The notes beneath the pieces are model-generated. The model was given only the letters and a program-made list of their open reading frames with translations. It was not told where the DNA came from and ran no database searches. Shown here piece after piece: positions 1-64,000 of a stretch of 64,000 nt of DNA. The DNA lies in NCBI GenBank assembly GCA_002869565.1, contig PKUJ01000024.1:1-64000 (forward strand), given 5' to 3'. Numbering within the stretch: the first letter of the stretch is position 1; the number at the start of each line of letters is the position of its first letter. Source of the stretch: Arcobacter sp. Its GTDB lineage: Bacteria; Campylobacterota; Campylobacteria; Campylobacterales; Arcobacteraceae. A program made the position numbers and the translations under genes.

Positions 1-50
1 ACTTCAAGTAAGTAAAGGAATAAAGGGATATTTTTACTAATAATGGAGCG

Positions 51-90
51 TAATAACATTTCATTAGCAAATTAATAACATTTCATTAGC
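51..90. repeat. 22-bp tandem duplication
   Basis: The 18-nt string TAATAACATTTCATTAGC occurs at 51-68 and again at 73-90, giving a 22-bp period. It lies at the 5' side of a short gene remnant and carries stop codons into that frame. Confidence 0.8.
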
Positions 91-198
91 CGTTTTACAG
101 GTAATGAATATACTTTAGAAGAGATGATAATAGATTATCCAGTACATTTTAAATTACATTTAGATGAAATAAAAGAATTAATAAACAAAAAGCTATAG
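79..198 (+). pseudogene. 3' remnant of an unidentified gene
   Basis: An open stretch of about 39 codons ends with TAG at 196-198, eight bases before the next start codon. Its translation looks like a genuine hydrophilic, helical protein C-terminus (ending LDEIKELINKKL). It is cut off upstream by two consecutive in-frame TAA codons inside the 22-bp duplication and has no credible start codon or ribosome binding site. I do not recognise the parent family. A short intact peptide gene starting at the internal ATG at 124 is possible but has no visible Shine-Dalgarno. Confidence 0.4.
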
Positions 199-206
199 GA
201 TAAAAA

Positions 207-806
207 ATGCAAAAAATTCTTGAAGTAACTGATAAAAAAATGATAAAAAAAGTTTTAGATAAGGCAGAGTATGGAACTCTTGCTTTATGTACAAACAATA
301 AACCATACTCCCTTCCTATTAATTTTGTAGAATACAACAATGAAATGTTTTTTCATGGGGCAAAAAAAGGAAAAAAAATTGATTATATAAAAGAGAATGC
401 AAATGCAAGTTTTTCTGTAGTAGAAGCTTATTCCCTACTTCCCTCTTATTTTAGTACAGATACAGGAAATGCAGCACCTGCAACTCATCTTTTTAAGTCA
501 ATAATTATTGATGGTAAAATTGAGTTTGTAGAAGATTATAATAAAAAAGCCCAAGCCCTAGAAGCCTTGATGAAAAAATACCAAAAAGAAGGAAACTACA
601 CACCACTAAATGATACCATGTATGAAAAAATTATAAAAGCAACTTGCATATATAAACTTGTACCTGAGCAAACAAATGCAAAATTTAAACTAGGACAAGC
701 CTTTACTAAAGAGAGATATGAAAGAGTAACAAGCCATTTAAAACAACGAGGTACGCCAAAAGATTTGGAAACGTTGAAGTTGATTGAAGAGTTTAAAAGA
801 GTATAA
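207..806 (+). CDS. Pyridoxamine 5'-phosphate oxidase-like FMN-binding protein
   Basis: 199 residues. The N-terminal half has the split-barrel pattern of the PPOX/flavin-nucleotide-binding (NimA-like) family: a conserved start (residues 8-30, GTLAL) followed by PYSLPINFVEYNNEMFFHGA, typical of the FMN-binding strands. Family members bind FMN or haem and some reduce nitroimidazoles; the substrate here is unknown. The start has a good AGGA ribosome site (TAGGATAAAAAATG). The methyltransferase gene follows after 31 bases on the same strand, so the two may be co-transcribed. Length is usual for the family. Confidence 0.8.
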   Translation: MQKILEVTDKKMIKKVLDKAEYGTLALCTNNKPYSLPINFVEYNNEMFFHGAKKGKKIDYIKENANASFSVVEAYSLLPSYFSTDTGNAAPATHLFKSIIIDGKIEFVEDYNKKAQALEALMKKYQKEGNYTPLNDTMYEKIIKATCIYKLVPEQTNAKFKLGQAFTKERYERVTSHLKQRGTPKDLETLKLIEEFKRV

Positions 807-837
807 TATTTTCTAAAAAATATTAAAAAGAGAAAAA

Positions 838-1410
838 ATGGCACTAAATGACAAATTAAAATGGGATAAAAAATATCAAAATACGCCCTCATTACTTGAA
901 AAAAGAGAGCCTAGTAAAAAACTAATCAACTTACTTACAAAAGTAAAAGGTAAAAAAGCTCTTGATCTGGCTAGTGGAGCTGGTAGAAATTCTATTTATC
1001 TTGCATCTAAAGGTTTTGATGTTGAAGCAATAGATATTTCTCAAGTTGCCCTAAATGAACTTGATAAAAAAGGCTTTAGTAATATCACTTGTAAACTAGT
1101 TGATTTAGATGAATATGAAATATCTAAGAACTCTTATGACCTTATCATAATGACAAATTTTCTTGATAGAAAACTAATACCCAAATTAGCCTCTGCGCTC
1201 AAAACTGATGGCATACTATTTATAGAAACTTATATGCATGATGAGATAAATGAAAAACCACCATCAAATCCTGATTTTTTATTACAAAAAGGTGAATTAA
1301 AAAGTTTTTTTAGTGATGAATTTGAGATTTTAGATTATGATGAATTTGAAAATGAAGCTTATGAATTATATAGAATGAAAAAACAATCAATAGAAGTAAA
1401 AAAACTCTAA
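838..1410 (+). CDS. Class I SAM-dependent methyltransferase (TehB-like)
   Basis: 190 residues. Methyltransferase motif I is clear at about residues 41-56 (ALDLASGAGRNSIYLA), followed by the acidic strand end VEAIDIS (62-68) that binds the SAM ribose, and a motif-IV-like segment YDLIIMTNFLD. The size and motif set match the TehB/small-molecule methyltransferase group, which methylates tellurite or other small acceptors. The acceptor here cannot be told. It follows the FMN-binding gene on the same strand and ends in the gap facing the convergent oxidoreductase gene. Confidence 0.8.
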   Translation: MALNDKLKWDKKYQNTPSLLEKREPSKKLINLLTKVKGKKALDLASGAGRNSIYLASKGFDVEAIDISQVALNELDKKGFSNITCKLVDLDEYEISKNSYDLIIMTNFLDRKLIPKLASALKTDGILFIETYMHDEINEKPPSNPDFLLQKGELKSFFSDEFEILDYDEFENEAYELYRMKKQSIEVKKL

Positions 1411-1442
1411 AACTTCAAGCTAAGGACTTACATAGTAAGTCC

Positions 1443-2012
1443 TTAATTAGCCTCAGCCAAATATTTAAATAATGAAGTAGACCAATCTTGCTTCGATAAA
1501 ATATCTTTATACTCTAAAGCTTTTTCTTTAAGCTCTTCATCTGTTATCTTTAAAGCACGATGAACCTTAAATGTAGATGTAAAAATCATATGAGTAAACT
1601 TTGCAGTTATCTCAAAAGGTTTTAATATCTCATTAATACTTGCTTGTATATATGCCCCTGATTGATATGCATATTCTGGCGAGCCAATTGTAATTGCTAT
1701 TTTAAACTCTTTATTTGCAAGTTTATAACCATCACTTCCATATGCAAAACCATATTCCAAAACCTTATCTTGCCAATCTTTTAATAAGCCAGGAGAACTA
1801 AACCAATAAAGAGGAAACTGAAATACAATCCTGTCATGTTCTAACAAGAGTTTTTGTTCTTCTTTTACATCAATATCATCAAATGACTTATACTTTGAAT
1901 ACAAATCATTAATAGTTATAAAAGGCTCATCTTTTATACTATTAACCATCTCTTTATTTAATCTTGATTCTTTCATATTAGGATGAGCTAATATAACCAA
2001 TGTTTTTTTCAT
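1443..2012 (-). CDS. NAD(P)H-dependent flavodoxin-fold oxidoreductase (MdaB/KefF-like)
   Basis: 189 residues with the flavodoxin-like quinone reductase pattern: N-terminal strand TLVILAHPNMKESRLNK, the FMN-loop region RIVFQFPLYWFSSPGLLKDW (about 83-102), and the ITIGSPEYAY segment. Such enzymes carry out two-electron reduction of quinones, or regulate potassium efflux systems when located next to kef genes; none is nearby. Its promoter region carries an inverted repeat also present before the HxlR-linked operon at 33.4 kb, suggesting shared control by electrophile or quinone stress. Ribosome site AAGGAAAG precedes the ATG. Confidence 0.85.
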   Translation of the reverse strand: MKKTLVILAHPNMKESRLNKEMVNSIKDEPFITINDLYSKYKSFDDIDVKEEQKLLLEHDRIVFQFPLYWFSSPGLLKDWQDKVLEYGFAYGSDGYKLANKEFKIAITIGSPEYAYQSGAYIQASINEILKPFEITAKFTHMIFTSTFKVHRALKITDEELKEKALEYKDILSKQDWSTSLFKYLAEAN

Positions 2013-2036
2013 TATACTTTCCTTATATTCTATTGC

Positions 2037-2055
2037 ATTACTTTAGGTAAGTAAT
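2037..2055 (-). promoter_or_regulatory. Putative HxlR-type operator before the oxidoreductase gene
   Basis: ATTACTT-taggt-AAGTAAT is a perfect 7-bp inverted repeat with a 5-nt spacer. A minus-strand TATAAT (plus coordinates 2064-2069) lies just upstream, so the repeat would cover the transcription start, as expected for a repressor. The 18 nt at 2042-2059 are identical, in reverse complement, to 33359-33376. Confidence 0.6.
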
Positions 2056-2180
2056 AGAAGTATATTATAATATTAGATTTTAAATAATACTTAAAAATAT
2101 AAAATACTCTGTTTTTTTTCAAACACTTTATTTAAACTATTAAGATATACTGAATAAATAAACTTAAGAAAGGAATTACA

Positions 2181-2285
2181 ATGGCAAAGGGAAAAGACGT
2201 ACAAAAATCTGTTAAAACAGAACCTGCAAAATCATTAAAAGAAAAAAAAGCTGATAAAAAAGCTAAAAAAGCTTCAAAGAAATAA
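2181..2285 (+). CDS. Small lysine-rich basic protein
   Basis: 34 residues, about 14 of them lysine, with no cysteine or aromatic residue. It starts MAKGKDVQKSVKTEP and ends in a run of alanine/lysine repeats. A strong ribosome site (AGAAAGGAATTACA) and a clean ATG and TAA support translation. The composition suggests a disordered nucleic-acid- or ribosome-associated peptide, but this is inference and I assign no function. It stands alone, convergent with the phosphoesterase gene whose stop is only 15 bases away. Confidence 0.6.
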   Translation: MAKGKDVQKSVKTEPAKSLKEKKADKKAKKASKK

Positions 2286-2299
2286 TTGATTAAATTTAA

Positions 2300-3121
2300 T
2301 TAATCAATTATCTCTCCTTTTTCATCATAAAAAGGATATGGACCTTCAAACTTACCAATATAACTAGTATGAGTAGTAAGGCCTTGTTCTTCAGTCAAAT
2401 AATGTACTTGTATAGATGGAGGTTCCATTATAAACTCTGCTTTTGCATCTTTTCGTAAATCAAGAGCAACTTGATGGGAAGGTGAAGCAGCAGTTAATAC
2501 AATAATTTTATTCCAAAGTGTAGTTGAGACTCTATGAACATGTCCACATGCTAAAGCTAAAACTTGTTCATATTTACCTAATAAATTAGCCAAACATTCT
2601 TTTCCTATTTGAAGATTTTGTACATCCATATGCTCTATTCCAATTTTTATAGGAGGGTGATGTATAAAAAGAAGTACTTTTTTATCAGGAAATTTATTTA
2701 ATTGTTTTTCAAGCCATAATAAACGCTCTTCATTAAGTCCACCATAAGATTCTCCTTTAATTGAAGAATCTAATCCAATTATACGTATAGGAAAGTTTTC
2801 TATTACCAAACTTAAGTGATTATTTTCCTCAAACCAATTATACTCTTCAAATTCTCTCTTTAAATTTTCAGCATTATCATGATTTCCAGGAATAGCATAA
2901 AAAGGGACATCAAGTAACTTAACTATCTCTTTAAATAATTTATACTCTTCATTAGTTCCATTATCCGTAATATCTCCTGTAAAGATAACTAAATCAGGTT
3001 TTGGATTGAGATTATTTATATGAATAACACAATTATAAAGCGCTTTATGTATATCTACTTTGTTGTATGCCAACTTTCCTTTAGATTTTATATGAGTATC
3101 TGAAACTTGAACAACAATCAT
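2300..3121 (-). CDS. Calcineurin-like metallophosphoesterase (Icc/CpdA-type)
   Basis: 273 residues with the class III phosphodiesterase metal-binding motifs in order: VSDTHIK (D-x-H, residues 6-12), FTGDITDNG (GD, about 48-56), PGNHDN (GNHD, about 77-82), HHPP, and CGHVHR (GHxH). Relatives hydrolyse cyclic nucleotides or other phosphodiesters in the cytoplasm. Its start overlaps the stop of the upstream ABC ATPase by four bases (ATGA), so it is translationally coupled to the importer. This suggests the imported compound is a phosphodiester or phosphonate that it processes. No signal peptide. Confidence 0.85.
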   Translation of the reverse strand: MIVVQVSDTHIKSKGKLAYNKVDIHKALYNCVIHINNLNPKPDLVIFTGDITDNGTNEEYKLFKEIVKLLDVPFYAIPGNHDNAENLKREFEEYNWFEENNHLSLVIENFPIRIIGLDSSIKGESYGGLNEERLLWLEKQLNKFPDKKVLLFIHHPPIKIGIEHMDVQNLQIGKECLANLLGKYEQVLALACGHVHRVSTTLWNKIIVLTAASPSHQVALDLRKDAKAEFIMEPPSIQVHYLTEEQGLTTHTSYIGKFEGPYPFYDEKGEIID

Positions 3122-4191
3122 ATTTGTCCCTCTTTAGGCATTAAAATAAGAAATGATTCATTAATTGTAAAATTAATCTCTTGTCCTACTGAATATATAT
3201 TATGATTGTCTGTTTCTATTACAACTTCACGTTCAGATTGCATATCTACAATCAATTTAGTTCTATTACCTAAAAAAAGACTATTTTTTAATACCCCTTT
3301 AAAAGGCGTATCTTTAGAATCACTTATTATTACATCTTCTGGTCTAAAAAGTACATCTACATGGCTTTCATCTTTTAAAGATGAAGAGGAATGAGAAAAT
3401 TGATGTCCATCTATATTTAATAAACCAGAATTAAACTTGCCCCTAAAACGATTAATTGTACCTATAAATTCAGCAGTAAAATTATTTGAAGGTTGATGAT
3501 AAAGCTCAGTAGGAGTACCTATTTGAGAGACTTTTCCATTATTCATAACAACAATCCTATCACCTAATTCCATAGCTTCTTCTTGGTCATGGGTGACATA
3601 AATAGCTGTAATACCTAATCTTTTCAACAGTGAATTTATTTCAACTCTTAAATTATTACGAAGTAGAGCATCCAAAGCACTTAATGGTTCATCAAGTAAT
3701 AGTACCCTTGGATATGTGGCAATAGCCCGAGCTAAAGCAACTCTTTGACATTGGCCTCCTGATAATTGATTGATTCTTCGATTGGCTAAATTAGTGATAT
3801 TCATCATCTCCAACATTTCATTAACTCTAATATCAATTTGTTCTTTTTTCATCTTTTGAACTTTTAATCCATAAGCAATATTATCTCTAACATTCATATT
3901 AGGAAAAAGAGCATAAGATTGAAATACCATACCAATATTGCGTTTTTCTATTGGTAAAGAAGTTACATCTTCGCCATCAAATAATATCTTTCCTCCTTTA
4001 TCAACTTCTTCTAATCCTGCAATTATTCGTAAAAGTGTAGTCTTTCCACATCCAGAAGGACCTAGTAAAACTATTGTCTCTCCACCTTTTATTTCCAAAG
4101 TAAAGGGTTCTAATACTTGAGTATTATCAAAAGTTTTTGCACAAGCTTCTAATTGTATTTGCGTTCCATGAAATTGAGTACTTATCATCAA
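3118..4191 (-). CDS. ABC importer ATP-binding protein (PotA/FbpC family)
   Basis: 357 residues. The nucleotide-binding domain is complete: Walker A GPSGCGKT (44-51), Q-loop Q91, signature LSGGQ (143-147), Walker B VLLLDEP (163-169) and H-loop His201. A C-terminal TOBE-like region (about 270-357) is typical of ATPases of iron, polyamine, thiamine and aminoethylphosphonate importers. Its stop overlaps the phosphoesterase start, and its start overlaps the stop of the second permease gene by four bases. Substrate cannot be read from this subunit. Confidence 0.9.
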   Translation of the reverse strand: MMISTQFHGTQIQLEACAKTFDNTQVLEPFTLEIKGGETIVLLGPSGCGKTTLLRIIAGLEEVDKGGKILFDGEDVTSLPIEKRNIGMVFQSYALFPNMNVRDNIAYGLKVQKMKKEQIDIRVNEMLEMMNITNLANRRINQLSGGQCQRVALARAIATYPRVLLLDEPLSALDALLRNNLRVEINSLLKRLGITAIYVTHDQEEAMELGDRIVVMNNGKVSQIGTPTELYHQPSNNFTAEFIGTINRFRGKFNSGLLNIDGHQFSHSSSSLKDESHVDVLFRPEDVIISDSKDTPFKGVLKNSLFLGNRTKLIVDMQSEREVVIETDNHNIYSVGQEINFTINESFLILMPKEGQI

Positions 4192-5012
4192 TTCACTCCT
4201 TTTTTTATATTATTGTCATCTCTTTTTTTAGAACTTTGTTTTATATTTCCAAAATATTGTAAAGCAATTAAAAGTGGTAAAATCATTACTAAAAATATTA
4301 GTGTATATGCGCTACCAATCTCTAATCGCATTGAAGCATAACTATCAGCTAAACCTACAGGAAGAGTCTTTGTCAAAGGAGTATGTAACATCCAAGTGAG
4401 ATTAAATTCTCCAATTGAAAGGGTTAATACCATAAGCGAACCTGCTAAAATACCTGGCATACAATTGGGAATAATTATAGTAAAAAGTCGTCGCCAAAAT
4501 TTTGCGCCTAAACTAGCAGCTCCATCTTCAAGTGTTTTAAAATCTATACTATGTAAAACAGCAAGAATTGAACGTACCATAAAAGGTAGAGTATAAAGGA
4601 CATGTCCAACTAAAATAAATGTCCAACTCATTCTAAAATCACGAATTCCTCCATACGAAATAATCAAAGCAAGAGCAATTGCCAAACCTGGAATTGCAAC
4701 TGGTAAAACTAAAAATTCTTCAATCAAACGAGATAATTTACCTTGCTTTTTAGCTAATACATAAGCAGTTGGAATACCTAATATCAAGGTGACAATAAGA
4801 GTACTTAACGCAATATAAATTGAACGATAAATAGTATCAAGGTATAAATCAAAAACTTCCAATATCCATTTAAAAGTTAATCCACTTTTAATACCTATAA
4901 AATAGTTCTCTGTTAAACCAGCAGTTATTGACATAAGTACAGGCACAATCAAAAAAGCACAAACTAAAAGAGTGAAAATTAATTGAGAATAAAAAAGTAT
5001 AGGTCTTTTCAT
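4188..5012 (-). CDS. ABC importer permease, second subunit
   Basis: About 274 residues from the start MKRPILFYSQLIFTL, with six predicted membrane segments and the EAA-like loop LEDGAASLGAKFWRRLFTIIIPNC that contacts the ATPase. It resembles PotC/FbpB-half permeases. A longer frame runs to 5072, but the ATG at 5012 has an AGGA ribosome site and follows the stop of the first permease by a few bases, whereas the longer form would overlap that gene by 56 bases. Fourth gene of the LacI-controlled operon. Confidence 0.85.
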   Translation of the reverse strand: MKRPILFYSQLIFTLLVCAFLIVPVLMSITAGLTENYFIGIKSGLTFKWILEVFDLYLDTIYRSIYIALSTLIVTLILGIPTAYVLAKKQGKLSRLIEEFLVLPVAIPGLAIALALIISYGGIRDFRMSWTFILVGHVLYTLPFMVRSILAVLHSIDFKTLEDGAASLGAKFWRRLFTIIIPNCMPGILAGSLMVLTLSIGEFNLTWMLHTPLTKTLPVGLADSYASMRLEIGSAYTLIFLVMILPLLIALQYFGNIKQSSKKRDDNNIKKGVN

Positions 5013-5016
5013 AATC

Positions 5017-5838
5017 TTATCCTGCCATCGCTGTATTATTATCTGATAAACTACGAGAAATATATAAAACAATCCAAGTAATTAATCCCAGTACCACACT
5101 TAAAGTTGCAGCACCCACAATATTTGCATTTAAAGTAAACTCTGTATAAATTGTCATAGCCAAAACATCAATATTTGTCGCAAGTGTAAAAGCTGTACCA
5201 AAGGCTCCCATAGAAGTCGCAAAACAAATTGCTCCAGAAGCTATCAATCCTGGTTTTAAAGCAGGTAGAATTACATCTACAATAATTCTAAATTGTGAAG
5301 CACCTAAAGAACGAGCCACCTCTTCTAATGCTGGATCCATTTTTTCTGCCGTTGCAATTATTGTTAAAATCACCCGAGGAATAGAAAAGTAAAGATACCC
5401 TAAAAAAAGTCCCATAATAGAATAAGCAAAAACAACTTTTTCTCCAACTAATAGATTACTTATCATACCTATAGCTCCTTGTTGTCCAGCCAACATGATT
5501 ACCATAAAGCCAATGACAACACCAGGAAAAGCCAAAGGGAAAACTAAAATTGACTTCAATAAATCCCTTCCAAAAAAACGATGTCTTTCTAAAAATACCC
5601 CAGAAATAGTTGAAATAACAAGGGCTGTTATCGTAACTGTAACTGAAAGTAGAATAGTGGCAATAAGACTTTCAAAGTTACGTGCAGATGTAAATATATC
5701 AAAATAAGCAGCCCAGCCTTTTTCACCATTACCTGCAATTAAAATTAAATGTATCATTGGTAATATAAAAAATGCCATACAAAAGATTAAAGTAGGAGCT
5801 ATAAGAAACATATACTTATTATTTAAATTTTTTTTCAA
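5017..5838 (-). CDS. ABC importer permease, first subunit
   Basis: 273 residues, six predicted membrane segments, with the EAA motif LEEVARSLGASQFRIIVDVILPALKPG. This is the PotB/FbpB-type partner of the following permease; the pair makes the heterodimeric channel in the inner membrane. It follows the binding-protein gene after about 100 bases containing a strong hairpin, which could lower its expression relative to the binding protein. Confidence 0.85.
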   Translation of the reverse strand: MKKNLNNKYMFLIAPTLIFCMAFFILPMIHLILIAGNGEKGWAAYFDIFTSARNFESLIATILLSVTVTITALVISTISGVFLERHRFFGRDLLKSILVFPLAFPGVVIGFMVIMLAGQQGAIGMISNLLVGEKVVFAYSIMGLFLGYLYFSIPRVILTIIATAEKMDPALEEVARSLGASQFRIIVDVILPALKPGLIASGAICFATSMGAFGTAFTLATNIDVLAMTIYTEFTLNANIVGAATLSVVLGLITWIVLYISRSLSDNNTAMAG

Positions 5839-5904
5839 TTTCTACCTTTTTTATTTATATCAACTATAAAAGCTTGATTTTTAGTACTTTATAGTTCATA
5901 CAAA

Positions 5905-5936
5905 TTAAAAACATAGCAAAAGAGCTATGTTTTTAA
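5905..5936 (-). terminator. Intra-operon hairpin between binding protein and permeases
   Basis: A 13-bp perfect stem (5905-5917 with 5924-5936; core ACATAGC/GCTATGT) and a 6-nt loop, with T-rich flanks on both strands. It lies directly after the binding-protein stop on the transcribed strand, a usual place for partial termination or mRNA stabilisation that keeps the binding protein in excess. Confidence 0.75.
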
Positions 5937-5942
5937 ATTTAA

Positions 5943-6965
5943 TTATCTAACTTCGTTTAAATAACGTTCTCTAAAGTTATTTTGAACAGCAGCCATTTTT
6001 TTATAATCAACAGGTTTTGAACGTACATAATCACTTGAAGGAAGGAATTTTTTCGCTATTTCAGGTGACATTGCCGATGCACGAATTGGTCTTAAAAATG
6101 CATTTGCCCATACTTTTTGTCCTTTGTCTGACATAACAAAATCTAAAACTTTTTTTCCATTTTCAGGATTTGGACTATTTTTTACTAAACTCATAACATA
6201 AGGAACAACAACTGAACCTTCTGATGGAATAACAAATACAACATCGGCTTTATCTTTATATTTTGCACGGTAAGCATTAAAATCATAATCTAACAAAATT
6301 GGAATTTCCCCAGAAAGAACTCTTGCATATGAAGTTTGTTTAGGAACAATTGGGTGATTTTTAGAAAGCTTTTTAAAGTAATTTATTCCAGGAGTAAAAT
6401 CATCTAATGTTCCTCCCATAGCTCTATTGATTGCAACAGCACCAGCATAACCAACAAACGCACTACTTGGATCTAAATATCCAACCATACCTTTATATAT
6501 TGGATTTAATAAATCATTCCATGATTTTGGAACAGGAAGACCATGAAGAGCAGCTTTATTAATAAATAAACCAATAGTCCCTGAATGAATAGCAAACCAA
6601 TACCCATCTGGGTCTTTAAGTCCCTTAGGAATTTCATCCCAGTGTTTTGGTTTATATGCACTTACTACGCCTTTTTCTTTTGCTTTAATACCAAAAGATA
6701 CGCCATAATATGCAACATCTGCAACTGGACTTGCTTCTTCAGTTATAAGTTGTGATAATGTTTGCCCAGAATTTTTATTATCCTGAGGAATAGCAATACC
6801 AGTATTCTTTTTTATCTCTTTTAATTGAGTAGACCAATCTGCCCATTGAGGAGGACAGTTGTAACAAATTGCACTTTCAGCCATAAGACTATTAGCTGTT
6901 AAACTAAATAAAAGTACTAATATACTTTTAGATAGAAAATTATTGATTAACTGATTTCTAAACAT
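5943..6965 (-). CDS. Periplasmic substrate-binding protein of the ABC importer
   Basis: 340 residues with a Sec signal peptide (hydrophobic core about 14-28, cleavage expected after SLMA). The mature part has the family 1/6 binding-protein layout used for iron, thiamine, polyamines and aminoethylphosphonate (DVAYYGVSFG, GTIGLFINKAALHGLPVPKSWNDLLNP, SGEIPILLDYDFNAYR). The mature N-terminus has two cysteines (CYNC). First structural gene after the LacI-type repressor, with the 22-bp palindrome 20 bases before the start and a TATAAT beyond it. Ligand unknown; an organophosphorus compound is my inference from the linked phosphoesterase. Confidence 0.85.
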   Translation of the reverse strand: MFRNQLINNFLSKSILVLLFSLTANSLMAESAICYNCPPQWADWSTQLKEIKKNTGIAIPQDNKNSGQTLSQLITEEASPVADVAYYGVSFGIKAKEKGVVSAYKPKHWDEIPKGLKDPDGYWFAIHSGTIGLFINKAALHGLPVPKSWNDLLNPIYKGMVGYLDPSSAFVGYAGAVAINRAMGGTLDDFTPGINYFKKLSKNHPIVPKQTSYARVLSGEIPILLDYDFNAYRAKYKDKADVVFVIPSEGSVVVPYVMSLVKNSPNPENGKKVLDFVMSDKGQKVWANAFLRPIRASAMSPEIAKKFLPSSDYVRSKPVDYKKMAAVQNNFRERYLNEVR

Positions 6966-6984
6966 GATTTTTCCTTTTTTTATT

Positions 6985-7006
6985 TTAATGTAAACGTTTA
7001 CATTAA
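6985..7006 (-). promoter_or_regulatory. LacI-family operator, perfect 22-bp palindrome
   Basis: TTAATGTAAACG/CGTTTACATTAA is symmetric over 22 bases, with the central CG typical of LacI/GalR-family sites. A minus-strand TATAAT at 7015-7020 places the predicted transcription start at about 7008, so the operator covers +1 to +22 of the binding-protein transcript. The adjacent LacI-type gene is the obvious regulator. Confidence 0.85.
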
Positions 7007-7079
7007 TTATTGAAATTATAAACTACAAAAATTACCTTTTGATTACAAAGAGTAAATCATGAATATAAATATATATGAT

Positions 7080-8090
7080 TTATTGATTTTTGGGTGGAGT
7101 TGAAGTAGTTCCTGCCATTTTAAGTTTATATGGTAATAATATTGTTTGAGGGGTTGAATTATCAATAATAAGACTAAGAAGTTGTTTAAATGCTTCTTTT
7201 CCCATATCAATAGAAGGCTGTACAACAGTAGATAGAGTAGGCTCTATTAATTCTCCAATTTTTATTCCATCAAAACCAATAACAGATACATTATTGGGTA
7301 CTTGGATATTTATTCTTTTTAATAAAGAAATTACATTTAATGCGATTGCATCATTTGAACAAAAAAGTGCGGTAGGAGGATTTGCTTTAGAATAGATTGA
7401 TTTTAGTTCTTCTTCTATATTTGCTTCAGTTGAATCTATTTCAATTAACTTTGTATTATTAAATCCTCTTTTTTTTAAATATTTAACAAAGGCTTGTTGT
7501 CGTAATATTGCCCTATCTGATAGATTTTGTGAAATACTTATCATGCCAAAACGTGTATGTCCCAGATCTAAAAATGCTTTTGCAACATCTTCTGAAGCTT
7601 TCGCATTATCAATACTCACAATGCTTCGATTAGGATTTAAAGTATTATTATAAAGTAAGACATAAGGGACTTTTTCTTTATCTAACTTTTTTAAAAAAAT
7701 ATTATCTTGTTCACATGAGACAGTTAGAATAAGCCCATCTACTCCATTACTTAATAAGGCTTCGATTGCACTTTCTTCATAAGAAGAATCATATTCTGTA
7801 TTTGTGATTAATATAGTATAGCCATACTCTCTAGCTAATTGTTGAATACCCGTCATGGCATCTGAAAATACTGGGTTAGAAAGACTTGGTAACATTACAC
7901 CTATTAATTTAGATTTACCAGTTCTTAGACTTCTTCCTATGATATTTGGTCTAAATTTTAACTCTTCTATTGCTAGTTCAATTTTTTTAGCAGTTTGAGA
8001 ACTAACATTTCCTGTTTTATTGATATATCGAGAAACAGAAGCTATTGAAACACCTGCACTTTTTGAAACATCTTTTATCGTTAATGCCAA
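7080..8090 (-). CDS. LacI/GalR-family transcriptional repressor
   Basis: About 336 residues. The N-terminus ALTIKDVSKSAGVSIASVSRYIN is a canonical LacI helix-turn-helix, followed by the hinge region (RPNIIGRSLRTGKSKLIGVMLP) and a periplasmic-binding-protein-like effector domain (IGFDGIKIGELIEPTLSTVVQP near the C-terminus). I chose the TTG at 8090 because AAAGGA lies at proper spacing before it; the ATG at 8096 abuts that site. The ligand-binding domain implies a sugar or sugar-like/nucleoside effector. It lies upstream of the importer it probably represses. Confidence 0.88.
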   Translation of the reverse strand: MALTIKDVSKSAGVSIASVSRYINKTGNVSSQTAKKIELAIEELKFRPNIIGRSLRTGKSKLIGVMLPSLSNPVFSDAMTGIQQLAREYGYTILITNTEYDSSYEESAIEALLSNGVDGLILTVSCEQDNIFLKKLDKEKVPYVLLYNNTLNPNRSIVSIDNAKASEDVAKAFLDLGHTRFGMISISQNLSDRAILRQQAFVKYLKKRGFNNTKLIEIDSTEANIEEELKSIYSKANPPTALFCSNDAIALNVISLLKRINIQVPNNVSVIGFDGIKIGELIEPTLSTVVQPSIDMGKEAFKQLLSLIIDNSTPQTILLPYKLKMAGTTSTPPKNQ

Positions 8091-8347
8091 AATCATCCTT
8101 TAAACTAATAACTAATTAGTAAAATGATTTTATCTTTTTTCTAATTTAAATGGACTTACAAAATAAAAAATCACATTAATAATGAAAAACAAGATATTGC
8201 TATTATTAACTTCTAATGTACTTTTGATATATGTATTTTTTAAATATTAGTTGGCTTTGTCGCTCAAAAATATAAAGAGGGTGTAGTTATAATTCATGAG
8301 ATAGATTAAGTGTCTAATAGGCTAAATCTAAAATTTTCTTAATTTTT

Positions 8348-8998
8348 TCAATTTGTCTTGATTTTTTTTATATATCTATAAATAGATGGTTCTGACATAT
8401 GTAGTTTATTTGCAACTTCTTGTATTGAACCTCTGATATTAAATACTCCACAATCATTTAGTGCCGCCATAACCTCAGTTTTTTCATCTACGGTCATCCT
8501 ACTTGGTATCACATCAAATTGATTTATAATTGCATCAATTTTATTTATGGTTAGCTCTTGTGGGTCAGAGCTCAAGTTCTCTTTTATATGATTTAGCGTA
8601 TTAACTTTTTCATCAACATAATTAGGGAGTAGGGAGCTTAGAAATGATAATGATTTTTTAAATTCATGGTAGTCAGAGTTTAAACCTAAAGCTCCAACAA
8701 TTTTATTTTTTTCATTTCTTATAAAAAATGTTGATGAATATAAAAGCTTACCATCTGCTGTTTTTGAATTATAATTACAAATATAATGTTTTTCCCCCTT
8801 TGATTCAGTTGTTATAAAATCTAACATTAAATCAGTTATTGGGTCACCAATCTTTCTTCCACTAATATGAGAGTTTATTATATGTACAGTAGATTGTTTG
8901 TAGTTTGTTAAATCGTGTAGTATAATTTCAGTATTGGAACCTAATATCTCACCTAAAAAATTTGCTATAGGTATAAAGTTTTTAACATTTTGATTCAT
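8348..8998 (-). CDS. YheO-type PAS regulator with C-terminal HTH (DauR-like)
   Basis: About 216 residues from ATG 8998, which has a GAGG ribosome site; the frame extends to 9055 but without one. The N-terminal part (about 3-115: GSNTEIILHDL, followed by GRKIGDPITDLML and IVGALGLNSDY) matches the YheO-like PAS domain. The C-terminal part (TEVMAALNDCGVFNIRGSIQEVANKLHMSEPSIYRYIKKI) is the associated helix-turn-helix. DauR is the known member that represses D-arginine catabolism; here it is divergent from ridA-dadA-alr, so D-amino acid control is likely. Confidence 0.85.
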   Translation of the reverse strand: MNQNVKNFIPIANFLGEILGSNTEIILHDLTNYKQSTVHIINSHISGRKIGDPITDLMLDFITTESKGEKHYICNYNSKTADGKLLYSSTFFIRNEKNKIVGALGLNSDYHEFKKSLSFLSSLLPNYVDEKVNTLNHIKENLSSDPQELTINKIDAIINQFDVIPSRMTVDEKTEVMAALNDCGVFNIRGSIQEVANKLHMSEPSIYRYIKKIKTN

Positions 8999-9036
8999 AA
9001 TTATCCTCATCTGACAAATGAGATTTATTATAATTA

Positions 9037-9077
9037 AATAATAAAAAATTGTCAATTAATAAGAATTTTTTATTATT
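9037..9077. promoter_or_regulatory. Candidate regulator site in the ridA/regulator gap
   Basis: A perfect 14-bp inverted repeat (9037-9050 AATAATAAAAAATT with 9064-9077) separated by 13 nt, between the divergent regulator and ridA. In DNA this AT-rich some long repeats arise by chance, so this is only a candidate operator. Confidence 0.35.
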
Positions 9078-9180
9078 ATGATAAAAATTTATTAATTTGT
9101 GATAAAAACTATTTACAATAATAAAATTTTATTATATACTTCACTAAATTAATAAAAAATTATTACAAAAAAGGATTTAT

Positions 9181-9555
9181 ATGAAAGCTATTAACTCAAC
9201 AAAAGCACCAAGTGCAATAGGACCATACTCACAAGCAGTAGAAAAAGACGGGTTTATATATGTATCGGGACAATTACCAATTGATGAAACAACTGGTGAA
9301 TTTGCAGGAGAGGATATTGCAGCACAAGCAAGACAGTCTCTTGAAAATACAAAGTATATTTTAGAAGAAGCTGGTTTAGATATGAAAGATATAATCAAAA
9401 CAACAATTCTTTTAAAAAATATTGAAGATTTCGCAGTAGTAAATGAAGTTTACGGACAATTTTTTTCAGCACCTTATCCAGCAAGAGCGACTTACGAAGT
9501 TGCTAGATTACCAAAAGATGCACTAATTGAAATAGAATCAATAGCTAAAAAATAA
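9181..9555 (+). CDS. ridA: RidA family reactive imine/enamine deaminase
   Basis: 124 residues, the standard RidA length, with the conserved [10 protein letters not shown] start, the VSGQLPID strand and the catalytic-site region [21 protein letters not shown] (Arg102 and Glu117 match the key Arg and Glu of the family). RidA hydrolyses 2-aminoacrylate and imino acids to keto acids plus ammonia. It heads an operon with dadA, whose product, an imino acid, is a direct RidA substrate. Ribosome site AAAAAAGGATTTAT precedes the ATG. Confidence 0.93.
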
Positions 9556-9572
9556 TATAAGCGGAGAAAAAA

Positions 9573-10811
9573 ATGAAAAAAGACATAATTGTAGTAGGTG
9601 GGGGTTGTATTGGGCTTATGACTGCTTACTGTTTAGTTAAAAGTGGAAGAACTGTTACTGTTATTGATAAAAATGATATTACAGATGGAACTTCTTTTGG
9701 TAACGCAGGATTACTATCTGCTTTTAAAAAAGCGCCGTTAAGTGCACCTGGAGCAATTCCTGATACTATAAAATTAATGTTAAAAGGTGAGTCTCCTGCA
9801 AGTGTTCACCCTACATTAGATTTTCATTTATTAAAATGGCTTTTAAAATTTGCAGCAAGTTCTAATCAAGCTAGACTAAAAAGAACACTTGCTTTATTTG
9901 AAAGATATGGACAAATAAGTTTAGATATGTATGAAAGTATGGTAAAAGAAGATGGAATGGATTTCCATTTTTGTAAAGATGGTTTACTTATGATTTATAC
10001 AGAACAAAAAACTTTTGATGCAAAAGCAGCTCATTGTGATAATACAGATGCTTATGAAATACTTTCTAAAGAAAGAACAAAAGAGTATATGCCAATCTTA
10101 AATGATAAAGTAATTGGTTCAATTTTGTTAAAAGAAAATGGGCATGTAGATCCAGGTGAATTTATGCTTGAATTAAAAAAATTCTTAGAAGAAAAAGGTG
10201 TAGAATTTTTATTAAATGAAGAAGTTACTAGATTAGAGTTTAGTGGTTCTAAAATTAAAAAAGTTCATACTTCTAAAGATTCATATGAAGCTGAAACATT
10301 TGTTTTATCAACTGGTGCAGATGATACTTTAGCAAGACAAGCAAAAAATAGATTTATGATGACACCTGCAAAAGGTTATAGTATAACTTTTAAAATGGAG
10401 GATTCATTAAAACCGAAAACTTCTTCTTTATTTGCTGATTTATTTATAGCAATGACACCAAGAAGAAATACAGTTAGAATGACTTCAAAATTAGAATTAG
10501 GGACTACAAACCCTGAGGTTGTTAGAAAACAAATTGATAGTATTCATAAAAACTTAGCAATGTATAGTAATGACTTTGTAAAAGAAGATATGGTTGAATG
10601 GACAGGATTTAGACCTCTAACTCCAAATGATATTCCAATTATTGGATATGATGAAAACTATAATAATCTTGTTCATGCAACAGGCTTAGGTTGGTTAGGA
10701 ATTACTTTTGCACCTGCAATTGGAAAAGTGATAAATGATGTTATCACAATTGATAAAAAGAATGAGACAAATACTGATATTTTATTATTCTCTGCATTTT
10801 TTCAAGGATAA
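9573..10811 (+). CDS. dadA: FAD-dependent D-amino acid dehydrogenase
   Basis: 412 residues. The FAD-binding beta-alpha-beta with GGGCIG (9-14) and an acidic strand end VIDK, the SFGNAGLLSA segment and the C-terminal WTGFRPLTPNDIPIIGYDENYNN...GLGWLG region are characteristic of DadA. It oxidises D-amino acids to imino acids at the inner membrane, passing electrons to the quinone pool. It lies 17 bases after ridA with an excellent GGAG site and is followed by alr, making a D/L-alanine utilisation unit. Confidence 0.9.
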   Translation: MKKDIIVVGGGCIGLMTAYCLVKSGRTVTVIDKNDITDGTSFGNAGLLSAFKKAPLSAPGAIPDTIKLMLKGESPASVHPTLDFHLLKWLLKFAASSNQARLKRTLALFERYGQISLDMYESMVKEDGMDFHFCKDGLLMIYTEQKTFDAKAAHCDNTDAYEILSKERTKEYMPILNDKVIGSILLKENGHVDPGEFMLELKKFLEEKGVEFLLNEEVTRLEFSGSKIKKVHTSKDSYEAETFVLSTGADDTLARQAKNRFMMTPAKGYSITFKMEDSLKPKTSSLFADLFIAMTPRRNTVRMTSKLELGTTNPEVVRKQIDSIHKNLAMYSNDFVKEDMVEWTGFRPLTPNDIPIIGYDENYNNLVHATGLGWLGITFAPAIGKVINDVITIDKKNETNTDILLFSAFFQG

Positions 10812-10910
10812 ATTTTAAATGAAGAGATTTAACTCTTCATTTAATTAATACTTAAATTGGGTATGATAATATAAATAAATAATTTGCTATTTAATAATGG
10901 AGATAGATAA

Positions 10911-12089
10911 TTGGAATTATCAAGACCAGTTTGGGCTGAAATCAATTTAGATAATTTGGCTCATAACATAAAAGAAACAAGAAGAATTACAAATAAAGAT
11001 ACTAAAGTAACCGCTGTTATAAAAGCTGATGGTTATGGACATGGTGCTTTAGCTATTGCTGATACTTTGCTTGAAAATGGGGCAGATAGATTTGCTGTAG
11101 CAACTTTATCTGAAGCTATTCAGTTAAGAACAGTGTTTAATAATGTTGATATTATGATTTTAGGATATACTCATGAAAATCAGGCTAAAGAAGTGATTGA
11201 AAACAATCTTATTCAAACTATATATTCTTTAGAACAAGCAAAAATATTTTCTAATGCCGCAACAAATTTAAATAAAATTTTAACAGTACATATTAAAATA
11301 GATACAGGAATGAATCGATTAGGTATGCAAGTTTGTGATGAAACTGTTGAATCTATAGTTCAAATGAATCAACTAAAAGGTTTATATATAGAGGGAATTT
11401 TTACACATTTTGCAGTTGCTGATGAAATTGATAAAACATATACTCGAGAGCAAGTTAAGAAATTTAATCAGCTTAATAATGCTTTGGAGTCCAAAGGAAT
11501 CAGTATTCCTTTGAAACATACATCAAATAGTGCTGCTATTATTGATTTACCTGAGTTCAATTTCGATATGGTTCGTGCAGGTATTATGTTGTATGGTTTA
11601 TATCCTGGAGATATAAAAACTGAGCAAGTTGATTTAAAAGAGGTAATGTGTTTAAAAGCAAAAATTTCTCAAGTTAAAGAGATTGATGCAGGCAGTGGTG
11701 TAAGTTATGGTTTAAAGTATAAATGTCAAAATAAATCAAAAATTGCTACTTTACCTATTGGTTATGCTGATGGATATACTCGTATGTTGTCAGGCAAATC
11801 TAAAGTGATGGTTAATGGGACAAAAGTTCCAATCATTGGGACTATTTGTATGGATCAATGTATTATTGATGTTACAGGTCTTGATGTTAAGATGGGAGAT
11901 GAAGTAATATTATACGGAGGGAATGATGCTAATGGAATTTCAATCGATAGTGTTGCTAAACTGCTTGATACAATCAACTATGAAATAGTATGTATGCTTG
12001 ATAAACGTGTTCCTAGATTATATGTAAAAAATGAAAAAAAAGTTGAATATAAAGATTATATTTTGATGTTAAGTGATAAAAAAAGCTAG
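10911..12089 (+). CDS. alr: Alanine racemase (probably catabolic)
   Basis: 392 residues, start TTG with a GGAG site (AATGGAGATAGATAATTG). The PLP lysine is Lys38 in VIKADGYGHGA and the second catalytic base is the tyrosine of GSGVSYG (about 266); the C-terminal beta domain contains IGTICMDQCIID. It converts L- to D-alanine, feeding DadA. Location beside dadA and the DauR-like regulator suggests a catabolic role, although if it is the only racemase it would also serve cell-wall synthesis. Its TAG stop lies within the terminator stem. Confidence 0.93.
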   Translation: MELSRPVWAEINLDNLAHNIKETRRITNKDTKVTAVIKADGYGHGALAIADTLLENGADRFAVATLSEAIQLRTVFNNVDIMILGYTHENQAKEVIENNLIQTIYSLEQAKIFSNAATNLNKILTVHIKIDTGMNRLGMQVCDETVESIVQMNQLKGLYIEGIFTHFAVADEIDKTYTREQVKKFNQLNNALESKGISIPLKHTSNSAAIIDLPEFNFDMVRAGIMLYGLYPGDIKTEQVDLKEVMCLKAKISQVKEIDAGSGVSYGLKYKCQNKSKIATLPIGYADGYTRMLSGKSKVMVNGTKVPIIGTICMDQCIIDVTGLDVKMGDEVILYGGNDANGISIDSVAKLLDTINYEIVCMLDKRVPRLYVKNEKKVEYKDYILMLSDKKS

Positions 12090-12109
12090 TCTTTTAAGAC
12101 TAGCTTTTT
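12080..12109. terminator. Intrinsic terminator after alr
   Basis: A 14-bp stem (12080-12093/12096-12109; core AGCTAGTCTT/AAGACTAGCT) with A- and T-runs either side, so it can act in both directions between alr and the convergent aldolase-like gene. The alr stop codon is inside the left arm. The stem core is almost identical to that of the terminator at 15016-15045. Confidence 0.85.
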
Positions 12110-12130
12110 GATAAGTAATTCAAATATGGC

Positions 12131-13105
12131 TTAACTATACTCTTCAAGTAAATTTCTGTAAAATTGTCTGTAGTTTGTATCTTTTTCATCCCTTGCTTTC
12201 ATAGCTGGTCTTGGGTGTTCATTTAATTTTCCAGTTAACATATATGGAACTGAATATCCCCAATCTAACTCTTTTTCAAGTTCAATCATATTTTCTTCAA
12301 TAAATTTTAATACAGGCATTAATTTATATTTAGGATTTTTCAAAAAACCAAGTAAAAGCTCAGAAGGACAATTTCCTGCACCTCTACCAAAACCACATGC
12401 TGTTACATCTAAATAGCTTGTTCCATACATCATAGCTTCAAGTGTATTTGCATAAGCTAATTGTAGATTGTTATGTGCATGAATACCAACTGATTTTCCT
12501 GAGGCTTTTGCTACAGTTAAATATTTGTCAGTTAGTTTATTGATTTGTTCAGGATAAAATGAACCAAAACTATCAGCAATATAAATTATATCCACATTTG
12601 TATGACTTAATGTTTCAAGTACTTGGTCTAATTCATCATCAAATGATTTTGAAATTGCCATGATATTACACGTTGTTTCATAACCTTTTGCATGAGCATC
12701 TTCAATTAGTTCTATTGCTCCTGGAAGTTGATGAATATATGTTGCAACTCTTATCATATCAACAACACTATCTTCTTTTGGAATGATTTCTTCTTTCAAT
12801 GTTCTTCCAACATCAGCCATAACAGCAATTTTTAAATTTGTGTTATTCTCTCCAACAATTCTTCTAACATCATCTTCTTTACAAAAATTCCAACAACCAT
12901 ACTCTTCTTCACTCATAATTGTAGGAGATACGTTTTTCCCAATTTCCATATAGTCAATACCAGCATCAACACATGCATTATAATGTGCTTGTACAAATGC
13001 ATCTGTAAAATGATAATTGTTTACTAATCCACCATCTCTAATAGTACAATCAAAAACTTTTACGTCTTCTCTTACTGTAAGTATTGAACCTGTTTTCTCA
13101 ACCAT
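12131..13105 (-). CDS. DRE-TIM metallolyase-like aldolase
   Basis: 324 residues. The first strand carries the metal/proton-binding motif FDCTIRDGG (DxTxRDG), and later segments IADSFGSFYPEQ and VGIHAHNNLQLAYANTLEAM (HxH metal ligands) are typical of 4-hydroxy-2-oxovalerate aldolase, HMG-CoA lyase and homocitrate synthase relatives. The C-terminus is shorter than in isopropylmalate synthase and lacks a regulatory domain. The reaction is unknown. It stands alone with an AAAGAAATGG start region. Confidence 0.8.
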   Translation of the reverse strand: MVEKTGSILTVREDVKVFDCTIRDGGLVNNYHFTDAFVQAHYNACVDAGIDYMEIGKNVSPTIMSEEEYGCWNFCKEDDVRRIVGENNTNLKIAVMADVGRTLKEEIIPKEDSVVDMIRVATYIHQLPGAIELIEDAHAKGYETTCNIMAISKSFDDELDQVLETLSHTNVDIIYIADSFGSFYPEQINKLTDKYLTVAKASGKSVGIHAHNNLQLAYANTLEAMMYGTSYLDVTACGFGRGAGNCPSELLLGFLKNPKYKLMPVLKFIEENMIELEKELDWGYSVPYMLTGKLNEHPRPAMKARDEKDTNYRQFYRNLLEEYS

Positions 13106-13233
13106 TTCTTTTCCTGTTTTCTAATTATTTAAATATGTATTTTAATGAATTTAAATAATATCTTAAAGGCTCTCAAATCATCTTTAAAAAAGGTATTATT
13201 ATAGAAAAAAGTGTAAATTTTGATTTTTAGACT

Positions 13234-14466
13234 CTATTTTTTAAGAGCTTGTTCTCTTAATTTATCTTTTTTGCTTTTTCGTTTTCCTTTAATAGGTTCT
13301 TTTCCTTTTTCTTTTTTAGGTGCAGTTCCTATTACTTCAAATCTTTTTATTTGCTCTTTTTGAAGATTTATTTGTGAGCGCTTTTCAATTAATTTAAAAT
13401 GTTCTTCATTTTCAAAAGTGATAAATGAAATTGCAATTCCAGATTTTCCAGCACGTCCTGTTCTTCCTATACGATGTATATAATCAGCAGGTGAACGCGG
13501 AAGGTCAAAATTTATAACGCAAGTAATATCATCAATATCAAGACCACGTGCTGCAATATCAGTACAAAATAGAATTTTTATTTTTTTTGATTTAAATTCA
13601 TTTAAAGTGTAATTTCTCTCTTCTTGTGTTAAATCACCATGAAAAGAATCTGCTTTAAAACCATATTTTCTGAACTTTGCACCTATATTGTCAGCAGCTC
13701 TTTTGTTTGCCATAAAAACCAAAATTTGTTCCCATTTCTCTTCAAGAATTAGATGTCTAAGTAGAGGACTTCTATTTTCCTTATTTACTAGTATTGCTCT
13801 TTGTTTAATACTTTGTACAATTTCTTCCTCATTTTCAATACTAATCTCAATTGGATTTAGAGTGATTTTTGAAGCAATTTCTAACATCTTTTTTGGATAA
13901 GTTGCTGAAAATAATAGATTTTGTCGTTTTTTTGGTAATTCTTTTAAAATTAATTCAAGTTCATCCATAAATCCAAAGTCTAACATTTTATCAGCTTCAT
14001 CAAGAACGAAAAAATCTATATGTGAAAGGTTTATCTGCTTTTTATTTAAAATATCAATTAATCTTCCAGAAGTTGCAACTACAATATCACAACCTTTTTG
14101 TATATTTAGAAGTTGATTTCCTATACTTTCTCCTCCTATAACACTAACAATTTCTGGTTTTTTTTCTAAAAATTTACCAAATAATGCAAAGGTTTTTGAA
14201 ACTTGAATTGTAAGTTCTCTTGTTGGAGTTAAGACAAGTACTTTTATTTTTGCTTTACCTTTTTTTCTATTTTCTGAAAGTTGTTTTAAAATAGGTAATA
14301 CAAAACTAGCAGTTTTTCCACTACCTGTTTGAGCTTTAGCCATAATATCTTTATTCTCTAATATTAAAGGTATTACTTTTTCTTGTATAACAGTTGGCTG
14401 TTTATAATCATTTTCATTTATTGCTTTTATAATTTCTTTGGGTAGTGTAAACTGGTCAAATGACAT
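13234..14466 (-). CDS. DEAD-box RNA helicase (RhlE-like)
   Basis: 410 residues with all helicase motifs: Q-motif region FTLPKEIIKAINENDYKQPTVIQ, AQTGSGKT (45-52), PTREL (81-85), DEAD (156-159), SAT, ARGLD and HRIGRTGRAG. The C-terminus is a short lysine-rich tail (about 370-410) for RNA contact, as in RhlE-type proteins. It probably unwinds structured RNA during ribosome assembly or cold adaptation. A cold-shock gene lies about 600 bases away, although not in the same operon. Confidence 0.92.
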   Translation of the reverse strand: MSFDQFTLPKEIIKAINENDYKQPTVIQEKVIPLILENKDIMAKAQTGSGKTASFVLPILKQLSENRKKGKAKIKVLVLTPTRELTIQVSKTFALFGKFLEKKPEIVSVIGGESIGNQLLNIQKGCDIVVATSGRLIDILNKKQINLSHIDFFVLDEADKMLDFGFMDELELILKELPKKRQNLLFSATYPKKMLEIASKITLNPIEISIENEEEIVQSIKQRAILVNKENRSPLLRHLILEEKWEQILVFMANKRAADNIGAKFRKYGFKADSFHGDLTQEERNYTLNEFKSKKIKILFCTDIAARGLDIDDITCVINFDLPRSPADYIHRIGRTGRAGKSGIAISFITFENEEHFKLIEKRSQINLQKEQIKRFEVIGTAPKKEKGKEPIKGKRKSKKDKLREQALKK

Positions 14467-14566
14467 TTATATTTTCCTAATATTGCTTAGTTTATGCGTA
14501 TTATACATAATTCTTTTGAAATAATTAAACTATTGGATATAATGGCAGAAAATTATAAGGATATAT

Positions 14567-14995
14567 ATGCCTAAGGGTAAAAAAACAGTAATAAAAGAAA
14601 TCAAACTATTAAGTGATGATGAAATATCAATCAATGGAAAAACTTATATTATTCTTGAAAATACAGAAAATATTGAAACAGCTAAAACTATGAAAATATC
14701 TTCAAATGGAAATAGAATATTAAGATTTGATGATGAAAAGAAAAAAGCAAGACTTGATGTAAAAAGAGATATTGATATTGTTAAGTATACTATTCTTGAT
14801 GATGAAAGAGCAAAAAAATTTAGTAAAGGTAATGACAAATCTATAATAACAACAAATGATAAAAAAGATGTTGTTGCAACTGCGAGTTCTTTTATAAAAG
14901 CGAGAACTATTGCCTCTGAATTTGGAGATAAAGAGAGTGTTAATTATGATAAAGAGATTGGTAAAAGTACTTTTTATTTAATTGAAGAGATGTAA
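14567..14995 (+). CDS. Conserved-looking hypothetical protein, 142 residues
   Basis: I do not recognise the family. The protein is charged, with no membrane segment or signal peptide, starts MPKGKKTVIKEIKLLSDDE, and is rich in lysine, aspartate and isoleucine. The start has a strong AAGGATATAT ribosome site. It is divergent from the helicase gene (100-bp gap) and ends in a bidirectional terminator shared with the cold-shock gene. A cytoplasmic location is likely. Confidence 0.75.
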   Translation: MPKGKKTVIKEIKLLSDDEISINGKTYIILENTENIETAKTMKISSNGNRILRFDDEKKKARLDVKRDIDIVKYTILDDERAKKFSKGNDKSIITTNDKKDVVATASSFIKARTIASEFGDKESVNYDKEIGKSTFYLIEEM

Positions 14996-15015
14996 AGTTT
15001 ATATTTTAGACATAA

Positions 15016-15045
15016 AAAAAGCTAGTCTTTTCAGACTAGCTTTTT
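15016..15045. terminator. Bidirectional terminator, twin of the alr terminator
   Basis: A 13-bp stem, 15016-15028 with 15033-15045 (AGCTAGTCT/AGACTAGCT core), loop TTTC, and A/T runs on both sides. It separates the convergent 142-residue gene and the cold-shock gene. Confidence 0.85.
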
Positions 15046-15071
15046 AATAGTAAATAGTTTTATAATTGATA

Positions 15072-15290
15072 TTATAAAGCAGTTACATTTTCAGCTTGTG
15101 GTCCTTTTTGACCTTCACCGATTTCGAAAGTAACTTTTTGACCTTCTTCTAATGTAACTCTACCATATCCTGAGTTATTAACTTGTCTGTAGTGTACGAA
15201 TACATCTTTTCCACCATCGTCTTGTTGAATAAAACCAAAACCTTTTTCACTATTGAACCATTTTACTGTTCCGTTTACTAAATCTGCCAT
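15072..15290 (-). CDS. Cold shock protein, CspA family
   Basis: 72 residues, a single cold-shock domain with RNP1 KGFGFI (16-21) and RNP2 DVFVHY (29-34), preceded by [11 protein letters not shown]. It binds single-stranded RNA and acts as an RNA chaperone. The ribosome site AAAGGAAAG is strong. The gap to the upstream gene is 134 bases, which allows a sizeable 5' leader as in other csp genes. GC content is visibly higher than in neighbours, consistent with high expression. Confidence 0.95.
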
Positions 15291-15424
15291 GTCTTTCCTT
15301 TGTTGTGTACGTTCAAAATAATAAATGCATATTTTTTGAAGATGATAATTAAATATTTTTGACGAAATAATTTAATATTGCAATAGGATATCAAGTTTTA
15401 GCTTAAAGAAGTCTCAAAAAACTA

Positions 15425-15907
15425 TTATTTTTGTGATTTAAAGGTGGATTTTTTACTTTTTATGAAAGAAGTTGTAAAATATATTTCTCTTAAGAATAAA
15501 AGTAATGCAATTATTAAAGAAGCCATTGCCATTATAAAAAGTATAGAAATAAATGTAGAACTATGGAAATTTAATAATTCGCTTAAAAACATAGTAAGAA
15601 TTACAAGCGCAATCATTAATCCAGTTGCTGTACAATAAAAGATAGCTAGATTAGTATTTTGCATTCTCATTATTAGAAAAGTTCTTCTTTTTATAATTCT
15701 TTCATCTTCTTTATAGTTTGAATCTTTTTTTTCTTTTGAGTTTACATAATTATCTAGTTTTTCAACTTTATCAATAATTCTGGTTAATCTGCTTGTAAAT
15801 ACATTTAATAATCCTGCCACTCCAGCAAGTAAAAAAACAGGCGCAACAGAAATTTGTATAAGAGAAGAGATTGTATTTATTATATCATTTGGATTACTTG
15901 TTAACAT
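15425..15907 (-). CDS. DUF2721 family membrane protein
   Basis: 160 residues. A hydrophobic segment near the N-terminus (about 14-35, ISVAPVFLLAGVAGLLNVFTSRL), the polar RLTRIIDKVEKLD helix and two further membrane segments (about 82-105 and 116-138) match the DUF2721 pattern. Function unknown; it sits in the inner membrane. It is divergent from mutS2 across 147 bases. The start follows a short A/T-rich leader with TAATATA before the ATG. Confidence 0.75.
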   Translation of the reverse strand: MLTSNPNDIINTISSLIQISVAPVFLLAGVAGLLNVFTSRLTRIIDKVEKLDNYVNSKEKKDSNYKEDERIIKRRTFLIMRMQNTNLAIFYCTATGLMIALVILTMFLSELLNFHSSTFISILFIMAMASLIIALLLFLREIYFTTSFIKSKKSTFKSQK

Positions 15908-16042
15908 TTTATATATTACCTTTTTAACTAGTTTTTTTATTATTAAGCTTTGTTTTTTAATTAAAACAAATTCCTTTTCTAGAATTTACAATTAGTAAGT
16001 ATACAAAAACTAGCATTTATAAGAGGTTTATCCCTTTTAAGT

Positions 16043-16048
16043 TATAAT
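16043..16048 (+). promoter_or_regulatory. mutS2 -10 element, leaderless arrangement
   Basis: A perfect TATAAT ends six bases before the mutS2 ATG, which has no Shine-Dalgarno (TTCGCGAATG). The predicted transcription start coincides with the A of the ATG. Confidence 0.6.
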
Positions 16049-16054
16049 TCGCGA

Positions 16055-18256
16055 ATGCAAGAAATATTTAAAAAATTAGATTTATTAGACTATATAGAGT
16101 CTTTTTCAAAATTATTATCAAGAGAAAAGTCAATTATCTTAGAAGGTGATATTAATATCCATCATAGATTAATAAGTGAGCTTTCAAAATTTGATTTTAA
16201 AGAGCCACCAAAAATAGCAAATTTGGATAATGCTTTAATGCATATTCAAAAACAGGGTATTTTAAAAGTATATGAAATATATGAATTTGTTAAGATTATA
16301 AACTATTTTAACTATTTAAAAAGATTTAATTTTGAGGGAAAACTTCAAGAATGGATTGATAAGATTATTATTCCTTTAGATGTAGAAAAAGTATCTAATT
16401 ATTTTGATGAGAAATCAAATCTAAAATCGGGAATAGATGAAGATTATGATTCAATTAAAAATGCAATTTATCAAAATAAGCAAGAGATAAAACAGAGTCT
16501 TTACAAAGTAATTAATTCAAGTAAATTAAGAAGTTATCTAGTTGATTCTCAAGTTCATTATATAAATGGTGAAGAGTGTATTTTAGTTCGTGGTGGCTTT
16601 AACCATATATTAAAAGCTTCAGTAATTGATAGATCAAATTCTGGATTCTTTTATGTTCTTCCTCACAGTGTAAGTACTTTAAAACAAAAACAGAGTGATT
16701 TAGTAAATAGACAAGAAGAGATTCTTTTAAAGATATGTAAAGAGCTTAGTTCTTTATTTGAAAAAAACTTAATGTTTTTAAAGTTTATAAACAAAGAGTT
16801 TGATAGATTTGATCATTATCAAGCTAGGCTCTTTTTTGCTAAAATTGGTGATAAAAACTTTATTTTACCAAATAAAAAAGAGAAAAATAAATTAGTAGAT
16901 TTTAAACATCCAGCACTTCAAGATCCAAAATCAATTACAATTGATTTTTCAAAAGCAGTTGTGATGATTACAGGTGTAAATGCTGGTGGTAAAACTATGA
17001 TGTTAAAATCTATTTTATCGGCAGTTTTACTTTCTAAATATTTACTTCCATATAATACTCATTCTGATACACAAATTGGAACATTTAAGGAGATAAATGC
17101 TGTTTTAGATGATCCTCAAAGTGTTAAGAATGATATATCTACTTTTGCTGGAAGAATGGTAGAATTTTCAAAACTCTTTTCTTCAAAAAATGCTATTGTT
17201 GGTGTAGATGAAATTGAATTAGGAACTGATTCAGATGAGGCTGCAAGTTTATTTAAAGTTGTAATTGAAGAGTTGATACAAAAAGATATTAAGATTATTA
17301 TCACAACTCACCATAAAAGACTCGCTGCTTTAATGGCTGCAAATGAAGAGGTTGAATTAGTAGCTGCTCTTTATGATGAGGAAAATAGAAAACCAACGTA
17401 TGAATTCTTACAAGGAACAATAGGAAAATCTTATGCTTTTGAAACTGCAAGTAGATATGGAATTCCTCTAAATGTAATCAAAAAAGCAAAAATTGTTTAT
17501 GGTGAAGATAAAGATAAGTTAAATGAGCTTATTGAGAGAAGTTCTGCTTTAGAGATTGAATATAAACAAAAGATCGAAAAACTTAATAATGAGATTGAAG
17601 AACACGAAAGATTAAATAGAAATTTAAAAGATTTAAAAGAAAATCTTGACGAACAAATTTACACAGAAAAATCAAAACTTCATAAAGAGTACAAAGACGC
17701 AAGAGATGAAGCTAAAAAAGCTATAAAAGCAAAAGTAGCCCAAGGACATCAGCATTTAAATATTGCTCACGATAAAGCAAAGTCAATTAAAACTGAAAAA
17801 ATTCAAGAAGTAGTAGCTGATTTAAAAGTAGGGGATAGAGTAAAATATCGTAATGCAAAAGGTGAAATTCTTTCTATAAAAGGTAAAAAAGCTTTTATTG
17901 AAAATGATATGGGAATGAAACTACAAGTTTTATTAGCTGATTTACAAAGAAGTGGAAACCCTCCAAAAATAAAAGCTAAACCAAAGTCAACAGTAACAAT
18001 ACAAAAACCAGATTCAGGTCATGTCAAACTTGATTTACATGGACAACGAGCTGATGAAGCTATTGAAAATCTTGATAAGTTTTTATCTGATGCTTTAATT
18101 GCTGGTTTTGATGAAGTTTTAGTTTATCATGGAATTGGAACTGGAAAATTATCATATGCAGTTAAAAAGTTTTTAGACTCCCATAAAAGGGTAGTTTCAT
18201 ATACCGATGCGCATCCTTCTCAGGGTGGCTTCGGGGCAAAAGTAATAAAGCTTTAA
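16055..18256 (+). CDS. mutS2: MutS2 recombination/ribosome-rescue ATPase with Smr domain
   Basis: 733 residues, slightly shorter than the usual 780. The MutS-type ATPase has Walker A at about 305-315 (GVNAGGKTMMLKS), a Walker B region VGVDEIELGTD, and the THHKRLA segment; a coiled-coil clamp follows (about 480-560), then a KOW-like stretch (VGDRVKYRNAKGEILSIKGKK). The C-terminal Smr nuclease domain starts near 657 with KLDLHGQ and includes VYHGIGTGKLS. MutS2 suppresses homologous recombination and splits collided ribosomes in other bacteria. Probably translated from a leaderless mRNA. Confidence 0.93.
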   Translation: MQEIFKKLDLLDYIESFSKLLSREKSIILEGDINIHHRLISELSKFDFKEPPKIANLDNALMHIQKQGILKVYEIYEFVKIINYFNYLKRFNFEGKLQEWIDKIIIPLDVEKVSNYFDEKSNLKSGIDEDYDSIKNAIYQNKQEIKQSLYKVINSSKLRSYLVDSQVHYINGEECILVRGGFNHILKASVIDRSNSGFFYVLPHSVSTLKQKQSDLVNRQEEILLKICKELSSLFEKNLMFLKFINKEFDRFDHYQARLFFAKIGDKNFILPNKKEKNKLVDFKHPALQDPKSITIDFSKAVVMITGVNAGGKTMMLKSILSAVLLSKYLLPYNTHSDTQIGTFKEINAVLDDPQSVKNDISTFAGRMVEFSKLFSSKNAIVGVDEIELGTDSDEAASLFKVVIEELIQKDIKIIITTHHKRLAALMAANEEVELVAALYDEENRKPTYEFLQGTIGKSYAFETASRYGIPLNVIKKAKIVYGEDKDKLNELIERSSALEIEYKQKIEKLNNEIEEHERLNRNLKDLKENLDEQIYTEKSKLHKEYKDARDEAKKAIKAKVAQGHQHLNIAHDKAKSIKTEKIQEVVADLKVGDRVKYRNAKGEILSIKGKKAFIENDMGMKLQVLLADLQRSGNPPKIKAKPKSTVTIQKPDSGHVKLDLHGQRADEAIENLDKFLSDALIAGFDEVLVYHGIGTGKLSYAVKKFLDSHKRVVSYTDAHPSQGGFGAKVIKL

Positions 18257-18285
18257 AAAAGTAGGGCTAAATGCCTTACTTTTTT
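18255..18285. terminator. Bidirectional terminator overlapping two stop codons
   Basis: A 13-bp stem with one G-U pair (18255-18267/18273-18285), loop TAAAT, six As and six Ts at the base. It contains the last bases of the mutS2 stop and the stop of the convergent gene. Confidence 0.85.
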
Positions 18286-18662
18286 AATGATTTTATCATC
18301 TCTTCCATAATAACATTTGCTTGTTCATTAGGCGCTTCAAGAAAGTTTACAACATATGAATCTACAAGTTCTGCTACACCTATTGATCTTGGTCGTACAG
18401 CTAAAACTTCTGGTGTAGGAATCTCTTTTCCAAAACAGAAAATTATATTCTTGGCATCTTTAATATCTTCTCTAATAATTCCATCAACTCTTTTTGTTTG
18501 TGCAAATTGATCAAAAATTGCAATATATGCAATTACTGGATGTACATCAATTTTTTCTTTTAATGCATTTAGAATTTCATCTACATTTGTATATTTTAAT
18601 TCTGATTTATCAAATACAATTTCAAAGATATGATATTTGTCTTTAAATATTTTTTGTTTCAT
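18276..18662 (-). CDS. Conserved-looking hypothetical protein, 128 residues
   Basis: A soluble protein with no signal peptide. It starts MKQKIFKDKYHIFEIVFDKSE and has the pattern of an alternating alpha/beta protein (AYIAIFDQFAQT, NIIFCFGKEIPTPEVLAVRPRSIGVAEL). It reminds me of a domain-of-unknown-function family seen in Campylobacterota, but I cannot name it firmly. It follows a membrane-anchored hypothetical gene by three bases, so the two are one operon. Confidence 0.7.
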   Translation of the reverse strand: MKQKIFKDKYHIFEIVFDKSELKYTNVDEILNALKEKIDVHPVIAYIAIFDQFAQTKRVDGIIREDIKDAKNIIFCFGKEIPTPEVLAVRPRSIGVAELVDSYVVNFLEAPNEQANVIMEEMIKSLKK

Positions 18663-18665
18663 TTT

Positions 18666-19214
18666 TTATTCTCCTTTTATTGTTATAAATGATTTGATTA
18701 CACAATCCATACGATCTGGAATATCACTTGTATCCTTTTGCATATAGTCTGTTTGTATTTTGTAAATTAGTTTTTTGTCTAGTTTAAATTCAAAGACTAA
18801 ATATCCTGCATAAAGTTTTGCTTTATCAGATTTTTTACCTTTATCTTCTTTATCATTCTCATAAATATAATAATCTATGATTAGCTTTTTATGTGCTTCT
18901 TTTTTTTCATTTATATGTTTATTAATACTATTTATTAGTATTTTATCAGCTTTTTCTATTGAAATATAGTTTAATATTTCTGATTTCATATACTTTGAAA
19001 GTTCTATTTGTGAGAGTATCTCATAATTGCCAGATTGTAATAAGTTTATTGCTTCAGGTGCTAATTTTTTGTTTCTAATACTTTCAAATGTGATAGATTT
19101 ATTTTGGCAAGCAACTCTTTTTTGATTCTTATTTTGAATTGTATTTACATTATATATGCCATAAGCAAAGAAAAGAACTAGTCCAATAAATATGAGAGAA
19201 AAAATTTTATTCAT
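18666..19214 (-). CDS. Hypothetical protein with N-terminal membrane anchor
   Basis: 182 residues. A hydrophobic segment at about 5-22 (FSLIFIGLVLFFAYGIY) acts as signal anchor; the rest is a lysine-rich periplasmic domain with two cysteines (Cys36 and a late CVIKSF). No family recognised. It lies 109 bases after the DUF748 gene and three bases before the 128-residue gene, all on the minus strand, which suggests an envelope-related operon. Confidence 0.7.
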   Translation of the reverse strand: MNKIFSLIFIGLVLFFAYGIYNVNTIQNKNQKRVACQNKSITFESIRNKKLAPEAINLLQSGNYEILSQIELSKYMKSEILNYISIEKADKILINSINKHINEKKEAHKKLIIDYYIYENDKEDKGKKSDKAKLYAGYLVFEFKLDKKLIYKIQTDYMQKDTSDIPDRMDCVIKSFITIKGE

Positions 19215-19322
19215 AAAAATCCTATTAGTATAATTGATATATATTATAATTTTTATGAATAATAACCGAAGTTTTATTATAAGTTAATTAAATAATATTA
19301 TTATAAAAAAAACTTATGATAC

Positions 19323-22300
19323 TTATTTTGTTGATACTCCTAGTTTAAAAATTATCCATTTGCTTTTTGCTGTTTCTTGTTTTTTAATTTCCTCGATTTT
19401 TACTGCGTCTTTTGAAACTTTTTTAACTTCTAATAAATATTTTAGAATATTAGAAATTCTACTTTTAGCTAATGTCACAAGTTCTTCATCTGAAACTTCT
19501 TGTTTTGAAGCAAGGAATTTATGTAAATATTCAACATAAGCATCATTGTTAAACTTTTCTTTTCCATCCTTGTCTTTTTTTGTATATAATTTTTTAATAT
19601 CATCTAAATCTTTTACTTTATCAATATCTTGGTATAAATCTTCGAGTGTTTTTTTATATTCATCTCCTTGAGGAATTTTCTTCATCTGTTTTATCAAGAA
19701 TTGCTCAAATTTTATATTTTGTAGTGCTAATTTATCTTTTATTGGATCATAAACTGGCGTAACAGTTATTGCTAGTTTTTGTTTTTTCTCTAAAATTTTT
19801 GCAATATTATCTAAAGATTCTTTTTCTGAAGATAATATTTCACTCTTTCCAAATTCAAATTCTAAGCTTTTAATATCATCTGCATTTATTCCAAATACAG
19901 AAGCTAGAAGTGAAAATGGCGATGCAATAGCTTTTACTATAAGATTTGTAAAGGCTTTCCATACAATAGGTGCTATTGAGAATTCTGGATCATCAACATT
20001 CCCTTTTACCGGAAGTTCTAAATCAATAACTCCCTCACTATTCTCTAATAAAGCGATAGCTAAGTCTAGTGGTAGATTTACTGCATCTGGACTTTCAACA
20101 GTATTTCCAAATTTTATATTACTAATTATTACTGAGTTTTCTGCTTTTAAATCTGATTTTTTTATATTATATTTTAAATCTAGATTTAGTTTTCCACTCT
20201 CAATTTCTCTTCCAACAAATTTTCCAGAGTAGGGAGTGAAATTTTTAATAGCAAGATTTTTGAATAACAAATTTGTATCAGTTAATAGTTTGATATCGTT
20301 TATATCAACTATACCTGAGATTTTTGTATATCCGTATTCGTCTACTGTTCCTTCAAGACTTAGTTTAGTGGGTTTAGAGCTGTTTGAATTAAGGCGTGAA
20401 AATTCACCATTTAGTTTAGTAATATCAGTTTTAAATGGTATTGGAAGATTCTTATCTTCAAAAGTCATTTTCATATCTTTTATTTTTATTGGACCTATAT
20501 CAAAAGCAAAATTAGATTTATCTTTTTTAGTTTTTTCTTTATTAGTAACTTTTTTTGTATCTTTTTCTTTCTTTTGACTAGTTTCCTGTTTTCCAAGAGT
20601 AACAGAAAGATAAGGCTTATTTAAAATTGAACGAACAATTTTTAATTTATTGTCTTTATGTGATATATCTTCTATATTTAGATAAATATTCTTTGCAAGA
20701 ACATCAGTTTTACCTTGGATATCTTTGAATATTAAGCTAGGTTCATTTAAATCTATTTTTGAAATTCTTACTTCATCTTTATAATTAAATATATCGCTTA
20801 TTATAAGACTTAGCTCTTTTGCTAGTATTGAAGTATTGTTTTTCTTATCTTCTAGAGATATAGATGACTTTGTAAGACTTAAGATGGCAATTTGTAATTT
20901 CTCATCAATAAAAGAGTTATCTGTAGCTAACAGATTGATGTTTTCTGTTGATATATTCATTTCATTTTTAATGTCATTATATTTTAATAATGGCGCTTGT
21001 AGTTTTATTTTATTAATTTTTATATTAGAACCATTTATATTTAAGTCTTGAGTATCAATTGCAAGAGAGTTTCCAATTATTGTCATATCATTTATTTTGT
21101 CTTCGAAAGAAATATTTGGACTATTTAAAGATATTTTTTCAAGATTTACAATTGAATCTTTTGAATTAAAATTTGAAGCACTAAGGTTAATATTTGTATT
21201 CATAGATAAAGAGTTAGCTAGGTCTTGAAAGTTTATATTAGAATTTTTTACATTTAATTCTTTTAGTGAAACTTTCCAAGGAGTTGAATCTTTTTTACTA
21301 TTTTCTTCTTGAATTTGTTTTTTATTTATATTTTCTGACTCAACAGTTTTTTCAATGTTGTTAGCAGTTCTTTTCTCTATAGGCACTTCTTTTTCAATAT
21401 TGATTAGATTTGTTAGGTTTAGTATGTTATTTTTATTATTTATAATTTGAGAGTTTAATTCATTAAAATATAATGAATTTATTTTTATAATATTTTCTGG
21501 ATAATTTAAATTAAGATCATCAAGAGCTAGCTGTTTTAAAGAAAGTATTGAATTGTTATTTTGTTTAATATCTAAATTCTTAATATCTAAATTTGCTTCA
21601 TTAATTTCAACTTTAAGATCTTTTTTTGTATCAACTTTGAATCCAAATTTTAAATTTAAGTAAGTTTTATCACTTAGGTCAAAATTTAATAACTCTTCTT
21701 TGTATACTAAAAATTCTTTTGGTTTAAAGTTTTTTAATTCAACTACACCATTCATTTCAAATGGATCTAATCTTAATCCACCGTTTACAGTAAGTTCTGT
21801 ATTTGTGTTTATTAAAGCTTTGAAGTTATGTGAAGCTAGAGTATTTCTATATGTTCCCATATCATAAAAAGTATAATTTAAATTGTGTATATTCAATTTA
21901 TATGGTTCTTTATTTTTAGAAAATTTTGTGAATTTTATTTTTGCATTGTCTAAAACAGTTTTATAAATTTGAAACTTTATATTTGAATTTGTTTCATTTT
22001 CTTTTTTATTGTCCTCTTTTTGTGTTTTTACAAGTTTTTCTAAGTTTAATGTTCCATCTTCAAATTCAATTATATTTACATAAGTATCTTCAAGTATTAG
22101 GTCTTTAAAACTGATATGTTGTTCATCAATCGATTTAAATAATGAAAAATCTATTAATAGTTTTTTTATGCTAATTGTTGTTTCTCTTTCATCAAATATC
22201 TTCAATTTATATGCTGAAAATTTTAATAAAAAAGGATTAAATTCTATTTTTTCTATAGAGGCTTTTTGTGTTAGGTTTTCATTTATTATGTCTTCAATTT

Positions 22301-22394
22301 GAGGTTTTAGGATTTTAGGAAGTACAACAAAACCAATTATTGTGTATATGAGAAGAAGTGATGATATTATAATAAGTAATTTATTTTTTTTCAT
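19323..22394 (-). CDS. DUF748 / AsmA-like giant envelope protein
   Basis: 1023 residues. One N-terminal membrane segment (about 5-27) is followed by long repeats of beta strands of the kind DxxNL..LxLxDxxIxF, typical of DUF748 and AsmA/TamB-like proteins thought to bridge the periplasm and move lipids. The C-terminal part contains the conserved DUF748 block (DLELPVKGNVDDPEFSIAP, then FSLLASVFG) and a final region resembling OmpA-like folds (LEFEFGKSEILSSEKESLD). A lysine-rich linker lies at about 600-625. Lipid transport is inference from the family. Confidence 0.85.
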   Translation of the reverse strand: MKKNKLLIIISSLLLIYTIIGFVVLPKILKPQIEDIINENLTQKASIEKIEFNPFLLKFSAYKLKIFDERETTISIKKLLIDFSLFKSIDEQHISFKDLILEDTYVNIIEFEDGTLNLEKLVKTQKEDNKKENETNSNIKFQIYKTVLDNAKIKFTKFSKNKEPYKLNIHNLNYTFYDMGTYRNTLASHNFKALINTNTELTVNGGLRLDPFEMNGVVELKNFKPKEFLVYKEELLNFDLSDKTYLNLKFGFKVDTKKDLKVEINEANLDIKNLDIKQNNNSILSLKQLALDDLNLNYPENIIKINSLYFNELNSQIINNKNNILNLTNLINIEKEVPIEKRTANNIEKTVESENINKKQIQEENSKKDSTPWKVSLKELNVKNSNINFQDLANSLSMNTNINLSASNFNSKDSIVNLEKISLNSPNISFEDKINDMTIIGNSLAIDTQDLNINGSNIKINKIKLQAPLLKYNDIKNEMNISTENINLLATDNSFIDEKLQIAILSLTKSSISLEDKKNNTSILAKELSLIISDIFNYKDEVRISKIDLNEPSLIFKDIQGKTDVLAKNIYLNIEDISHKDNKLKIVRSILNKPYLSVTLGKQETSQKKEKDTKKVTNKEKTKKDKSNFAFDIGPIKIKDMKMTFEDKNLPIPFKTDITKLNGEFSRLNSNSSKPTKLSLEGTVDEYGYTKISGIVDINDIKLLTDTNLLFKNLAIKNFTPYSGKFVGREIESGKLNLDLKYNIKKSDLKAENSVIISNIKFGNTVESPDAVNLPLDLAIALLENSEGVIDLELPVKGNVDDPEFSIAPIVWKAFTNLIVKAIASPFSLLASVFGINADDIKSLEFEFGKSEILSSEKESLDNIAKILEKKQKLAITVTPVYDPIKDKLALQNIKFEQFLIKQMKKIPQGDEYKKTLEDLYQDIDKVKDLDDIKKLYTKKDKDGKEKFNNDAYVEYLHKFLASKQEVSDEELVTLAKSRISNILKYLLEVKKVSKDAVKIEEIKKQETAKSKWIIFKLGVSTK

Positions 22395-22631
22395 AATGTA
22401 ACCTTTTTTTATTCCATATAATTATAACAAAAATTAACATATTTTCTTTGTATGATTAAGTTTAACATTCTTTAGAATGAACTAATAGTTTTTGTTTATT
22501 TAACATAAATATTTAAACTACTTTTTATATTAATAATTATTTAGGATTAATCATTTTATATTAATTAATCATTAGCTTTTTATTAATAAAAGGTAACTAT
22601 ACTTCTGATAATTTATTAATAAAGGCTTTCG

Positions 22632-24248
22632 TTGAAAAATATCTCTCAATATAAATTGATTACTCTTATATCAATATTTTTTGTATTATTTTATAATCTC
22701 GCATTTTTTAAAAATGTTCTTTTAGTATACTCTTTTAGTGGGATAGATATATTATATATTTGTTCAATTGCTATTTTACTATTTAGTTTATGTGTTTTTG
22801 TATTTTCTTTGTTTAGTTCAAAATATACAACTAAACCTATTTTAATATTGACTGTTTTGGTTTCATCATTTAGTGCATATTTTATGGATACTTATCATGT
22901 TGTTATTGATTCTAGTATGATTAGGAATTCATTGCAAACAAATCTTAGTGAATCTTCAGATTTATTTAGTCTTAGACTTGTTCTTTATGTTGTTTTGTTA
23001 GGAATCTTGCCAGCTATTTTTATTTATAAAACTAAGATAGAATATAAAACACTAAAAAAAGAGATTTTTGCTAAACTAAAAACTCTATTTTTATCTTTAT
23101 TACTTATTGTAATAATAATTTTTTCTTTTAGTAAGTTTTATACATCATTTTTCAGAGAACATAAATCTCTTAGATATCATGTAAATCCAATTTATTGGAT
23201 GTATAGTATAGGAAATTATATAAATAAAACTATAGATAATGGCCCTCTAGTTGTAGAAACAGTAGGATTAGATGCAAAAATTATTCCTAATTCACATCCT
23301 GAAGAAGTAGAAAAAACTGAATTAATCATAATGGTTGTAGGAGAAGCTGCAAGAGCTGATAGATTTTCTTTAAATGGTTATGAAAAAGAGACAAATCCAC
23401 TTCTTAAAAAAGAAGAAATAGTTAATTTTACAAATATGTATTCATGTGGTACTTCCACTGCTGAATCAGTTCCTTGTATGTTTTCAATGTATGATAAAGC
23501 TGATTATAGTTATAAAAAAGGAATTTCTACTGAAAATATAGTTGATGTGTTAAAACATACAAAAAAAATAAATGTATTATGGAGAGACAATAACTCTACT
23601 TCAAAAGGAGTAGCTCTTCGAACAGAATATCAAGATTATAAAACATCTAAAAACAATACTATGTGTGATGAAACTGAGTGTAGAGATGAAGGTATGATTG
23701 TTGGGCTTGAAGATTATATAAAAAAACATAAAGGTGAAGATATTTTGATAGTTCTTCATCAAATGGGAAATCATGGACCTGCATATTATAAAAGGTATCC
23801 AAAAGAGTTTGAAAAATTTACACCTGTTTGTAAATCTAATCAACTAGAAGAATGTACTCAAGAAGAAGTAAGTAATGCATATGATAATGCAATTTTATAT
23901 ACGGATTATTTTTTATCAAAAGTAATTAACTTTTTAAAACCTTATTCAAAAGATTATGAAACTGCTATGCTTTACATGAGCGATCATGGAGAAAGTTTAG
24001 GTGAAAATGGTATATATCTTCACGGTCTTCCGTATTTTATGGCTCCGGATGAACAAAAACATATAGGTTCTTTAATCTGGTTTGGAGAAGGTGATATAAA
24101 AGAAGATATTGATATAGAAAAATTAGCTACATATAAAAATAAAAGATTTTCTCAAGATGATTTATTTCATACACTTTTAGGTCTCTTTGAAGTTGAAACT
24201 GAAGTTTACAAAAAAGAATTAGACATATTATATAATGCTAAAAAATAA
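22632..24248 (+). CDS. eptA: Lipid A phosphoethanolamine transferase
   Basis: 538 residues, start TTG with an AAAGG site six bases upstream. Five membrane segments fill the first ~190 residues; the periplasmic alkaline-phosphatase-like domain follows. The catalytic threonine is near 276 in CGTSTAESVPCMFS, with metal ligands in VVGEAARADR and MSDHGESLGENG, and several cysteines for the usual disulfides. It adds phosphoethanolamine to lipid A or core and gives resistance to cationic peptides. It overlaps the next gene, a PAP2 phosphatase, by 14 bases. Confidence 0.9.
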   Translation: MKNISQYKLITLISIFFVLFYNLAFFKNVLLVYSFSGIDILYICSIAILLFSLCVFVFSLFSSKYTTKPILILTVLVSSFSAYFMDTYHVVIDSSMIRNSLQTNLSESSDLFSLRLVLYVVLLGILPAIFIYKTKIEYKTLKKEIFAKLKTLFLSLLLIVIIIFSFSKFYTSFFREHKSLRYHVNPIYWMYSIGNYINKTIDNGPLVVETVGLDAKIIPNSHPEEVEKTELIIMVVGEAARADRFSLNGYEKETNPLLKKEEIVNFTNMYSCGTSTAESVPCMFSMYDKADYSYKKGISTENIVDVLKHTKKINVLWRDNNSTSKGVALRTEYQDYKTSKNNTMCDETECRDEGMIVGLEDYIKKHKGEDILIVLHQMGNHGPAYYKRYPKEFEKFTPVCKSNQLEECTQEEVSNAYDNAILYTDYFLSKVINFLKPYSKDYETAMLYMSDHGESLGENGIYLHGLPYFMAPDEQKHIGSLIWFGEGDIKEDIDIEKLATYKNKRFSQDDLFHTLLGLFEVETEVYKKELDILYNAKK

Positions 24249-24927
24249 CAATAAACAAATTGTAATTACAAGTGTTTTATTAATACTTGTAATTGCTTTG
24301 TTCCAATTTACAGAGCTTGATATCATAATTCAAAACTTTTTTTATAACTTTGAAACAAAAACTTGGTTGATAGATAAAAATGAACCGATATTAAAATTCT
24401 TTTTATATGATGGTTTGAAAAAACTACTTATTATTTTTGCTCTTTTATTGTTGGTTATTTTGATTTTTTTTAGAAAAAATAGCTTAGTAAAAGAGTATAA
24501 AAAAGGTTTGCTTATAGTTGTGTTATCAGCTATTTTTGTCCCTTTTGTAGTTATTACATTAAAAAATACAACTAATACTCCTTGTCCTTGTGATATTGTT
24601 CATTTTAATGGAATTTATCCTCCTGTTAAAGTATTTGATTCTTATCCTGAAAATTTTGTGCAAACATCTAAAATAAAATGTTGGCCAGCTGGACATGCTA
24701 GTGCTGGTTTTGCACTTATGTCTTTGTTCTTTTTGTTTAAATCAACAAGGAATAAACGAAGAGCTTTAATAGGTGCTTTGATTACAGGTAGCACAATGGG
24801 AATATATAAAATGTTATTAGGAGATCATTTTTTTAGCCACACAATTATAACAATGTTAATTGCATGGCTTATAATTTTACTTATAGAAAAAGTTGTAAAT
24901 AAATTTTCTTTAGATGTCAAAGACTAA
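24235..24927 (+). CDS. PAP2-family lipid phosphatase, LpxE-like
   Basis: 230 residues with about five membrane segments. PAP2 motif 2 is CWPAGHASAG (about 149-158) and motif 3 is GDHFFSHTI; motif 1 (LKNTTNTPCPCD) is less usual in lacking the RP. This is the shape of lipid A 1-phosphatase LpxE or a kdsX-like/undecaprenyl phosphatase. The 14-bp overlap with eptA parallels the lpxE-eptA pairing known in Helicobacter pylori, where the phosphate is removed and then replaced by phosphoethanolamine. The stop overlaps the convergent FHA gene. Confidence 0.85.
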   Translation: MLKNNNKQIVITSVLLILVIALFQFTELDIIIQNFFYNFETKTWLIDKNEPILKFFLYDGLKKLLIIFALLLLVILIFFRKNSLVKEYKKGLLIVVLSAIFVPFVVITLKNTTNTPCPCDIVHFNGIYPPVKVFDSYPENFVQTSKIKCWPAGHASAGFALMSLFFLFKSTRNKRRALIGALITGSTMGIYKMLLGDHFFSHTIITMLIAWLIILLIEKVVNKFSLDVKD

Positions 24928-25368
24928 AAACTGGAACTTAAATTCAGATTTTACAGAACCAATTTGAATTGTGTCTCCATCTTTTAGTATTTTTTCTTCT
25001 ATTTTATTTTTTCCTGCAAATGATACTCCATTTATTGTCGTACCATTTGTACTTCCTCTATCTTTTAGTATGTAATTATTATTTTCAAAAGAAATTTCAC
25101 AATGCTCTTTTGAAATTTCTAATGAACTATTATTATCAATAAGGTATAAATCATTATTTGGTTTTGAATCATTTGTCATTATTCTTAATTTAACAAAAAT
25201 ACCTCGTTCACTTTCACCCATTCTTGATTCTCTTCCTATTTTAAAAGGCAAATTTCTAATTGGAATAATTTTTTCATTTGCTAAAGCTTGTTTTGAATTT
25301 TCATTTAGTGGTAAGATCACTGCTCTTGGTACAAAAGATTTTAATATATCTTTTTTTATTGTTTCCAT
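24910..25368 (-). CDS. FHA-domain protein
   Basis: 152 residues. The C-terminal half (about 55-150) is a forkhead-associated domain: FKIGRESRMGES (phosphothreonine-binding GR), then SKEHCEISFENNNYILKDRGSTNGTTING (SxxH and NG motifs). Such domains bind phosphothreonine peptides and mark signalling or secretion scaffolds. The first 45 residues are an unmatched extension. No kinase or type VI gene lies nearby. Its last 18 bases overlap the end of the PAP2 gene. Confidence 0.88.
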   Translation of the reverse strand: METIKKDILKSFVPRAVILPLNENSKQALANEKIIPIRNLPFKIGRESRMGESERGIFVKLRIMTNDSKPNNDLYLIDNNSSLEISKEHCEISFENNNYILKDRGSTNGTTINGVSFAGKNKIEEKILKDGDTIQIGSVKSEFKFQFLVFDI

Positions 25369-25486
25369 TAATACCTCATTTATATAATTATTTTAATTTT
25401 TTGTATTATAACAAAATTATTATCTTTTAAGTAAAATCCAATTTAAACATAACTTTGATACAATCCTTTTTATAAAAAGGAAATAG

Positions 25487-26587
25487 ATGACAGTTATAGA
25501 ATTATTTCAAAAATTATTAAGATTTGAATCAATAACACCTGATGATGCAGGAGCTTTTGATTTTATTGAAGAGTATTTAGGCGAAGAATGGACTTGCATA
25601 AATGTAGATAGAGAAGATACTAAAAATAGGTTTTATTATAAAAAATTTAATGATAATCCACAGCATCTTTGTTTTGCTGGACATATAGATGTAGTGCCTC
25701 CTGGAACTGGTTGGGAAGTAGAACCTTTTGCAGCTGATATAATAGATGGTGTTATCACTGCTCGTGGTACTCAAGATATGAAAAGTGGTGATGCAGCTTT
25801 TCTTTATGCCTGTAAACATGCCCAAAATTTTGATGGAACACTCTCTATTCTTATGACAAGTGATGAAGAGGGTGAAGGAACTTATGGAACTATAAAAGCT
25901 TTAGAGTATTTAAAAGAGATAGATTTTATTCCACAATACGCAGTAGTAGCAGAGCCAACATGTGAAGATGTTTTCGGTGACGCTATAAAAGTAGGGCGTA
26001 GAGGAAGTATAAACGGATATATCACTATAAAAGGTAAGCAAGGACATGCTGCTTATCCTGAAAAATGTATCAATCCAGTACATAATTTTGCAGATATATT
26101 ACCAAAACTTGCAGGTCATAACTTAGATGATGGGGATGAATATTTTGCTCCATCAAAGATGGTAATTACAGATATAAGAGGTGGCATGGAAGTTACAAAT
26201 GTAACACCACCTGATTTGAAACTTATGTTTAATGTAAGAAATTCAACAAATACGACAAGAGAAAGTGTAGAAGAATTTATAGATGAAAAACTAAAAGGTT
26301 TAGAGTATGATTTTAGAACAACGCAAGGTTCATTTCCTTTTGTAACTAACAAAGAATCAAAAGTAGTAAAAGCTATAGAAAATTCTATAAAAGAAGTTTT
26401 AGGAATAACTACGAAACACTCAACACATGGTGGAACTTCTGATGCCAGATATTTTGGTAGCTTTGGAATTGAGGCAATTGAATTTGGTGTTATAAATGAT
26501 ACTATTCATAGTGTAGGTGAGAGAACGACAGTTAAAGAAGTAGAGGGATTGACTGCTGTATTTGAGGACTTAATTAAAAAGTTTTGA
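25487..26587 (+). CDS. dapE: Succinyl-diaminopimelate desuccinylase
   Basis: 366 residues, an M20 metallopeptidase. Metal ligands are seen in FAGHIDVVPPG (about 64-74), ARGTQDMKSG and MTSDEEGEG, the C-terminal ligand in HGGTSDARYFG, and the dimerisation insert around RRGSINGYITIKGKQGHAAYP. It hydrolyses N-succinyl-LL-diaminopimelate in lysine and peptidoglycan synthesis. Ribosome site AAAAAGGAAATAG precedes the ATG. A single-gene unit by context. Confidence 0.93.
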   Translation: MTVIELFQKLLRFESITPDDAGAFDFIEEYLGEEWTCINVDREDTKNRFYYKKFNDNPQHLCFAGHIDVVPPGTGWEVEPFAADIIDGVITARGTQDMKSGDAAFLYACKHAQNFDGTLSILMTSDEEGEGTYGTIKALEYLKEIDFIPQYAVVAEPTCEDVFGDAIKVGRRGSINGYITIKGKQGHAAYPEKCINPVHNFADILPKLAGHNLDDGDEYFAPSKMVITDIRGGMEVTNVTPPDLKLMFNVRNSTNTTRESVEEFIDEKLKGLEYDFRTTQGSFPFVTNKESKVVKAIENSIKEVLGITTKHSTHGGTSDARYFGSFGIEAIEFGVINDTIHSVGERTTVKEVEGLTAVFEDLIKKF

Positions 26588-26669
26588 ATTTAATTGCATT
26601 TTGTAATATTTTTTATTATTTCTACAAAACACTGATAGAATTACTTTATATTATTTATGGAGTAGTTCT

Positions 26670-27190
26670 ATGGAAAGTTTACCTCAAACAATAATTCATG
26701 ATAAAATATATGACTTACGTGGATTAAAAGTTATGCTTGATAGTGATTTGGCAAGTCTTTATCAAGTTGAAACAAGAAGAATAATGGAGCAAGTTAATCG
26801 TAATATAGAAAAATTTCCTAACGATTTTATGTTTCAATTAACAAAAGATGAATTTGAAAACTTGAAGTCGCAAAATGCGACATCAAGTTGGGGCGGTACA
26901 AGAAAGCTTCCCCATGTATTTACCGAGCAAGGCGTCTATATGCTTGCAACTGTTTTAAAAAGTAAAGTTGCCACAGATGTAACAATAAATATCATGCGAA
27001 CCTTTACAAAGCTTAGAGAGTTTGCACTTACATATAAAGATATAATAATAGCACTAAAAAATCTAAAAGAAGATTTGAAACTAATACTAAACATATTAAA
27101 ACAGCTTTTGAATTACTTTCTGAAATATTAGAGGATACAAAAGATACAGAAGAAAAGGTTATGGGATTTGGAGTTAAGAAAAATAATTAG
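26670..27190 (+). pseudogene. ORF6N-domain protein gene, frameshifted near the 3' end
   Basis: The first ~135 codons give a normal ORF6N (phage regulator-like) domain: YDLRGLKVMLDSDLASLYQVETR, then SQNATSSWGGTRKLPHVFTEQGVYML. After LKNLKE the frame yields an implausible tail and stops at 27131. One extra A in the run near 27070 would restore FETNTKHIKTAFELLSE and then ILEDTKDTEEKVMGFG, ending at TAG 27188-27190, the usual helical tail of these proteins. So the gene is broken by a one-base deletion, or the sequence has a homopolymer error. ORF6N genes often lie in mobile spots; no phage genes surround it. Confidence 0.75.
26859..26889. repeat. Inverted repeat inside the ORF6N coding region
   Basis: AACTTGA-A-GTCGC, loop AAAAT, GCGAC-A-TCAAGTT: 12 paired bases per arm interrupted by one A-A mismatch. 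It encodes the most conserved part of the domain (LKSQNATSSW). Confidence 0.8.
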
Positions 27191-27230
27191 ATATAATAAA
27201 AATTTCTTATTTATGAGTTAAAGGAACGAA

Positions 27231-27683
27231 ATGAAAATAATAAAATATAATGATAAATATAAAAAAGAGATCCCAGAACTTTTTACAAATACCATTCATA
27301 AAACATGCAACAAAGACTATACTAGTGAGCAGTTAAACGCTTGGGCGAATTTGCATATTGATTATAAGACTTGGGAAGAAAGATTAAATAAAACAAAACC
27401 ATATTTAGCAATTATAGATGAAAAACTTGTAGGGTTTGCAGAGTTCTATGAGGGTTATATCGATTGTTTTTATGTGCACCATGAGTATCAAGGTTGTGGT
27501 GTAGGGCAAATGCTTATAAATCATATTTTTAAAATAGCTAAAGAGCAAGAACAAACTCTTTTAAAAGTAGATGTAAGTATCACTGCAAAGCCATTTTTTG
27601 AGAAGTTTGGTTTTAAAGAAGTAAAAAAGAATATAGTTAAAAGAGTTAATGTTGAGTTGATTAATTTTAGTATGCAAAGGTAG
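27231..27683 (+). CDS. GNAT family N-acetyltransferase
   Basis: 150 residues. The acetyl-CoA-binding motif A is present as FYVHHEYQGCGVGQMLINHIFKIAKE (Q/RxxGxG/A form QGCGVG), followed by LKVDVSITAKPFFEKFGFKEV (motif B). It resembles YafP/ElaA-like small acetyltransferases; substrate unknown. It lies between the broken ORF6N gene and the decayed second copy of its tail. Start supported by AAAGGAACGAA. Confidence 0.85.
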   Translation: MKIIKYNDKYKKEIPELFTNTIHKTCNKDYTSEQLNAWANLHIDYKTWEERLNKTKPYLAIIDEKLVGFAEFYEGYIDCFYVHHEYQGCGVGQMLINHIFKIAKEQEQTLLKVDVSITAKPFFEKFGFKEVKKNIVKRVNVELINFSMQR

Positions 27684-27693
27684 AAAATAAAAT

Positions 27694-28197
27694 CTATTGT
27701 CCCATTGCTGATTTTGTTGCAAAAATCACTATTCCTATAGCAAATAATAAAACCAGTAAAAGTGAAATTATCTTATAAAAAGAGAGCTTTAAAGTGATGT
27801 TTTCCTTGTTTTTACTTTCAAGGTTATTATATTTTATACAAATATATAATAAAATAAATCCCAAAATTGTACTGACAACTTCAATTATAAAAAGCGTTTG
27901 AGGCATGGGTATTTGGCTTATAGGAAACATTTTAAATAAATCAGAAATATAAACAGTAATATAACATATTGCAAAAAAAGCTGAGATAATTACAGAGTAC
28001 GCTTTATTTTTTATCACTAAATAAGCAGCTAGAAAACTTAAAATTCCAAGTGATGTAAGAAAAATATTAAACGAAGTAAGAACAAAAGGGGAATAAGAAG
28101 AAAAATCTCTTGTTTCTATAGGTCCACCCGGAACTAAAATAGTTAAAAGTATTGATAATAAAATCAATAAAAAAGCTATTATATATTTAATCTTCAT
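27694..28197 (-). CDS. Four-helix integral membrane protein of unknown function
   Basis: About 167 residues starting MKIKYIIAFLLILL at ATG 28197, which has an AAGGAAC site; a longer frame to 28236 has none. Four or five membrane segments are visible (about 4-24, 44-62, 70-92, 103-123 and 140-160). No charged motif or family recognised. It is convergent with the GNAT gene and lies in the segment bounded by the ORF6N-tail repeats. Confidence 0.7.
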   Translation of the reverse strand: MKIKYIIAFLLILLSILLTILVPGGPIETRDFSSYSPFVLTSFNIFLTSLGILSFLAAYLVIKNKAYSVIISAFFAICYITVYISDLFKMFPISQIPMPQTLFIIEVVSTILGFILLYICIKYNNLESKNKENITLKLSFYKIISLLLVLLFAIGIVIFATKSAMGQ

Positions 28198-28290
28198 AAT
28201 TAGTTCCTTATTATTTAAGTAATAAAATATTGCCATATTTACTATTTAAAAACAATAATTTTAATAGTATTTATAGGTTATTTTAATAAC

Positions 28291-28390
28291 ATGGCTAAAG
28301 AAAAAGAAAAAATTAAAACAGCCTTTGAATTACTTTTTTAAATCCTTAGGATATAAAGGATACTGAAGAAAAGTTTAGGATTTTAAATCA
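28291..28390 (+). pseudogene. Decayed second copy of the ORF6N gene tail
   Basis: 28312-28336 matches 27095-27119 in 24 of 25 bases, and the similarity continues weakly through the stretch corresponding to the DTKDTEEKV codons (GATACTGAAGAAAAG). Stops and indels destroy the frame, leaving only a 16-codon open stretch (MAKEKEKIKTAFELLF). It has the same orientation as the first copy. Confidence 0.65.
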
Positions 28391-28446
28391 ACCCAAGGTT
28401 TTGGATTAACAAACCTTGATGAGTTAATGTAAACAGGATAAAAAAC

Positions 28447-29292
28447 ATGAATGCCATAGAATATTTAAAACATCATCATAGTGAAGATAGTATTTTTACA
28501 AAAGAAATAGTTCTTTCCAAGTTTTGTACTCTTGAAAATAACTATAAACATAAATTTATTATTCCTTGTAACCTTTTAAATATAGTATATAGTGGAACAA
28601 AGATTTTACATACTGTTGATGGTGATATTGAAGTTAATGTTGGCGAAGCTTTCTTTATGACTAAGGGTGAGTATGTGATGAGCGAGGTTGTAGGTGAGGA
28701 GGATTATGAGTGTTTACTTATATTTTTTGATCATCACATGACGAAAAAACTTATTTCAGAGCTTCCTTTTAAACTTAATTCTACAAAATCAATTGATACG
28801 AAAAATGTATTTAAATTTGAAATGAATCAATTTCTGCAAAATACAACTGATAGTTTAAAACTCTATTTAGAAGATAAACCGAAATTTGGCGATGATTTAA
28901 TTAGTTTAAAATTGAAAGAGTTGATGTTATTGGTTTTAGGAAGTTGCCATAAAGATAACTTTATAAATTTTTGCCAAAATCTTACTTTAGATAAAAGTGA
29001 TTTAAAAAGTTTTATGGAAAGTAATTTTGAAAGAGATTTAAGCATAGAAGAGTTTGCTAAACTAAGTGGTCGAAGTCTTAGTGGTTTTAAAAGTGAGTTT
29101 AAATCAATTTTTAAAGAGACTCCTATGAAGTGGATTTTGAAAAAAAGAGTTGAAAAAGGAAGATTCTTAATTCAAGAACTAGGTTATGATGTGGGAGTTG
29201 CTGCTTTAAGTGTAGGATTTAAAACCCATGCACACTTTACAAGAGTTTATAAAAAACAGTTTAATACCACACCTAACTTAAAAGATAAATAG
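28447..29292 (+). CDS. AraC-family transcriptional regulator
   Basis: 281 residues. The N-terminal half is a cupin-like effector domain (HTVDGDIEVNVGEAFFMTKGEYVMSE); the C-terminal part has two helix-turn-helices (LSIEEFAKLSGRSLSGFKSEFKSIF and VGVAALSVGFKTHAHFTRVYKKQF). It is of the ExsA-like AraC_N type and similar in layout to the regulator at 59.5 kb. It precedes a secreted propeller protein by 71 bases with its own TATAAT, so it may control that gene. Ribosome site AGGATAAAAAAC. Confidence 0.88.
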   Translation: MNAIEYLKHHHSEDSIFTKEIVLSKFCTLENNYKHKFIIPCNLLNIVYSGTKILHTVDGDIEVNVGEAFFMTKGEYVMSEVVGEEDYECLLIFFDHHMTKKLISELPFKLNSTKSIDTKNVFKFEMNQFLQNTTDSLKLYLEDKPKFGDDLISLKLKELMLLVLGSCHKDNFINFCQNLTLDKSDLKSFMESNFERDLSIEEFAKLSGRSLSGFKSEFKSIFKETPMKWILKKRVEKGRFLIQELGYDVGVAALSVGFKTHAHFTRVYKKQFNTTPNLKDK

Positions 29293-29363
29293 TTAAACCT
29301 TACAGATAAACATATAATCAAAAGTAAGTGTTATAATTCTCCTACAACAAAAAAGGAGTTTTT

Positions 29364-30206
29364 ATGAAAAAAATTACAATATCTTTAGTACTAATAGCAA
29401 TATTGGGTTTTGCAAATGAGACAACAGTGGCAGGTTTTAGTTCGCCAGAGAGTGTAATAGTAAACAATCAGGATGTATATGTAAGTAATGTAGGAAAAGA
29501 ACTAAAACCAACAGATATAGATGGTGATGGTTTTATCTCAAAACTGGATTTGAATGGAGAGATAAAAGAGTTACATTTTATTGATGGTCTAAATGCTCCA
29601 AAAGGTATGTGTATCATTGATGATACACTTTTTGTAGCAGATATAGATTCTGTAAAAGGTTTTGATGTTAAGACTAAAAAAGAGGTTTTCTCTTTGACTT
29701 TTGATAATGTAAATTTTTTAAATGACATTAGTAAAAAAGATGAATATAGTTTTTTCGTAGGTGCATCAGATGTAGGGGCAATATATGAAGTTAACATCAA
29801 AAATAAAAGTTATAAAAAACTAATTGATTTTACTACTGCAAATGGTTTGTTTTATGAAGATGGCATTTTATATGCAGCAGAACTTGGGAGTAATCCAAAA
29901 ACAATGTTTGATGGAAAAGGTAGGTTCTATCAAATAGATTTACAAAGTAATAAGTTAACGCAATTAGCTTCTTTTGAAGGTGTTTTAGATGGAGTACATA
30001 AAGTTGGCGATAAACTTTATATAAGTGATTGGGGAAAATCTAAAAAATCTGGAATTGTTAGAGTTTATGATTTAAAAACAAAAGAAGAGTCAGTTTTAAA
30101 ATTAGAGCCATTTATGGGAGCTGCTGATTTATGGATTGATGAAAAATCCAATAAACTGTATTTGCCACAAATGTTGGGTAATAAATTGACTATTATCGAT
30201 TTATAA
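29364..30206 (+). CDS. Secreted six-bladed beta-propeller (SMP-30/NHL-like) protein
   Basis: 280 residues with a Sec signal peptide (ITISLVLIAILGFANE, cleavage near residue 18). Repeated blades of the form GVHKVGDKLYISDWGK, GMCIIDDTLFVADIDSVKGFD and SGIVRVYDL fit an SMP-30/gluconolactonase-like propeller. It is likely periplasmic; the ligand is unknown. A strong AAAAAAGGAG site precedes the ATG, with TATAAT at 29332-29337. It follows the AraC regulator gene. Confidence 0.8.
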   Translation: MKKITISLVLIAILGFANETTVAGFSSPESVIVNNQDVYVSNVGKELKPTDIDGDGFISKLDLNGEIKELHFIDGLNAPKGMCIIDDTLFVADIDSVKGFDVKTKKEVFSLTFDNVNFLNDISKKDEYSFFVGASDVGAIYEVNIKNKSYKKLIDFTTANGLFYEDGILYAAELGSNPKTMFDGKGRFYQIDLQSNKLTQLASFEGVLDGVHKVGDKLYISDWGKSKKSGIVRVYDLKTKEESVLKLEPFMGAADLWIDEKSNKLYLPQMLGNKLTIIDL

Positions 30207-30216
30207 AAAAGTAAAA

Positions 30217-30245
30217 TGGCCTAGAAAATTTAATTAACTAGGCCA
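30217..30245 (-). terminator. Terminator of the DoxX gene
   Basis: An 8-bp stem TGGCCTAG/CTAGGCCA (30217-30224 and 30238-30245). On the minus strand it is followed by ATTTTACTTTTTT, so it ends the DoxX transcript; on the plus strand the T-run is missing. Confidence 0.65.
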
Positions 30246-30261
30246 AGCTTATAACTTTTTG

Positions 30262-30678
30262 TTATCTTCTATCTAGACTATATTTACCTGCACCCATAAA
30301 TACTAATGCAACTGCACCTAACATGTATAGAAGAGGTAATTCTATAATTAGTCCACCAGTTTCACTTAATCCAAATACCTCAGAAGAGTGAGCTAAATAA
30401 ATTGCAAATGCCATTGTACTTGCATAAATTAGACTACTAATCCTTGTGTAAAGACCAATTATTATTAAAATAGGGAATACTATTTCACCTAAATAAACAC
30501 CATATGCAAGATATTCAGGAAATCCTGACTTAAGCACTAGTGCTTTTAATCCTTCTATTCCATCGACAGCTTTTTTATATCCATGAAATAGCATCAAAAA
30601 ACCTAATGAAAATCTAAGAATAAGTTTTCCTAGGTTTTCACTTAAATTATATGCTAAAAAATTTTCAATAGCCTTCAT
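30262..30678 (-). CDS. DoxX family membrane protein
   Basis: 138 residues with four membrane segments. The N-terminal segment LGKLILRFSLGFLMLFHGYKKA with the conserved R and HG, and the YGVYLGEIVFPILIIIGLYTRISSL block, match DoxX/DUF417-like proteins, linked to quinone or thiosulfate metabolism and oxidative stress. Function in this organism unknown. It has its own promoter region, divergent from the phnA gene. Confidence 0.85.
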   Translation of the reverse strand: MKAIENFLAYNLSENLGKLILRFSLGFLMLFHGYKKAVDGIEGLKALVLKSGFPEYLAYGVYLGEIVFPILIIIGLYTRISSLIYASTMAFAIYLAHSSEVFGLSETGGLIIELPLLYMLGAVALVFMGAGKYSLDRR

Positions 30679-30879
30679 AATTAATCCTTCATAAAAATTA
30701 TTTGGGATTGTAATATATAAAACCTTAATTATTAATATTGATTATTAGTTTTACTAATTGTTATTATAAATAATAATCAGAAATATATGTATAAATGTAA
30801 AGTCTTAGATATATAATTATCTTTTACTAACGAGAGTTTTGCTATGATACAAAATTGAAAAAAGAATTAAAGGAAATAG

Positions 30880-31227
30880 ATGGAAGAATTACCAAATTGT
30901 CCAAAATGTGGATGTGAATATACTTATGAAGATGGAAGTTTAATAATCTGTCCTGAGTGTGCACATGAATGGTCAGCAGATGCAGTTGAGAGTGAAGATA
31001 ATGACACTTTAGTAGTAAAAGATGCAAATGGTACTATCTTAAGCGATGGTGATGATGTAACTGTTATAAAAGATTTAAAAGTAAAAGGAAGTCAATCAGG
31101 TATCAAAGTTGGTACTAAAATCAAAGGTATTAGACTTGTTGAAGGAAATGATGGGCATAACATTGATTGTAAAGTAACAGGTGTTGGTGCTATTAAACTT
31201 AAACAAGAGTTTGTAAAAAAATCTTAG
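30880..31227 (+). CDS. yjdM: PhnA/YjdM family zinc-ribbon protein
   Basis: 115 residues. A zinc ribbon at the N-terminus (CPKC at 7-10 and CPEC at 24-27) and the highly conserved body [24 protein letters not shown] match YjdM, formerly called PhnA. Despite that name, the E. coli protein is not a phosphonoacetate hydrolase; its role remains unclear. Ribosome site AAAGGAAATAG. The GyrI-like gene follows after 16 bases. Confidence 0.93.
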
Positions 31228-31243
31228 TCAGAATAGGAAAAAT

Positions 31244-31687
31244 ATGAAAGTTTCAAGAGTTAAAAATCTAATGTTATCAGGTCTTAGTGTGGTGACAAAT
31301 AATAAAAATGAAATGAATCCTGAAACTGCTAAAATATTGCAATTATGGTCAGACTATGAAGAAAAGAATATATACGGAGCCACTTTTAACAAATCTAATA
31401 AACAAGATATGTATGGAGTATACTCTAATTATGTTTCTGATGTAAATGGTGATTATACTGTTACGGTTGCAGTTGAAGTTACAAAACCAAAAAATGCAAT
31501 GATAATTGATGATCAAAGATACTTAGTATTTCAAAAAGATGGAGAAATACCAGATGTTGTTGTTGATTGTTGGAAAGAGATTTGGGCATATTTTGAAAAT
31601 GAACCAGAATACGAACGAGCTTATAAAATAGATTTTGAAAAATATAGTAAAGAAGACCAGATAGAGATTTATATTTCTATTAAATAA
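31244..31687 (+). CDS. GyrI-like / AraC effector-binding domain protein
   Basis: 147 residues. The pattern MKVSRVKNLMLSGLSVVTNNKNEM, then YGVYSNYVSDVNGDYTVTVAVEV and the final DIPxV-like EIYISIK strand are those of stand-alone GyrI-like small-molecule-binding proteins (Cass2/AraE_bind superfamily). Such proteins bind cationic lipophilic molecules or inhibit gyrase. It has an AGGAAAAAT site and follows yjdM closely, preceding the VOC gene by 11 bases. Confidence 0.82.
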   Translation: MKVSRVKNLMLSGLSVVTNNKNEMNPETAKILQLWSDYEEKNIYGATFNKSNKQDMYGVYSNYVSDVNGDYTVTVAVEVTKPKNAMIIDDQRYLVFQKDGEIPDVVVDCWKEIWAYFENEPEYERAYKIDFEKYSKEDQIEIYISIK

Positions 31688-31698
31688 AAGGAGAAAAA

Positions 31699-32088
31699 AT
31701 GATTAAATCACTTGATCATTTTGTTCTTCATACAAGTTCAATAGAAAAAACAGTTAAATTTTATAGTGAAATTTTAGGATTAAAAATTGTTGAATTTGCT
31801 GAAGGACGATTTTGCATAAAAATTGGTAATCAGAAAATAAATCTTCATGAAAAAGAGACTATTGCCATTCCAAAAGCAAAAGAGTTTAAAATAGGTGTTA
31901 TGGATTTATGTTTTATTAGTGATGTTCCATTATGTGAAATAAAAGATAAATTAGAATCAAACGGTGTTGAACTTTTGATGTATAATGTTCCAAGAACAGG
32001 AAGTAATTTCCCTCTTAAGTCACTTTATTTTTATGATTTTGATGGAAATTTAATAGAAATTTCTAATGAAGTAAAAGAAAAATTGTAA
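31699..32088 (+). CDS. VOC-family (glyoxalase-like) protein
   Basis: 129 residues. The signature LDHFVLHTSSIEKTVKFYSEILGLKIVEFAEGR near the N-terminus with His8, KINLHEKE, and the C-terminal FYDFDGNLIEISNE (Glu metal ligand) define a vicinal-oxygen-chelate fold, close to fosfomycin-resistance/virulence-protein-like VOC members. Substrate unknown. Third gene of the yjdM group; ribosome site AAAGGAGAAAAA. Confidence 0.88.
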   Translation: MIKSLDHFVLHTSSIEKTVKFYSEILGLKIVEFAEGRFCIKIGNQKINLHEKETIAIPKAKEFKIGVMDLCFISDVPLCEIKDKLESNGVELLMYNVPRTGSNFPLKSLYFYDFDGNLIEISNEVKEKL

Positions 32089-32118
32089 ACTCATAAATCT
32101 AATTTATAAGTTTACAAT
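32082..32118. terminator. Bidirectional terminator between VOC and DsbC-like genes
   Basis: A long hairpin: ATTGTAAACT (32082-32091) pairs with AGTTTACAAT (32109-32118), with a further six A/T pairs inside. The VOC stop codon is in the left arm. Confidence 0.75.
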
Positions 32119-32135
32119 CTATTTTGTGTAAAGTT

Positions 32136-32864
32136 TTATTGTACTTTTATACCATATTTTTGAAGCATAGCTACCCAATTAACTTTATTACCATTTTTAT
32201 CAAATACTGAAGGTGTTCCTCTTATTCCAAGTTCTGCTGCAACTTTAAGTTGAGAATCTAAATGTTTTTGTAATTTTTCTAATTCACCTGCTGCATATTT
32301 TCTATTTTTAAATGCAGGAGTATCTTTAGTTGTTTCTATCATAGCTTTAACTTTATCTGCATAAGATTTTTGACTCATTACATATAAAGAGATATCTTTA
32401 GCATTTTTATGGAAATCTAAAGGAAAATAAAATACTCTCATTTTAACTTTATCTTCAATTTTTGAAAAATGCTCTTCAAACTTTTTACAATAAGGACATT
32501 CAGGGTCTGTAAATAATACAAATTCATCTGTTCCTGTTCCAAAAGTAAAAGCTTCTTTCCCAAGAGTAGGAGTTAAGTCAACGGGTATTTCTAGTCCTTG
32601 TCCTGTAGTTGTATTGATTACATCACCTGCAATTAAATATTTTTTATCTTTTGTTAAATATATCTTGTCAGTTTTCCCTCTTACTGTAACATTTAGTACA
32701 TATACACTACCAGCATCATAACCTTGTTTTACTTCAACTTGTGCCTTTTTAAAAAGGTTTAAATCTTGAATTTCTTTTATCTCATATTGAGATAAAATTT
32801 CAGCTGCATTTACAGATGATATTATTGCTAAGGCAATTAATATAGACTTTAAAAGTTTTAACAT
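32136..32864 (-). CDS. DsbC/DsbG-like periplasmic thiol-disulfide protein
   Basis: 242 residues with a Sec signal peptide (about 1-20, ending VNA-A). An N-terminal dimerisation-like region is followed by a thioredoxin fold with active site CPYC (123-126) in FTDPECPYCKKFEEHF and cis-proline loop RGTPSVF. This is the layout of DsbC/DsbG isomerases, shuffling or reducing disulfides in the periplasm. Single gene with its own promoter; ribosome site AGGAAAAAGA. Confidence 0.88.
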   Translation of the reverse strand: MLKLLKSILIALAIISSVNAAEILSQYEIKEIQDLNLFKKAQVEVKQGYDAGSVYVLNVTVRGKTDKIYLTKDKKYLIAGDVINTTTGQGLEIPVDLTPTLGKEAFTFGTGTDEFVLFTDPECPYCKKFEEHFSKIEDKVKMRVFYFPLDFHKNAKDISLYVMSQKSYADKVKAMIETTKDTPAFKNRKYAAGELEKLQKHLDSQLKVAAELGIRGTPSVFDKNGNKVNWVAMLQKYGIKVQ

Positions 32865-32937
32865 TCTTTTTCCTAGTTATAAATTTTGTGACATAATACT
32901 ATTTTAATGTTTAGAAAACGTGAAGTTTGTAATTATT

Positions 32938-33315
32938 TTAGTTATTGTCTAAATTTGATACATCACAAGTATCTTTTCCTATTACTTCTCCACACTCTTG
33001 AACATAATCGATTCCCCATTTATACATTTCCTGAAGTACAGGTTTTAATTTTTTCCCACTGGGAGTTAAACTATAAACTACTTTTGGAGGAACTTCTGCA
33101 TAAACTTCTCTATGAATAATATTTTTTTCTTCTAGTTCTTTTAGTTTTACAGTAAGAGTTTTCTGAGTTATTTCACTTATTGTTTCATGTAATTCTTTGA
33201 ATCTCATATCTCCATCAAGTAAATGCCAAATTATCCCTAATTTCCATCTATCATTAAAAATATCAAGGGTGACTGATACTGAACATTTATACTCTTTGTC
33301 ATTAATAAAATACAT
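32938..33315 (-). CDS. HxlR-family transcriptional regulator
   Basis: 125 residues with the winged helix of the HxlR family: CSVSVTLDIFNDRWKLGIIWHLL, RFKELHETISEITQKTLTVKLKELEEKNII and the wing REVYAEVPPKVVYSLTPSGKKLKPVL. A cysteine at residue 11 and others at the C-terminus (CGEVIGKDTC) could be redox sensors, as in YodB/HypR-type members. A perfect TATAAT on the minus strand (33336-33341) lies 21 bases upstream. It is divergent from the eight-gene operon that it probably controls. Confidence 0.92.
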   Translation of the reverse strand: MYFINDKEYKCSVSVTLDIFNDRWKLGIIWHLLDGDMRFKELHETISEITQKTLTVKLKELEEKNIIHREVYAEVPPKVVYSLTPSGKKLKPVLQEMYKWGIDYVQECGEVIGKDTCDVSNLDNN

Positions 33316-33358
33316 AATAATCCTTTAATTGACAGATTATAACATAGAATAAATTAAT

Positions 33359-33386
33359 TTCTATTACTTACCTAAATTACTGTAAG
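33359..33386 (+). promoter_or_regulatory. Putative HxlR operator before the eight-gene operon
   Basis: The 18 nt TTCTATTACTTACCTAAA (33359-33376) are identical to the minus strand of 2042-2059. An overlapping imperfect inverted repeat CTTAC-N10-GTAAG spans 33367-33386. It lies between the divergent -10 boxes (33336-33341 minus, 33409-33414 plus). Confidence 0.6.
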
Positions 33387-33408
33387 GGTAAATTAAGTTC
33401 ACTGGGTA

Positions 33409-33414
33409 TATAAT
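33409..33414 (+). promoter_or_regulatory. -10 element of the eight-gene operon
   Basis: TATAAT in GGGTATATAATTTTC, 38 bases before the ATG at 33453 and 22 bases after the putative HxlR site. Confidence 0.55.
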
Positions 33415-33452
33415 TTTCAAATTCAAAGTAGAATCATAAAGGAAAATAAATA

Positions 33453-34034
33453 ATGAAAAATGTATTGATATTAAATGGACATCAGTTTTATAAAGATGTG
33501 GCAGAAGGTAATTTAACTAATAGTTTTATAAATAAAGCAAATGATTTTTTTCTTAAAAATGGTTTTGAAGTTAAAAACACACATATTGAAAATGGCTATG
33601 ATATAAAAGAAGAGGTAGAGAAGTTTCAATGGGCTGATTATGTTTTACTTCAATACCCAGTTTATTGGATGGGTGTTCCTTGGATAACAAAAAAATACTT
33701 TGATGAAACGTTCACTCAAGGTGTTCATTATTTGAGTGATGGAAGAAGTAGAGATGATGCTTCAAAATTATATGGAAGTGGTGGATTGATGCAAGGTAAA
33801 AAATATATGCTTTCACTAACTTATAACTGTCCTGAGTCTGCATTTAATAATAAAGATAGTTTATTTGATGGCTTGTCTCTCGATGAAGCTCATGTTGCAG
33901 TTCATAAAACTTTTCAATTTTGTGGATTAGAACCTCTTGAGACTTATGCCGTGCATGACATTTTTAAAGGTGATTTAAATTTAGATGCAGAATTAGAAAA
34001 ATTTGAAAAAGTTTTAACTAAGAATTTTTTATAA
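33453..34034 (+). CDS. NAD(P)H quinone oxidoreductase, MdaB-like
   Basis: 193 residues, flavodoxin fold. Conserved MdaB features: VLILNGHQFYKDVAEGNLTNS, the WADYVLLQYPVYWMGVPWITKKY loop that binds the flavin, and GSGGLMQGKKYMLSLTYNCPESAF. MdaB reduces quinones by two electrons, protecting against redox cycling. First gene of the operon, ribosome site AAAGGAAAAT. It has a paralogue in this window at 58.9-59.5 kb, which is under a different regulator. Confidence 0.9.
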   Translation: MKNVLILNGHQFYKDVAEGNLTNSFINKANDFFLKNGFEVKNTHIENGYDIKEEVEKFQWADYVLLQYPVYWMGVPWITKKYFDETFTQGVHYLSDGRSRDDASKLYGSGGLMQGKKYMLSLTYNCPESAFNNKDSLFDGLSLDEAHVAVHKTFQFCGLEPLETYAVHDIFKGDLNLDAELEKFEKVLTKNFL

Positions 34035-34049
34035 AATTAGGGAATATTT

Positions 34050-34799
34050 GTGAACGAGATTATAAAACAATTAAGTAATAGAAAATCAATAAGACAATTT
34101 ACAGGTGAAAGTGTAAGTCAAGAAGACCTTGACATTATTATAAAAATAGCACAAAGATGTCCCACTTCTATAAATGGACAACAAATATCTTTGGTTTATA
34201 CAAGAGATAAAGATAAGATAAAACAAATAGCAGAACTTTGTGGTGGACAACAACAAGTGGCAACAGCTGATGTTTTTATTTTTATATGTGTTGATTTCAA
34301 TAGAACTATTTTTGCAGTTGAACAAGCTGGAGAAGAACATCAAATAGATAAATCAGCTGAGGGTGTACTTGTAGGTGCCGTTGATGCTGGAATTATGTTA
34401 AATGCTATTCAAATAAGTGCAGAATCTCTTGGTTATGGAACAACTGCAATTGGTGCTGTTAGAAATCAACCAGCTGCTATAATTGAGTTATTAGGACTTC
34501 CACCAAAAACATTTCCAATCGTAGGAACTACTATTGGAGTACCTACAAAAGAAGCAAAAGATGCACCACTTAAACCTAGAATTCCAATTGAAAGTTTTGC
34601 CTTTGAAGATAAATATGATGACAAAAAAGTAAAAGATGGTGTTTTATTATATGAAAAACAGATGAAAAAATTCAGAGTTGATCATAATATGAACTATTTA
34701 CAATCTTATTGTGAACAAACAGCAAATTATTATAAAAATATATATTTTAGAAAAATTGAAGAAAACTATACAAAACAAGGTTTTGTATTTAAAGACTAA
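34050..34799 (+). CDS. NADPH-dependent nitro/flavin reductase, NfsA-like
   Basis: 249 residues, start GTG. SNRKSIRQF at the N-terminus is the FMN-phosphate site, with RCPTSINGQQ and the later AESLGYGTTAIGAVRNQP and GVPTKEAKDAPLKPRIP, typical of the NfsA/FRP group. It reduces nitroaromatics, quinones or flavins with NADPH. It lies 15 bases after the MdaB-like gene, which supports an operon for reduction of electrophilic aromatic compounds. Confidence 0.88.
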   Translation: MNEIIKQLSNRKSIRQFTGESVSQEDLDIIIKIAQRCPTSINGQQISLVYTRDKDKIKQIAELCGGQQQVATADVFIFICVDFNRTIFAVEQAGEEHQIDKSAEGVLVGAVDAGIMLNAIQISAESLGYGTTAIGAVRNQPAAIIELLGLPPKTFPIVGTTIGVPTKEAKDAPLKPRIPIESFAFEDKYDDKKVKDGVLLYEKQMKKFRVDHNMNYLQSYCEQTANYYKNIYFRKIEENYTKQGFVFKD

Positions 34800-34813
34800 T
34801 AAAAGGAAATATC

Positions 34814-35110
34814 ATGAAAAATATAGTAATCGTAGCAACAGTTAAAATAAAAGATGAATTTAAAAGTGAAGTTTATAGTGAACTTTTAAAATTACACGAA
34901 GCAACTCATAAACATGATGAGGGTTGTATTCAGTACGATTTACATAAAAACTTAGATGATGAAAATAGTTTTACTTTTGTAGAAACTTGGCAAAATTTAA
35001 AACTTTTGGATGAGCATATGAAAAAAGAGCATTTTTTACAATTTGCTCAATCTGTAGATGGTAAATTAGAAAGTATGGATATACAAAAATTAGAAAAAGT
35101 AGAAGATTAA
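34814..35110 (+). CDS. Antibiotic biosynthesis monooxygenase-like protein A
   Basis: 98 residues, a dimeric ferredoxin-like ABM fold: VIVATVKIKDEFKSEVYSELLKLHEATHKHDEGCIQYDLHKNLDDENSFTF, then VETWQNLKLLDEHMKKEHFLQF. The family includes quinol monooxygenases such as YgiN, which pairs with MdaB in E. coli. That known pairing fits this operon. Ribosome site AAAAGGAAATATC. The next gene encodes a divergent paralogue. Confidence 0.85.
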   Translation: MKNIVIVATVKIKDEFKSEVYSELLKLHEATHKHDEGCIQYDLHKNLDDENSFTFVETWQNLKLLDEHMKKEHFLQFAQSVDGKLESMDIQKLEKVED

Positions 35111-35111
35111 T

Positions 35112-35414
35112 ATGATTATTGCAATTGTAAAAGCAAAAATAAAAAATAATAAACATGATGAGCTAAGAAAAATAGCAAATATTTTGCAGTATGAATATGC
35201 AGTAAAAGAAGAAGGTTGTGAACAATATGAATCATTTATTGATGGTGATACTTTTATCACTATTGAAAGATGGAGCTCTCAAGAATTACTTGATTTACAC
35301 CTTGAAGCCCAGCATGTAAAAATTTATGTGCCTAAGTTAAGAGAGTGTGTTGTTGATGAAACATTTGATGTTCAATTTATAAAAAGTGATGATGTTTCTT
35401 TCGTAAAAATATAA
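35112..35414 (+). CDS. Antibiotic biosynthesis monooxygenase-like protein B
   Basis: 100 residues, same fold as the preceding protein (IAIVKAKIKNNKHDELRKIANILQYEYAVKEEGCEQYESFIDGDTFITIERW) but with a longer C-terminal tail and low identity. The start codon follows the previous stop by one base (TAATATG), so translation is coupled. The two may form a heterodimer. Confidence 0.82.
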   Translation: MIIAIVKAKIKNNKHDELRKIANILQYEYAVKEEGCEQYESFIDGDTFITIERWSSQELLDLHLEAQHVKIYVPKLRECVVDETFDVQFIKSDDVSFVKI

Positions 35415-35433
35415 AAAGATTTAAAGGAAATTT

Positions 35434-36462
35434 ATGAGCTTACTATTTACAGAAGGTCAAATAGGGAATTTGAAATTAAAAAATAGAATAGTTATGCCTC
35501 CTATGTGTATGTATTCAAGTGATAATAGTGGTGAATTAAAAACTTTTCACAAAGGGCATTATTTAGCAAGAGCTATTGGTGGTATTGGTCTTATTATTTT
35601 TGAAGCAACAGCAATTGAGCCAAGAGGAAGAATATCTGCAAATGATTTAGGTCTTTGGCATGATTCTTTAATTGAAGCACATAAAATATTAAATGAACAA
35701 ATTCATTCATTTGGGGCAAAAACAGCTATCCAACTTGCCCATGCAGGTAGAAAATGTAATGTTGAAGATGAAACTCCTATTGCACCAAGTGCAATTGCCT
35801 TTAGTGATAATAAACCTTTTAAAATGCCAAAAGCTGCAACATTAGAAGATATAAAAAATATAAAAGAGTTATTTGTAAATGCAGCACTTAGAGCAAAAGA
35901 AGCTAACTATGATGCAATTGAACTTCATGGTGCACATGGATACTTTTTATGTGAATTTTTATCACCATTAAGTAACTTAAGAGATGATATTTATGGTGGA
36001 AGTTTAGAAAATAGATGTAGATTACTTTTAGAAACAGCAAAAGAGATTAAAGAAAAAGTTGATTTGACTTTGATTGTAAGAATTAGTGCTGATGAATGGA
36101 TGAATGAAGGTTGGAATATAGAAGACTCAATTTATTTGTCAAAAGAGCTTGAAAAAGTAGGAGTTGATTCTATACATGTTTCATCTGGTGGAAATCAAGA
36201 AAAACCAAATAAACCAATAGAATTAAAACCTATGTATCAAGCTGATTTTGCAAAAGAGATAAAAGAAGATGTAAATATTCCTGTAATTGCTGTTGGACTA
36301 ATTACAACAGCACAAGAAGGTGAAAAACTTTTAGAAGAAAAGTATTGTGATTTTGTTGCATATGGAAGAGAATTATTACGTTCTCCTAATTTTGCATTTC
36401 TTGCAGCAAATGAATTTAATAAAAAAGAGTTAATAAACTCTTCATATATGAGGGCATTTTAG
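35434..36462 (+). CDS. Old yellow enzyme family NADPH:flavin oxidoreductase (YqjM/NamA-like)
   Basis: 342 residues, TIM barrel with FMN. YqjM-class marks are present: MPPMCMYSS with the redox-tuning cysteine, AIQLAHAGRK, ELHGAHGYFLCEFLSPLSNLRDDIYGGSLENRCR and the C-terminal VAYGRELLRSPNF. It reduces activated C=C bonds of enals, enones and nitro compounds. Its TAG stop overlaps the GTG start of the exporter gene. Electrophile detoxification fits the operon. Confidence 0.92.
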   Translation: MSLLFTEGQIGNLKLKNRIVMPPMCMYSSDNSGELKTFHKGHYLARAIGGIGLIIFEATAIEPRGRISANDLGLWHDSLIEAHKILNEQIHSFGAKTAIQLAHAGRKCNVEDETPIAPSAIAFSDNKPFKMPKAATLEDIKNIKELFVNAALRAKEANYDAIELHGAHGYFLCEFLSPLSNLRDDIYGGSLENRCRLLLETAKEIKEKVDLTLIVRISADEWMNEGWNIEDSIYLSKELEKVGVDSIHVSSGGNQEKPNKPIELKPMYQADFAKEIKEDVNIPVIAVGLITTAQEGEKLLEEKYCDFVAYGRELLRSPNFAFLAANEFNKKELINSSYMRAF

Positions 36463-37397
36463 TGAATAAAGAAGAAAATAAAACCAAATATTTTATTGCA
36501 ATGTTAGTTGCAATGCTAATTTGGGGTGTAGCTTGGACTTCAGGAAAAGCAGCAGTTGAACACTCTAATATACAAGTATCATCTTTTTGGAGGTATGTAA
36601 TATGTTCTATTGGAATGATTCCTGTTATTTTATATATGAATAAATCAGTGAAAACTGATATAGTTGGATATTTTTATATGATACTTGCAGGATTATTAAG
36701 TGCAGCTTTTAGTTATCTTTTTTTTGCAGGACTTTCACATGGAGAAGCGGGATATGGTGGAACTATGGTTACCTCTTTATCTCCTTTGTTTACATATTTT
36801 TTATCTATAATGATTTTTAATACAAAAGTAACGGTAAAACAAATGCTTGCATTAGGTATTGGTATTTTTGGAGCACTAATATTACTTAAAATACCAATGG
36901 AAGGTTTAGGTTTTTTAAGCCTTAACAGCATATATTTTTTAGTATGTGCTTTTGTATGGTCAATGGTAACAGTTATAACTCAAAAAGTATCAAAAAGAGT
37001 TGACCCTATGTTTTATACACTTGTGGTTTTTAGTGTAACGGCATTTGTTAATATGTTTATTGCCTTACCATACCATCCTTTTGCTTTTAATTCGTATGAT
37101 TCTGTATTTTGGTTAAATATTTTATTTGTAGGGCTTTTATCTGGAACATTTTCAACAGCAATATTTTTTGTTTCTGCAAGTAAAATAGGTGCTCATAATG
37201 CAGGAGTATTTATGTTTATAGTACCAGTTGGAGCAATTGTATCAAGTTATTTTGCATATGGTGAAAATATTGCTTTATCCACAGTAATAGGTTGTTTACT
37301 TACTTTTGTTGCTGTTGTATTATTTAATCAAAAAAGTAAACTAGAAAAATTAAAACTTAAAGAGATGAAATTATTAAATAAAGTAAAAGGATTATAA
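36462..37397 (+). CDS. DMT-superfamily (EamA) transporter
   Basis: 311 residues, ten predicted membrane segments in two EamA repeats (MLVAMLIWGVAWTSGKAA start; second repeat around VCAFVWSMVTVITQKVSKR). Start GTG overlaps the preceding stop by one base, and its stop overlaps the next ATG (TAATG). It probably exports a metabolite or toxic product linked to the operon; substrate unknown. The C-terminus is lysine-rich. Confidence 0.87.
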   Translation: MNKEENKTKYFIAMLVAMLIWGVAWTSGKAAVEHSNIQVSSFWRYVICSIGMIPVILYMNKSVKTDIVGYFYMILAGLLSAAFSYLFFAGLSHGEAGYGGTMVTSLSPLFTYFLSIMIFNTKVTVKQMLALGIGIFGALILLKIPMEGLGFLSLNSIYFLVCAFVWSMVTVITQKVSKRVDPMFYTLVVFSVTAFVNMFIALPYHPFAFNSYDSVFWLNILFVGLLSGTFSTAIFFVSASKIGAHNAGVFMFIVPVGAIVSSYFAYGENIALSTVIGCLLTFVAVVLFNQKSKLEKLKLKEMKLLNKVKGL

Positions 37398-38530
37398 TGC
37401 AGTTTTCATATATAAACCCAACTCGAATAGAGTTTGGACAAGGTAAAATAAAAAAAATAATAGAATTAGTTTCTAAAGAGGATAGAGTTTTATTCCTCTA
37501 TGGTGGAGGGAGTATCAAAAATAATGGTGTATATGATCAAGTAAAAGATACACTATCAAATCATACTTGGTTTGAGTTTGGTGGAATTGAACCAAATCCT
37601 AAAAAAGAGACTTTAGATAAAGCTATTGCATACGGTAGAGAAAATAAAGTCGATTTTATCTTAGCTGTTGGTGGTGGTTCAGTTATAGATGGTGCAAAAT
37701 ATGTAGCAAATGCATTTTTTTATGATGGAGATGGTTGGGATTTACTTGAAGGTAAATATACACCTACTAAAGCCTTGAAAATTGGTGCAATTTTAACTTT
37801 AGCAGCAACGGGTAGTGAATCAAATACAGGTTCTGTAATTACAAAAAAAGAGACAAATGAGAAAAGATTTTTTCATTCACCTTTTTCTTACCCTCAATTT
37901 GCAATATTAGATCCAGATGTTTTAAAAAGTTTAGATGAAAGACAACTTGTAAATGGTGTTGTTGATGCTTTTGTTCATACTTGTGAACAGTATTTAACAC
38001 AAAACCATGGCGCTTTAGCACAGGATTATTATAGTGAAGGACTTTTACGAGCATTGATTAAATTGGCTGATACTTTTGATAAAAGAGATGACCTTTGGTA
38101 TGCAAATCTTATGTGGATTGCTAATCAGGCTTTAAATGGGATTCTTGGACTTGGAGTACCACAAGATTGGGCAACACATTTTATAGGTCACGAGTTAAGT
38201 GGATTATATGGAATTGATCATGCTAGGACTTTAGCAATAATTCAACCAAATCTACTTACAATACTAGTTGATGAAAAAGAAGAAAAACTTTTACAAATGG
38301 GACAAAATGTATTTGGATTAGATACTAGTAATCCTTTAGATGTTGTTGAAAAAATAAGAGCTTTATATGCATCATTGAATATAGATTTAAAAATTTCTTC
38401 ATATACAGATGATAAAGAGATTATAGAAAAAGTTACATCACTTTTAGAAAAACATGGTTTTACACAATTTGGTGATAGAGGTACAGTAAATAAAGCTGTA
38501 GTAGTTAAAATATTAGAAAAATCAATTTAA
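37397..38530 (+). CDS. Iron-containing alcohol dehydrogenase (YqhD/BDH-like)
   Basis: 377 residues. The NADP-binding GGGSVIDGAKYVANAF and the metal-binding histidines in VVDAFVHTCEQYL, HFIGHELSGLYGIDHARTLAI (HxxxH...H) match YqhD/butanol dehydrogenase proteins that reduce reactive aldehydes with NADPH. Its start codon overlaps the transporter stop by one base. Aldehyde reduction would complement the enone and quinone reductases encoded upstream. Confidence 0.9.
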   Translation: MQFSYINPTRIEFGQGKIKKIIELVSKEDRVLFLYGGGSIKNNGVYDQVKDTLSNHTWFEFGGIEPNPKKETLDKAIAYGRENKVDFILAVGGGSVIDGAKYVANAFFYDGDGWDLLEGKYTPTKALKIGAILTLAATGSESNTGSVITKKETNEKRFFHSPFSYPQFAILDPDVLKSLDERQLVNGVVDAFVHTCEQYLTQNHGALAQDYYSEGLLRALIKLADTFDKRDDLWYANLMWIANQALNGILGLGVPQDWATHFIGHELSGLYGIDHARTLAIIQPNLLTILVDEKEEKLLQMGQNVFGLDTSNPLDVVEKIRALYASLNIDLKISSYTDDKEIIEKVTSLLEKHGFTQFGDRGTVNKAVVVKILEKSI

Positions 38531-38540
38531 AAGGAATATT

Positions 38541-39170
38541 ATGGAAAAAAAATTTATGGATGCTATGGATTTTAGACATGCGTGTAAAGTGTTTGATGAT
38601 ACAAAAAAAATTAGTGATGAAGATATGAATTTTGTACTTGAAGCTGGAAGAAAATCTCCAAGTTCATTTGGTATGGAAGCTTGGAAATTTTTAGTTATTA
38701 CAAATGAGGATTTAAAAGCTAGACTTAAACCTGTATGCTGGGATCAACCTCAAATTACTACTTGTTCTCATTTAGTTATTGTTTTAGCAGGTATTGATGG
38801 TGTTAAACCAGAAAGTGGTATTCCAAAAGCAAGATTTGAAAGACGAGAAATGCCTCAAGAAAAACTTGATTTTTATTTAGGATTATATGCTGGTCATTTA
38901 GATAATACTTTATCAAGTGATGAAAATATATATTCATGGACTGCAAGACAAACATTTATAGCAGCTGGAAATATGATGACAGCAGCTGCCATAAAAGGGA
39001 TAGATTCTTGTCCTATTGAAGGATTTGATAAAAATAAAGTTGAAGAAATTTTAGGACTTGATAAAACAAAATGGCAACTTTCAATTGTACTTCCATTTGG
39101 ATATAGAATAAATGAACAATCATCTCAATTACGCGTTCCTTTTGAAGAGGTAGTTGAATTTATCAAATAA
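38541..39170 (+). CDS. NAD(P)H nitroreductase, NfsB-like
   Basis: 209 residues. FRHACKVFDDTKKIS at the N-terminus, RKSPSSFGMEAWKFLVI and the C-terminal LPFGYRINEQSSQLRVPFEEVVEFIK are typical of NfsB/NfnB oxygen-insensitive nitroreductases with FMN. It ends the operon and is followed by a hairpin. Ribosome site AAAAGGAATATT. A second nitroreductase lies in the same operon but belongs to the NfsA group. Confidence 0.88.
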   Translation: MEKKFMDAMDFRHACKVFDDTKKISDEDMNFVLEAGRKSPSSFGMEAWKFLVITNEDLKARLKPVCWDQPQITTCSHLVIVLAGIDGVKPESGIPKARFERREMPQEKLDFYLGLYAGHLDNTLSSDENIYSWTARQTFIAAGNMMTAAAIKGIDSCPIEGFDKNKVEEILGLDKTKWQLSIVLPFGYRINEQSSQLRVPFEEVVEFIK

Positions 39171-39190
39171 AAGCCAGTTTTACTGGCTTT
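39170..39190 (+). terminator. Hairpin at the end of the eight-gene operon
   Basis: AAAGCCAGT (39170-39178), loop TTT, ACTGGCTTT (39182-39190). The stem is perfect but the T-run is short (TTTAT), so termination may be partial. Confidence 0.6.
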
Positions 39191-39216
39191 ATAATAAATT
39201 AAAGGTAAAAAATATT

Positions 39217-39414
39217 TTGAAAGAGAACAGTTTAGAAAAAGAAGCCTATAAATTAAGATATGAGTTTTACAATCTTTATATAAATAAAGAGAATAAATGG
39301 AATGAAAAATATAAAAATCATCATTTATATAAAATTGTTGTTGAGAGTTTTAACTATAGGTTTTCTGAGATTGGCGTAGAAATGCCAAAGCTATTGGAAA
39401 AGATAAAAGCGTAA
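39217..39414 (+). CDS. Small charged hypothetical protein
   Basis: About 65 residues from a TTG with AAAGG 11 bases upstream. It is rich in lysine, glutamate and tyrosine (KEAYKLRYEFYNLYINKENKW) and probably helical. The frame is open upstream to an ATG at 39154, but that would overlap the nitroreductase gene and cross its terminator. No family recognised. Confidence 0.5.
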   Translation: MKENSLEKEAYKLRYEFYNLYINKENKWNEKYKNHHLYKIVVESFNYRFSEIGVEMPKLLEKIKA

Positions 39415-39421
39415 ATTTTTT

Positions 39422-39874
39422 TTATATTTCTAAGAAAAATCTCTTTTTACTTTTAGAATTAGCACCAATTTTATTATAAAATTTGATTGCATTTTCATTA
39501 AAACTTGGTGTTTGCCATTGGATTTGATTACATCCTAGTTTTTTTGCTTCTTCTTTTATATTATTCATTAATTGAGCTCCAAGCCCAAGCTTTCGAAATT
39601 CTTCTTCAATAAAAAGACAATCTAAGTATAAATAAAAGTTCACATCCCAAGTAGAAAATTGTTTGAGATATGTAGTATATGCAATTATTTTATTATCTAT
39701 TTCTATAACTAAACAATTTAAAATTTTTTCATCAAATAAGTATTTTTTTAAACTTTGTTTTTTATTTTCTGCGATAAAATCACTCTTTTCATATAAAGCA
39801 TGTTTTTGAAATAAAGTTAATAGCACTTCAATATCGTCTAGTTTCGCTTTTCTAATAATATATTCTTTTTTCAT
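39422..39874 (-). CDS. GNAT family N-acetyltransferase
   Basis: About 150 residues starting MKKEYIIRKAKLDDIEVLL at ATG 39874, one base after the stop of the rhodanese gene (TAATATG); a longer frame to 39955 would overlap it. Motif A is LFIEEEFRKLGLGAQLMNNIKEEAKKLG and the C-terminus has ENAIKFYNKIGA. It resembles diamine/aminoglycoside-type small GNAT enzymes; substrate unknown. Coupled to the rhodanese gene. Confidence 0.85.
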   Translation of the reverse strand: MKKEYIIRKAKLDDIEVLLTLFQKHALYEKSDFIAENKKQSLKKYLFDEKILNCLVIEIDNKIIAYTTYLKQFSTWDVNFYLYLDCLFIEEEFRKLGLGAQLMNNIKEEAKKLGCNQIQWQTPSFNENAIKFYNKIGANSKSKKRFFLEI

Positions 39875-39875
39875 A

Positions 39876-40259
39876 TTAGCATCCGCAATTAATGTTTGTA
39901 CCTTTTTTAATTGACGTTTCATATCCATCTCTTTTCCACCAATCAAGACCGCCAAGTAGTTCTTTTGTTTTAAATCCTAGTTTTGTCATATTTAAAGCAC
40001 CTTTTGTAGAAGCATTACATCCAATCCCATCACAATAACATACATATAAATACTCTTTATCTAAGTTTTTTGTAGTTTGTTCATCCATTGTTCTATGGGG
40101 AATGTTAATAGCACTTGGAATATGTTCATGATTGTAAGCATCAATTGATCGGGCATCAATTACAATTACCTTTTCTTTATTTTTCAAAGATTCACTTAAA
40201 TCCCACGAGTCTATTTCATATTTTAATTTGTCTTCATAATATTGTATTTGCTTTTCCAT
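39876..40259 (-). CDS. Rhodanese-like protein
   Basis: 127 residues with a single rhodanese domain: VIVIDARSIDAYNHEHIPSAINIPH (CH2A-like), then the active-site strand YLYVCYCDGIGCNASTKGA, where CDGIGC provides the catalytic cysteine, and the final GGLDWWKRDGY. It transfers sulfane sulfur in the cytoplasm. The active-site loop departs from the usual CxxGxR form, so the natural acceptor may differ. The C-terminus ends NCGC. Confidence 0.85.
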   Translation of the reverse strand: MEKQIQYYEDKLKYEIDSWDLSESLKNKEKVIVIDARSIDAYNHEHIPSAINIPHRTMDEQTTKNLDKEYLYVCYCDGIGCNASTKGALNMTKLGFKTKELLGGLDWWKRDGYETSIKKGTNINCGC

Positions 40260-40371
40260 AATAATCTTCCTTTATGTTGATTTAGTATTTTAGCAATAAG
40301 AAAAATATATATCTACACATTTTATGCTTATAAAATTCTCTTTTCTTGCTTGTAATATTATTAAAATGTGA

Positions 40372-40377
40372 TAAAAT
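40372..40377 (+). promoter_or_regulatory. -10 element, leaderless arrangement for the AraC/GyrI gene
   Basis: TAAAAT ends seven bases before the ATG at 40385, and no Shine-Dalgarno is present, so the transcript probably begins at or next to the start codon. Confidence 0.45.
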
Positions 40378-40384
40378 ACTAATT

Positions 40385-41266
40385 ATGATTAAAAAAAGTA
40401 CAAATCTAAAACATAGTAAAATTGCTAATGATTTATTGAGTTATATTTTTGATAATATTGAAACAGATATTAATTTAGACCATTTATCAAATGAATTTCA
40501 AGTTAGCAAATTTCATCTTCATAGAGTATTTAAAGAACAAATAGGTAGTTCAATATATGATACTATAAAATCTGTGCGTTTACAAAAAGCTGCGAATATC
40601 TTGATTACTAATAAACAATCTACAATCACCGAGATATCAAATATGTGTGGTTATAGTTCTCAAACTTCATTTATTCGAGCTTTTAAACAAAAATTCAATC
40701 AAACACCAAAGTATTGGAGAAGAGGTGGATATAAAGAGCACGCAAGCGTGATATTAAATGATATATCTGAAGAAGTATCAAATATTGATTTTAACAGTTT
40801 AAAACAAGGATTGGTAAAAGTAAAGCCTAGAATGTCATATTATTTAAGACAAAAAGGTTATAGCTCAAATTATAAACAAATTTGGGAAAAACTTACAGCT
40901 TGGGTTTATACAAATAAGATTGAAGAGTATGAACAAATAGGTATATATCATGATAATCCAACTATTACTCCTTTGGACAAATGTGATTATGTTGCGTGTA
41001 TAGTTCCTAAAAATCAAGATGATAATTTGATTAACACAAATTTACCAAGTTTAGAGATACAAGAGTGCTTATGTATAACTTTTGAGATAGAAGGAAGTCA
41101 TTATGATATTCTAAAACTTATACAGTGGGTGTATCACCATTGGCTTCCAAATAGTGGATATGAAAAAATTACAATTCCCACATATATGATTTTTGATAAA
41201 AATGATATAAATAATGAAAAACCTATAGTAAAAGGTTTACTTCATGTTCCTATTAAATATGTTTAG
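40385..41266 (+). CDS. AraC-family regulator with GyrI-like effector domain
   Basis: About 293 residues from MIKKSTNLKHSKIAND. The AraC DNA-binding domain is N-terminal (about 20-110: LDHLSNEFQVSKFHLHRVFKEQIG and ITEISNMCGYSSQTSFIRAFKQKFNQTP), followed by a GyrI-like ligand domain (from about 135) ending in IPTYMIFDK...VKGLLHVPIKYV. This is the Rob/MarA-like order (DNA-binding first). Its 3' end overlaps the convergent MFS gene by 30 bases, which points to local control of that exporter. Confidence 0.87.
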   Translation: MIKKSTNLKHSKIANDLLSYIFDNIETDINLDHLSNEFQVSKFHLHRVFKEQIGSSIYDTIKSVRLQKAANILITNKQSTITEISNMCGYSSQTSFIRAFKQKFNQTPKYWRRGGYKEHASVILNDISEEVSNIDFNSLKQGLVKVKPRMSYYLRQKGYSSNYKQIWEKLTAWVYTNKIEEYEQIGIYHDNPTITPLDKCDYVACIVPKNQDDNLINTNLPSLEIQECLCITFEIEGSHYDILKLIQWVYHHWLPNSGYEKITIPTYMIFDKNDINNEKPIVKGLLHVPIKYV

Positions 41267-42397
41267 ACCACTTTTTATGTAGATTAACGAAAAAATCACT
41301 ATAGTAAAAAGTGAAATCCCTATAACTAAGAAAAAGTGTTGAACTCCAAAATAACTAACTACTGGATGAAATAGTATTGGTGAAAAGAACTGTCCTAGAA
41401 AAAGTGAACTAGTTAAATATCCTGATGACTTTACTCTTCTTTTAAATGTAGTTTTACTTAACATCCATGCTGTGATATTTGTCATCATAATACCTCCCCC
41501 GAAACCTAATATAGGAGTAGCAAAGTAGAATAAATATATATTCGTAACTAAACTTATTGCAGTGAACCCAATAGCTATTATAAATAATGAAAGGATATAA
41601 ATAGTAGAAAAAGAAAATTTTAATTTTAATTTTGAAAAACTTATTGCTCCAAAAGCATTGGAAAGAAAGGCAAGGGCGATAATAGAACCTGCCATTTTAC
41701 CACTACCACCGAAATGATCTATTATTAAAAAAGGTACTTGAGTAGGTAGAATAAAAAATATTAACATGTAAAAGAAACCAAGGAAATAAACACCTAATAG
41801 TTTTGTTGGTATAGTTGATTCATCTTCTTGGGGAATTTTATCTTTTGGCACTTCATATAAAAAATACAATGCCATAGGAAGAAGTAGGAAGCCAATAAAA
41901 TAAATACCAAAAGGTAATCTCCAAGAAATATCTGATAAAAATCCACCACCAAGTACAAATGAGACTCCACCTATAGCCATGAAAGCACTTTGATATCCCA
42001 TGAATTTGTGTCTTGCATGTTCATCAAAATAATGTCCAACAAGAGAAGTTGATACTATCATCAATGTAGCAATTGCAATACCAAATAGTGCTCTTGAAAT
42101 TAAAAATAGTTCTAATTCTTCTAAATATAGACCAGCTGTTCCAGTGATTGAAAATATACATAAAGCTATAATAGCAGATTTCTTTTTCCCAATTTTAAAT
42201 ACAATATGTCCTAATATTGGAGCTAGCATTGCAATCACAAGAGAAGGAAGTGTTAACATTAATCTTGAATAAAATTCTATATTTTCTATGTGTGAAAAAT
42301 AATCTTGAAACCTAGGAAGTGCAGTGACAATAGCTACATTTGACATAGTTGTAGTCATCGATAATAAGAGTAGGGTGAATATTGCAGTTCTTTTTAT
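41237..42397 (-). CDS. MFS transporter with non-canonical start
   Basis: About 386 residues, 12 predicted membrane segments; DHA1-like features GHIVFKIGKKKSA (motif A) and LISRALFGIAIATLMIVSTSLVGHYF. The first ATG (42358) would cut into membrane segment 1 and has no ribosome site. The frame is open upstream through KIKRTAIFTLLLLS, and AAAAGG lies seven bases before an ATA codon at 42397. So translation may start at ATA, or an original start was lost. Likely a drug or metabolite exporter. Confidence 0.75.
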   Translation of the reverse strand: MKRTAIFTLLLLSMTTTMSNVAIVTALPRFQDYFSHIENIEFYSRLMLTLPSLVIAMLAPILGHIVFKIGKKKSAIIALCIFSITGTAGLYLEELELFLISRALFGIAIATLMIVSTSLVGHYFDEHARHKFMGYQSAFMAIGGVSFVLGGGFLSDISWRLPFGIYFIGFLLLPMALYFLYEVPKDKIPQEDESTIPTKLLGVYFLGFFYMLIFFILPTQVPFLIIDHFGGSGKMAGSIIALAFLSNAFGAISFSKLKLKFSFSTIYILSLFIIAIGFTAISLVTNIYLFYFATPILGFGGGIMMTNITAWMLSKTTFKRRVKSSGYLTSSLFLGQFFSPILFHPVVSYFGVQHFFLVIGISLFTIVIFSLIYIKSGLNIFNRNMK

Positions 42398-42526
42398 TTT
42401 TAAGCCTTTTTATAAATTATTCAATGTTTATCTAATTTTAATTTGTAAAATTTTACTAAAATAAAGCTGTTATACTATGATATATAAAAATTATATATAT
42501 TTATAAAGTTTTAATAATTATTATAT

Positions 42527-43123
42527 TCAAATAGTAATATATTCTTTTCTTTTAATTAACTCTTGCCAATCCTCTTTTGTATCCACATCTATAGAGGAAT
42601 CATCATCTAAAGCAATACTTATTGGCTCATGTTTTATGAAGAGTTGTTTTGCTCCTTTGTCTGCTTTTAGCTTTTTTAGTTCTTCAAAGTATTTTTTAGG
42701 AAATATTGTAGGTACTGCATATTGATTTTTATACTTTGAGCAGATGATTTTGTCTTCATTTTTATTTGATAGTTTTATTAGCTTTTCATAGTGATTTATT
42801 GGTATTAAAGGCTGATCACAAAGCATTATTAAAACTTTTTCTTCTTTTATATTTGATACTCCAAAGGCTATAGTGTTTCCCATGCCATCTTCGTAGTTTG
42901 GATTTATGATTATATTTATCTTTTGATTTACTATTTCTTTTTTTATCTCTTCACTTTTATGCCCTAAGATAACTGTTACATTTGAAGTTAATTCAAAAGC
43001 TTTTTCAATTGCAATGTTTAAAAGAGTTTTACCTTTTAATTTTAATAGCTGTTTTGGTTCACCAAGACGACTTGAGGTTCCAGCAGCTAATATTAAAATA
43101 GCTAGATTATTAGATTTTTCCAT
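42527..43123 (-). CDS. MocA-like nucleotidyltransferase (molybdenum cofactor cytidylyl/guanylyltransferase)
   Basis: 198 residues. The nucleotide-binding LILAAGTSSRLGEPKQLLKLKGKTLL (LxAGxSxRxGxxK) and MLCDQPLI motifs match MocA/MobA-like enzymes that convert the molybdenum cofactor to its dinucleotide form. Position after xdhC in the molybdenum hydroxylase operon supports maturation of molybdopterin cytosine dinucleotide. Its start overlaps the end of the XdhC gene by 14 bases. Confidence 0.87.
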   Translation of the reverse strand: MEKSNNLAILILAAGTSSRLGEPKQLLKLKGKTLLNIAIEKAFELTSNVTVILGHKSEEIKKEIVNQKINIIINPNYEDGMGNTIAFGVSNIKEEKVLIMLCDQPLIPINHYEKLIKLSNKNEDKIICSKYKNQYAVPTIFPKKYFEELKKLKADKGAKQLFIKHEPISIALDDDSSIDVDTKEDWQELIKRKEYITI

Positions 43124-44000
43124 TTTTTCTAGCTTCTATTTGTGAACAAATTGATAGGGCTATTGATTGGTGAGTGTTACCACCAATATCAAATCCAACA
43201 GGAGCAAAAAATCTTTTGTCATCTTTTAGTTTAAACTCTTCTATTTTTTCTTTCATTTTCTTTTTATTTCCCATAAGTCCTATGTATTCAACTTTAGAAT
43301 TAATCAAAGCTTTTAGATAGGTATCATCTGTTTTTGGACTATGACTTAAGATAACTGAAGCATTGTATGAACTCAAATCCATAGTTAAGATATCTTCAAA
43401 ATTTTCTAACTCTATGATTTCATCTACTTCACTTACATAGGTTTTATTGATGTTTATATCTATAATAGTAGTTTTCCAACCCATAAGATTAGCCATATCT
43501 AAAAAAGTTGTAATATGAGCACCTGAACCAAAGATTAGAAGAGAATAGGGGAGTTTGACCTCTTGATAGAATTTATCATTCTCATATTTTGTTTCATGCT
43601 TTTCTTTACTAAATTCAAACTCATCATTTTTTATATTTCTAATAAGTGTTTTATCAAAATTTTTTAAAGCTAGACCTAGTACTCCATAATCATCATTTTT
43701 TAAAAATACTTGAAGAAAATACTTACTAGTTCCATGTCCTGAGGATTCATCTTTTGGAATATTTTCAAAGTATAGAGATCTTTTATCTTCAAAGGCAGTT
43801 TTTGCATACTCTAAGATTTGTTTATGTAGATGTTTACTTCCAAAAACACCTATAAACTCAAAATTAGAGTTTATAAGCATAAGGTTTCCAGCCTTTGCAT
43901 AAGTAGAACCTAGTGTTTCTATTACACTAACTCCTACTAAGTCAAGATTCTTTTCTTTACTTTTTTGAATAAATTTTAAATACTCTTTATTCTCAAACAT
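43110..44000 (-). CDS. XdhC/CoxI-family cofactor insertion chaperone
   Basis: 296 residues. N-terminal XdhC_CoxI region (VGVSVIETLGSTYAKAGNLMLIN) and C-terminal Rossmann-like domain (LLIFGSGAHITTFLDMANLMGWKTTIIDI, then SKVEYIGLMGNKKKMKEKIEEF and FAPVGFDIGGNTHQSIALSICSQI). XdhC proteins bind the molybdenum cofactor, promote its sulfuration and hand it to the hydroxylase. It lies six bases after the large subunit gene. Confidence 0.9.
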   Translation of the reverse strand: MFENKEYLKFIQKSKEKNLDLVGVSVIETLGSTYAKAGNLMLINSNFEFIGVFGSKHLHKQILEYAKTAFEDKRSLYFENIPKDESSGHGTSKYFLQVFLKNDDYGVLGLALKNFDKTLIRNIKNDEFEFSKEKHETKYENDKFYQEVKLPYSLLIFGSGAHITTFLDMANLMGWKTTIIDININKTYVSEVDEIIELENFEDILTMDLSSYNASVILSHSPKTDDTYLKALINSKVEYIGLMGNKKKMKEKIEEFKLKDDKRFFAPVGFDIGGNTHQSIALSICSQIEARKNGKI

Positions 44001-44006
44001 CTTTTA

Positions 44007-46142
44007 TTAGCCTATTTTTATTGGCATAGAGTGGTATCTTTTCCCAGTTGCATCAAATAGGGCATTTGGTACTGCTGCTAAGATTGGAGGAACACCAGGT
44101 TCTCCTATACCACCTATTTTTTCACCTGAGTTTATTATACTTACTTCTATTTCCGGAGAGTCTGAGATTTTACTAACTACATAGTCATAAAAGTTATTTT
44201 GTAGTGCTTCACCATTATTTATTGTTATTTCACTATATTTAAGTGCTGCAATACCAAAGTTAATAGAACCTGATATTTGGTTTTTTACATTTTGAGGATT
44301 AAAAGCAAATCCACAATCAACACTTGCCCATACTTTTTCTACTTTGAAATCATCTTTTGTAACTCTTACTTTTGCAATTTGAGCACAGATTGTTCCAAAT
44401 GATTCGTGAATAGCCACCCCATAACCAACATTTTTCTCTTTTTTTCTCTTTTTCCAATTTGCTTTTTCAGCTACATCTTTTAATATATTTATAAATCTAT
44501 GGTCTTTTAGCATTTTTATTCTATATTCAATAGGATCAACACCAGCAGCTACTGCTGCTTCATCAACTATACCTTCAACTGTTGGTGAGCTTTGTGTATG
44601 ACCAACTGATCTCCACCATAATACTGGTATTGGAGAATCCATCGTAAAGGCTTGCATATCATGACTATCTATATCATAAGGATGATCTACCAATCCCTCT
44701 TTTTGAGCTCCATCCACACCATTTTTAAATCCAAAGGCTTCAAAAGGAGAACCTTTGAAAATAGATTGTGAAGCTACTTTTGCATCAAATGCAGTAATAT
44801 CACCATGCTTATCTAATGCAACTTTTACTTTGTTTTTATATTTTGGTCTATAGTTACCCATTTTGATGTCATCTTCTCTTGTCCATAAAGTCATAATTGG
44901 GAACTCTTCATCTTTTGAAACAAAAGCTCCATCTAAAACGAAGTCTCCATTAATAGCTCCTCTTCTTCCAAAACCTCCACCTAAATATGGAGTATGGTAT
45001 GTAACATTTTCACCTTTTACACCTAATACATTTGTAATAGCTCCCAAAGCCATTGTTTGTGATTGAGATGATGACCAAACTGTTGCTTTATCTTTTTCGT
45101 TATGAACTACTATTCCTAATGGTTCCATTGGTGCATGGGCTAAAAATGGAAAGTCATACTCAGCTTCGATTGTTTTATCAGCACTTGCAAAAGCTTTTTT
45201 AGAATCTCCATCTTTTCTCATGGAAGCACCATCTTTTTCCATTGCTTTTGAGTATTGCTCATTTAGTTCTTTATCACTTGTGTTTTTGAACTCATCTTTG
45301 TCCCAAACAACATTTATATCAAGTAATGCCTCTTTTGCTATCCACCAATGTTCAGCAATAACTGCAATTCCTGAAGGGATTTGTTTTACTTTTATTACAC
45401 CTTCTTTTTTCAAGGCTTTACTTGCATCAAAGCTTTTTACTTTTGCTCCAAAAATAGTAGGGTGATAAACTGCTGCATATTTCATATTTGGCACTCTTAC
45501 ATCTATCCCAAACTCTGCTTTCCCTGTAACCTTTGCCCACATCTCTTTTGGATGTCTTGGTTGTGGCTTACCTACAAACTTACAATCTTTTAGCTCTTTT
45601 ACCTTAGGATTAGTTGGAATTTTTATACTTGATAAATCACTTACTAAATCACCAAAGTTCATACTTTCTTTTGTTTTTTTGTTAAAAACTTTAGAGTCTT
45701 TTGTATAAACATCATAAGCTCTTACTTTCCATTTTTTTGCAGCTGCTTTAATTAATATCTCATTTACAGCAGCTCCAATTTTTCTCATTTGTAATTGTTT
45801 ACTATAAACAGATGAAGAACCACCTGTTATCATCAATGGACCAAAAAGACTATTATATACTGGTGCTATATTTGCAGGTTTAAAGTTTATATCTTCCCAA
45901 TGTACATTTAGTTCTTCTGCTATACACATAGCCAATGTTGTATATGTACCTTGTCCCATCTCAACTTGTCCAATTATAAAATTTATATTATTCTCAGGAG
46001 TTATTTCTACAAAAGCGTTTGGTTGTAAGGCTTTTTCTTCTTTTTTAGTTTCACTAGCTCTTGATTTAGTTGGAATATAAAATCCAATAACATATGCTGC
46101 ACTTACAGCTGTAGTTGTTTTTAAAAAATCTCTTCTTTTCAT
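44007..46142 (-). CDS. Molybdopterin-binding subunit of a molybdenum hydroxylase (IorB-like)
   Basis: 711 residues with a twin-arginine signal (MKRRDFLKTT). Xanthine-oxidase-family segments: FIIGQVEMGQGTYTTLAM, YLGGGFGRRG (MPT contact), and the active-site glutamate Glu681 in GGIGEPGVPP. Size and Tat signal match the isoquinoline 1-oxidoreductase/aldehyde dehydrogenase type, which acts in the periplasm together with a small 2Fe-2S subunit. The substrate (aldehyde or N-heterocycle) is unknown. The TetR regulator lies divergently upstream. Confidence 0.9.
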   Translation of the reverse strand: MKRRDFLKTTTAVSAAYVIGFYIPTKSRASETKKEEKALQPNAFVEITPENNINFIIGQVEMGQGTYTTLAMCIAEELNVHWEDINFKPANIAPVYNSLFGPLMITGGSSSVYSKQLQMRKIGAAVNEILIKAAAKKWKVRAYDVYTKDSKVFNKKTKESMNFGDLVSDLSSIKIPTNPKVKELKDCKFVGKPQPRHPKEMWAKVTGKAEFGIDVRVPNMKYAAVYHPTIFGAKVKSFDASKALKKEGVIKVKQIPSGIAVIAEHWWIAKEALLDINVVWDKDEFKNTSDKELNEQYSKAMEKDGASMRKDGDSKKAFASADKTIEAEYDFPFLAHAPMEPLGIVVHNEKDKATVWSSSQSQTMALGAITNVLGVKGENVTYHTPYLGGGFGRRGAINGDFVLDGAFVSKDEEFPIMTLWTREDDIKMGNYRPKYKNKVKVALDKHGDITAFDAKVASQSIFKGSPFEAFGFKNGVDGAQKEGLVDHPYDIDSHDMQAFTMDSPIPVLWWRSVGHTQSSPTVEGIVDEAAVAAGVDPIEYRIKMLKDHRFINILKDVAEKANWKKRKKEKNVGYGVAIHESFGTICAQIAKVRVTKDDFKVEKVWASVDCGFAFNPQNVKNQISGSINFGIAALKYSEITINNGEALQNNFYDYVVSKISDSPEIEVSIINSGEKIGGIGEPGVPPILAAVPNALFDATGKRYHSMPIKIG

Positions 46143-46143
46143 C

Positions 46144-46599
46144 TTACACCTCCGCTGTTGCAGCTTTTATAGCTGTTTTTATTTTATTGTATGTCCCACA
46201 TCTACAGATATTACCATCCATAGCTTTTATTATCTCTTCTTCACTTGGTTTTGAATTTGTTTTTAAAAGACCACTTGCATTCATGATTTGTCCTGATTGG
46301 CAATATCCACATTGTACAACATCTTCTTGTACCCAAAATTTTTGTAGTTTTTGTACTGTTTTATCTGTTTGGGTTTCGATAGTAGTTACTTTTTTATTTC
46401 CTATTGTATTAATAGGAGTTTGACAAGCTCTAACAGCCTTGTCATCTAAAAGTACGGTACAGGCTCCACATTTACCTACTCCACATCCAAATTTTGTACC
46501 TGTGAGATTTAGGTGATCTCTTAATACCCATAGAAGAGGAGTATCAGGATTTATATCTAAGTCATAAATTTTTTCATCTACTGTTATTTTATAAGACAT
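46144..46599 (-). CDS. 2Fe-2S subunit of the molybdenum hydroxylase (IorA-like)
   Basis: 151 residues with two 2Fe-2S sites: plant-type CGVGKCGACTVL (Cys39, 44, 47 plus Cys59) and the C-terminal helical site CGYCQSGQ...CRCGTY. It carries electrons from the molybdenum site to the acceptor. It has no signal peptide, so it would be exported as a complex with the Tat-bearing large subunit, whose gene starts one base after its stop. A 29-bp palindrome lies upstream. Confidence 0.93.
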   Translation of the reverse strand: MSYKITVDEKIYDLDINPDTPLLWVLRDHLNLTGTKFGCGVGKCGACTVLLDDKAVRACQTPINTIGNKKVTTIETQTDKTVQKLQKFWVQEDVVQCGYCQSGQIMNASGLLKTNSKPSEEEIIKAMDGNICRCGTYNKIKTAIKAATAEV

Positions 46600-46653
46600 C
46601 TTTTTTCCTTTTTTTAAACTATAAGAAGAATTTTAATATAAAAATCTTAATTC

Positions 46654-46682
46654 AAAATAAACTAAACAGTTTAGTTTATTTT
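46654..46682. promoter_or_regulatory. TetR-type operator between tetR and the hydroxylase operon
   Basis: Two perfect 14-nt arms around a central A: AAAATAAACTAAAC-A-GTTTAGTTTATTTT. It lies between the divergent starts (46599 and 46717), 24 bases before the -10 box of the regulator gene. Confidence 0.8.
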
Positions 46683-46705
46683 ATCATTTTTTATAGGATT
46701 TTAGA

Positions 46706-46711
46706 TATAAT
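46706..46711 (+). promoter_or_regulatory. -10 element, leaderless arrangement for tetR
   Basis: TATAAT ends five bases before the ATG (TATTACATG) and there is no Shine-Dalgarno. Confidence 0.5.
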
Positions 46712-46716
46712 ATTAC

Positions 46717-47325
46717 ATGAAAAAAAATAGACCACTAAATGAAGAAAAAAGAAAAGCAATAATAAAAGCTTCCATAAGAGAATTTTATGAAAAAGGATTT
46801 GAAGGTTCTAGCATGGATACAATCTCTAAGGAAGCAAATGTATCTAAAGCTACTGTTTATAATCACTTTAAAAATAAAGAAGAGTTGTTTATAGCTATTA
46901 CTGAGATTTTAAAAGATAGACTTTATGAGAGTTTTAAATACACTTATAATAAAGATAAGCCAATAGAAGAACAACTATATGAAATGGGTAAACAAGAGTT
47001 AGACTTCTTGATCGATGAAGAAAATATTACTTTAATAAAGATTGCAACAATTGTAATGATTCAAAAGAATCAAATTGGACTAAAAGTTTTAGAGACAGTA
47101 AAGGATGATTGTATGATAACAGTTGCCCAATGGTTTGATGATGCTAAAAAAGATGGAAAATTAGATTTTGAAAGTAGTTCTTTTGTTTCAAGACAATTTA
47201 TTGGTATGATAAAATCTTTTGTATTATATCAACAATTTTATGGTGCTCCAACTCTACCAAAAGAAGAGCATGAAAACCTTTTAAAACAAGCAGTTAATAT
47301 GATAAAAGTATTGTATAAAAAATAA
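46717..47325 (+). CDS. TetR/AcrR-family repressor
   Basis: 202 residues. The N-terminal helix-turn-helix is standard: IIKASIREFYEKGFEGSSMDTISKEANVSKATVYNHFKNKEELF. The helical C-terminal ligand domain resembles AcrR-type (TetR_C AefR-like: FVSRQFIGMIKSFVLYQQFYG). It is divergent from the molybdenum hydroxylase genes and probably represses both directions through the 29-bp palindrome. Confidence 0.92.
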   Translation: MKKNRPLNEEKRKAIIKASIREFYEKGFEGSSMDTISKEANVSKATVYNHFKNKEELFIAITEILKDRLYESFKYTYNKDKPIEEQLYEMGKQELDFLIDEENITLIKIATIVMIQKNQIGLKVLETVKDDCMITVAQWFDDAKKDGKLDFESSSFVSRQFIGMIKSFVLYQQFYGAPTLPKEEHENLLKQAVNMIKVLYKK

Positions 47326-47388
47326 ATATTTTATTTTGATTCAAACTCTAAAAACTGTAGTATAATTCGTTTTTTCAAAGGCGAACAC

Positions 47389-48042
47389 ATGGCATTTCGA
47401 AATTATGCCCCTATATTTAAAGAGATAAAAAGTAGTAACTTCTTAAAAATACAATCTCTAACATTGTTTTTAACCACTTATATTGATTGGACATTAATAC
47501 CATTTGTGACAAAACTAGAAGGTACTTATCTTCCTGTATTTATGATAAGTTTTTATATGCTTATTGGTGCTTTAGATGGGTTTATTCAACCTTTTTTTAA
47601 AAACATAAAAATTTATAAGATATATATGTTTGCAATAGTTTTAGATGTGATTCAGATATTTTCATATCTTATGTTTTCCCATTCTATTTTAGTTTTTACT
47701 TATGTTATTTTAACTATATTTACTATTCAAGGTATTACTTTTGAGATTGCTAGAATTCATACTGTTGATTTTATGCAAGATGAAAAAATAGAGTTAAAAG
47801 ATTATTTGATGATTAGGTCATTTATGATTTCAGGTGCTATAGTTGCAGGAAGTGCAAGTGCTATGGTACTTGATTATTTTACAAAAGATTTAACTGGCTT
47901 ATTAATATTTCTCTCTTTCTTAGGTGTTATTGGAATAATTCTTCAAATAAAGTTATATAAGAAGTTTAAAAAGAGAATTTATAGTGATAAAATCGAAATC
48001 CAAATGGATAAAAAAGAGTTATTTGAAAAATTTAGAATATAA
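47389..48042 (+). CDS. Six-helix membrane protein, half-MFS-like
   Basis: 217 residues with about five or six membrane segments (SLTLFLTTYIDWTLIPFVT, VFMISFYMLIGALDGFIQPFF, MFAIVLDVIQIFSYLMF, LVFTYVILTIFTIQGITFEIA, SFMISGAIVAGSASAMVLDYF, GLLIFLSFLGVIGIILQI). It resembles one half of a major-facilitator transporter but no signature motif is certain. TATAAT and AAAGG precede the start. It lies 68 bases before thiI. Confidence 0.7.
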   Translation: MAFRNYAPIFKEIKSSNFLKIQSLTLFLTTYIDWTLIPFVTKLEGTYLPVFMISFYMLIGALDGFIQPFFKNIKIYKIYMFAIVLDVIQIFSYLMFSHSILVFTYVILTIFTIQGITFEIARIHTVDFMQDEKIELKDYLMIRSFMISGAIVAGSASAMVLDYFTKDLTGLLIFLSFLGVIGIILQIKLYKKFKKRIYSDKIEIQMDKKELFEKFRI

Positions 48043-48110
48043 ATCCTTATGATAAAAACAATATACTCTATGATATAATTCCGTTTACAAAAATATAAGG
48101 TATTTGAATA

Positions 48111-49571
48111 ATGAGCAAAAATGAGTTTAAAACTCAAAAATTTATAGTTAAATTTTTCCCAGAAATTATGATAAAAGGTTCTTCAGCTAAAAGACAAATG
48201 GTTGGACAACTTTATGGAAATCTTCAAAAGTTACTTTCACGAATTTCTGAAGATATAAAAACAAAAAAATTCTTTGATAAAATAGAAGTTGTATGTCCCA
48301 TTGATTTTGTAATTGAAACAAGATTAAGATTATTGGAAACTCCAGGTATTGAGTTAGTATTAGAGGCATTACAATTTGATAAGGTGACTACATTAGATGA
48401 AATTAAAGTTATTGTAAATGAACAAATGGCAAAAGAGATTGAAGGTAAAACTTTCGTTGTTCGTGCTAAGCGTTCAGGTACACATGATTTTAAATCTACA
48501 AATATAGAACAAACTGTTGGTGGATATATGTTAGCTCATAGCAAAGCTAAGAGTGTTGATTTACATAATCCGGATGTAACTATAAATGTTGAATTATTGA
48601 ACAATCAATTAAATATTATAACTCAAAGATACAAAGGTCTTGGTGGTTTTCCTTTAGGTTCACAAGGAGATATTTTATCTTTGATGTCTGGTGGATTTGA
48701 TTCTACAGTTGCTTCTTATCTTACTATGAAAAGAGGACTAAAAACGCATTTTATTTTCTTTAATTTAGGTGGTGTAGCACATGAAATTGGTGTTAAACAA
48801 GTAGCTTTCTATTTATGGAATAAATTTGGTTCATCACACCGAGTATCTTTTACTTCTGTTCCTTTTGATGATGTTGTAACTGAAATATTTAGGTCAACAC
48901 ATGAATCATATATGGGTGTTACATTAAAAAGATTAATGTTAAAAGCTTCTGAAAAAATAGCAAATGAGATGGGAATTGATGCGCTTCTTACAGGTGAAAG
49001 TGTTGCTCAAGTATCAAGTCAAACTTTGAGAAATCTTGCGTTGATTGACCAAGCAACAGATAAACTTGTAGTTAGACCCCTTGCAACGATGAACAAACCT
49101 GAGATTATGGATATTGCAAATAATATTGGTACTAGACATTTTGCAGAAGCAATGCCTGAATATTGTGGTGTAATATCTAAAAATCCAGTAACTCACGGTT
49201 CATATGATAGGATGGAAAAAGAGTCCAAAAAGTTTGATTATTCTGTTTTAGATAAAGCTGTTGAAGATTCTATAAGAATAAATGTTGACGAAATAGCAAA
49301 TGATGTTGAAGAAATAGGGCAAATGGAAACGGTTAGTGATTTGTCTAGTGGAGAATACACAGTAATTGATATTAGACAAGGTTCTGATTGTATTGAAACA
49401 TCTTGCGAAACTATTAAAATACCATTTTATAATCTAAAAAAAGAGTTTAAGAAACTTCCTCAGGATAAAGAGTATTTATTTTACTGCGATAAAGGTATAT
49501 TGAGTCAACTTCACGCCCAATATTTAAGAGATGCAGAAAATTATAAAAATATTAAAGTTTATAGACCTTAG
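48111..49571 (+). CDS. thiI: tRNA 4-thiouridine synthase ThiI with rhodanese domain
   Basis: 486 residues. A ferredoxin-like plus THUMP region (about 1-170) is followed by the PP-loop ATP site LMSGGFDSTVASYL (about 192-205), the adenylation core, and a C-terminal rhodanese domain (about 395-486) with catalytic cysteine near 459 (YLFYCDKGILSQ) and partner CGVISKNP near 352. It makes 4-thiouridine in tRNA and supplies sulfur for thiamine thiazole. The rhodanese-bearing form uses the Cys pair for sulfur relay. A terminator follows. Confidence 0.95.
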   Translation: MSKNEFKTQKFIVKFFPEIMIKGSSAKRQMVGQLYGNLQKLLSRISEDIKTKKFFDKIEVVCPIDFVIETRLRLLETPGIELVLEALQFDKVTTLDEIKVIVNEQMAKEIEGKTFVVRAKRSGTHDFKSTNIEQTVGGYMLAHSKAKSVDLHNPDVTINVELLNNQLNIITQRYKGLGGFPLGSQGDILSLMSGGFDSTVASYLTMKRGLKTHFIFFNLGGVAHEIGVKQVAFYLWNKFGSSHRVSFTSVPFDDVVTEIFRSTHESYMGVTLKRLMLKASEKIANEMGIDALLTGESVAQVSSQTLRNLALIDQATDKLVVRPLATMNKPEIMDIANNIGTRHFAEAMPEYCGVISKNPVTHGSYDRMEKESKKFDYSVLDKAVEDSIRINVDEIANDVEEIGQMETVSDLSSGEYTVIDIRQGSDCIETSCETIKIPFYNLKKEFKKLPQDKEYLFYCDKGILSQLHAQYLRDAENYKNIKVYRP

Positions 49572-49592
49572 ATAGTTAATCGTTTATTTTTT

Positions 49593-49623
49593 GAGTTACT
49601 TGATATTATTGAGTAACTCTTTT
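49593..49623 (+). terminator. Terminator after thiI
   Basis: GAGTTACT (49593-49600) pairs with AGTAACTC (49612-49619), then TTTT. The right arm lies in the first copy of the 40-bp tandem repeat, so the second copy carries a second possible right arm at 49652-49659. Confidence 0.7.
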
Positions 49624-49690
49624 ATGCTACAATTATACCAACTTATTATTGAGTAACTCTTTTATGCTACAATTATACCAACTTATTATT
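49611..49690 (+). repeat. Exact 40-bp tandem duplication carrying a promoter
   Basis: 49611-49650 and 49651-49690 are identical (starting GAGTAACTCTTTTATGCTAC and ending TTATTATT). It sits between thiI and the MotA-like gene. Confidence 0.95.
49625..49673 (+). promoter_or_regulatory. Duplicated extended -10 promoter of the motor-like pair
   Basis: TGCTACAAT, an extended -10 element, occurs at 49625-49633 and 49665-49673, once per repeat unit. The second copy would give a leader of about 20 nt before the ATG at 49701. Confidence 0.5.
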
Positions 49691-49700
49691 GGAGATTGTT

Positions 49701-50771
49701 ATGATTGAATTAAATGATAGAAAGATATTTCAGCTTCCAAGATATCTAATGATTTTATCCGTTCCTTTAGCTTTATTTGTACTTTTACTTTTGGGATTTA
49801 TAAATGTTATTCCTTTAAAAGTAGAACTTCATTCAATAATTATTATTTTCCTAATACTTGTAATATTTATGTTTTTTATATCTCATAATGCTTGGTATTC
49901 TTTCTCTTTTTTTAGAAATACTATTTCTTCAGTTATTGAAGATGTAGATAAATATCTTTTAGAAAATGAACTTATAATTGCAGGTAGAAAAAAATCTTAT
50001 GGAAATATAGATTACTTTTTTGATAATCATGTAAATAATATCAGAAATGACAACTTTGCGAGTATTGCTTCTTCAATTTTTCCAACACTTGGTATTTTAG
50101 GTACATTTACTGCAATTGCAATATCAATGCCAAATTTTACAGTTGAATCAAAAGCTGCTTTAGAAAATGAAATCACAATTTTATTAAGTGGAGTAGGGAC
50201 TGCTTTTTATGCTTCAATTTATGGTATTTTTTTATCTATTTGGTGGATATTTTTTGAAAAAAGAGGAATGACAAAAATAGAAAATGATGTAGATGAAATT
50301 AAATATCAATACAAAAACTTACTTTGGAATAAAGAAGAAATTGAACTTTACAAAATAATTGATTCTCAACAACAAAATGCAAAATTTATAGAAAAAATTG
50401 AGAATGTAATTACTCCTGAATATATATTTAAACTTGATTCTATTGCAAAAGCAAAATTAGATGTTATAGAAAAGATTGATGAAGAGTATAAACAAAGTGA
50501 GCAGAGATTAACAAAAAATTACATGGCACTTATTAAACTTTTTGAAGATGCAAGTACTAAACAAAATAAAATACTTGAGGATTATGAATCTTTGCATAAT
50601 TCTATATCTAAAACAAATGAATCTTTATCGGATTCAATTGAAGAGCATTCGAAACATTCTAAAGCAGCAAGAGCTGAAATATATTCTGTTTTATCATCTT
50701 TTGAATTAGTTTCGAGTGATTTAAAAAGTTTAGGTAAAAGTTTACTAGAACAAGATAATCAAAGTAAATAA
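49701..50771 (+). CDS. MotA/TolQ/ExbB-type proton channel protein (ZorA-like)
   Basis: About 356 residues from ATG 49701 (GGAG six bases upstream; a TTG at 49689 gives a four-residue extension without a site). Two N-terminal membrane segments (YLMILSVPLALFVLLLLGFI; SIIIIFLILVIFMFFI) and two later ones (SIASSIFPTLGILGTFTAIAIS; LLSGVGTAFYASIYGIFLSIWW) give the MotA/ExbB channel core. The last ~150 residues are a charged coiled coil reaching into the cytoplasm, as in ZorA. Partner of the following MotB-like gene, one base downstream. Confidence 0.85.
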   Translation: MIELNDRKIFQLPRYLMILSVPLALFVLLLLGFINVIPLKVELHSIIIIFLILVIFMFFISHNAWYSFSFFRNTISSVIEDVDKYLLENELIIAGRKKSYGNIDYFFDNHVNNIRNDNFASIASSIFPTLGILGTFTAIAISMPNFTVESKAALENEITILLSGVGTAFYASIYGIFLSIWWIFFEKRGMTKIENDVDEIKYQYKNLLWNKEEIELYKIIDSQQQNAKFIEKIENVITPEYIFKLDSIAKAKLDVIEKIDEEYKQSEQRLTKNYMALIKLFEDASTKQNKILEDYESLHNSISKTNESLSDSIEEHSKHSKAARAEIYSVLSSFELVSSDLKSLGKSLLEQDNQSK

Positions 50772-50772
50772 A

Positions 50773-51978
50773 ATGAATAAAAAAGATAATGGCACAAATT
50801 TTTGGATATCTTATGCAGACTTAATGGCAGGATTATTATTTGTCTTTATACTGCTTATTGGTGCAATTATAGTTAAATATTCTCTTCTTCAAAGTGAATC
50901 AAAACTTTTAGAAATAAGTTTACAAGAAGAAAAAATAGCACTAGAAAAAAATAAAAAAGAATTAGAAAAAAAAGAAGAGAAAATAAAAAATGTTGCATTT
51001 GATTTAGAAAATACAAAAAAAGATTTATCTCAGATTAAATCAATATTTGAAAATACTAAAATTAAATTAAAAGAGTCTCTTTTAGAAAACGAGAAGTTAA
51101 ATGTACTATTGAAAGATGAAACGAAAAAAAATCAAGACAATTTAACTGAACTAATAAACAAAGAAGAAAAATTGGCTCTTCTTACTTCCTTAGAAAAAGA
51201 GTATAAAAAGAAATTGGAAAAATCTTTTGAAGAGAAGAGTGAATTATTAGCAAGTATAAAAGAATTAGAAAGTTTATCAAAACAAAAAGATGATAAGTTA
51301 GATGAACTATTAGAGGATGTTTTATTAAAACAAAGTATGATTAAATCATTTGAAGAAAAAAGTAATCTCTTAAATGATGAAATGAAAATGATGGCTGAAA
51401 AACTCAAACATACGAAAAAAGAGCATGATTTACTCTCAAAAGATTTAGAATCAACAAAACAAAAAATAAAGAACTTCACGGGAATAAAAGTAAAAGTAAT
51501 AAGTCTACTTAAAAAAGAACTTGGAAAGAGTGTGCAAATTGACCCTAAAAATGGAACACTTAGACTATCTTCAAATATACTTTTTGATGAAGGTGAATTT
51601 GAATTAAAAGATAGTTCAAAAGATGCTTTGAAAAATGCGGTATATGACTACTTTAAAACAATTTTAGAAAACCATGAAATAAACAAACATATAGATAAAA
51701 TTACAATAGAAGGGCACACAAATACAAAAGGAACTTTTCTTTATAACTTAGAACTTTCCCAAAAAAGAGCATATTCTGTTATGGATTTTCTATTATCTTT
51801 AGATTTTAAGAAAAAAGAGAATCTAAAAAAATTAATAGTAGCTAGTGGAAGATCTTTTTTAGACCCAATCTATGATAAAAATGGAGTAGAAGATAAAGAT
51901 GCTTCAAGAAGAATTGAAATAAAATTTAGTCTAAAAAATGAAGAAGCTATAAAAGAGATAGCAAATATTTTAGAGTGA
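50773..51978 (+). CDS. MotB/OmpA-like stator protein (ZorB-like)
   Basis: 401 residues. One membrane segment at about 12-34 carries the MotB-type proton-binding aspartate Asp16 (WISYADLMAGLLFVF). A long, very lysine/glutamate-rich coiled coil fills about 40-235. The C-terminal OmpA-like peptidoglycan-binding domain (about 260-401) has LFDEGEFELKDSS, ITIEGHTNTKG, NLELSQKRAYSVMDFLL and DASRRIEIKF. Together with the preceding gene it makes a stator-like, proton-driven envelope complex; the coiled coil is unusually long for MotB or ZorB. Confidence 0.87.
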   Translation: MNKKDNGTNFWISYADLMAGLLFVFILLIGAIIVKYSLLQSESKLLEISLQEEKIALEKNKKELEKKEEKIKNVAFDLENTKKDLSQIKSIFENTKIKLKESLLENEKLNVLLKDETKKNQDNLTELINKEEKLALLTSLEKEYKKKLEKSFEEKSELLASIKELESLSKQKDDKLDELLEDVLLKQSMIKSFEEKSNLLNDEMKMMAEKLKHTKKEHDLLSKDLESTKQKIKNFTGIKVKVISLLKKELGKSVQIDPKNGTLRLSSNILFDEGEFELKDSSKDALKNAVYDYFKTILENHEINKHIDKITIEGHTNTKGTFLYNLELSQKRAYSVMDFLLSLDFKKKENLKKLIVASGRSFLDPIYDKNGVEDKDASRRIEIKFSLKNEEAIKEIANILE

Positions 51979-52268
51979 TTTTGAGTGTATAAGATATCCT
52001 TAATTCTGTACATAATATGAAGGCCTAGATATAGACAAAATTAGAATAAATTAATAAAAATAAAATTAAGCAGGATATACAATTCCCAAATTTTCTTGTT
52101 CCCACTTTCCATGCCATAAGTTTTTCCTATTATCAAGTTTTTTTACATAAAATGAATTATATTAACATACTCTTTGCTTTAATAAATTAATTCAGATAGA
52201 CTCAACTGCGAAACTAAAATTTCGCAAATTAAATCTTAATATATAGGTTTATTTAAAGGTAATAAAAA
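51979..52268. other. 290-bp gap with possible gene relic and hairpin
   Basis: On the minus strand, 52066-52161 is open for 31 codons and ends in TAA; the last codons read KNLWHGKWEQENLGIVYPA, protein-like with two tryptophans, but there is no start. A 7-bp hairpin TGCGAAA/TTTCGCA lies at 52207-52213 and 52220-52226, in the leader of the next gene. Nothing else is seen. Confidence 0.4.
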
Positions 52269-52829
52269 ATGACTGAGTTTATAGCTGAATATCCATATCT
52301 TCTTGCCATATTTATTTTTCTTGCAAGAGTTACTGATGTTTCTTTAGGAACATTTCGTACTATAGTCATATTTCGTGGTTATAAAATACTTGCATCAGTT
52401 ATCGGTTTTTTTGAGATTATTATATGGCTAGTTGCAGCTGGACAGGTTTTTAAAAATCTTGATCAATTACATCTTGCCTTTGCTTATTCTGCAGGTTTTG
52501 CTTCTGGTATTTATGTTGGTATGTGGATTGAAAATCGATTTGCAATTGGTAAAGAGCTTATTCGTTGTATATCATTTAATCGGGATATTCTAGCCGGAAA
52601 GATACGAGAAAAAGGTTTTAAAGTAGTTGCTATAGATGGTGATATGGGTACAGAAAGGCAAGTTGAAGTCTTATTTATCGTTGAAAAGAGACGTAATATT
52701 CCTAATCTTATTAAATTAATAAATGAACTTGATCAAAATGCAGTATATACAATATCTGACTTAAAAAGTGTATACGAAGGTCCAGAATTTACAGCTCAAA
52801 ATAGTTTGTGGAACATAAAAAGAAAATAA
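52269..52829 (+). CDS. DUF2179/DUF5698 (UPF0316) membrane protein
   Basis: 186 residues. Three membrane segments in the first ~95 residues (YPYLLAIFIFLARVTDVSLGTFRTIVIFRGY, ASVIGFFEIIIWLVAAGQVF, LHLAFAYSAGFASGIYVGMWIE) and a cytosolic DUF2179 domain (KGFKVVAIDGDMGTERQVEVLFIVEKRRNIPNLIKLINELDQNAVYTISDLKSVYEG). The family is widespread; its role is unknown, possibly small-ligand sensing. Ribosome site AAAGGTAATAAAAA. Confidence 0.9.
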   Translation: MTEFIAEYPYLLAIFIFLARVTDVSLGTFRTIVIFRGYKILASVIGFFEIIIWLVAAGQVFKNLDQLHLAFAYSAGFASGIYVGMWIENRFAIGKELIRCISFNRDILAGKIREKGFKVVAIDGDMGTERQVEVLFIVEKRRNIPNLIKLINELDQNAVYTISDLKSVYEGPEFTAQNSLWNIKRK

Positions 52830-52991
52830 ATAATTGTTATATAAACATCATTATTTTACATTTTAGGTGCTTTATTTTATCTATTGATAAAATATAATAA
52901 AATTTTCAAGTAGGCTTTTATTTTCAAAAAAAGTAAAATTTATTTTACCTTTTTACCAAGTATTATAATATTTTCTGATAGAATTTCAAAA

Positions 52992-53056
52992 TCTAGGTCT
53001 CAGGTTGAGATTCCATCATAATAATTTGATGGACAAAATTAATCACAATTTTGGAG
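52992..53056 (+). promoter_or_regulatory. Structured leader before the di-iron protein gene
   Basis: Three consecutive perfect hairpins: TCTCA-GGT-TGAGA (52998-53010), TCCATCA-N8-TGATGGA (53012-53033) and CAAAATT-N6-AATTTTG (53034-53053). The last abuts and partly includes the GGAG ribosome site (53053-53056) of the TTG start at 53063. The layout suits control of translation by a ligand or protein. It does not match any riboswitch class I can name. Confidence 0.55.
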
Positions 53057-53062
53057 ATTCTT

Positions 53063-54313
53063 TTGTATTCATTAAATCACTCAATATCCATCCCTATCGG
53101 TAATATGCCACCTTCTAAAGAACTTTTTTTAAAACTTGAAAATGCATTTTTAATAGCAAATACCCATGAAATAATTGAAATAGTATCTTTAAAACCAAAT
53201 ATCGAAATAGAACTTCGAGGTTGGGCAAAACTAAGAGGTCATCTCTATTTAGGTCGTGAAACTTTAAAAGAACAATATTCATACAAAATTCAAAAGATAA
53301 ATAAGAATTCTTTTACTAATAAATCTTCTTGGGGTAAAAAAATGAAAGGAATTGACTCTTCAAATCCTAAATTAAAAGATTTAGAACTATCAGATGAGAT
53401 TCTAAAAAAAGCTCCTGATTCAAATGGACTTATGACAAGAGGAATTGAGCCCCAAGATGGAACTCCATTTTATGGCTTTGAACTCTCATTTAAAGAGCAA
53501 GTTTGGTCAGAACCAGTATCTGTATTATATGAAGAGGGGAAACATGCCCAATGGAATGCTACAAGTGATATTGCATGGAATGAAATACCAACATTAGACC
53601 CAATAATTGAAAAAGCAGTTTGCCAAATCATGACTTATTTAGTTGAAAATGAATTTTCAGCTTTATATATCCCAGGAAAGTTTATTAGCAAAATAAATCC
53701 ATACTATATGGAAGTACCACTATTTTTATCTTCATTGATGAATGATGAAGCCAGACATATCGAAGTTTTTACAAAAAGAGCAAATGCAAATGGTGGAGGA
53801 TTTCAATATTCAAGTGAAGTTACTCAACGCTCTCTTTATTCACTTTTTAAAGAAGATGATTATATAAAAAGTTCTTTTTTACTTCATGTTATGGGAGAAG
53901 GCACTTTTATAGACCTTTTAAGTTTTTTAGAAAAACATATGCCAGATGAAACTACAAGAAAAATCATAAAACTTTCAAAAAGAGATGAGATAAGACATGT
54001 CGCATATGGGATGGAACATGTTAGATCAGCAATACAACAAAATCCTAAAAGAATAAATGCTTTAAAAAATACAGCTTATAGAAGAAAAGAGTTTATGGAT
54101 GAAGTGAGTTCTGAGTCATCTATGGTTTTGGAATCACTTGCAATTTTAGCAGGAGGAAGTGATTCTGCGCTTGATTATAAAAGAGGTTTTGATTTGGTTG
54201 AAGAATTAAAAGCAACAATGAATACAAATAGAATCAAAAGATTGATTGACATTGGAATGGATGAAGAATTAGCAAATGATATTTCCAGTGTTCATACACC
54301 AAATTTTATGTAG
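53063..54313 (+). CDS. Ferritin-like di-iron protein with cysteine-less TusA-like N-terminus
   Basis: About 416 residues, start TTG 53063 six bases after GGAG. Residues 1-75 look like a TusA/SirA fold (IPIGNMPPSKELFLKLENAF, WAKLRGHLYL), but the catalytic CPxP cysteine is replaced by Met-Pro-Pro-Ser (15-18). The rest is a ferritin-like four-helix carboxylate domain with likely iron ligands Glu197, Glu229/His232 (DEARH), Glu279 (GEG) and Glu309/His312 (DEIRH). A di-iron oxygenase or oxidase is likely. It heads a three-gene operon; no pathway can be named. Confidence 0.75.
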   Translation: MYSLNHSISIPIGNMPPSKELFLKLENAFLIANTHEIIEIVSLKPNIEIELRGWAKLRGHLYLGRETLKEQYSYKIQKINKNSFTNKSSWGKKMKGIDSSNPKLKDLELSDEILKKAPDSNGLMTRGIEPQDGTPFYGFELSFKEQVWSEPVSVLYEEGKHAQWNATSDIAWNEIPTLDPIIEKAVCQIMTYLVENEFSALYIPGKFISKINPYYMEVPLFLSSLMNDEARHIEVFTKRANANGGGFQYSSEVTQRSLYSLFKEDDYIKSSFLLHVMGEGTFIDLLSFLEKHMPDETTRKIIKLSKRDEIRHVAYGMEHVRSAIQQNPKRINALKNTAYRRKEFMDEVSSESSMVLESLAILAGGSDSALDYKRGFDLVEELKATMNTNRIKRLIDIGMDEELANDISSVHTPNFM

Positions 54314-54321
54314 GAGAAAAA

Positions 54322-55449
54322 ATGAGTAATATATATAATAAAATGTTAGATTTTGCCAAACAAAATATCGCACCTTATACAGATAATGTAGATATAGATG
54401 CAAAATTCCCAATTGATAGCTTTGAAGCAATCAAAAAAAATAAATTGACAGGTTTAGTTGTCCCTAAAGAGTATGGAGGTATGGGTTTTGGTCTTGAAGA
54501 ACATACTCAAACTGTACTAGCTTTTGCTTCAAGTTGTGCAACTACAGGACTTTGTTATATGATGCATAATGTTGCAACTATGTGTATAGTAGCTTATGGT
54601 AGTGAAGAGATGAAAAATGAGTATTTACCAAAAATTTCAAGTGGTGATTTACTTTTAGCTCTTGCATTTAGTGAAACAGGTACGGGTACTCATTTTTATA
54701 ATCCTGAAATTACAGTTATAAATAGTGATAATAAGTTATTTATGAATGGAAGAAAAAGTTTTGTTACATCTGCACTTTATGCTGATTATTATTTAGTACT
54801 TTCTAATAGTTTTGAAGTAGAAGGTCTAGATAGTTGGTTAGTACATAAAGATTTGAGCGGTGTAACATTTGAAGAATCGTCATGGAATGGATTAGGAATG
54901 AGAGGAAATGCCTCAATGCCTATGATATTTGATAATGTTGACATTGATATTTCAAATAGAGTTGGTACTGCAGGAAGTGGGGCGGAGCAAGTATTTAATG
55001 TTGTTGCACCATTTTTTGTAATTGGATTGAGTGCAGTTTATACAGGTGTTGCATTAAATGCTTGCAATACTATTATTGATTATTCTATGAGTAGAAAATA
55101 TAGTGATGAAAGTGCTTTATGTAACATACCAACAGTACAAAATCATATTGCAGATATTTATACAAATGCAACAAGTGCAAAACACTTTACTTTAGCAGCA
55201 GCAAAAAGTGGAGCAAATGGCGATGCAGATGCTTTAGCACAGATAATTTCAGCAAGATTAAATGCCTCAGATATGGCAGTATCTGTTTGTAATAAAGCTA
55301 TGAAAATTGGTGGAGGTACAGCTTATGCTAAAAGAATCACTATCGAAAGATTATTAAGAGATGCCTACGCAGCACAAGTAATGGCACCAAGTACTGACGT
55401 ATTATCAATTTGGCTTGGAAAAGCTTTAACAAATCAACCAATTCCTTAA
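54322..55449 (+). CDS. Acyl-CoA dehydrogenase-like flavoprotein
   Basis: 375 residues with the three-domain acyl-CoA dehydrogenase layout: helical N-terminus (GLVVPKEYGGMGFGLEE), beta domain (LALAFSETGTGTHF, FMNGRKSFVTSALYADYYLVL) and C-terminal helices (IGGGTAYAKRITIERLLRDAYAAQVMAPSTDVLSIWLG). The usual catalytic glutamate position cannot be confirmed by eye. Relatives include flavin monooxygenases of sulfur compounds (SfnB/DszC type). It lies eight bases after the di-iron gene with an AGGAGAAAAA site. Confidence 0.85.
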   Translation: MSNIYNKMLDFAKQNIAPYTDNVDIDAKFPIDSFEAIKKNKLTGLVVPKEYGGMGFGLEEHTQTVLAFASSCATTGLCYMMHNVATMCIVAYGSEEMKNEYLPKISSGDLLLALAFSETGTGTHFYNPEITVINSDNKLFMNGRKSFVTSALYADYYLVLSNSFEVEGLDSWLVHKDLSGVTFEESSWNGLGMRGNASMPMIFDNVDIDISNRVGTAGSGAEQVFNVVAPFFVIGLSAVYTGVALNACNTIIDYSMSRKYSDESALCNIPTVQNHIADIYTNATSAKHFTLAAAKSGANGDADALAQIISARLNASDMAVSVCNKAMKIGGGTAYAKRITIERLLRDAYAAQVMAPSTDVLSIWLGKALTNQPIP

Positions 55450-55459
55450 GGAGAAGAAT

Positions 55460-56287
55460 ATGAACAAACCAATTATGCTAGGAGCTGTTGCTTATGATCC
55501 TAAAGTTATTCCAATTTGGGATATTATAAGAGATTATTTTAATGATAATGGTGTTAGATTAGATTATATTTTATTTTCTAACTATGAAGCTCAAGTTGAA
55601 TATCTTTTATCAAATAAAATTGATGTTGCATGGAATACAAATGTAGCATGGGTTAGGTGTAATGAACTTAGTAATGGAAAAGTAAAAGCTTTAGTAATGA
55701 GAGATACAGATATAGATTTTCAATCTGTATTTATAACAAAAGCAAATAGTGGTATAAAAAGTATTAATGACCTAAAGGGAAGAAAATTTGCTCTTGGAAG
55801 TGCAGATTCAGCGCAAGCTGCAATCTTACCATTAAAATATCTTCAAAATGAAGTTGAAAATATTGATGATATTGAAATTGTACGATTCAATTCAGATTTA
55901 GGTAAGCATGGAGATACAGGCAGAAGTGAATTTGATATACTTGATGCAATTTTAAATGATAAAATTGATGCTGGTGCTATTGGAATAAGTTCTTGGGTTA
56001 GAATGATTGAAAATGGAATGTTTCCAAGTGGAGAAATAGAATCATTTTATGTAAGTCCTGGATATTGCCATTGTAACTTTACAGTACTAGATACTTTAGA
56101 TGAAACTATTCAGAAAAAATTTGCAGAGATGTTATTAGCACAAAATCCAAATGATCCAATCATTAAAAAAATGATGCAAATGGAAGGTCTAAATAAATGG
56201 GTTAAAACAGGAGCAGAAGAGTTAAAAGGTTATGAAGTTTTAACAACTGCTATGAGAGAACAAAACTTAATGAAAAATAACTGGTAG
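55460..56287 (+). CDS. PhnD-like phosphonate/phosphate-binding protein without signal peptide
   Basis: 275 residues. The type II binding-protein core of the PhnD family is clear (DYILFSNYEAQVEYLLSNKIDVAWNTNVAWVR; FITKANSGIKSINDLKGRKFALGSADSAQAAILPL; SEFDILDAILNDKIDAGAIGISSW). There is no N-terminal hydrophobic segment: the protein starts MNKPIMLGAVAYDPKVIPIW, so it should stay in the cytoplasm. No permease or ATPase lies nearby. It may act as an enzyme or ligand carrier, like the NMT1/THI5-type proteins that share this fold. Start nine bases after the previous stop with AAGGAGAAG. Confidence 0.83.
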   Translation: MNKPIMLGAVAYDPKVIPIWDIIRDYFNDNGVRLDYILFSNYEAQVEYLLSNKIDVAWNTNVAWVRCNELSNGKVKALVMRDTDIDFQSVFITKANSGIKSINDLKGRKFALGSADSAQAAILPLKYLQNEVENIDDIEIVRFNSDLGKHGDTGRSEFDILDAILNDKIDAGAIGISSWVRMIENGMFPSGEIESFYVSPGYCHCNFTVLDTLDETIQKKFAEMLLAQNPNDPIIKKMMQMEGLNKWVKTGAEELKGYEVLTTAMREQNLMKNNW

Positions 56288-56303
56288 GATTTTCCTACTG
56301 GTT
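56279..56303 (+). terminator. Terminator after the PhnD-like gene
   Basis: An 11-bp stem with two G-U pairs (AACTGGTAGGA, loop TTT, TCCTACTGGTT), containing the TAG stop codon in the left arm. The following T-run is weak. Confidence 0.65.
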
Positions 56304-56361
56304 AAATAAAAACTATTTAAAAAGATTATGATATTCTTTTTAAAACTAATTTCTAAATTTT

Positions 56362-57096
56362 TTAAAATATGATTTTCATTAAATCATCATGAATAAATTT
56401 ATAGTTTAGTTTTGATACAAGCAAATCACTTTTTACTATTTTTTTATTGCTTTTATTTTTCCCTGAATCAAAAGTTGGAACAGGTAAACCTGATACTTTT
56501 GCACAATAGGTATAAAACTCTTTTTTTGTAGGATGGGAAGGAGCAATGCAATTAAAAGTTTCATCAAAAATATTTTGATTGATTACTTTTTGTATTATGC
56601 TAATACAATCATCTCTATGTATCATATTTACAGGTGCATTCGCATCTTTTACTACTTTGCCATTTGGGAAAAATTTTGCGGGATTTCTTCCATATCCTAT
56701 AAGTCCAGCAAATCTTAAAATTGTTATTTCAAGATTTGTCTTTTTAAATAGATTTTCTATTTCAAGTAAAGGATTTGATTCATTATTTAATACTGACGTT
56801 GAACTAATAAAAATAATTTTTTTGATACTTGAATTTAGTATATGATTTGTTAGTTCTTTAAATCCATCTATATTTTTTGAGGGAATATTTATAATCAATA
56901 TATCAGCACATAAAAATTTATCAACATCTTCACTTAAATTGTTTGTATCAACAATAAATGGTGTGATATTTTCATCTTTTATATTCTCAAGTTTTTCATA
57001 TGTACTTGTAGATAATTTTATAGAAAATTCTTTTGATAGTGCTTTGGCTAAGGGAAAACCTAACCAACCACTACCTAAGATACTAATACTGTTCAT
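56362..57096 (-). CDS. NAD(P)-binding epimerase-like protein (YeeZ-type SDR)
   Basis: 244 residues. The nucleotide-binding ILGSGWLGFPLAKALS at the N-terminus, IIFISSTSVLN (SxxSV) and the later FAGLIGYGRNPAKFF match small atypical SDR proteins of the YeeZ group. Substrate unknown. It is the third gene of a minus-strand group after the CMD and YciI-like genes, its start lying two bases from the YciI-like stop. Confidence 0.83.
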   Translation of the reverse strand: MNSISILGSGWLGFPLAKALSKEFSIKLSTSTYEKLENIKDENITPFIVDTNNLSEDVDKFLCADILIINIPSKNIDGFKELTNHILNSSIKKIIFISSTSVLNNESNPLLEIENLFKKTNLEITILRFAGLIGYGRNPAKFFPNGKVVKDANAPVNMIHRDDCISIIQKVINQNIFDETFNCIAPSHPTKKEFYTYCAKVSGLPVPTFDSGKNKSNKKIVKSDLLVSKLNYKFIHDDLMKIIF

Positions 57097-57098
57097 TA

Positions 57099-57392
57099 TT
57101 AATTGTTTTCTTTAAAATTCGCAAACTCATTTGATGTCATACTTGGAACAAATTCTATAATTTCATAATTTGCAACTCCAGCATTATTAAACGGGTCCAG
57201 TTTTAAAACTTCTTGTAACTTCTCTTTTGAATTAAGTTTTGAAAGTATCACTCCACCATCTCTTGGTATTTTTCTTCCAGAAGCTATAAAATTTCCTTTA
57301 TTATATTGTTCTTTTAAGTACTCAATATGCTCTTCAAAATGGCAATCTACCTCATCTAATGGTTTTATATAAGTTATGTTTATTATAAACAT
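57099..57392 (-). CDS. YciI-like protein
   Basis: 97 residues with the YciI fold: ITYIKPLDEVDCHFEEHIEYLKEQYNKGNFIASGRKIPRDGGVIL, then LDPFNNAGVANYEIIEF. The conserved His (of the HxxY/HIEYL helix) and DPF motif are present. Proposed to bind small phenolic or chlorinated ligands; exact role unknown. It is close to the SDR-like gene, forming one transcript. Confidence 0.85.
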   Translation of the reverse strand: MFIINITYIKPLDEVDCHFEEHIEYLKEQYNKGNFIASGRKIPRDGGVILSKLNSKEKLQEVLKLDPFNNAGVANYEIIEFVPSMTSNEFANFKENN

Positions 57393-57456
57393 TTTTATCC
57401 TTTATTATTTTGTAAAACAATAACTAAAAATTAATAATATGTTTATTATATACCTT

Positions 57457-57828
57457 TTATTGAGCCTCAAAAACTTCTTTTGCAGCAAATAAGCCATTTA
57501 GAGCACAAGGGAAACCTCCATAAACTGCCATTTGCATAATTACTTCTACTATCTCTTCTTTACTACAACCTACATTTAATCCTGCATGAATGTGTACTTT
57601 TAATTGTGGTGTTGCATTTCCCATAACTGTAAGTGCAGCTATGGTTGCTATTTCTCTTGATTTTAAGTCTAACTTCTCTCTTGTATAAATATCTCCAAAA
57701 GGAAATTCTATAAGTAAATCAGCAAACTCTGGAGCAATATCTTTTAATGATTCAATTACCTTTTCACCAGCACTTCCATCAACCTCTTTTAATTTTTCCC
57801 AACCTATTTTATATCTATCTGATTTCAT
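57457..57828 (-). CDS. Carboxymuconolactone decarboxylase family protein
   Basis: 123 residues. The CMD core is visible: FGDIYTREKLDLKSREIATIAALTVMGNATPQLKVHIHAGLNVGCSKEEIVEVIMQMAVYGGFPCALNGLFAAKEVF. It has cysteines in NVGCSKEE and GGFPCALNG rather than the CxxC of AhpD, so it probably is not an alkylhydroperoxidase. It heads the minus-strand group and is divergent from the AraC regulator at 57982. Confidence 0.9.
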   Translation of the reverse strand: MKSDRYKIGWEKLKEVDGSAGEKVIESLKDIAPEFADLLIEFPFGDIYTREKLDLKSREIATIAALTVMGNATPQLKVHIHAGLNVGCSKEEIVEVIMQMAVYGGFPCALNGLFAAKEVFEAQ

Positions 57829-57970
57829 AATAATCCTTTTTAATTTTTATGATTATAAGACAAAATAAAAATCTAAAGTATAAGAAAAGTATCTTTTTTT
57901 ATAAGTTTTGTTGCTTATACTCTAAAGGGGTAGTTTTATGATATTTTATACTTTTATTATATAAATATTG

Positions 57971-57976
57971 TAAAAT
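57971..57976 (+). promoter_or_regulatory. -10 element, leaderless arrangement for AraC gene
   Basis: TAAAAT ends five bases before the ATG (ATATTACATG); no Shine-Dalgarno. The same TATTACATG context occurs at the TetR gene. Confidence 0.45.
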
Positions 57977-57981
57977 ATTAC

Positions 57982-58863
57982 ATGAAAAATAAAATACTAA
58001 ATAAATTAGAAAAATTGATACTAAATGACGGATATTATAATACTTATATAGATGAAGTAAAATTATATAAAATGAGTGAAAAGACTACTTTATATAATGT
58101 AATGTTTGAAAATTGGATACTTTTTACTTTTCAAGGTAGAAAAGAGATGAAACTAAATCAAACACTTTTAGAATATACCCATGAAAACTATCTTGTAGCG
58201 TCATCAACGTTACCCATTGAGTGTGAAACTTTTGCTTCAAAAGAAAAACCTTTTTTTGGTATGGTTATATCTTTTGATCTAAATACTATCTATCAATTGC
58301 TAGATGAAATAGCTATAGAAAAACCCATAAATGAAAAACATTCTAACATAGGTACATTTTCAGATAATATAACCCAAGATATAGAAGATATTCTATATAG
58401 AATAATAAAAATAGTTGATAAAAAAGAAGACTCAAAAATTCTAGGGAAAGCTTTAATAAAAGAGCTTTTATATAGGGTTCTACAAGGAGAAAAGTCTCAT
58501 TTTTTACATAATCTTATAAATAAGTCTAGTAATGAAGCAAAAATATCAAGAAGCTTAAAATTAATACATACAAGTTTTGAAAAGCCTTACACTATTGAAG
58601 AACTTGCAAGAAAAGAGGATATGAGTATAGCTTCATTTCATAATCATTTTAAAAAAATTACTGCACACTCTCCACATCAATACATAAAAAAAATACGATT
58701 AAACAAAGCAGAAAATCTAATAAGTCAAAATAATTTAAATGTAAATGAAGTTGCAATCAAAGTTGGATATGAGAATGCGTCTCAATTTAGTAAAGAATTT
58801 AAAAAATATTTTGGTTATCCTCCCAAAGAGGCAAAAACCTCTTTAAAAGAATACTCTTTATAA
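57982..58863 (+). CDS. AraC-family transcriptional regulator
   Basis: 293 residues. N-terminal AraC_N cupin-type domain (LLEYTHENYLVASSTLPIECETFASKEKPFFGMVI), C-terminal double helix-turn-helix (YTIEELARKEDMSIASFHNHFKKITAHSPHQYIK and VNEVAIKVGYENASQFSKEFKKYFGYPP). It is divergent from the CMD/YciI/SDR group, with an 8-bp inverted repeat AGTATAAG/CTTATACT at 57877-57884 and 57914-57921 between them. This regulator type commonly activates an adjacent oxidoreductase gene. Its end overlaps the convergent MdaB-like gene by six bases. Confidence 0.9.
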   Translation: MKNKILNKLEKLILNDGYYNTYIDEVKLYKMSEKTTLYNVMFENWILFTFQGRKEMKLNQTLLEYTHENYLVASSTLPIECETFASKEKPFFGMVISFDLNTIYQLLDEIAIEKPINEKHSNIGTFSDNITQDIEDILYRIIKIVDKKEDSKILGKALIKELLYRVLQGEKSHFLHNLINKSSNEAKISRSLKLIHTSFEKPYTIEELARKEDMSIASFHNHFKKITAHSPHQYIKKIRLNKAENLISQNNLNVNEVAIKVGYENASQFSKEFKKYFGYPPKEAKTSLKEYSL

Positions 58864-59451
58864 CTTTTCTAAAAACTCTTGATATTTTAAAATATCATTT
58901 TTTACATCAGGATTTTTCATCACATCAAAACATGAAAATGATTCTAATATTTCACATCCACAAAACTTATAAGTTGTAGTTATAGCAATAAATGCGTCAT
59001 CAACACTTTTTCCATTATATAATATTTGATTTGTATCATTAAAACACTCTTTGGGTGCATTCCAAGAAAGAGATAATACAAACTTTTTTCCATACATTTC
59101 TCCACCCGTACCATATTGTTTTGATTTATCTGTTGTTGTTCTTCCATCAGTTTTTATCAGCTTTTGTTGGTCAAGTCCACTATTAAAAACTTCATCAATA
59201 TATTTTTTATGTATCCAAGGGGTACCAAACCAAAAAACTGGACTTTGCGTTATGATTATATCAGCCCACACATGTTTATTTACCTCTTCTTCGACATTAT
59301 ACCCTTTATCAAGTATACTAGTTTTTACACTATAACCTTTTAACTCTAATTTTGTTTTAGCAAGTTCTGTCAAAGTGTTATTTAATTTTCCTTTTGAATA
59401 CTCTTTATAAGACTGATGGGCATTTATTATAAGTACATTTTTCATAATCAT
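58858..59451 (-). CDS. NAD(P)H oxidoreductase, MdaB-like paralogue
   Basis: 197 residues, clearly paralogous to the protein at 33.5 kb: VLIINAHQSYKEYSKGKLNN, WADIIITQSPVFWFGTPWIHKKYIDEVFNSG and YGTGGEMYGKKFVLSLSWNAPKECF. Flavodoxin fold, probably FAD-dependent quinone reduction. It lacks the HxlR-type operator found before its paralogue, and instead follows an AraC gene (59.5-60.4 kb) on the same strand. Confidence 0.88.
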   Translation of the reverse strand: MIMKNVLIINAHQSYKEYSKGKLNNTLTELAKTKLELKGYSVKTSILDKGYNVEEEVNKHVWADIIITQSPVFWFGTPWIHKKYIDEVFNSGLDQQKLIKTDGRTTTDKSKQYGTGGEMYGKKFVLSLSWNAPKECFNDTNQILYNGKSVDDAFIAITTTYKFCGCEILESFSCFDVMKNPDVKNDILKYQEFLEKL

Positions 59452-59528
59452 CCTTTTTTAATTTCTTAAATTATAAGATTTTAAAAAAATATAAAGAATG
59501 GAATAATCTACAAGTTTTATGTCATTTT

Positions 59529-60383
59529 CTATAAATTTTGGTCCCTATAAAGTAAAGGAGTAGTTTTATGATATTTTTTAAACTGAATTATAAACCAAGA
59601 AACACTTGCATATCCACATGATGTAGCTATTTGTGATACACTTTTTTGACTGTTTTTAAGAAGTGATATTGCTATAAGAAGTCTTCTTTCATTTAGCCAC
59701 TCTTTTGGATTTTTATTATATAGTCTATTCATCTCTTTTCTCAAAGCCTTTGAGTTTAACCTTGTGAGTTTACACATATCATCAACACTATTTATAATAT
59801 CAATATTCTCTTCTAAAATATATTTGATTCTTGAAGACTTTGTTTGAATAATTTTATTTAAAAAAGCAGCAAAAATTTTTTTATCTTTTGAAAGAGAGTA
59901 TAAAAATAGTTCATCAAGTTTGAGTTTCACTAAGTCAATACTATTATCTATATTTTTTTCAAAATATTGATTTATAGTGTTTATACAAGTATTTATAAAC
60001 TCATCTCTTTTTAGTGGCAAAATATCTTCTTGTTTAACTGTATCTAAAGTGATATTATACTTTTTTATAAAATTAAAAACATACTCATCATCAAAAAATA
60101 TTAATATGGAGTTATAGCTATTTTTATCCCCAATTATTTCACTCATAAAATAATTACCTTGAGATAAATAAAGTATATCACTTGTATCAATAGTAATATC
60201 ACTATTTTTAAGATGTAAAGTTTTACCACCGTTTACTAACAAAATAACAAGATGCATACTATTTCTCAAATAGAGTTTATCTTTTTTGTAATTTGTTGAT
60301 TTTGATACTACAACTTTATCATCACTAATAATTTGATATAACTCTTTATTTTCAAATATATAGTTGGGTAGCGTGACTGTCAT
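59529..60383 (-). CDS. AraC-family transcriptional regulator
   Basis: 284 residues. Cupin-like N-terminal part (HLVILLVNGGKTLHLKNSDITIDTSDILYLSQGNYFMSEIIG) closely resembles that of the regulator at 28.4 kb, including the position of the MSE motif; the C-terminal helix-turn-helix pair is INSVDDMCKLTRLNSKALRKEMNRLY and VSQIATSCGYASVSWFIIQFKKY. It starts seven bases after the LysE stop, so it is co-transcribed with the exporter, without an obvious ribosome site of its own. Confidence 0.88.
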   Translation of the reverse strand: MTVTLPNYIFENKELYQIISDDKVVVSKSTNYKKDKLYLRNSMHLVILLVNGGKTLHLKNSDITIDTSDILYLSQGNYFMSEIIGDKNSYNSILIFFDDEYVFNFIKKYNITLDTVKQEDILPLKRDEFINTCINTINQYFEKNIDNSIDLVKLKLDELFLYSLSKDKKIFAAFLNKIIQTKSSRIKYILEENIDIINSVDDMCKLTRLNSKALRKEMNRLYNKNPKEWLNERRLLIAISLLKNSQKSVSQIATSCGYASVSWFIIQFKKYHKTTPLLYRDQNL

Positions 60384-60390
60384 ATATGTG

Positions 60391-61023
60391 TTAAGCGTGA
60401 TTCTTTAATCGTAATAAACCAATTCCCATAAATATAAAAATACCACCTGTTATTTTATTGATAATATTTACACTTCTTTTATTACTTAAATATGCTTTTG
60501 ATCTTTTAGCTAAATACGCATAAGTACAAAGTGAGAAAAAAGATATAAATAGAAAAGCACCTGTCATTATAAAAAATTGTGGTGCAATAGCACTATTCAA
60601 ATCTAAAAATTGTGGGAATATTGCTGTGAAAAATAGTATAGGTTTTGGATTTGTGATTGCTAAAAAGAAAGCTTCAAAAAAGTACTGTTTTTTAGTTTTT
60701 ACAATATTTCCTTCTTTGTTTTCATCAATATTAAATCCACCTCTATTTCTTAGAAATTTTATTCCAAGATAGATTAAATAAAGAGCACCAATACTTTTTA
60801 CAATTATAAAAAGTGTTGCAGAAGTAGTAAGAATAAGTCCTAATCCTAAAATAGCAGCAGTTGATAAAATAAATAGACCAATACTATTTGCAAGTGAAGT
60901 AATAGCAACTGTTTTCATATCTGTTCTTAATCCATTTATTATGGCTAATATAATAGCTGGACCTGGGCTTGTTATATAAAAAAATGCAACAACTAAATAC
61001 AATAAAAGTGTATCGATATTCAT
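60391..61023 (-). CDS. LysE/RhtB-family amino acid exporter
   Basis: 210 residues with six membrane segments. FYITSPGPAIILAIINGLRTDMKTVAITSLANSIG is the LysE family signature (PGPxxLxxxxxGxxxG form), followed by LYLIYLGIKFLRNR and FFEAFFLAITNPKPILFFTAIFPQF. It exports amino acids or similar solutes. Ribosome site AAGGAATCACG before the ATG. It shares a transcript with the AraC regulator that follows. Confidence 0.92.
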   Translation of the reverse strand: MNIDTLLLYLVVAFFYITSPGPAIILAIINGLRTDMKTVAITSLANSIGLFILSTAAILGLGLILTTSATLFIIVKSIGALYLIYLGIKFLRNRGGFNIDENKEGNIVKTKKQYFFEAFFLAITNPKPILFFTAIFPQFLDLNSAIAPQFFIMTGAFLFISFFSLCTYAYLAKRSKAYLSNKRSVNIINKITGGIFIFMGIGLLRLKNHA

Positions 61024-61093
61024 CGTGATTCCTTATGTAGGTATTATTTAATATATAAAAAAGTTACTTAATAAATCATAAATAGTATCTATA

Positions 61094-62233
61094 CTAAAAA
61101 AAATAGCTAAAGCAACTTCCTTGATTTATTTTTGATTTAACTTCATATTTTATATTGTTTTTAGTACAAATATTTTTTACAATACTAAGTCCAATTCCAA
61201 ATCCCCCACTAACTTTATCCCCTCTATAATATCTATTAAATATTTTATTTGTATCTTTTATACCAATTCCTTGGTCTTTAAAAGTTAGCTGTATATTGTC
61301 ATTAAATTTTTTAAGACTTACGTTAATTATTGATTTGTCTTTTGAATATTTAATTGCATTTGATAGATTATTATCAATAATTCTATATAGTTCTATTTCG
61401 TTAAAATCTATATTAATATCTTTTTCAATGTCTGTTATGAGTTCAATGTTTTTTGCACTGGTTAAATCTTTGAAAAATTCAACTCTTTTTATTAAAAACT
61501 CGGAAAAGTCTATATTTGTTTTATTATCTTTTACACTATGACTTTGCATATAATATTCTAAATCTTCATATATAATAGTCATATTTTTTAATGCAGATTT
61601 AATTCTTAATATATGTTTATTATCTTTTATTTTCATTTGTAATAAATCAATATTAAACCTAGCAACTCCTATTGGTGTTTTTAGCTCATGCATTGCATCT
61701 TTTAAAAAATTATCAAGATAATGGTTTAACTTTTTATAGGGTTCTATACTTTGCTTTATAACAAAAAATGAAGATAAAAATATTAAACAAGTTATTGATA
61801 GAAGTAAAATTATTGCATTGTAAATAACTTGGGAATGATTTATATTTTTACAGACAATTATATATTTGGCATTAAATTTATTATTATCTAAATATTGTTT
61901 ATAACATATTTTGTTTTTGTATTTGAAATATGCTGTATCAAAAACGAATTTTTCATTTTTATCAAAAAGCGAAAATATTGTTTTGTCTTTTTCATCAAAA
62001 ATAGCAGATGTAAATATATTTGATCTTGGATAGTAAAAAAAATCACTATTTTCCATCTCAAAATTTTTCATTTTTAAAATAACGGATGAAGTATAATCTT
62101 TTAACATCAGTTTATCTTTGATATTGTGATTTTCAAATGAAGCATCAAGATAAAAATAAATTGGAATAAAAGCAATGCAAAGTGTTAATACAACTTGAAT
62201 TACAATAAATTTTATATCAGTTTTATTTATCAA
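61094..62233 (-). CDS. Sensor histidine kinase
   Basis: 379 residues. Membrane segments at about 9-28 and 137-158 flank a periplasmic sensor domain of ~108 residues. The H-box has His182 in DAMHELKTPIG; N-box DNNLSNAIKYSK, G1 DQGIGI and G2 GGFGIGLSIV complete the ATPase domain. No HAMP domain is obvious. It overlaps the response regulator gene by 11 bases. Confidence 0.93.
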   Translation of the reverse strand: MINKTDIKFIVIQVVLTLCIAFIPIYFYLDASFENHNIKDKLMLKDYTSSVILKMKNFEMENSDFFYYPRSNIFTSAIFDEKDKTIFSLFDKNEKFVFDTAYFKYKNKICYKQYLDNNKFNAKYIIVCKNINHSQVIYNAIILLLSITCLIFLSSFFVIKQSIEPYKKLNHYLDNFLKDAMHELKTPIGVARFNIDLLQMKIKDNKHILRIKSALKNMTIIYEDLEYYMQSHSVKDNKTNIDFSEFLIKRVEFFKDLTSAKNIELITDIEKDINIDFNEIELYRIIDNNLSNAIKYSKDKSIINVSLKKFNDNIQLTFKDQGIGIKDTNKIFNRYYRGDKVSGGFGIGLSIVKNICTKNNIKYEVKSKINQGSCFSYFF

Positions 62234-62882
62234 TTTTATATCCTACAAAACGCTTGTTAAGTATGAAGTTTTTGTCTGTTTTATCTCTTAATCTTTTAAT
62301 ACACATCCTAATATCAGCGTATTGTATATCTTTGTTTTCCCAGATTACTTCATGTAAAGATTCAATAGATACATAAATTCCTCTATTTTGTATAAGTAAA
62401 GATACAACTTCTGACTCCTTTTGAGTCAAATCTACAATCTTTTCATTTTTATACAAAATGTTTTTTTGTATATCAAATTTATAAATATCATAGAGCTTTA
62501 TAAAATTTTCATTTGAATCAAAACATTTACTTTGGACAAGTTGATCAATTCTATATTTTAATTCTAAAAGGTCAAAAGGTTTTTTTAGATAGTCGTTACA
62601 TCCTAATTCATAGCCTTTGCTTAAATTTGATATATCAGTTAGTGAGGTTAGAATAATAACTGGCGTTTTAATTTGGTCTTTTCTAATAGTTTGAACTAAT
62701 TCAAATCCATCCATACCTGGTATTCTAATATCTAGGAGTAAAAGATCATATGTATTTTCATAAATAGCATCTAAAGCATCATTGCCATTTTCAAAATCAT
62801 CTACGTTAAAATCAATATCTTCTAGATACTCTTTAATAGATATTTTATATAAATAATCATCTTCAAGAAGTAGTATTTTCAT
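62223..62882 (-). CDS. OmpR/PhoB-family response regulator
   Basis: 219 residues. The receiver has acidic residues Glu7/Asp8/Asp9, phospho-acceptor Asp51 (LLLLDIRIPGMDG), Thr79/Ser80 and Lys101 (LKKPFD). A winged-helix output domain follows (about 130-219: QKESEVVSLLIQNRGIYVSIESLHEVIW, ADIRMCIKRLRDKTDKNFILNKRFVGYKI). It lies three bases after the Cache-like gene and overlaps the kinase gene. Confidence 0.94.
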   Translation of the reverse strand: MKILLLEDDYLYKISIKEYLEDIDFNVDDFENGNDALDAIYENTYDLLLLDIRIPGMDGFELVQTIRKDQIKTPVIILTSLTDISNLSKGYELGCNDYLKKPFDLLELKYRIDQLVQSKCFDSNENFIKLYDIYKFDIQKNILYKNEKIVDLTQKESEVVSLLIQNRGIYVSIESLHEVIWENKDIQYADIRMCIKRLRDKTDKNFILNKRFVGYKIDK

Positions 62883-62885
62883 TTT

Positions 62886-63818
62886 TTATCTTATTTTTAT
62901 TTGTTTATTATATATCTTATTTTCATTTTTAAAAGATATATCATTAGGTATTTCACCGTCATATTTATAGTTTGGTAGATAATTAAATTTTTGATTTGAT
63001 TTTTCAAAACTGGCTACTAGATAACCAACACTTTTCCCTTTTATATTACCAAGTGAAATTATTGTAATTATTTTATCCTCAATTTCATAATAAAATTTCT
63101 CTCTTTTTAAAATATTTTTATTATGTAGTAATATATCATAGAGTTTTTTATTATAGTTTTTCTCAATAACAACATAATTATAAAGTTTGGCATTCTCTTT
63201 ATGGTATTGTGCAATGTCCAAAAAATTATCATCAAGTAATGGAATAATTTCAATCCCAGCAAGCTTTAAACGATTTTTTAATGATGAATAATCAACAATA
63301 ACTTCAATTGAACCTATGTAATTTTTATTATCAAAAATTGGAGATATAGCTTTTATATTGAATCTTTTTCCAAGTTCATTTGATACAAATGGTTGTTTTG
63401 TTTTTTTAACTTTAACAAGTCCATGCCTAAAACTTGTAAGATTTAACCCTGAATCTTTATTTTCCCAACTTCTAACAAAAACTTTTAATTCTTTAGTATG
63501 TACTTGTATTTGTATATTTTTTATTTTTGTATAGTTTGAAATAAGATTAATAAGATTATTAAGTTCATTTTTTAATTTTTCAGGTTCTTTTTGTTTTAAA
63601 AAATTGATAATATTTTGATTCTTTGAAAAGAGTATAGCTAAAGAGAGTGCATGTTTTTTTTGATATGAAAGTTCATTATTTATAAGTTCAGTATTTTTTG
63701 AAACTAAAATATCAATTTGGTCGTGTTTTATGATGTCATTGTATTTTTTTAGAAAAAATAGAAGTATTAATATAATTGTTATAAAAAATATTATAAAGCT
63801 TTTATATGTTTTTGTCAT
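62886..63818 (-). CDS. Membrane-anchored Cache-like sensory protein without output domain
   Basis: 310 residues. One membrane segment at about 8-25, then an extracytoplasmic domain resembling double-Cache/PAS-like sensors (KHALSLAILFSKNQNIINFLKQKEPEKLKNEL, KELKVFVRSWENKDSGLNLTSFRHGLVKVKKTKQPFV, GLNLT region, PIFDNKNYIGSIEVIVDYSSL). No cytoplasmic signalling domain follows; the protein ends in the periplasm. As the first gene of the operon with the two-component system, it may be a ligand-binding partner of the kinase. Confidence 0.75.
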   Translation of the reverse strand: MTKTYKSFIIFFITIILILLFFLKKYNDIIKHDQIDILVSKNTELINNELSYQKKHALSLAILFSKNQNIINFLKQKEPEKLKNELNNLINLISNYTKIKNIQIQVHTKELKVFVRSWENKDSGLNLTSFRHGLVKVKKTKQPFVSNELGKRFNIKAISPIFDNKNYIGSIEVIVDYSSLKNRLKLAGIEIIPLLDDNFLDIAQYHKENAKLYNYVVIEKNYNKKLYDILLHNKNILKREKFYYEIEDKIITIISLGNIKGKSVGYLVASFEKSNQKFNYLPNYKYDGEIPNDISFKNENKIYNKQIKIR

Positions 63819-63861
63819 AAATTATTTTACCAAAAAAATTTGGTATTATCCTTGTATTATA

Positions 63862-63890
63862 TGATAAAGAGAATATAAAATTCTCTTTAT
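63862..63890. terminator. Bidirectional terminator near the right edge
   Basis: A 12-bp stem GATAAAGAGAAT/ATTCTCTTTATC with loop ATAAA. It lies between the Cache-like operon and the gene that ends at 63901, both on the minus strand, so it ends the latter's transcript. Confidence 0.7.
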
Positions 63891-63900
63891 CATGTATTGT

Positions 63901-64000
63901 TTATTTTATTTTGTGATCGCCTCTTATTTCGTCAATATCAAGACCTAATGCTTTAAAGTTACTTCTAACTGAGTGTTTTTCTTTTAAAACATTTGAGTTA
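63901..64000 (-). CDS. 3' end of an unidentified gene (partial)
   Basis: The last 32 codons of a minus-strand gene running off the window; it ends with TAA at 63901-63903 and reads NSNVLKEKHSVRSNFKALGL and then DIDEIRGDHKIK. The piece is too short to identify. Its terminator follows at once, so it is a separate transcript from the Cache/two-component operon. Confidence 0.6.
   Translation of the reverse strand, partial: NSNVLKEKHSVRSNFKALGLDIDEIRGDHKIK

Follow-up and report, generated by a model that had tools for sequence, protein, structure and literature searches.

In Escherichia coli, the selA leader carries a hairpin that we take to be a SECIS-like element bound by SelB. To our knowledge, little is understood of how bacteria draw on organic sources for the selenium that SelD needs. 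In the 4S desulfurisation pathway, an oxidoreductase of the acyl-CoA dehydrogenase (ACAD) fold, DszC, is paired with a cytosolic enzyme of binding-protein fold, DszB. The Rv1678-Rv1681 set of Mycobacterium tuberculosis is covered by the NCBIfam families NF049986, NF049984, NF049985 and NF049973, the names of which state no function. According to PMC7857596, the folate-independent methionine synthase MesD/MesX combines a core methionine synthase (core-MetE) with an oxygen-dependent partner.

Here, a locus of the window, i.e., the whole 64,000-nucleotide stretch of Arcobacter DNA analysed, was compared with these systems. Three open reading frames lie on its plus strand (53051/53063-54313, 54322-55449 and 55460-56287), and the tight spacing of 8 and 10 bases described in the initial annotation was reproduced. 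Gene A (53063..54313) encodes TusA-like and ferritin-like di-iron oxygenase domains, gene B (54322..55449) an ACAD-fold flavoprotein, and gene C (55460..56287) a cytosolic, Rv1680-like protein of PhnD fold; profile matches bore out the three families named earlier. The frame of gene A is open from a TTG at 53051; judging from the sequence, the likelier start is the TTG at 53063, six bases past a Shine-Dalgarno-like GGAG (53053..53056, plus strand) and conserved in relatives as judged by eye. Downstream, the hairpin GTAGGA-TTT-TCCTAC (56284..56298), to which no strand was assigned, scored as terminator-like on the minus strand only, and the single terminator proposed for the operon thus found no plus-strand support.

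A and a strong match to C were found in the identical 12 of 100 genomes, including the genome of the window, and the compact A-B-C block was present in all 12 regions, with mostly different flanks and with A interrupted by a stop in one of them. In a wide scan, 50 of the 80 best loci had C next to A, 29 had it next to a radical-SAM protein, and none had it next to both. In three operons the third slot was occupied by a core methionine synthase, in which the zinc and homocysteine residues given in PMC7857596 were apparently kept when matched by eye. The profile of the TusA-like domain of A also matched the N-terminus of a Paracoccus core-MetE, the gene of which adjoins TusA, DsrE, SelA and TrxB genes. 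No constant neighbour beyond A-B-C was seen in the A-type loci compared, and neither viral contigs carrying C nor plasmids carrying A were found. The operon occurs in widely differing bacteria, among them Campylobacterota, Brachyspira and Bacillota; within the Bacillota family Paenibacillaceae A is rare, being present in 1 of 118 genomes sampled, namely the one on which the sample was centred. The earlier proposal of a three-gene operon under a structured leader therefore holds as a real, conserved unit, and the co-occurrence of the homologues agrees with the suggestion of a candidate undescribed system of two redox enzymes and a cytosolic protein of binding-protein fold. It is apparently undescribed: no description of the operon was recognised in the literature search, and a term search of the selenium papers PMC5322559 and PMC9312934 found neither 'acyl-CoA' nor 'phosphonate'.

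Profile searches with protein A gave weak DUF455 and R2lox matches, both below cut-off. Its N-terminal TusA-like domain (53084..53293, plus strand; residues 12-81 of the 53051 frame) comprises strands and helices in the structure model and aligned with E. coli TusA (3lvj_C; TMt 0.80 over 74 columns, Foldseek E 7e-3). The Cohnella homologue exceeded the Pfam TusA cut-off (PF01206, 33.9 bits against 28.6), and an Arcobacter-type homologue reached just 12.6 bits. TusA sulfurtransferases carry sulfur on a cysteine in a CPxP loop; at this position no cysteine was present in the 18 A sequences compared by eye, and A of the window lacks it. The di-iron domain (53528..54301, plus strand; residues 160-417) shows the pattern E, ExxH, E, ExxH in a four-helix bundle, with E199/E201, E233, H236, E283, E313 and H316 as ligands. 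In an alignment of 51 rows, E233 was conserved at 98% and E199, E201, H236, E283, E313 and H316 at 100%. The domain aligned with VlmB (Z 20.3) and aldehyde-deformylating oxygenase (Z 20.5), and the top AurF score among five A homologues was 18.4 bits, under the Pfam cut-off of 29.6. Protein B contains the N-terminal, middle and C-terminal ACAD domains, all over cut-off, with DszC and SfnB among its weaker family matches. It has no glutamate at the QIYEGT position (QVMAPST here, with A355) or at the isovaleryl-type position, presumably the sites of the catalytic glutamate of acyl-CoA dehydrogenases.

Protein C, which matched the Phosphonate-bd family, was closest to PhnD/PtxB in the structural comparison (7s6g, a PhnD fold: Z 25.5, rmsd 3.3, 258 aligned), and no signal sequence was recognised by eye at its N-terminus (MNKPIMLGAVAYDP). 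DszB was not among the structural matches listed for C, which does not exclude kinship. The STS run of PhnD proteins binds anions; in C it reads S117-A118-Q119, with two of the three residues exchanged, and a phosphonate role was rejected because of this alteration. In all five C proteins tested, the second-best NCBIfam family was 'putative selenate ABC transporter substrate-binding protein', far under its cut-off. Since A, B and C gave no SelA or MnmH family match, they fall outside the known selenium traits of selenocysteine (Sec) and selenouridine. Where the initial annotation had envisaged a sulfur, phosphonate or cofactor-like compound, the phosphonate option thus fell away; the sulfur or cofactor-like direction appears near the mark, given the TusA-like domain, the core methionine synthase partner and the ties to selenium provided by the leader, the neighbouring selD genes and the joint occurrence with SelD. 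The annotation had overlooked the TusA-like domain, the exchangeable third partner and the SECIS-like nature of the leader.

The leader folds into two hairpins on the plus strand, HP1 (52996..53012; stem GGTCTC/GAGATT, loop AGGTT) and HP2 (53013..53032; CCATCA...TGATGG), the latter being missing from the RNAalifold consensus of 14 leaders. Taken alone, the leader of the window gave a modest signal (MFE -17.9, z -1.9). Covariation was seen in 5 of 5 pairs of the HP1 stem over 27 distinct rows, the segments having been picked because they pair. Hairpins of the HP1 class (at least 5 pairs), with a loop pattern defined after the leaders had been seen, occurred upstream of A in 40 of 55 regions, some from close relatives, versus a mean of 0.3 and a maximum of 3 in 200 mononucleotide shuffles. 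One also lies 30 bases ahead of B in two of the three operons in which core-MetE replaces A. HP1 has a small loop that contains G and lies in the 5′ UTR close to where the first gene starts; the E. coli K-12 selA leader, which folds as CCTTCTC(CGTGT)GAGAGGG, matches this class. The 13-mer TCTCCGTGTGAGA occurred in 2 of the 175 loci compared, namely in a Helicobacter HP1 and in E. coli selA. Three genomes from the same family as the window have SECIS hairpins following the UGA of selD with the loops CGGGU, CGGGU and CGUGU, two loop types that also occur in HP1 of other genomes; the sole operon carrier among the three has CGGGU in selD versus AGGCU in its leader. The operon-bearing Helicobacter-type genomes have UGGAA-like or CGGAG loops in selD and CGUGU in the operon leaders.

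The distribution of HP1 is uneven. It heads the operon in most hosts from Campylobacterota and Brachyspira. It was absent from the five Paenibacillaceae hosts, all without SelA, and was not found before A in Ammoniphilus, Armatimonadetes, Acidobacteria, the genome G090 and one Brachyspira locus, all from SelA hosts, or in a Chloroflexi locus, where SelA is split and below cut-off. No such hairpin preceded B in the 28 radical-SAM-type loci that contain B, eight of which have SelA, or selA itself in 17 C-bearing genomes. The window gave no Rfam match at gathering scores and only chance-level matches around the leader; in seven relative loci Rfam matched three tRNAs and one tRNA-Sec, four matches in all. 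A model of the Arcobacter-type leader found one strong match in its own genome (next E 0.84) and, among 60 genomes, matches in nine, seven at the operon and two weak (E 0.08). The leader quite probably responds to selenium.

The SelD surveys took in Campylobacterota, a single family of Bacillota and a selection of 49 genomes. All 33 C-bearing Campylobacterota have SelD, versus 190 of 249 Campylobacterota overall (Fisher 6e-5, kinship ignored); SelD is common in this phylum anyway. It was present in 19 of the 21 A-type genomes among the 49 tested. In three Sulfuricurvum loci selD lies immediately 5′ of A, and in a fourth a selD fragment stands at the locus end; the Sulfuricurvum genomes G357 and G359 have two selD matches each. 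The SelD background in Paenibacillaceae is 63 of 118. In the hosts of this family MnmH adjoins selD (one of five had its family membership confirmed, and a similar ORF was seen by eye in others), which supports MnmH as the explanation of their SelD; their having SelD therefore does not prove that the operon uses it. Among radical-SAM-type hosts, SelD is present in only 8 of 27, and B and C therefore function there without selenophosphate, a point against the selenium reading.

Taken together, a role of the operon in selenium metabolism is somewhat favoured, and it is about as likely as not that A-B-C forms a small redox pathway of the cytosol that is controlled by selenium. By presumed analogy with E. 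coli, ample selenium would let SelB, charged with Sec-tRNA, bind the leader hairpin and repress translation; when selenium is scarce, A, B and C would be made. In the cytosol, C may capture a small organic molecule containing sulfur or selenium; B, having lost the dehydrogenase base, would oxidise or oxygenate this molecule. A would dock through its TusA-like domain, and its di-iron centre might, with O2, cleave or oxidise a C-H or C-Se(S) bond, yielding selenium usable by SelD. In other lineages, the slot of A is taken by a core methionine synthase or by a radical-SAM protein whose N-domain is TusA-like. This specific chemistry, including the order of steps and the product, is unlikely to be right in detail. 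A bolder proposal, put forward tentatively and as rather doubtful, is a new selenium-supply pathway under SelB/SECIS-like control. A-B-C would provide SelD with selenium freed from an organic selenium compound, and its exchangeable versions, whether oxygen-dependent (di-iron), radical-SAM or methyl-transfer (core-MetE), would share a single TusA-like docking domain as their basis.

A general sulfur or one-carbon pathway is an unlikely alternative: B and C would process a sulfur compound, whichever third partner is present, be it di-iron, radical SAM or core methionine synthase, would complete the step, and selenium would enter only in selenium-using hosts, or the SelD link would reflect lifestyle. 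The 19 of 27 radical-SAM-type hosts lacking SelD, the core methionine synthases with apparently kept zinc and homocysteine residues, the TusA-like domain and the DszC and SfnB matches of B are consistent with this, but it leaves both the SECIS-like leader and the selD genes immediately 5′ in Sulfuricurvum unexplained. Those same selD genes, the SelD co-occurrence, the leader and the doubled selD matches in Sulfuricurvum could instead mean that the operon uses SelD selenophosphate to make a new selenium-containing small molecule, which would join Sec, selenouridine and the selenium cofactor as a further selenium trait. We consider this quite unlikely, as SelD is missing from most radical-SAM-type hosts and that of Paenibacillaceae is explicable by MnmH. 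A selenium-independent natural-product or N-oxygenation pathway, with A resembling VlmB/AurF or aldehyde-deformylating oxygenase and B the ACAD-fold N-hydroxylases, is improbable: the structural alignments of the di-iron domain and the weak AurF profile matches suggest it, whereas the AurF cut-off was not reached, the A-type block lacks a further constant partner in the loci compared, and the leader points to selenium.

With its SECIS-like leader, the operon would carry SelB-type control beyond selAB, and uncharacterised genes with mycobacterial relatives (Rv1679-Rv1681) acquire a testable claim. The swapping of di-iron, radical-SAM and methyltransferase modules in one slot would also mean that three chemistries serve one step, which is seldom seen. 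Compared with the described systems, HP1 resembles the E. coli selAB leader in stem-loop class, in the loop CGTGT and in its 5′ UTR position close to the start of the first gene, but it heads another operon, its loops are AGGNW, CGTGH or CGGGT, and its binding by SelB is putative. The DszC/DszB pairing resembles B and C as a parallel in fold pairing only, C being nearer to PhnD/PtxB. MesD/MesX is a precedent for the core-MetE architecture; its partner families differ, and the operon of the window is without MetE. B and C are related to Rv1679 and Rv1680 (275.6 and 332.3 bits) but stay under the curated cut-offs of 600 and 400, so that C fails NF049985, and their partner here is a TusA-di-iron protein, whereas in M. 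tuberculosis it is the radical-SAM protein Rv1681.

The window operon comprises three forward-strand genes encoding a TusA-like plus di-iron domain protein (A, 53063-54313), an acyl-CoA-dehydrogenase-fold (ACAD) flavoprotein (B, 54322-55449) and a cytosolic, Rv1680-like protein of PhnD fold (C, 55460-56287), with gaps of 8 bases between A and B and 10 bases between B and C. The frame of A extends back to TTG 53051, but a Shine-Dalgarno-like GGAG at 53053-53056 and the retention of the next TTG in relatives, as judged by eye, favour a start at TTG 53063. A 3′ hairpin overlaps the end of C and, in a consensus scan, is terminator-like on the reverse strand only. The ORF at 48111-49571, some 3.5 kb before the operon, resembles, by eye, ThiI with a C-terminal rhodanese domain.

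The model of A (51 sequences, pLDDT 91.2) displayed an N-terminal beta-alpha-beta-alpha-beta-beta domain, which matched Escherichia coli TusA (3lvj_C) in Foldseek at rank 41 (E 7e-3, TMt 0.80). The Pfam TusA model scored 33.9 bits on a Cohnella homologue of A, above its cut-off of 28.6, and 12.6 bits, under the cut-off, on the one Arcobacter-type homologue tested. The closest structural neighbour of the helical domain was aldehyde-deformylating oxygenase (Z 20.5, rmsd 2.3, 211 aligned), followed by VlmB (Z 20.3, rmsd 3.8, 250 aligned) and R2lox (Z 18.4, rmsd 3.4, 232 aligned), and its di-iron ligands (E, ExxH, E, ExxH) are conserved at 98-100%. B contains the ACAD domains but has Ala in place of the catalytic Glu, and Glu is also missing from the isovaleryl-type position. 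The model of C (74 sequences, pLDDT 95.9) was structurally closest to PhnD1/PtxB (7s6g, Z 25.5); no signal sequence was seen in C by eye, and the protein differs from PhnD in two of the three residues of the STS run. In PMC8562490, Rv1680 is termed a 'putative phosphonate transporter component' from its structure.

Analysis of 100 genomes with a substrate-binding-protein family model revealed strong C matches in 12 (277-334 bits, all below the curated cut-off of 400 bits) and scores under 50 bits in the remainder. A occurred in the same 12 genomes, and all 12 regions examined carried the A-B-C block among mostly different flanking genes, although one of them has a stop within the frame of A. 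Interrupted or decayed copies include an Arcobacter locus whose A is cut by a stop (L037:7592-8854) and Paenibacillus sp. P25, where A and B are spread over several frames (L069:7494-9957). Scanning the genome_contigs collection yielded 299 confirmed relatives of C, and partners were called in the best 80 loci from profile matches that share the strand of C and lie no more than 3 kb from it. A and B accompanied C in 49 of these loci and B with a radical-SAM protein in 28, while A only, radical-SAM only and B only were found once each; A together with a radical-SAM protein was found in none of the 80. According to record titles, A-type hosts are Arcobacter-like bacteria, Helicobacter, Brachyspira, Sulfuricurvum, Paenibacillus, Cohnella, Ammoniphilus, and Armatimonadetes, Blastocatellia and Chloroflexi bins; radical-SAM-type hosts are for the most part actinobacterial. 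Pairwise distances over 44 loci correlated at 0.92 (A-B), 0.90 (A-C) and 0.80 (B-C). Among 249 Campylobacterota, C was present in 33 and A in 30, all within those 33; one of the 30 (G308) holds remnants only, of A and C (L134). The other three encode B, C, a core methionine synthase without folate domain and an OsmC-like protein (L131:3516-7218, L132:4073-7595 and L133:4521-8140), and at E 1e-30 this synthase was found in those three of the 249 only. Two plasmids were also observed: a Miltoncostaea plasmid (L023:1-10853) carries B, C, DUF2515 and radical-SAM/SPASM genes, with a second, Rv1681-like radical-SAM protein close by and selD on the opposite strand some 6-7 kb upstream, and a Mycolicibacterium plasmid (L021:1-13856) carries Rv1678-Rv1681-like genes in the vicinity of genes for deiodinase-like, glutaredoxin, CcdA and disulfide oxidoreductase proteins.

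B and C would be shared by all operon versions, with a varying third module, and sequence comparison suggests that one TusA-like N-domain is joined to three catalytic modules, namely di-iron, radical-SAM and core methionine synthase (core-MetE). The N-domains of A and the radical-SAM protein aligned in register over 48 columns in hhalign (E 3e-5, probability 73%), compared with 0.39-0.54 for four unrelated pairs and 0.0046 for the two full-length proteins. With E-values computed over some 30 sequences, the A N-domain profile scored 48 bits (E 1e-15) on the N-terminal part of a Paracoccus core-MetE, 17 bits (E 5e-6) on the free TusA encoded next to it and at best 5 bits (E 0.026) on radical-SAM proteins, and the radical-SAM N-domain profile matched the Paracoccus TusA-MetE fusion at 13.5 bits (E 7e-5). 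On these scores, the link of the radical-SAM N-domain to the other two is the weakest of the three. The fusion itself scored 24 bits against Pfam TusA, under the cut-off; its locus on plasmid pFER4 (L135:357-8571) reads cysteine desulfurase (other strand), TusA, DsrE, two unknowns, TusA-MetE, SelA and thioredoxin reductase.

The leader of the window operon carries a SECIS-like hairpin, HP1 (52996-53012, forward strand). Hairpins of this class (at least 5 pairs; loop AGGNW, CGTGH, CGGGT or GGTGT, a set fixed after the leaders were inspected) were found in 40 of 55 windows upstream of A, close relatives included, compared with a mean of 0.3 and at most 3 windows in 200 rounds of mononucleotide shuffling. 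In a set of 42 hairpins, 27 of them distinct, each of the five pairs showed changes on both sides; 99.3% of alignment cells were paired versus 67.6% in shuffles, a figure biased because segments were chosen for pairing. Free of this bias is the frequency of the hairpin relative to the background of its own loci, which is about 0.012 per 95 bases. The 15 windows without HP1 belong to five Paenibacillus/Cohnella, Ammoniphilus, Armatimonadetes, Chloroflexi, Blastocatellia, three Campylobacterota bins, one Brachyspira and two Helicobacter, the last two having a 4-pair stem or variant loop instead. In a wider family survey, the Arcobacter-type leader occurred once per operon-bearing genome. The same hairpin lies 30 bases upstream of B in two of the three MetE-type operons (L131 and L132), and none was found before B in 28 radical-SAM-type loci with B.

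SelD, which makes selenophosphate, was present in 190 of the 249 Campylobacterota and in all 33 with C (Fisher 6e-5, uncorrected for kinship). Fifty of the best 80 C loci were chosen and 49 genomes tested; SelD was detected in 19 of the 21 A-type genomes, in 8 of the 27 radical-SAM-type genomes and in the single B-C-only genome. The two A-type genomes without it are a draft Brachyspira with SelA and a metagenome bin. The background in Paenibacillaceae was 63/118. In three Sulfuricurvum loci A is immediately preceded by selD, and a selD piece lies at the locus end in a fourth. SelA was detected in 60 of 66 genomes tested and was absent from that bin and five Paenibacillus/Cohnella, in most of which a rhodanese-like ORF, confirmed as MnmH in one, adjoins selD by eye. 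The leader, the selD adjacency and the SelD co-occurrence point to selenium, and the partner proteins suggest chalcogen chemistry; most likely, the operon serves to release or convert an organic selenium (or sulfur) compound. The strongest argument against a role confined to selenium comes from the radical-SAM hosts that lack SelD.

HP1 was also compared with known selenium-related elements. An in-frame UGA was legible in 14 of 16 selD regions, and the SECIS loops following it read CGGGU twice and CGUGU once in three genomes from the same family as the window; elsewhere they are UGGAA-like, CGGAG or CGUCG. Among those three, the operon occurs in G029 only, with leader loop AGGCU. The SECIS loop GGUGU occurs in one Sulfuricurvum gene of fdhA-like context. 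In 17 genomes with C, the region upstream of selA yielded no hairpin of the HP1 class. The E. coli K-12 selA leader (98 bases upstream) folds the hairpin CCTTCTC(CGTGT)GAGAGGG, whose loop begins 33 bases before the ATG; in E. coli this element binds SelB and represses selAB. The leader of a Helicobacter operon (L048) has the same CGTGT loop, in ATCTC(CGTGT)GAGAT, and the 13-mer common to both leaders occurs in 2 of the 175 loci compared.
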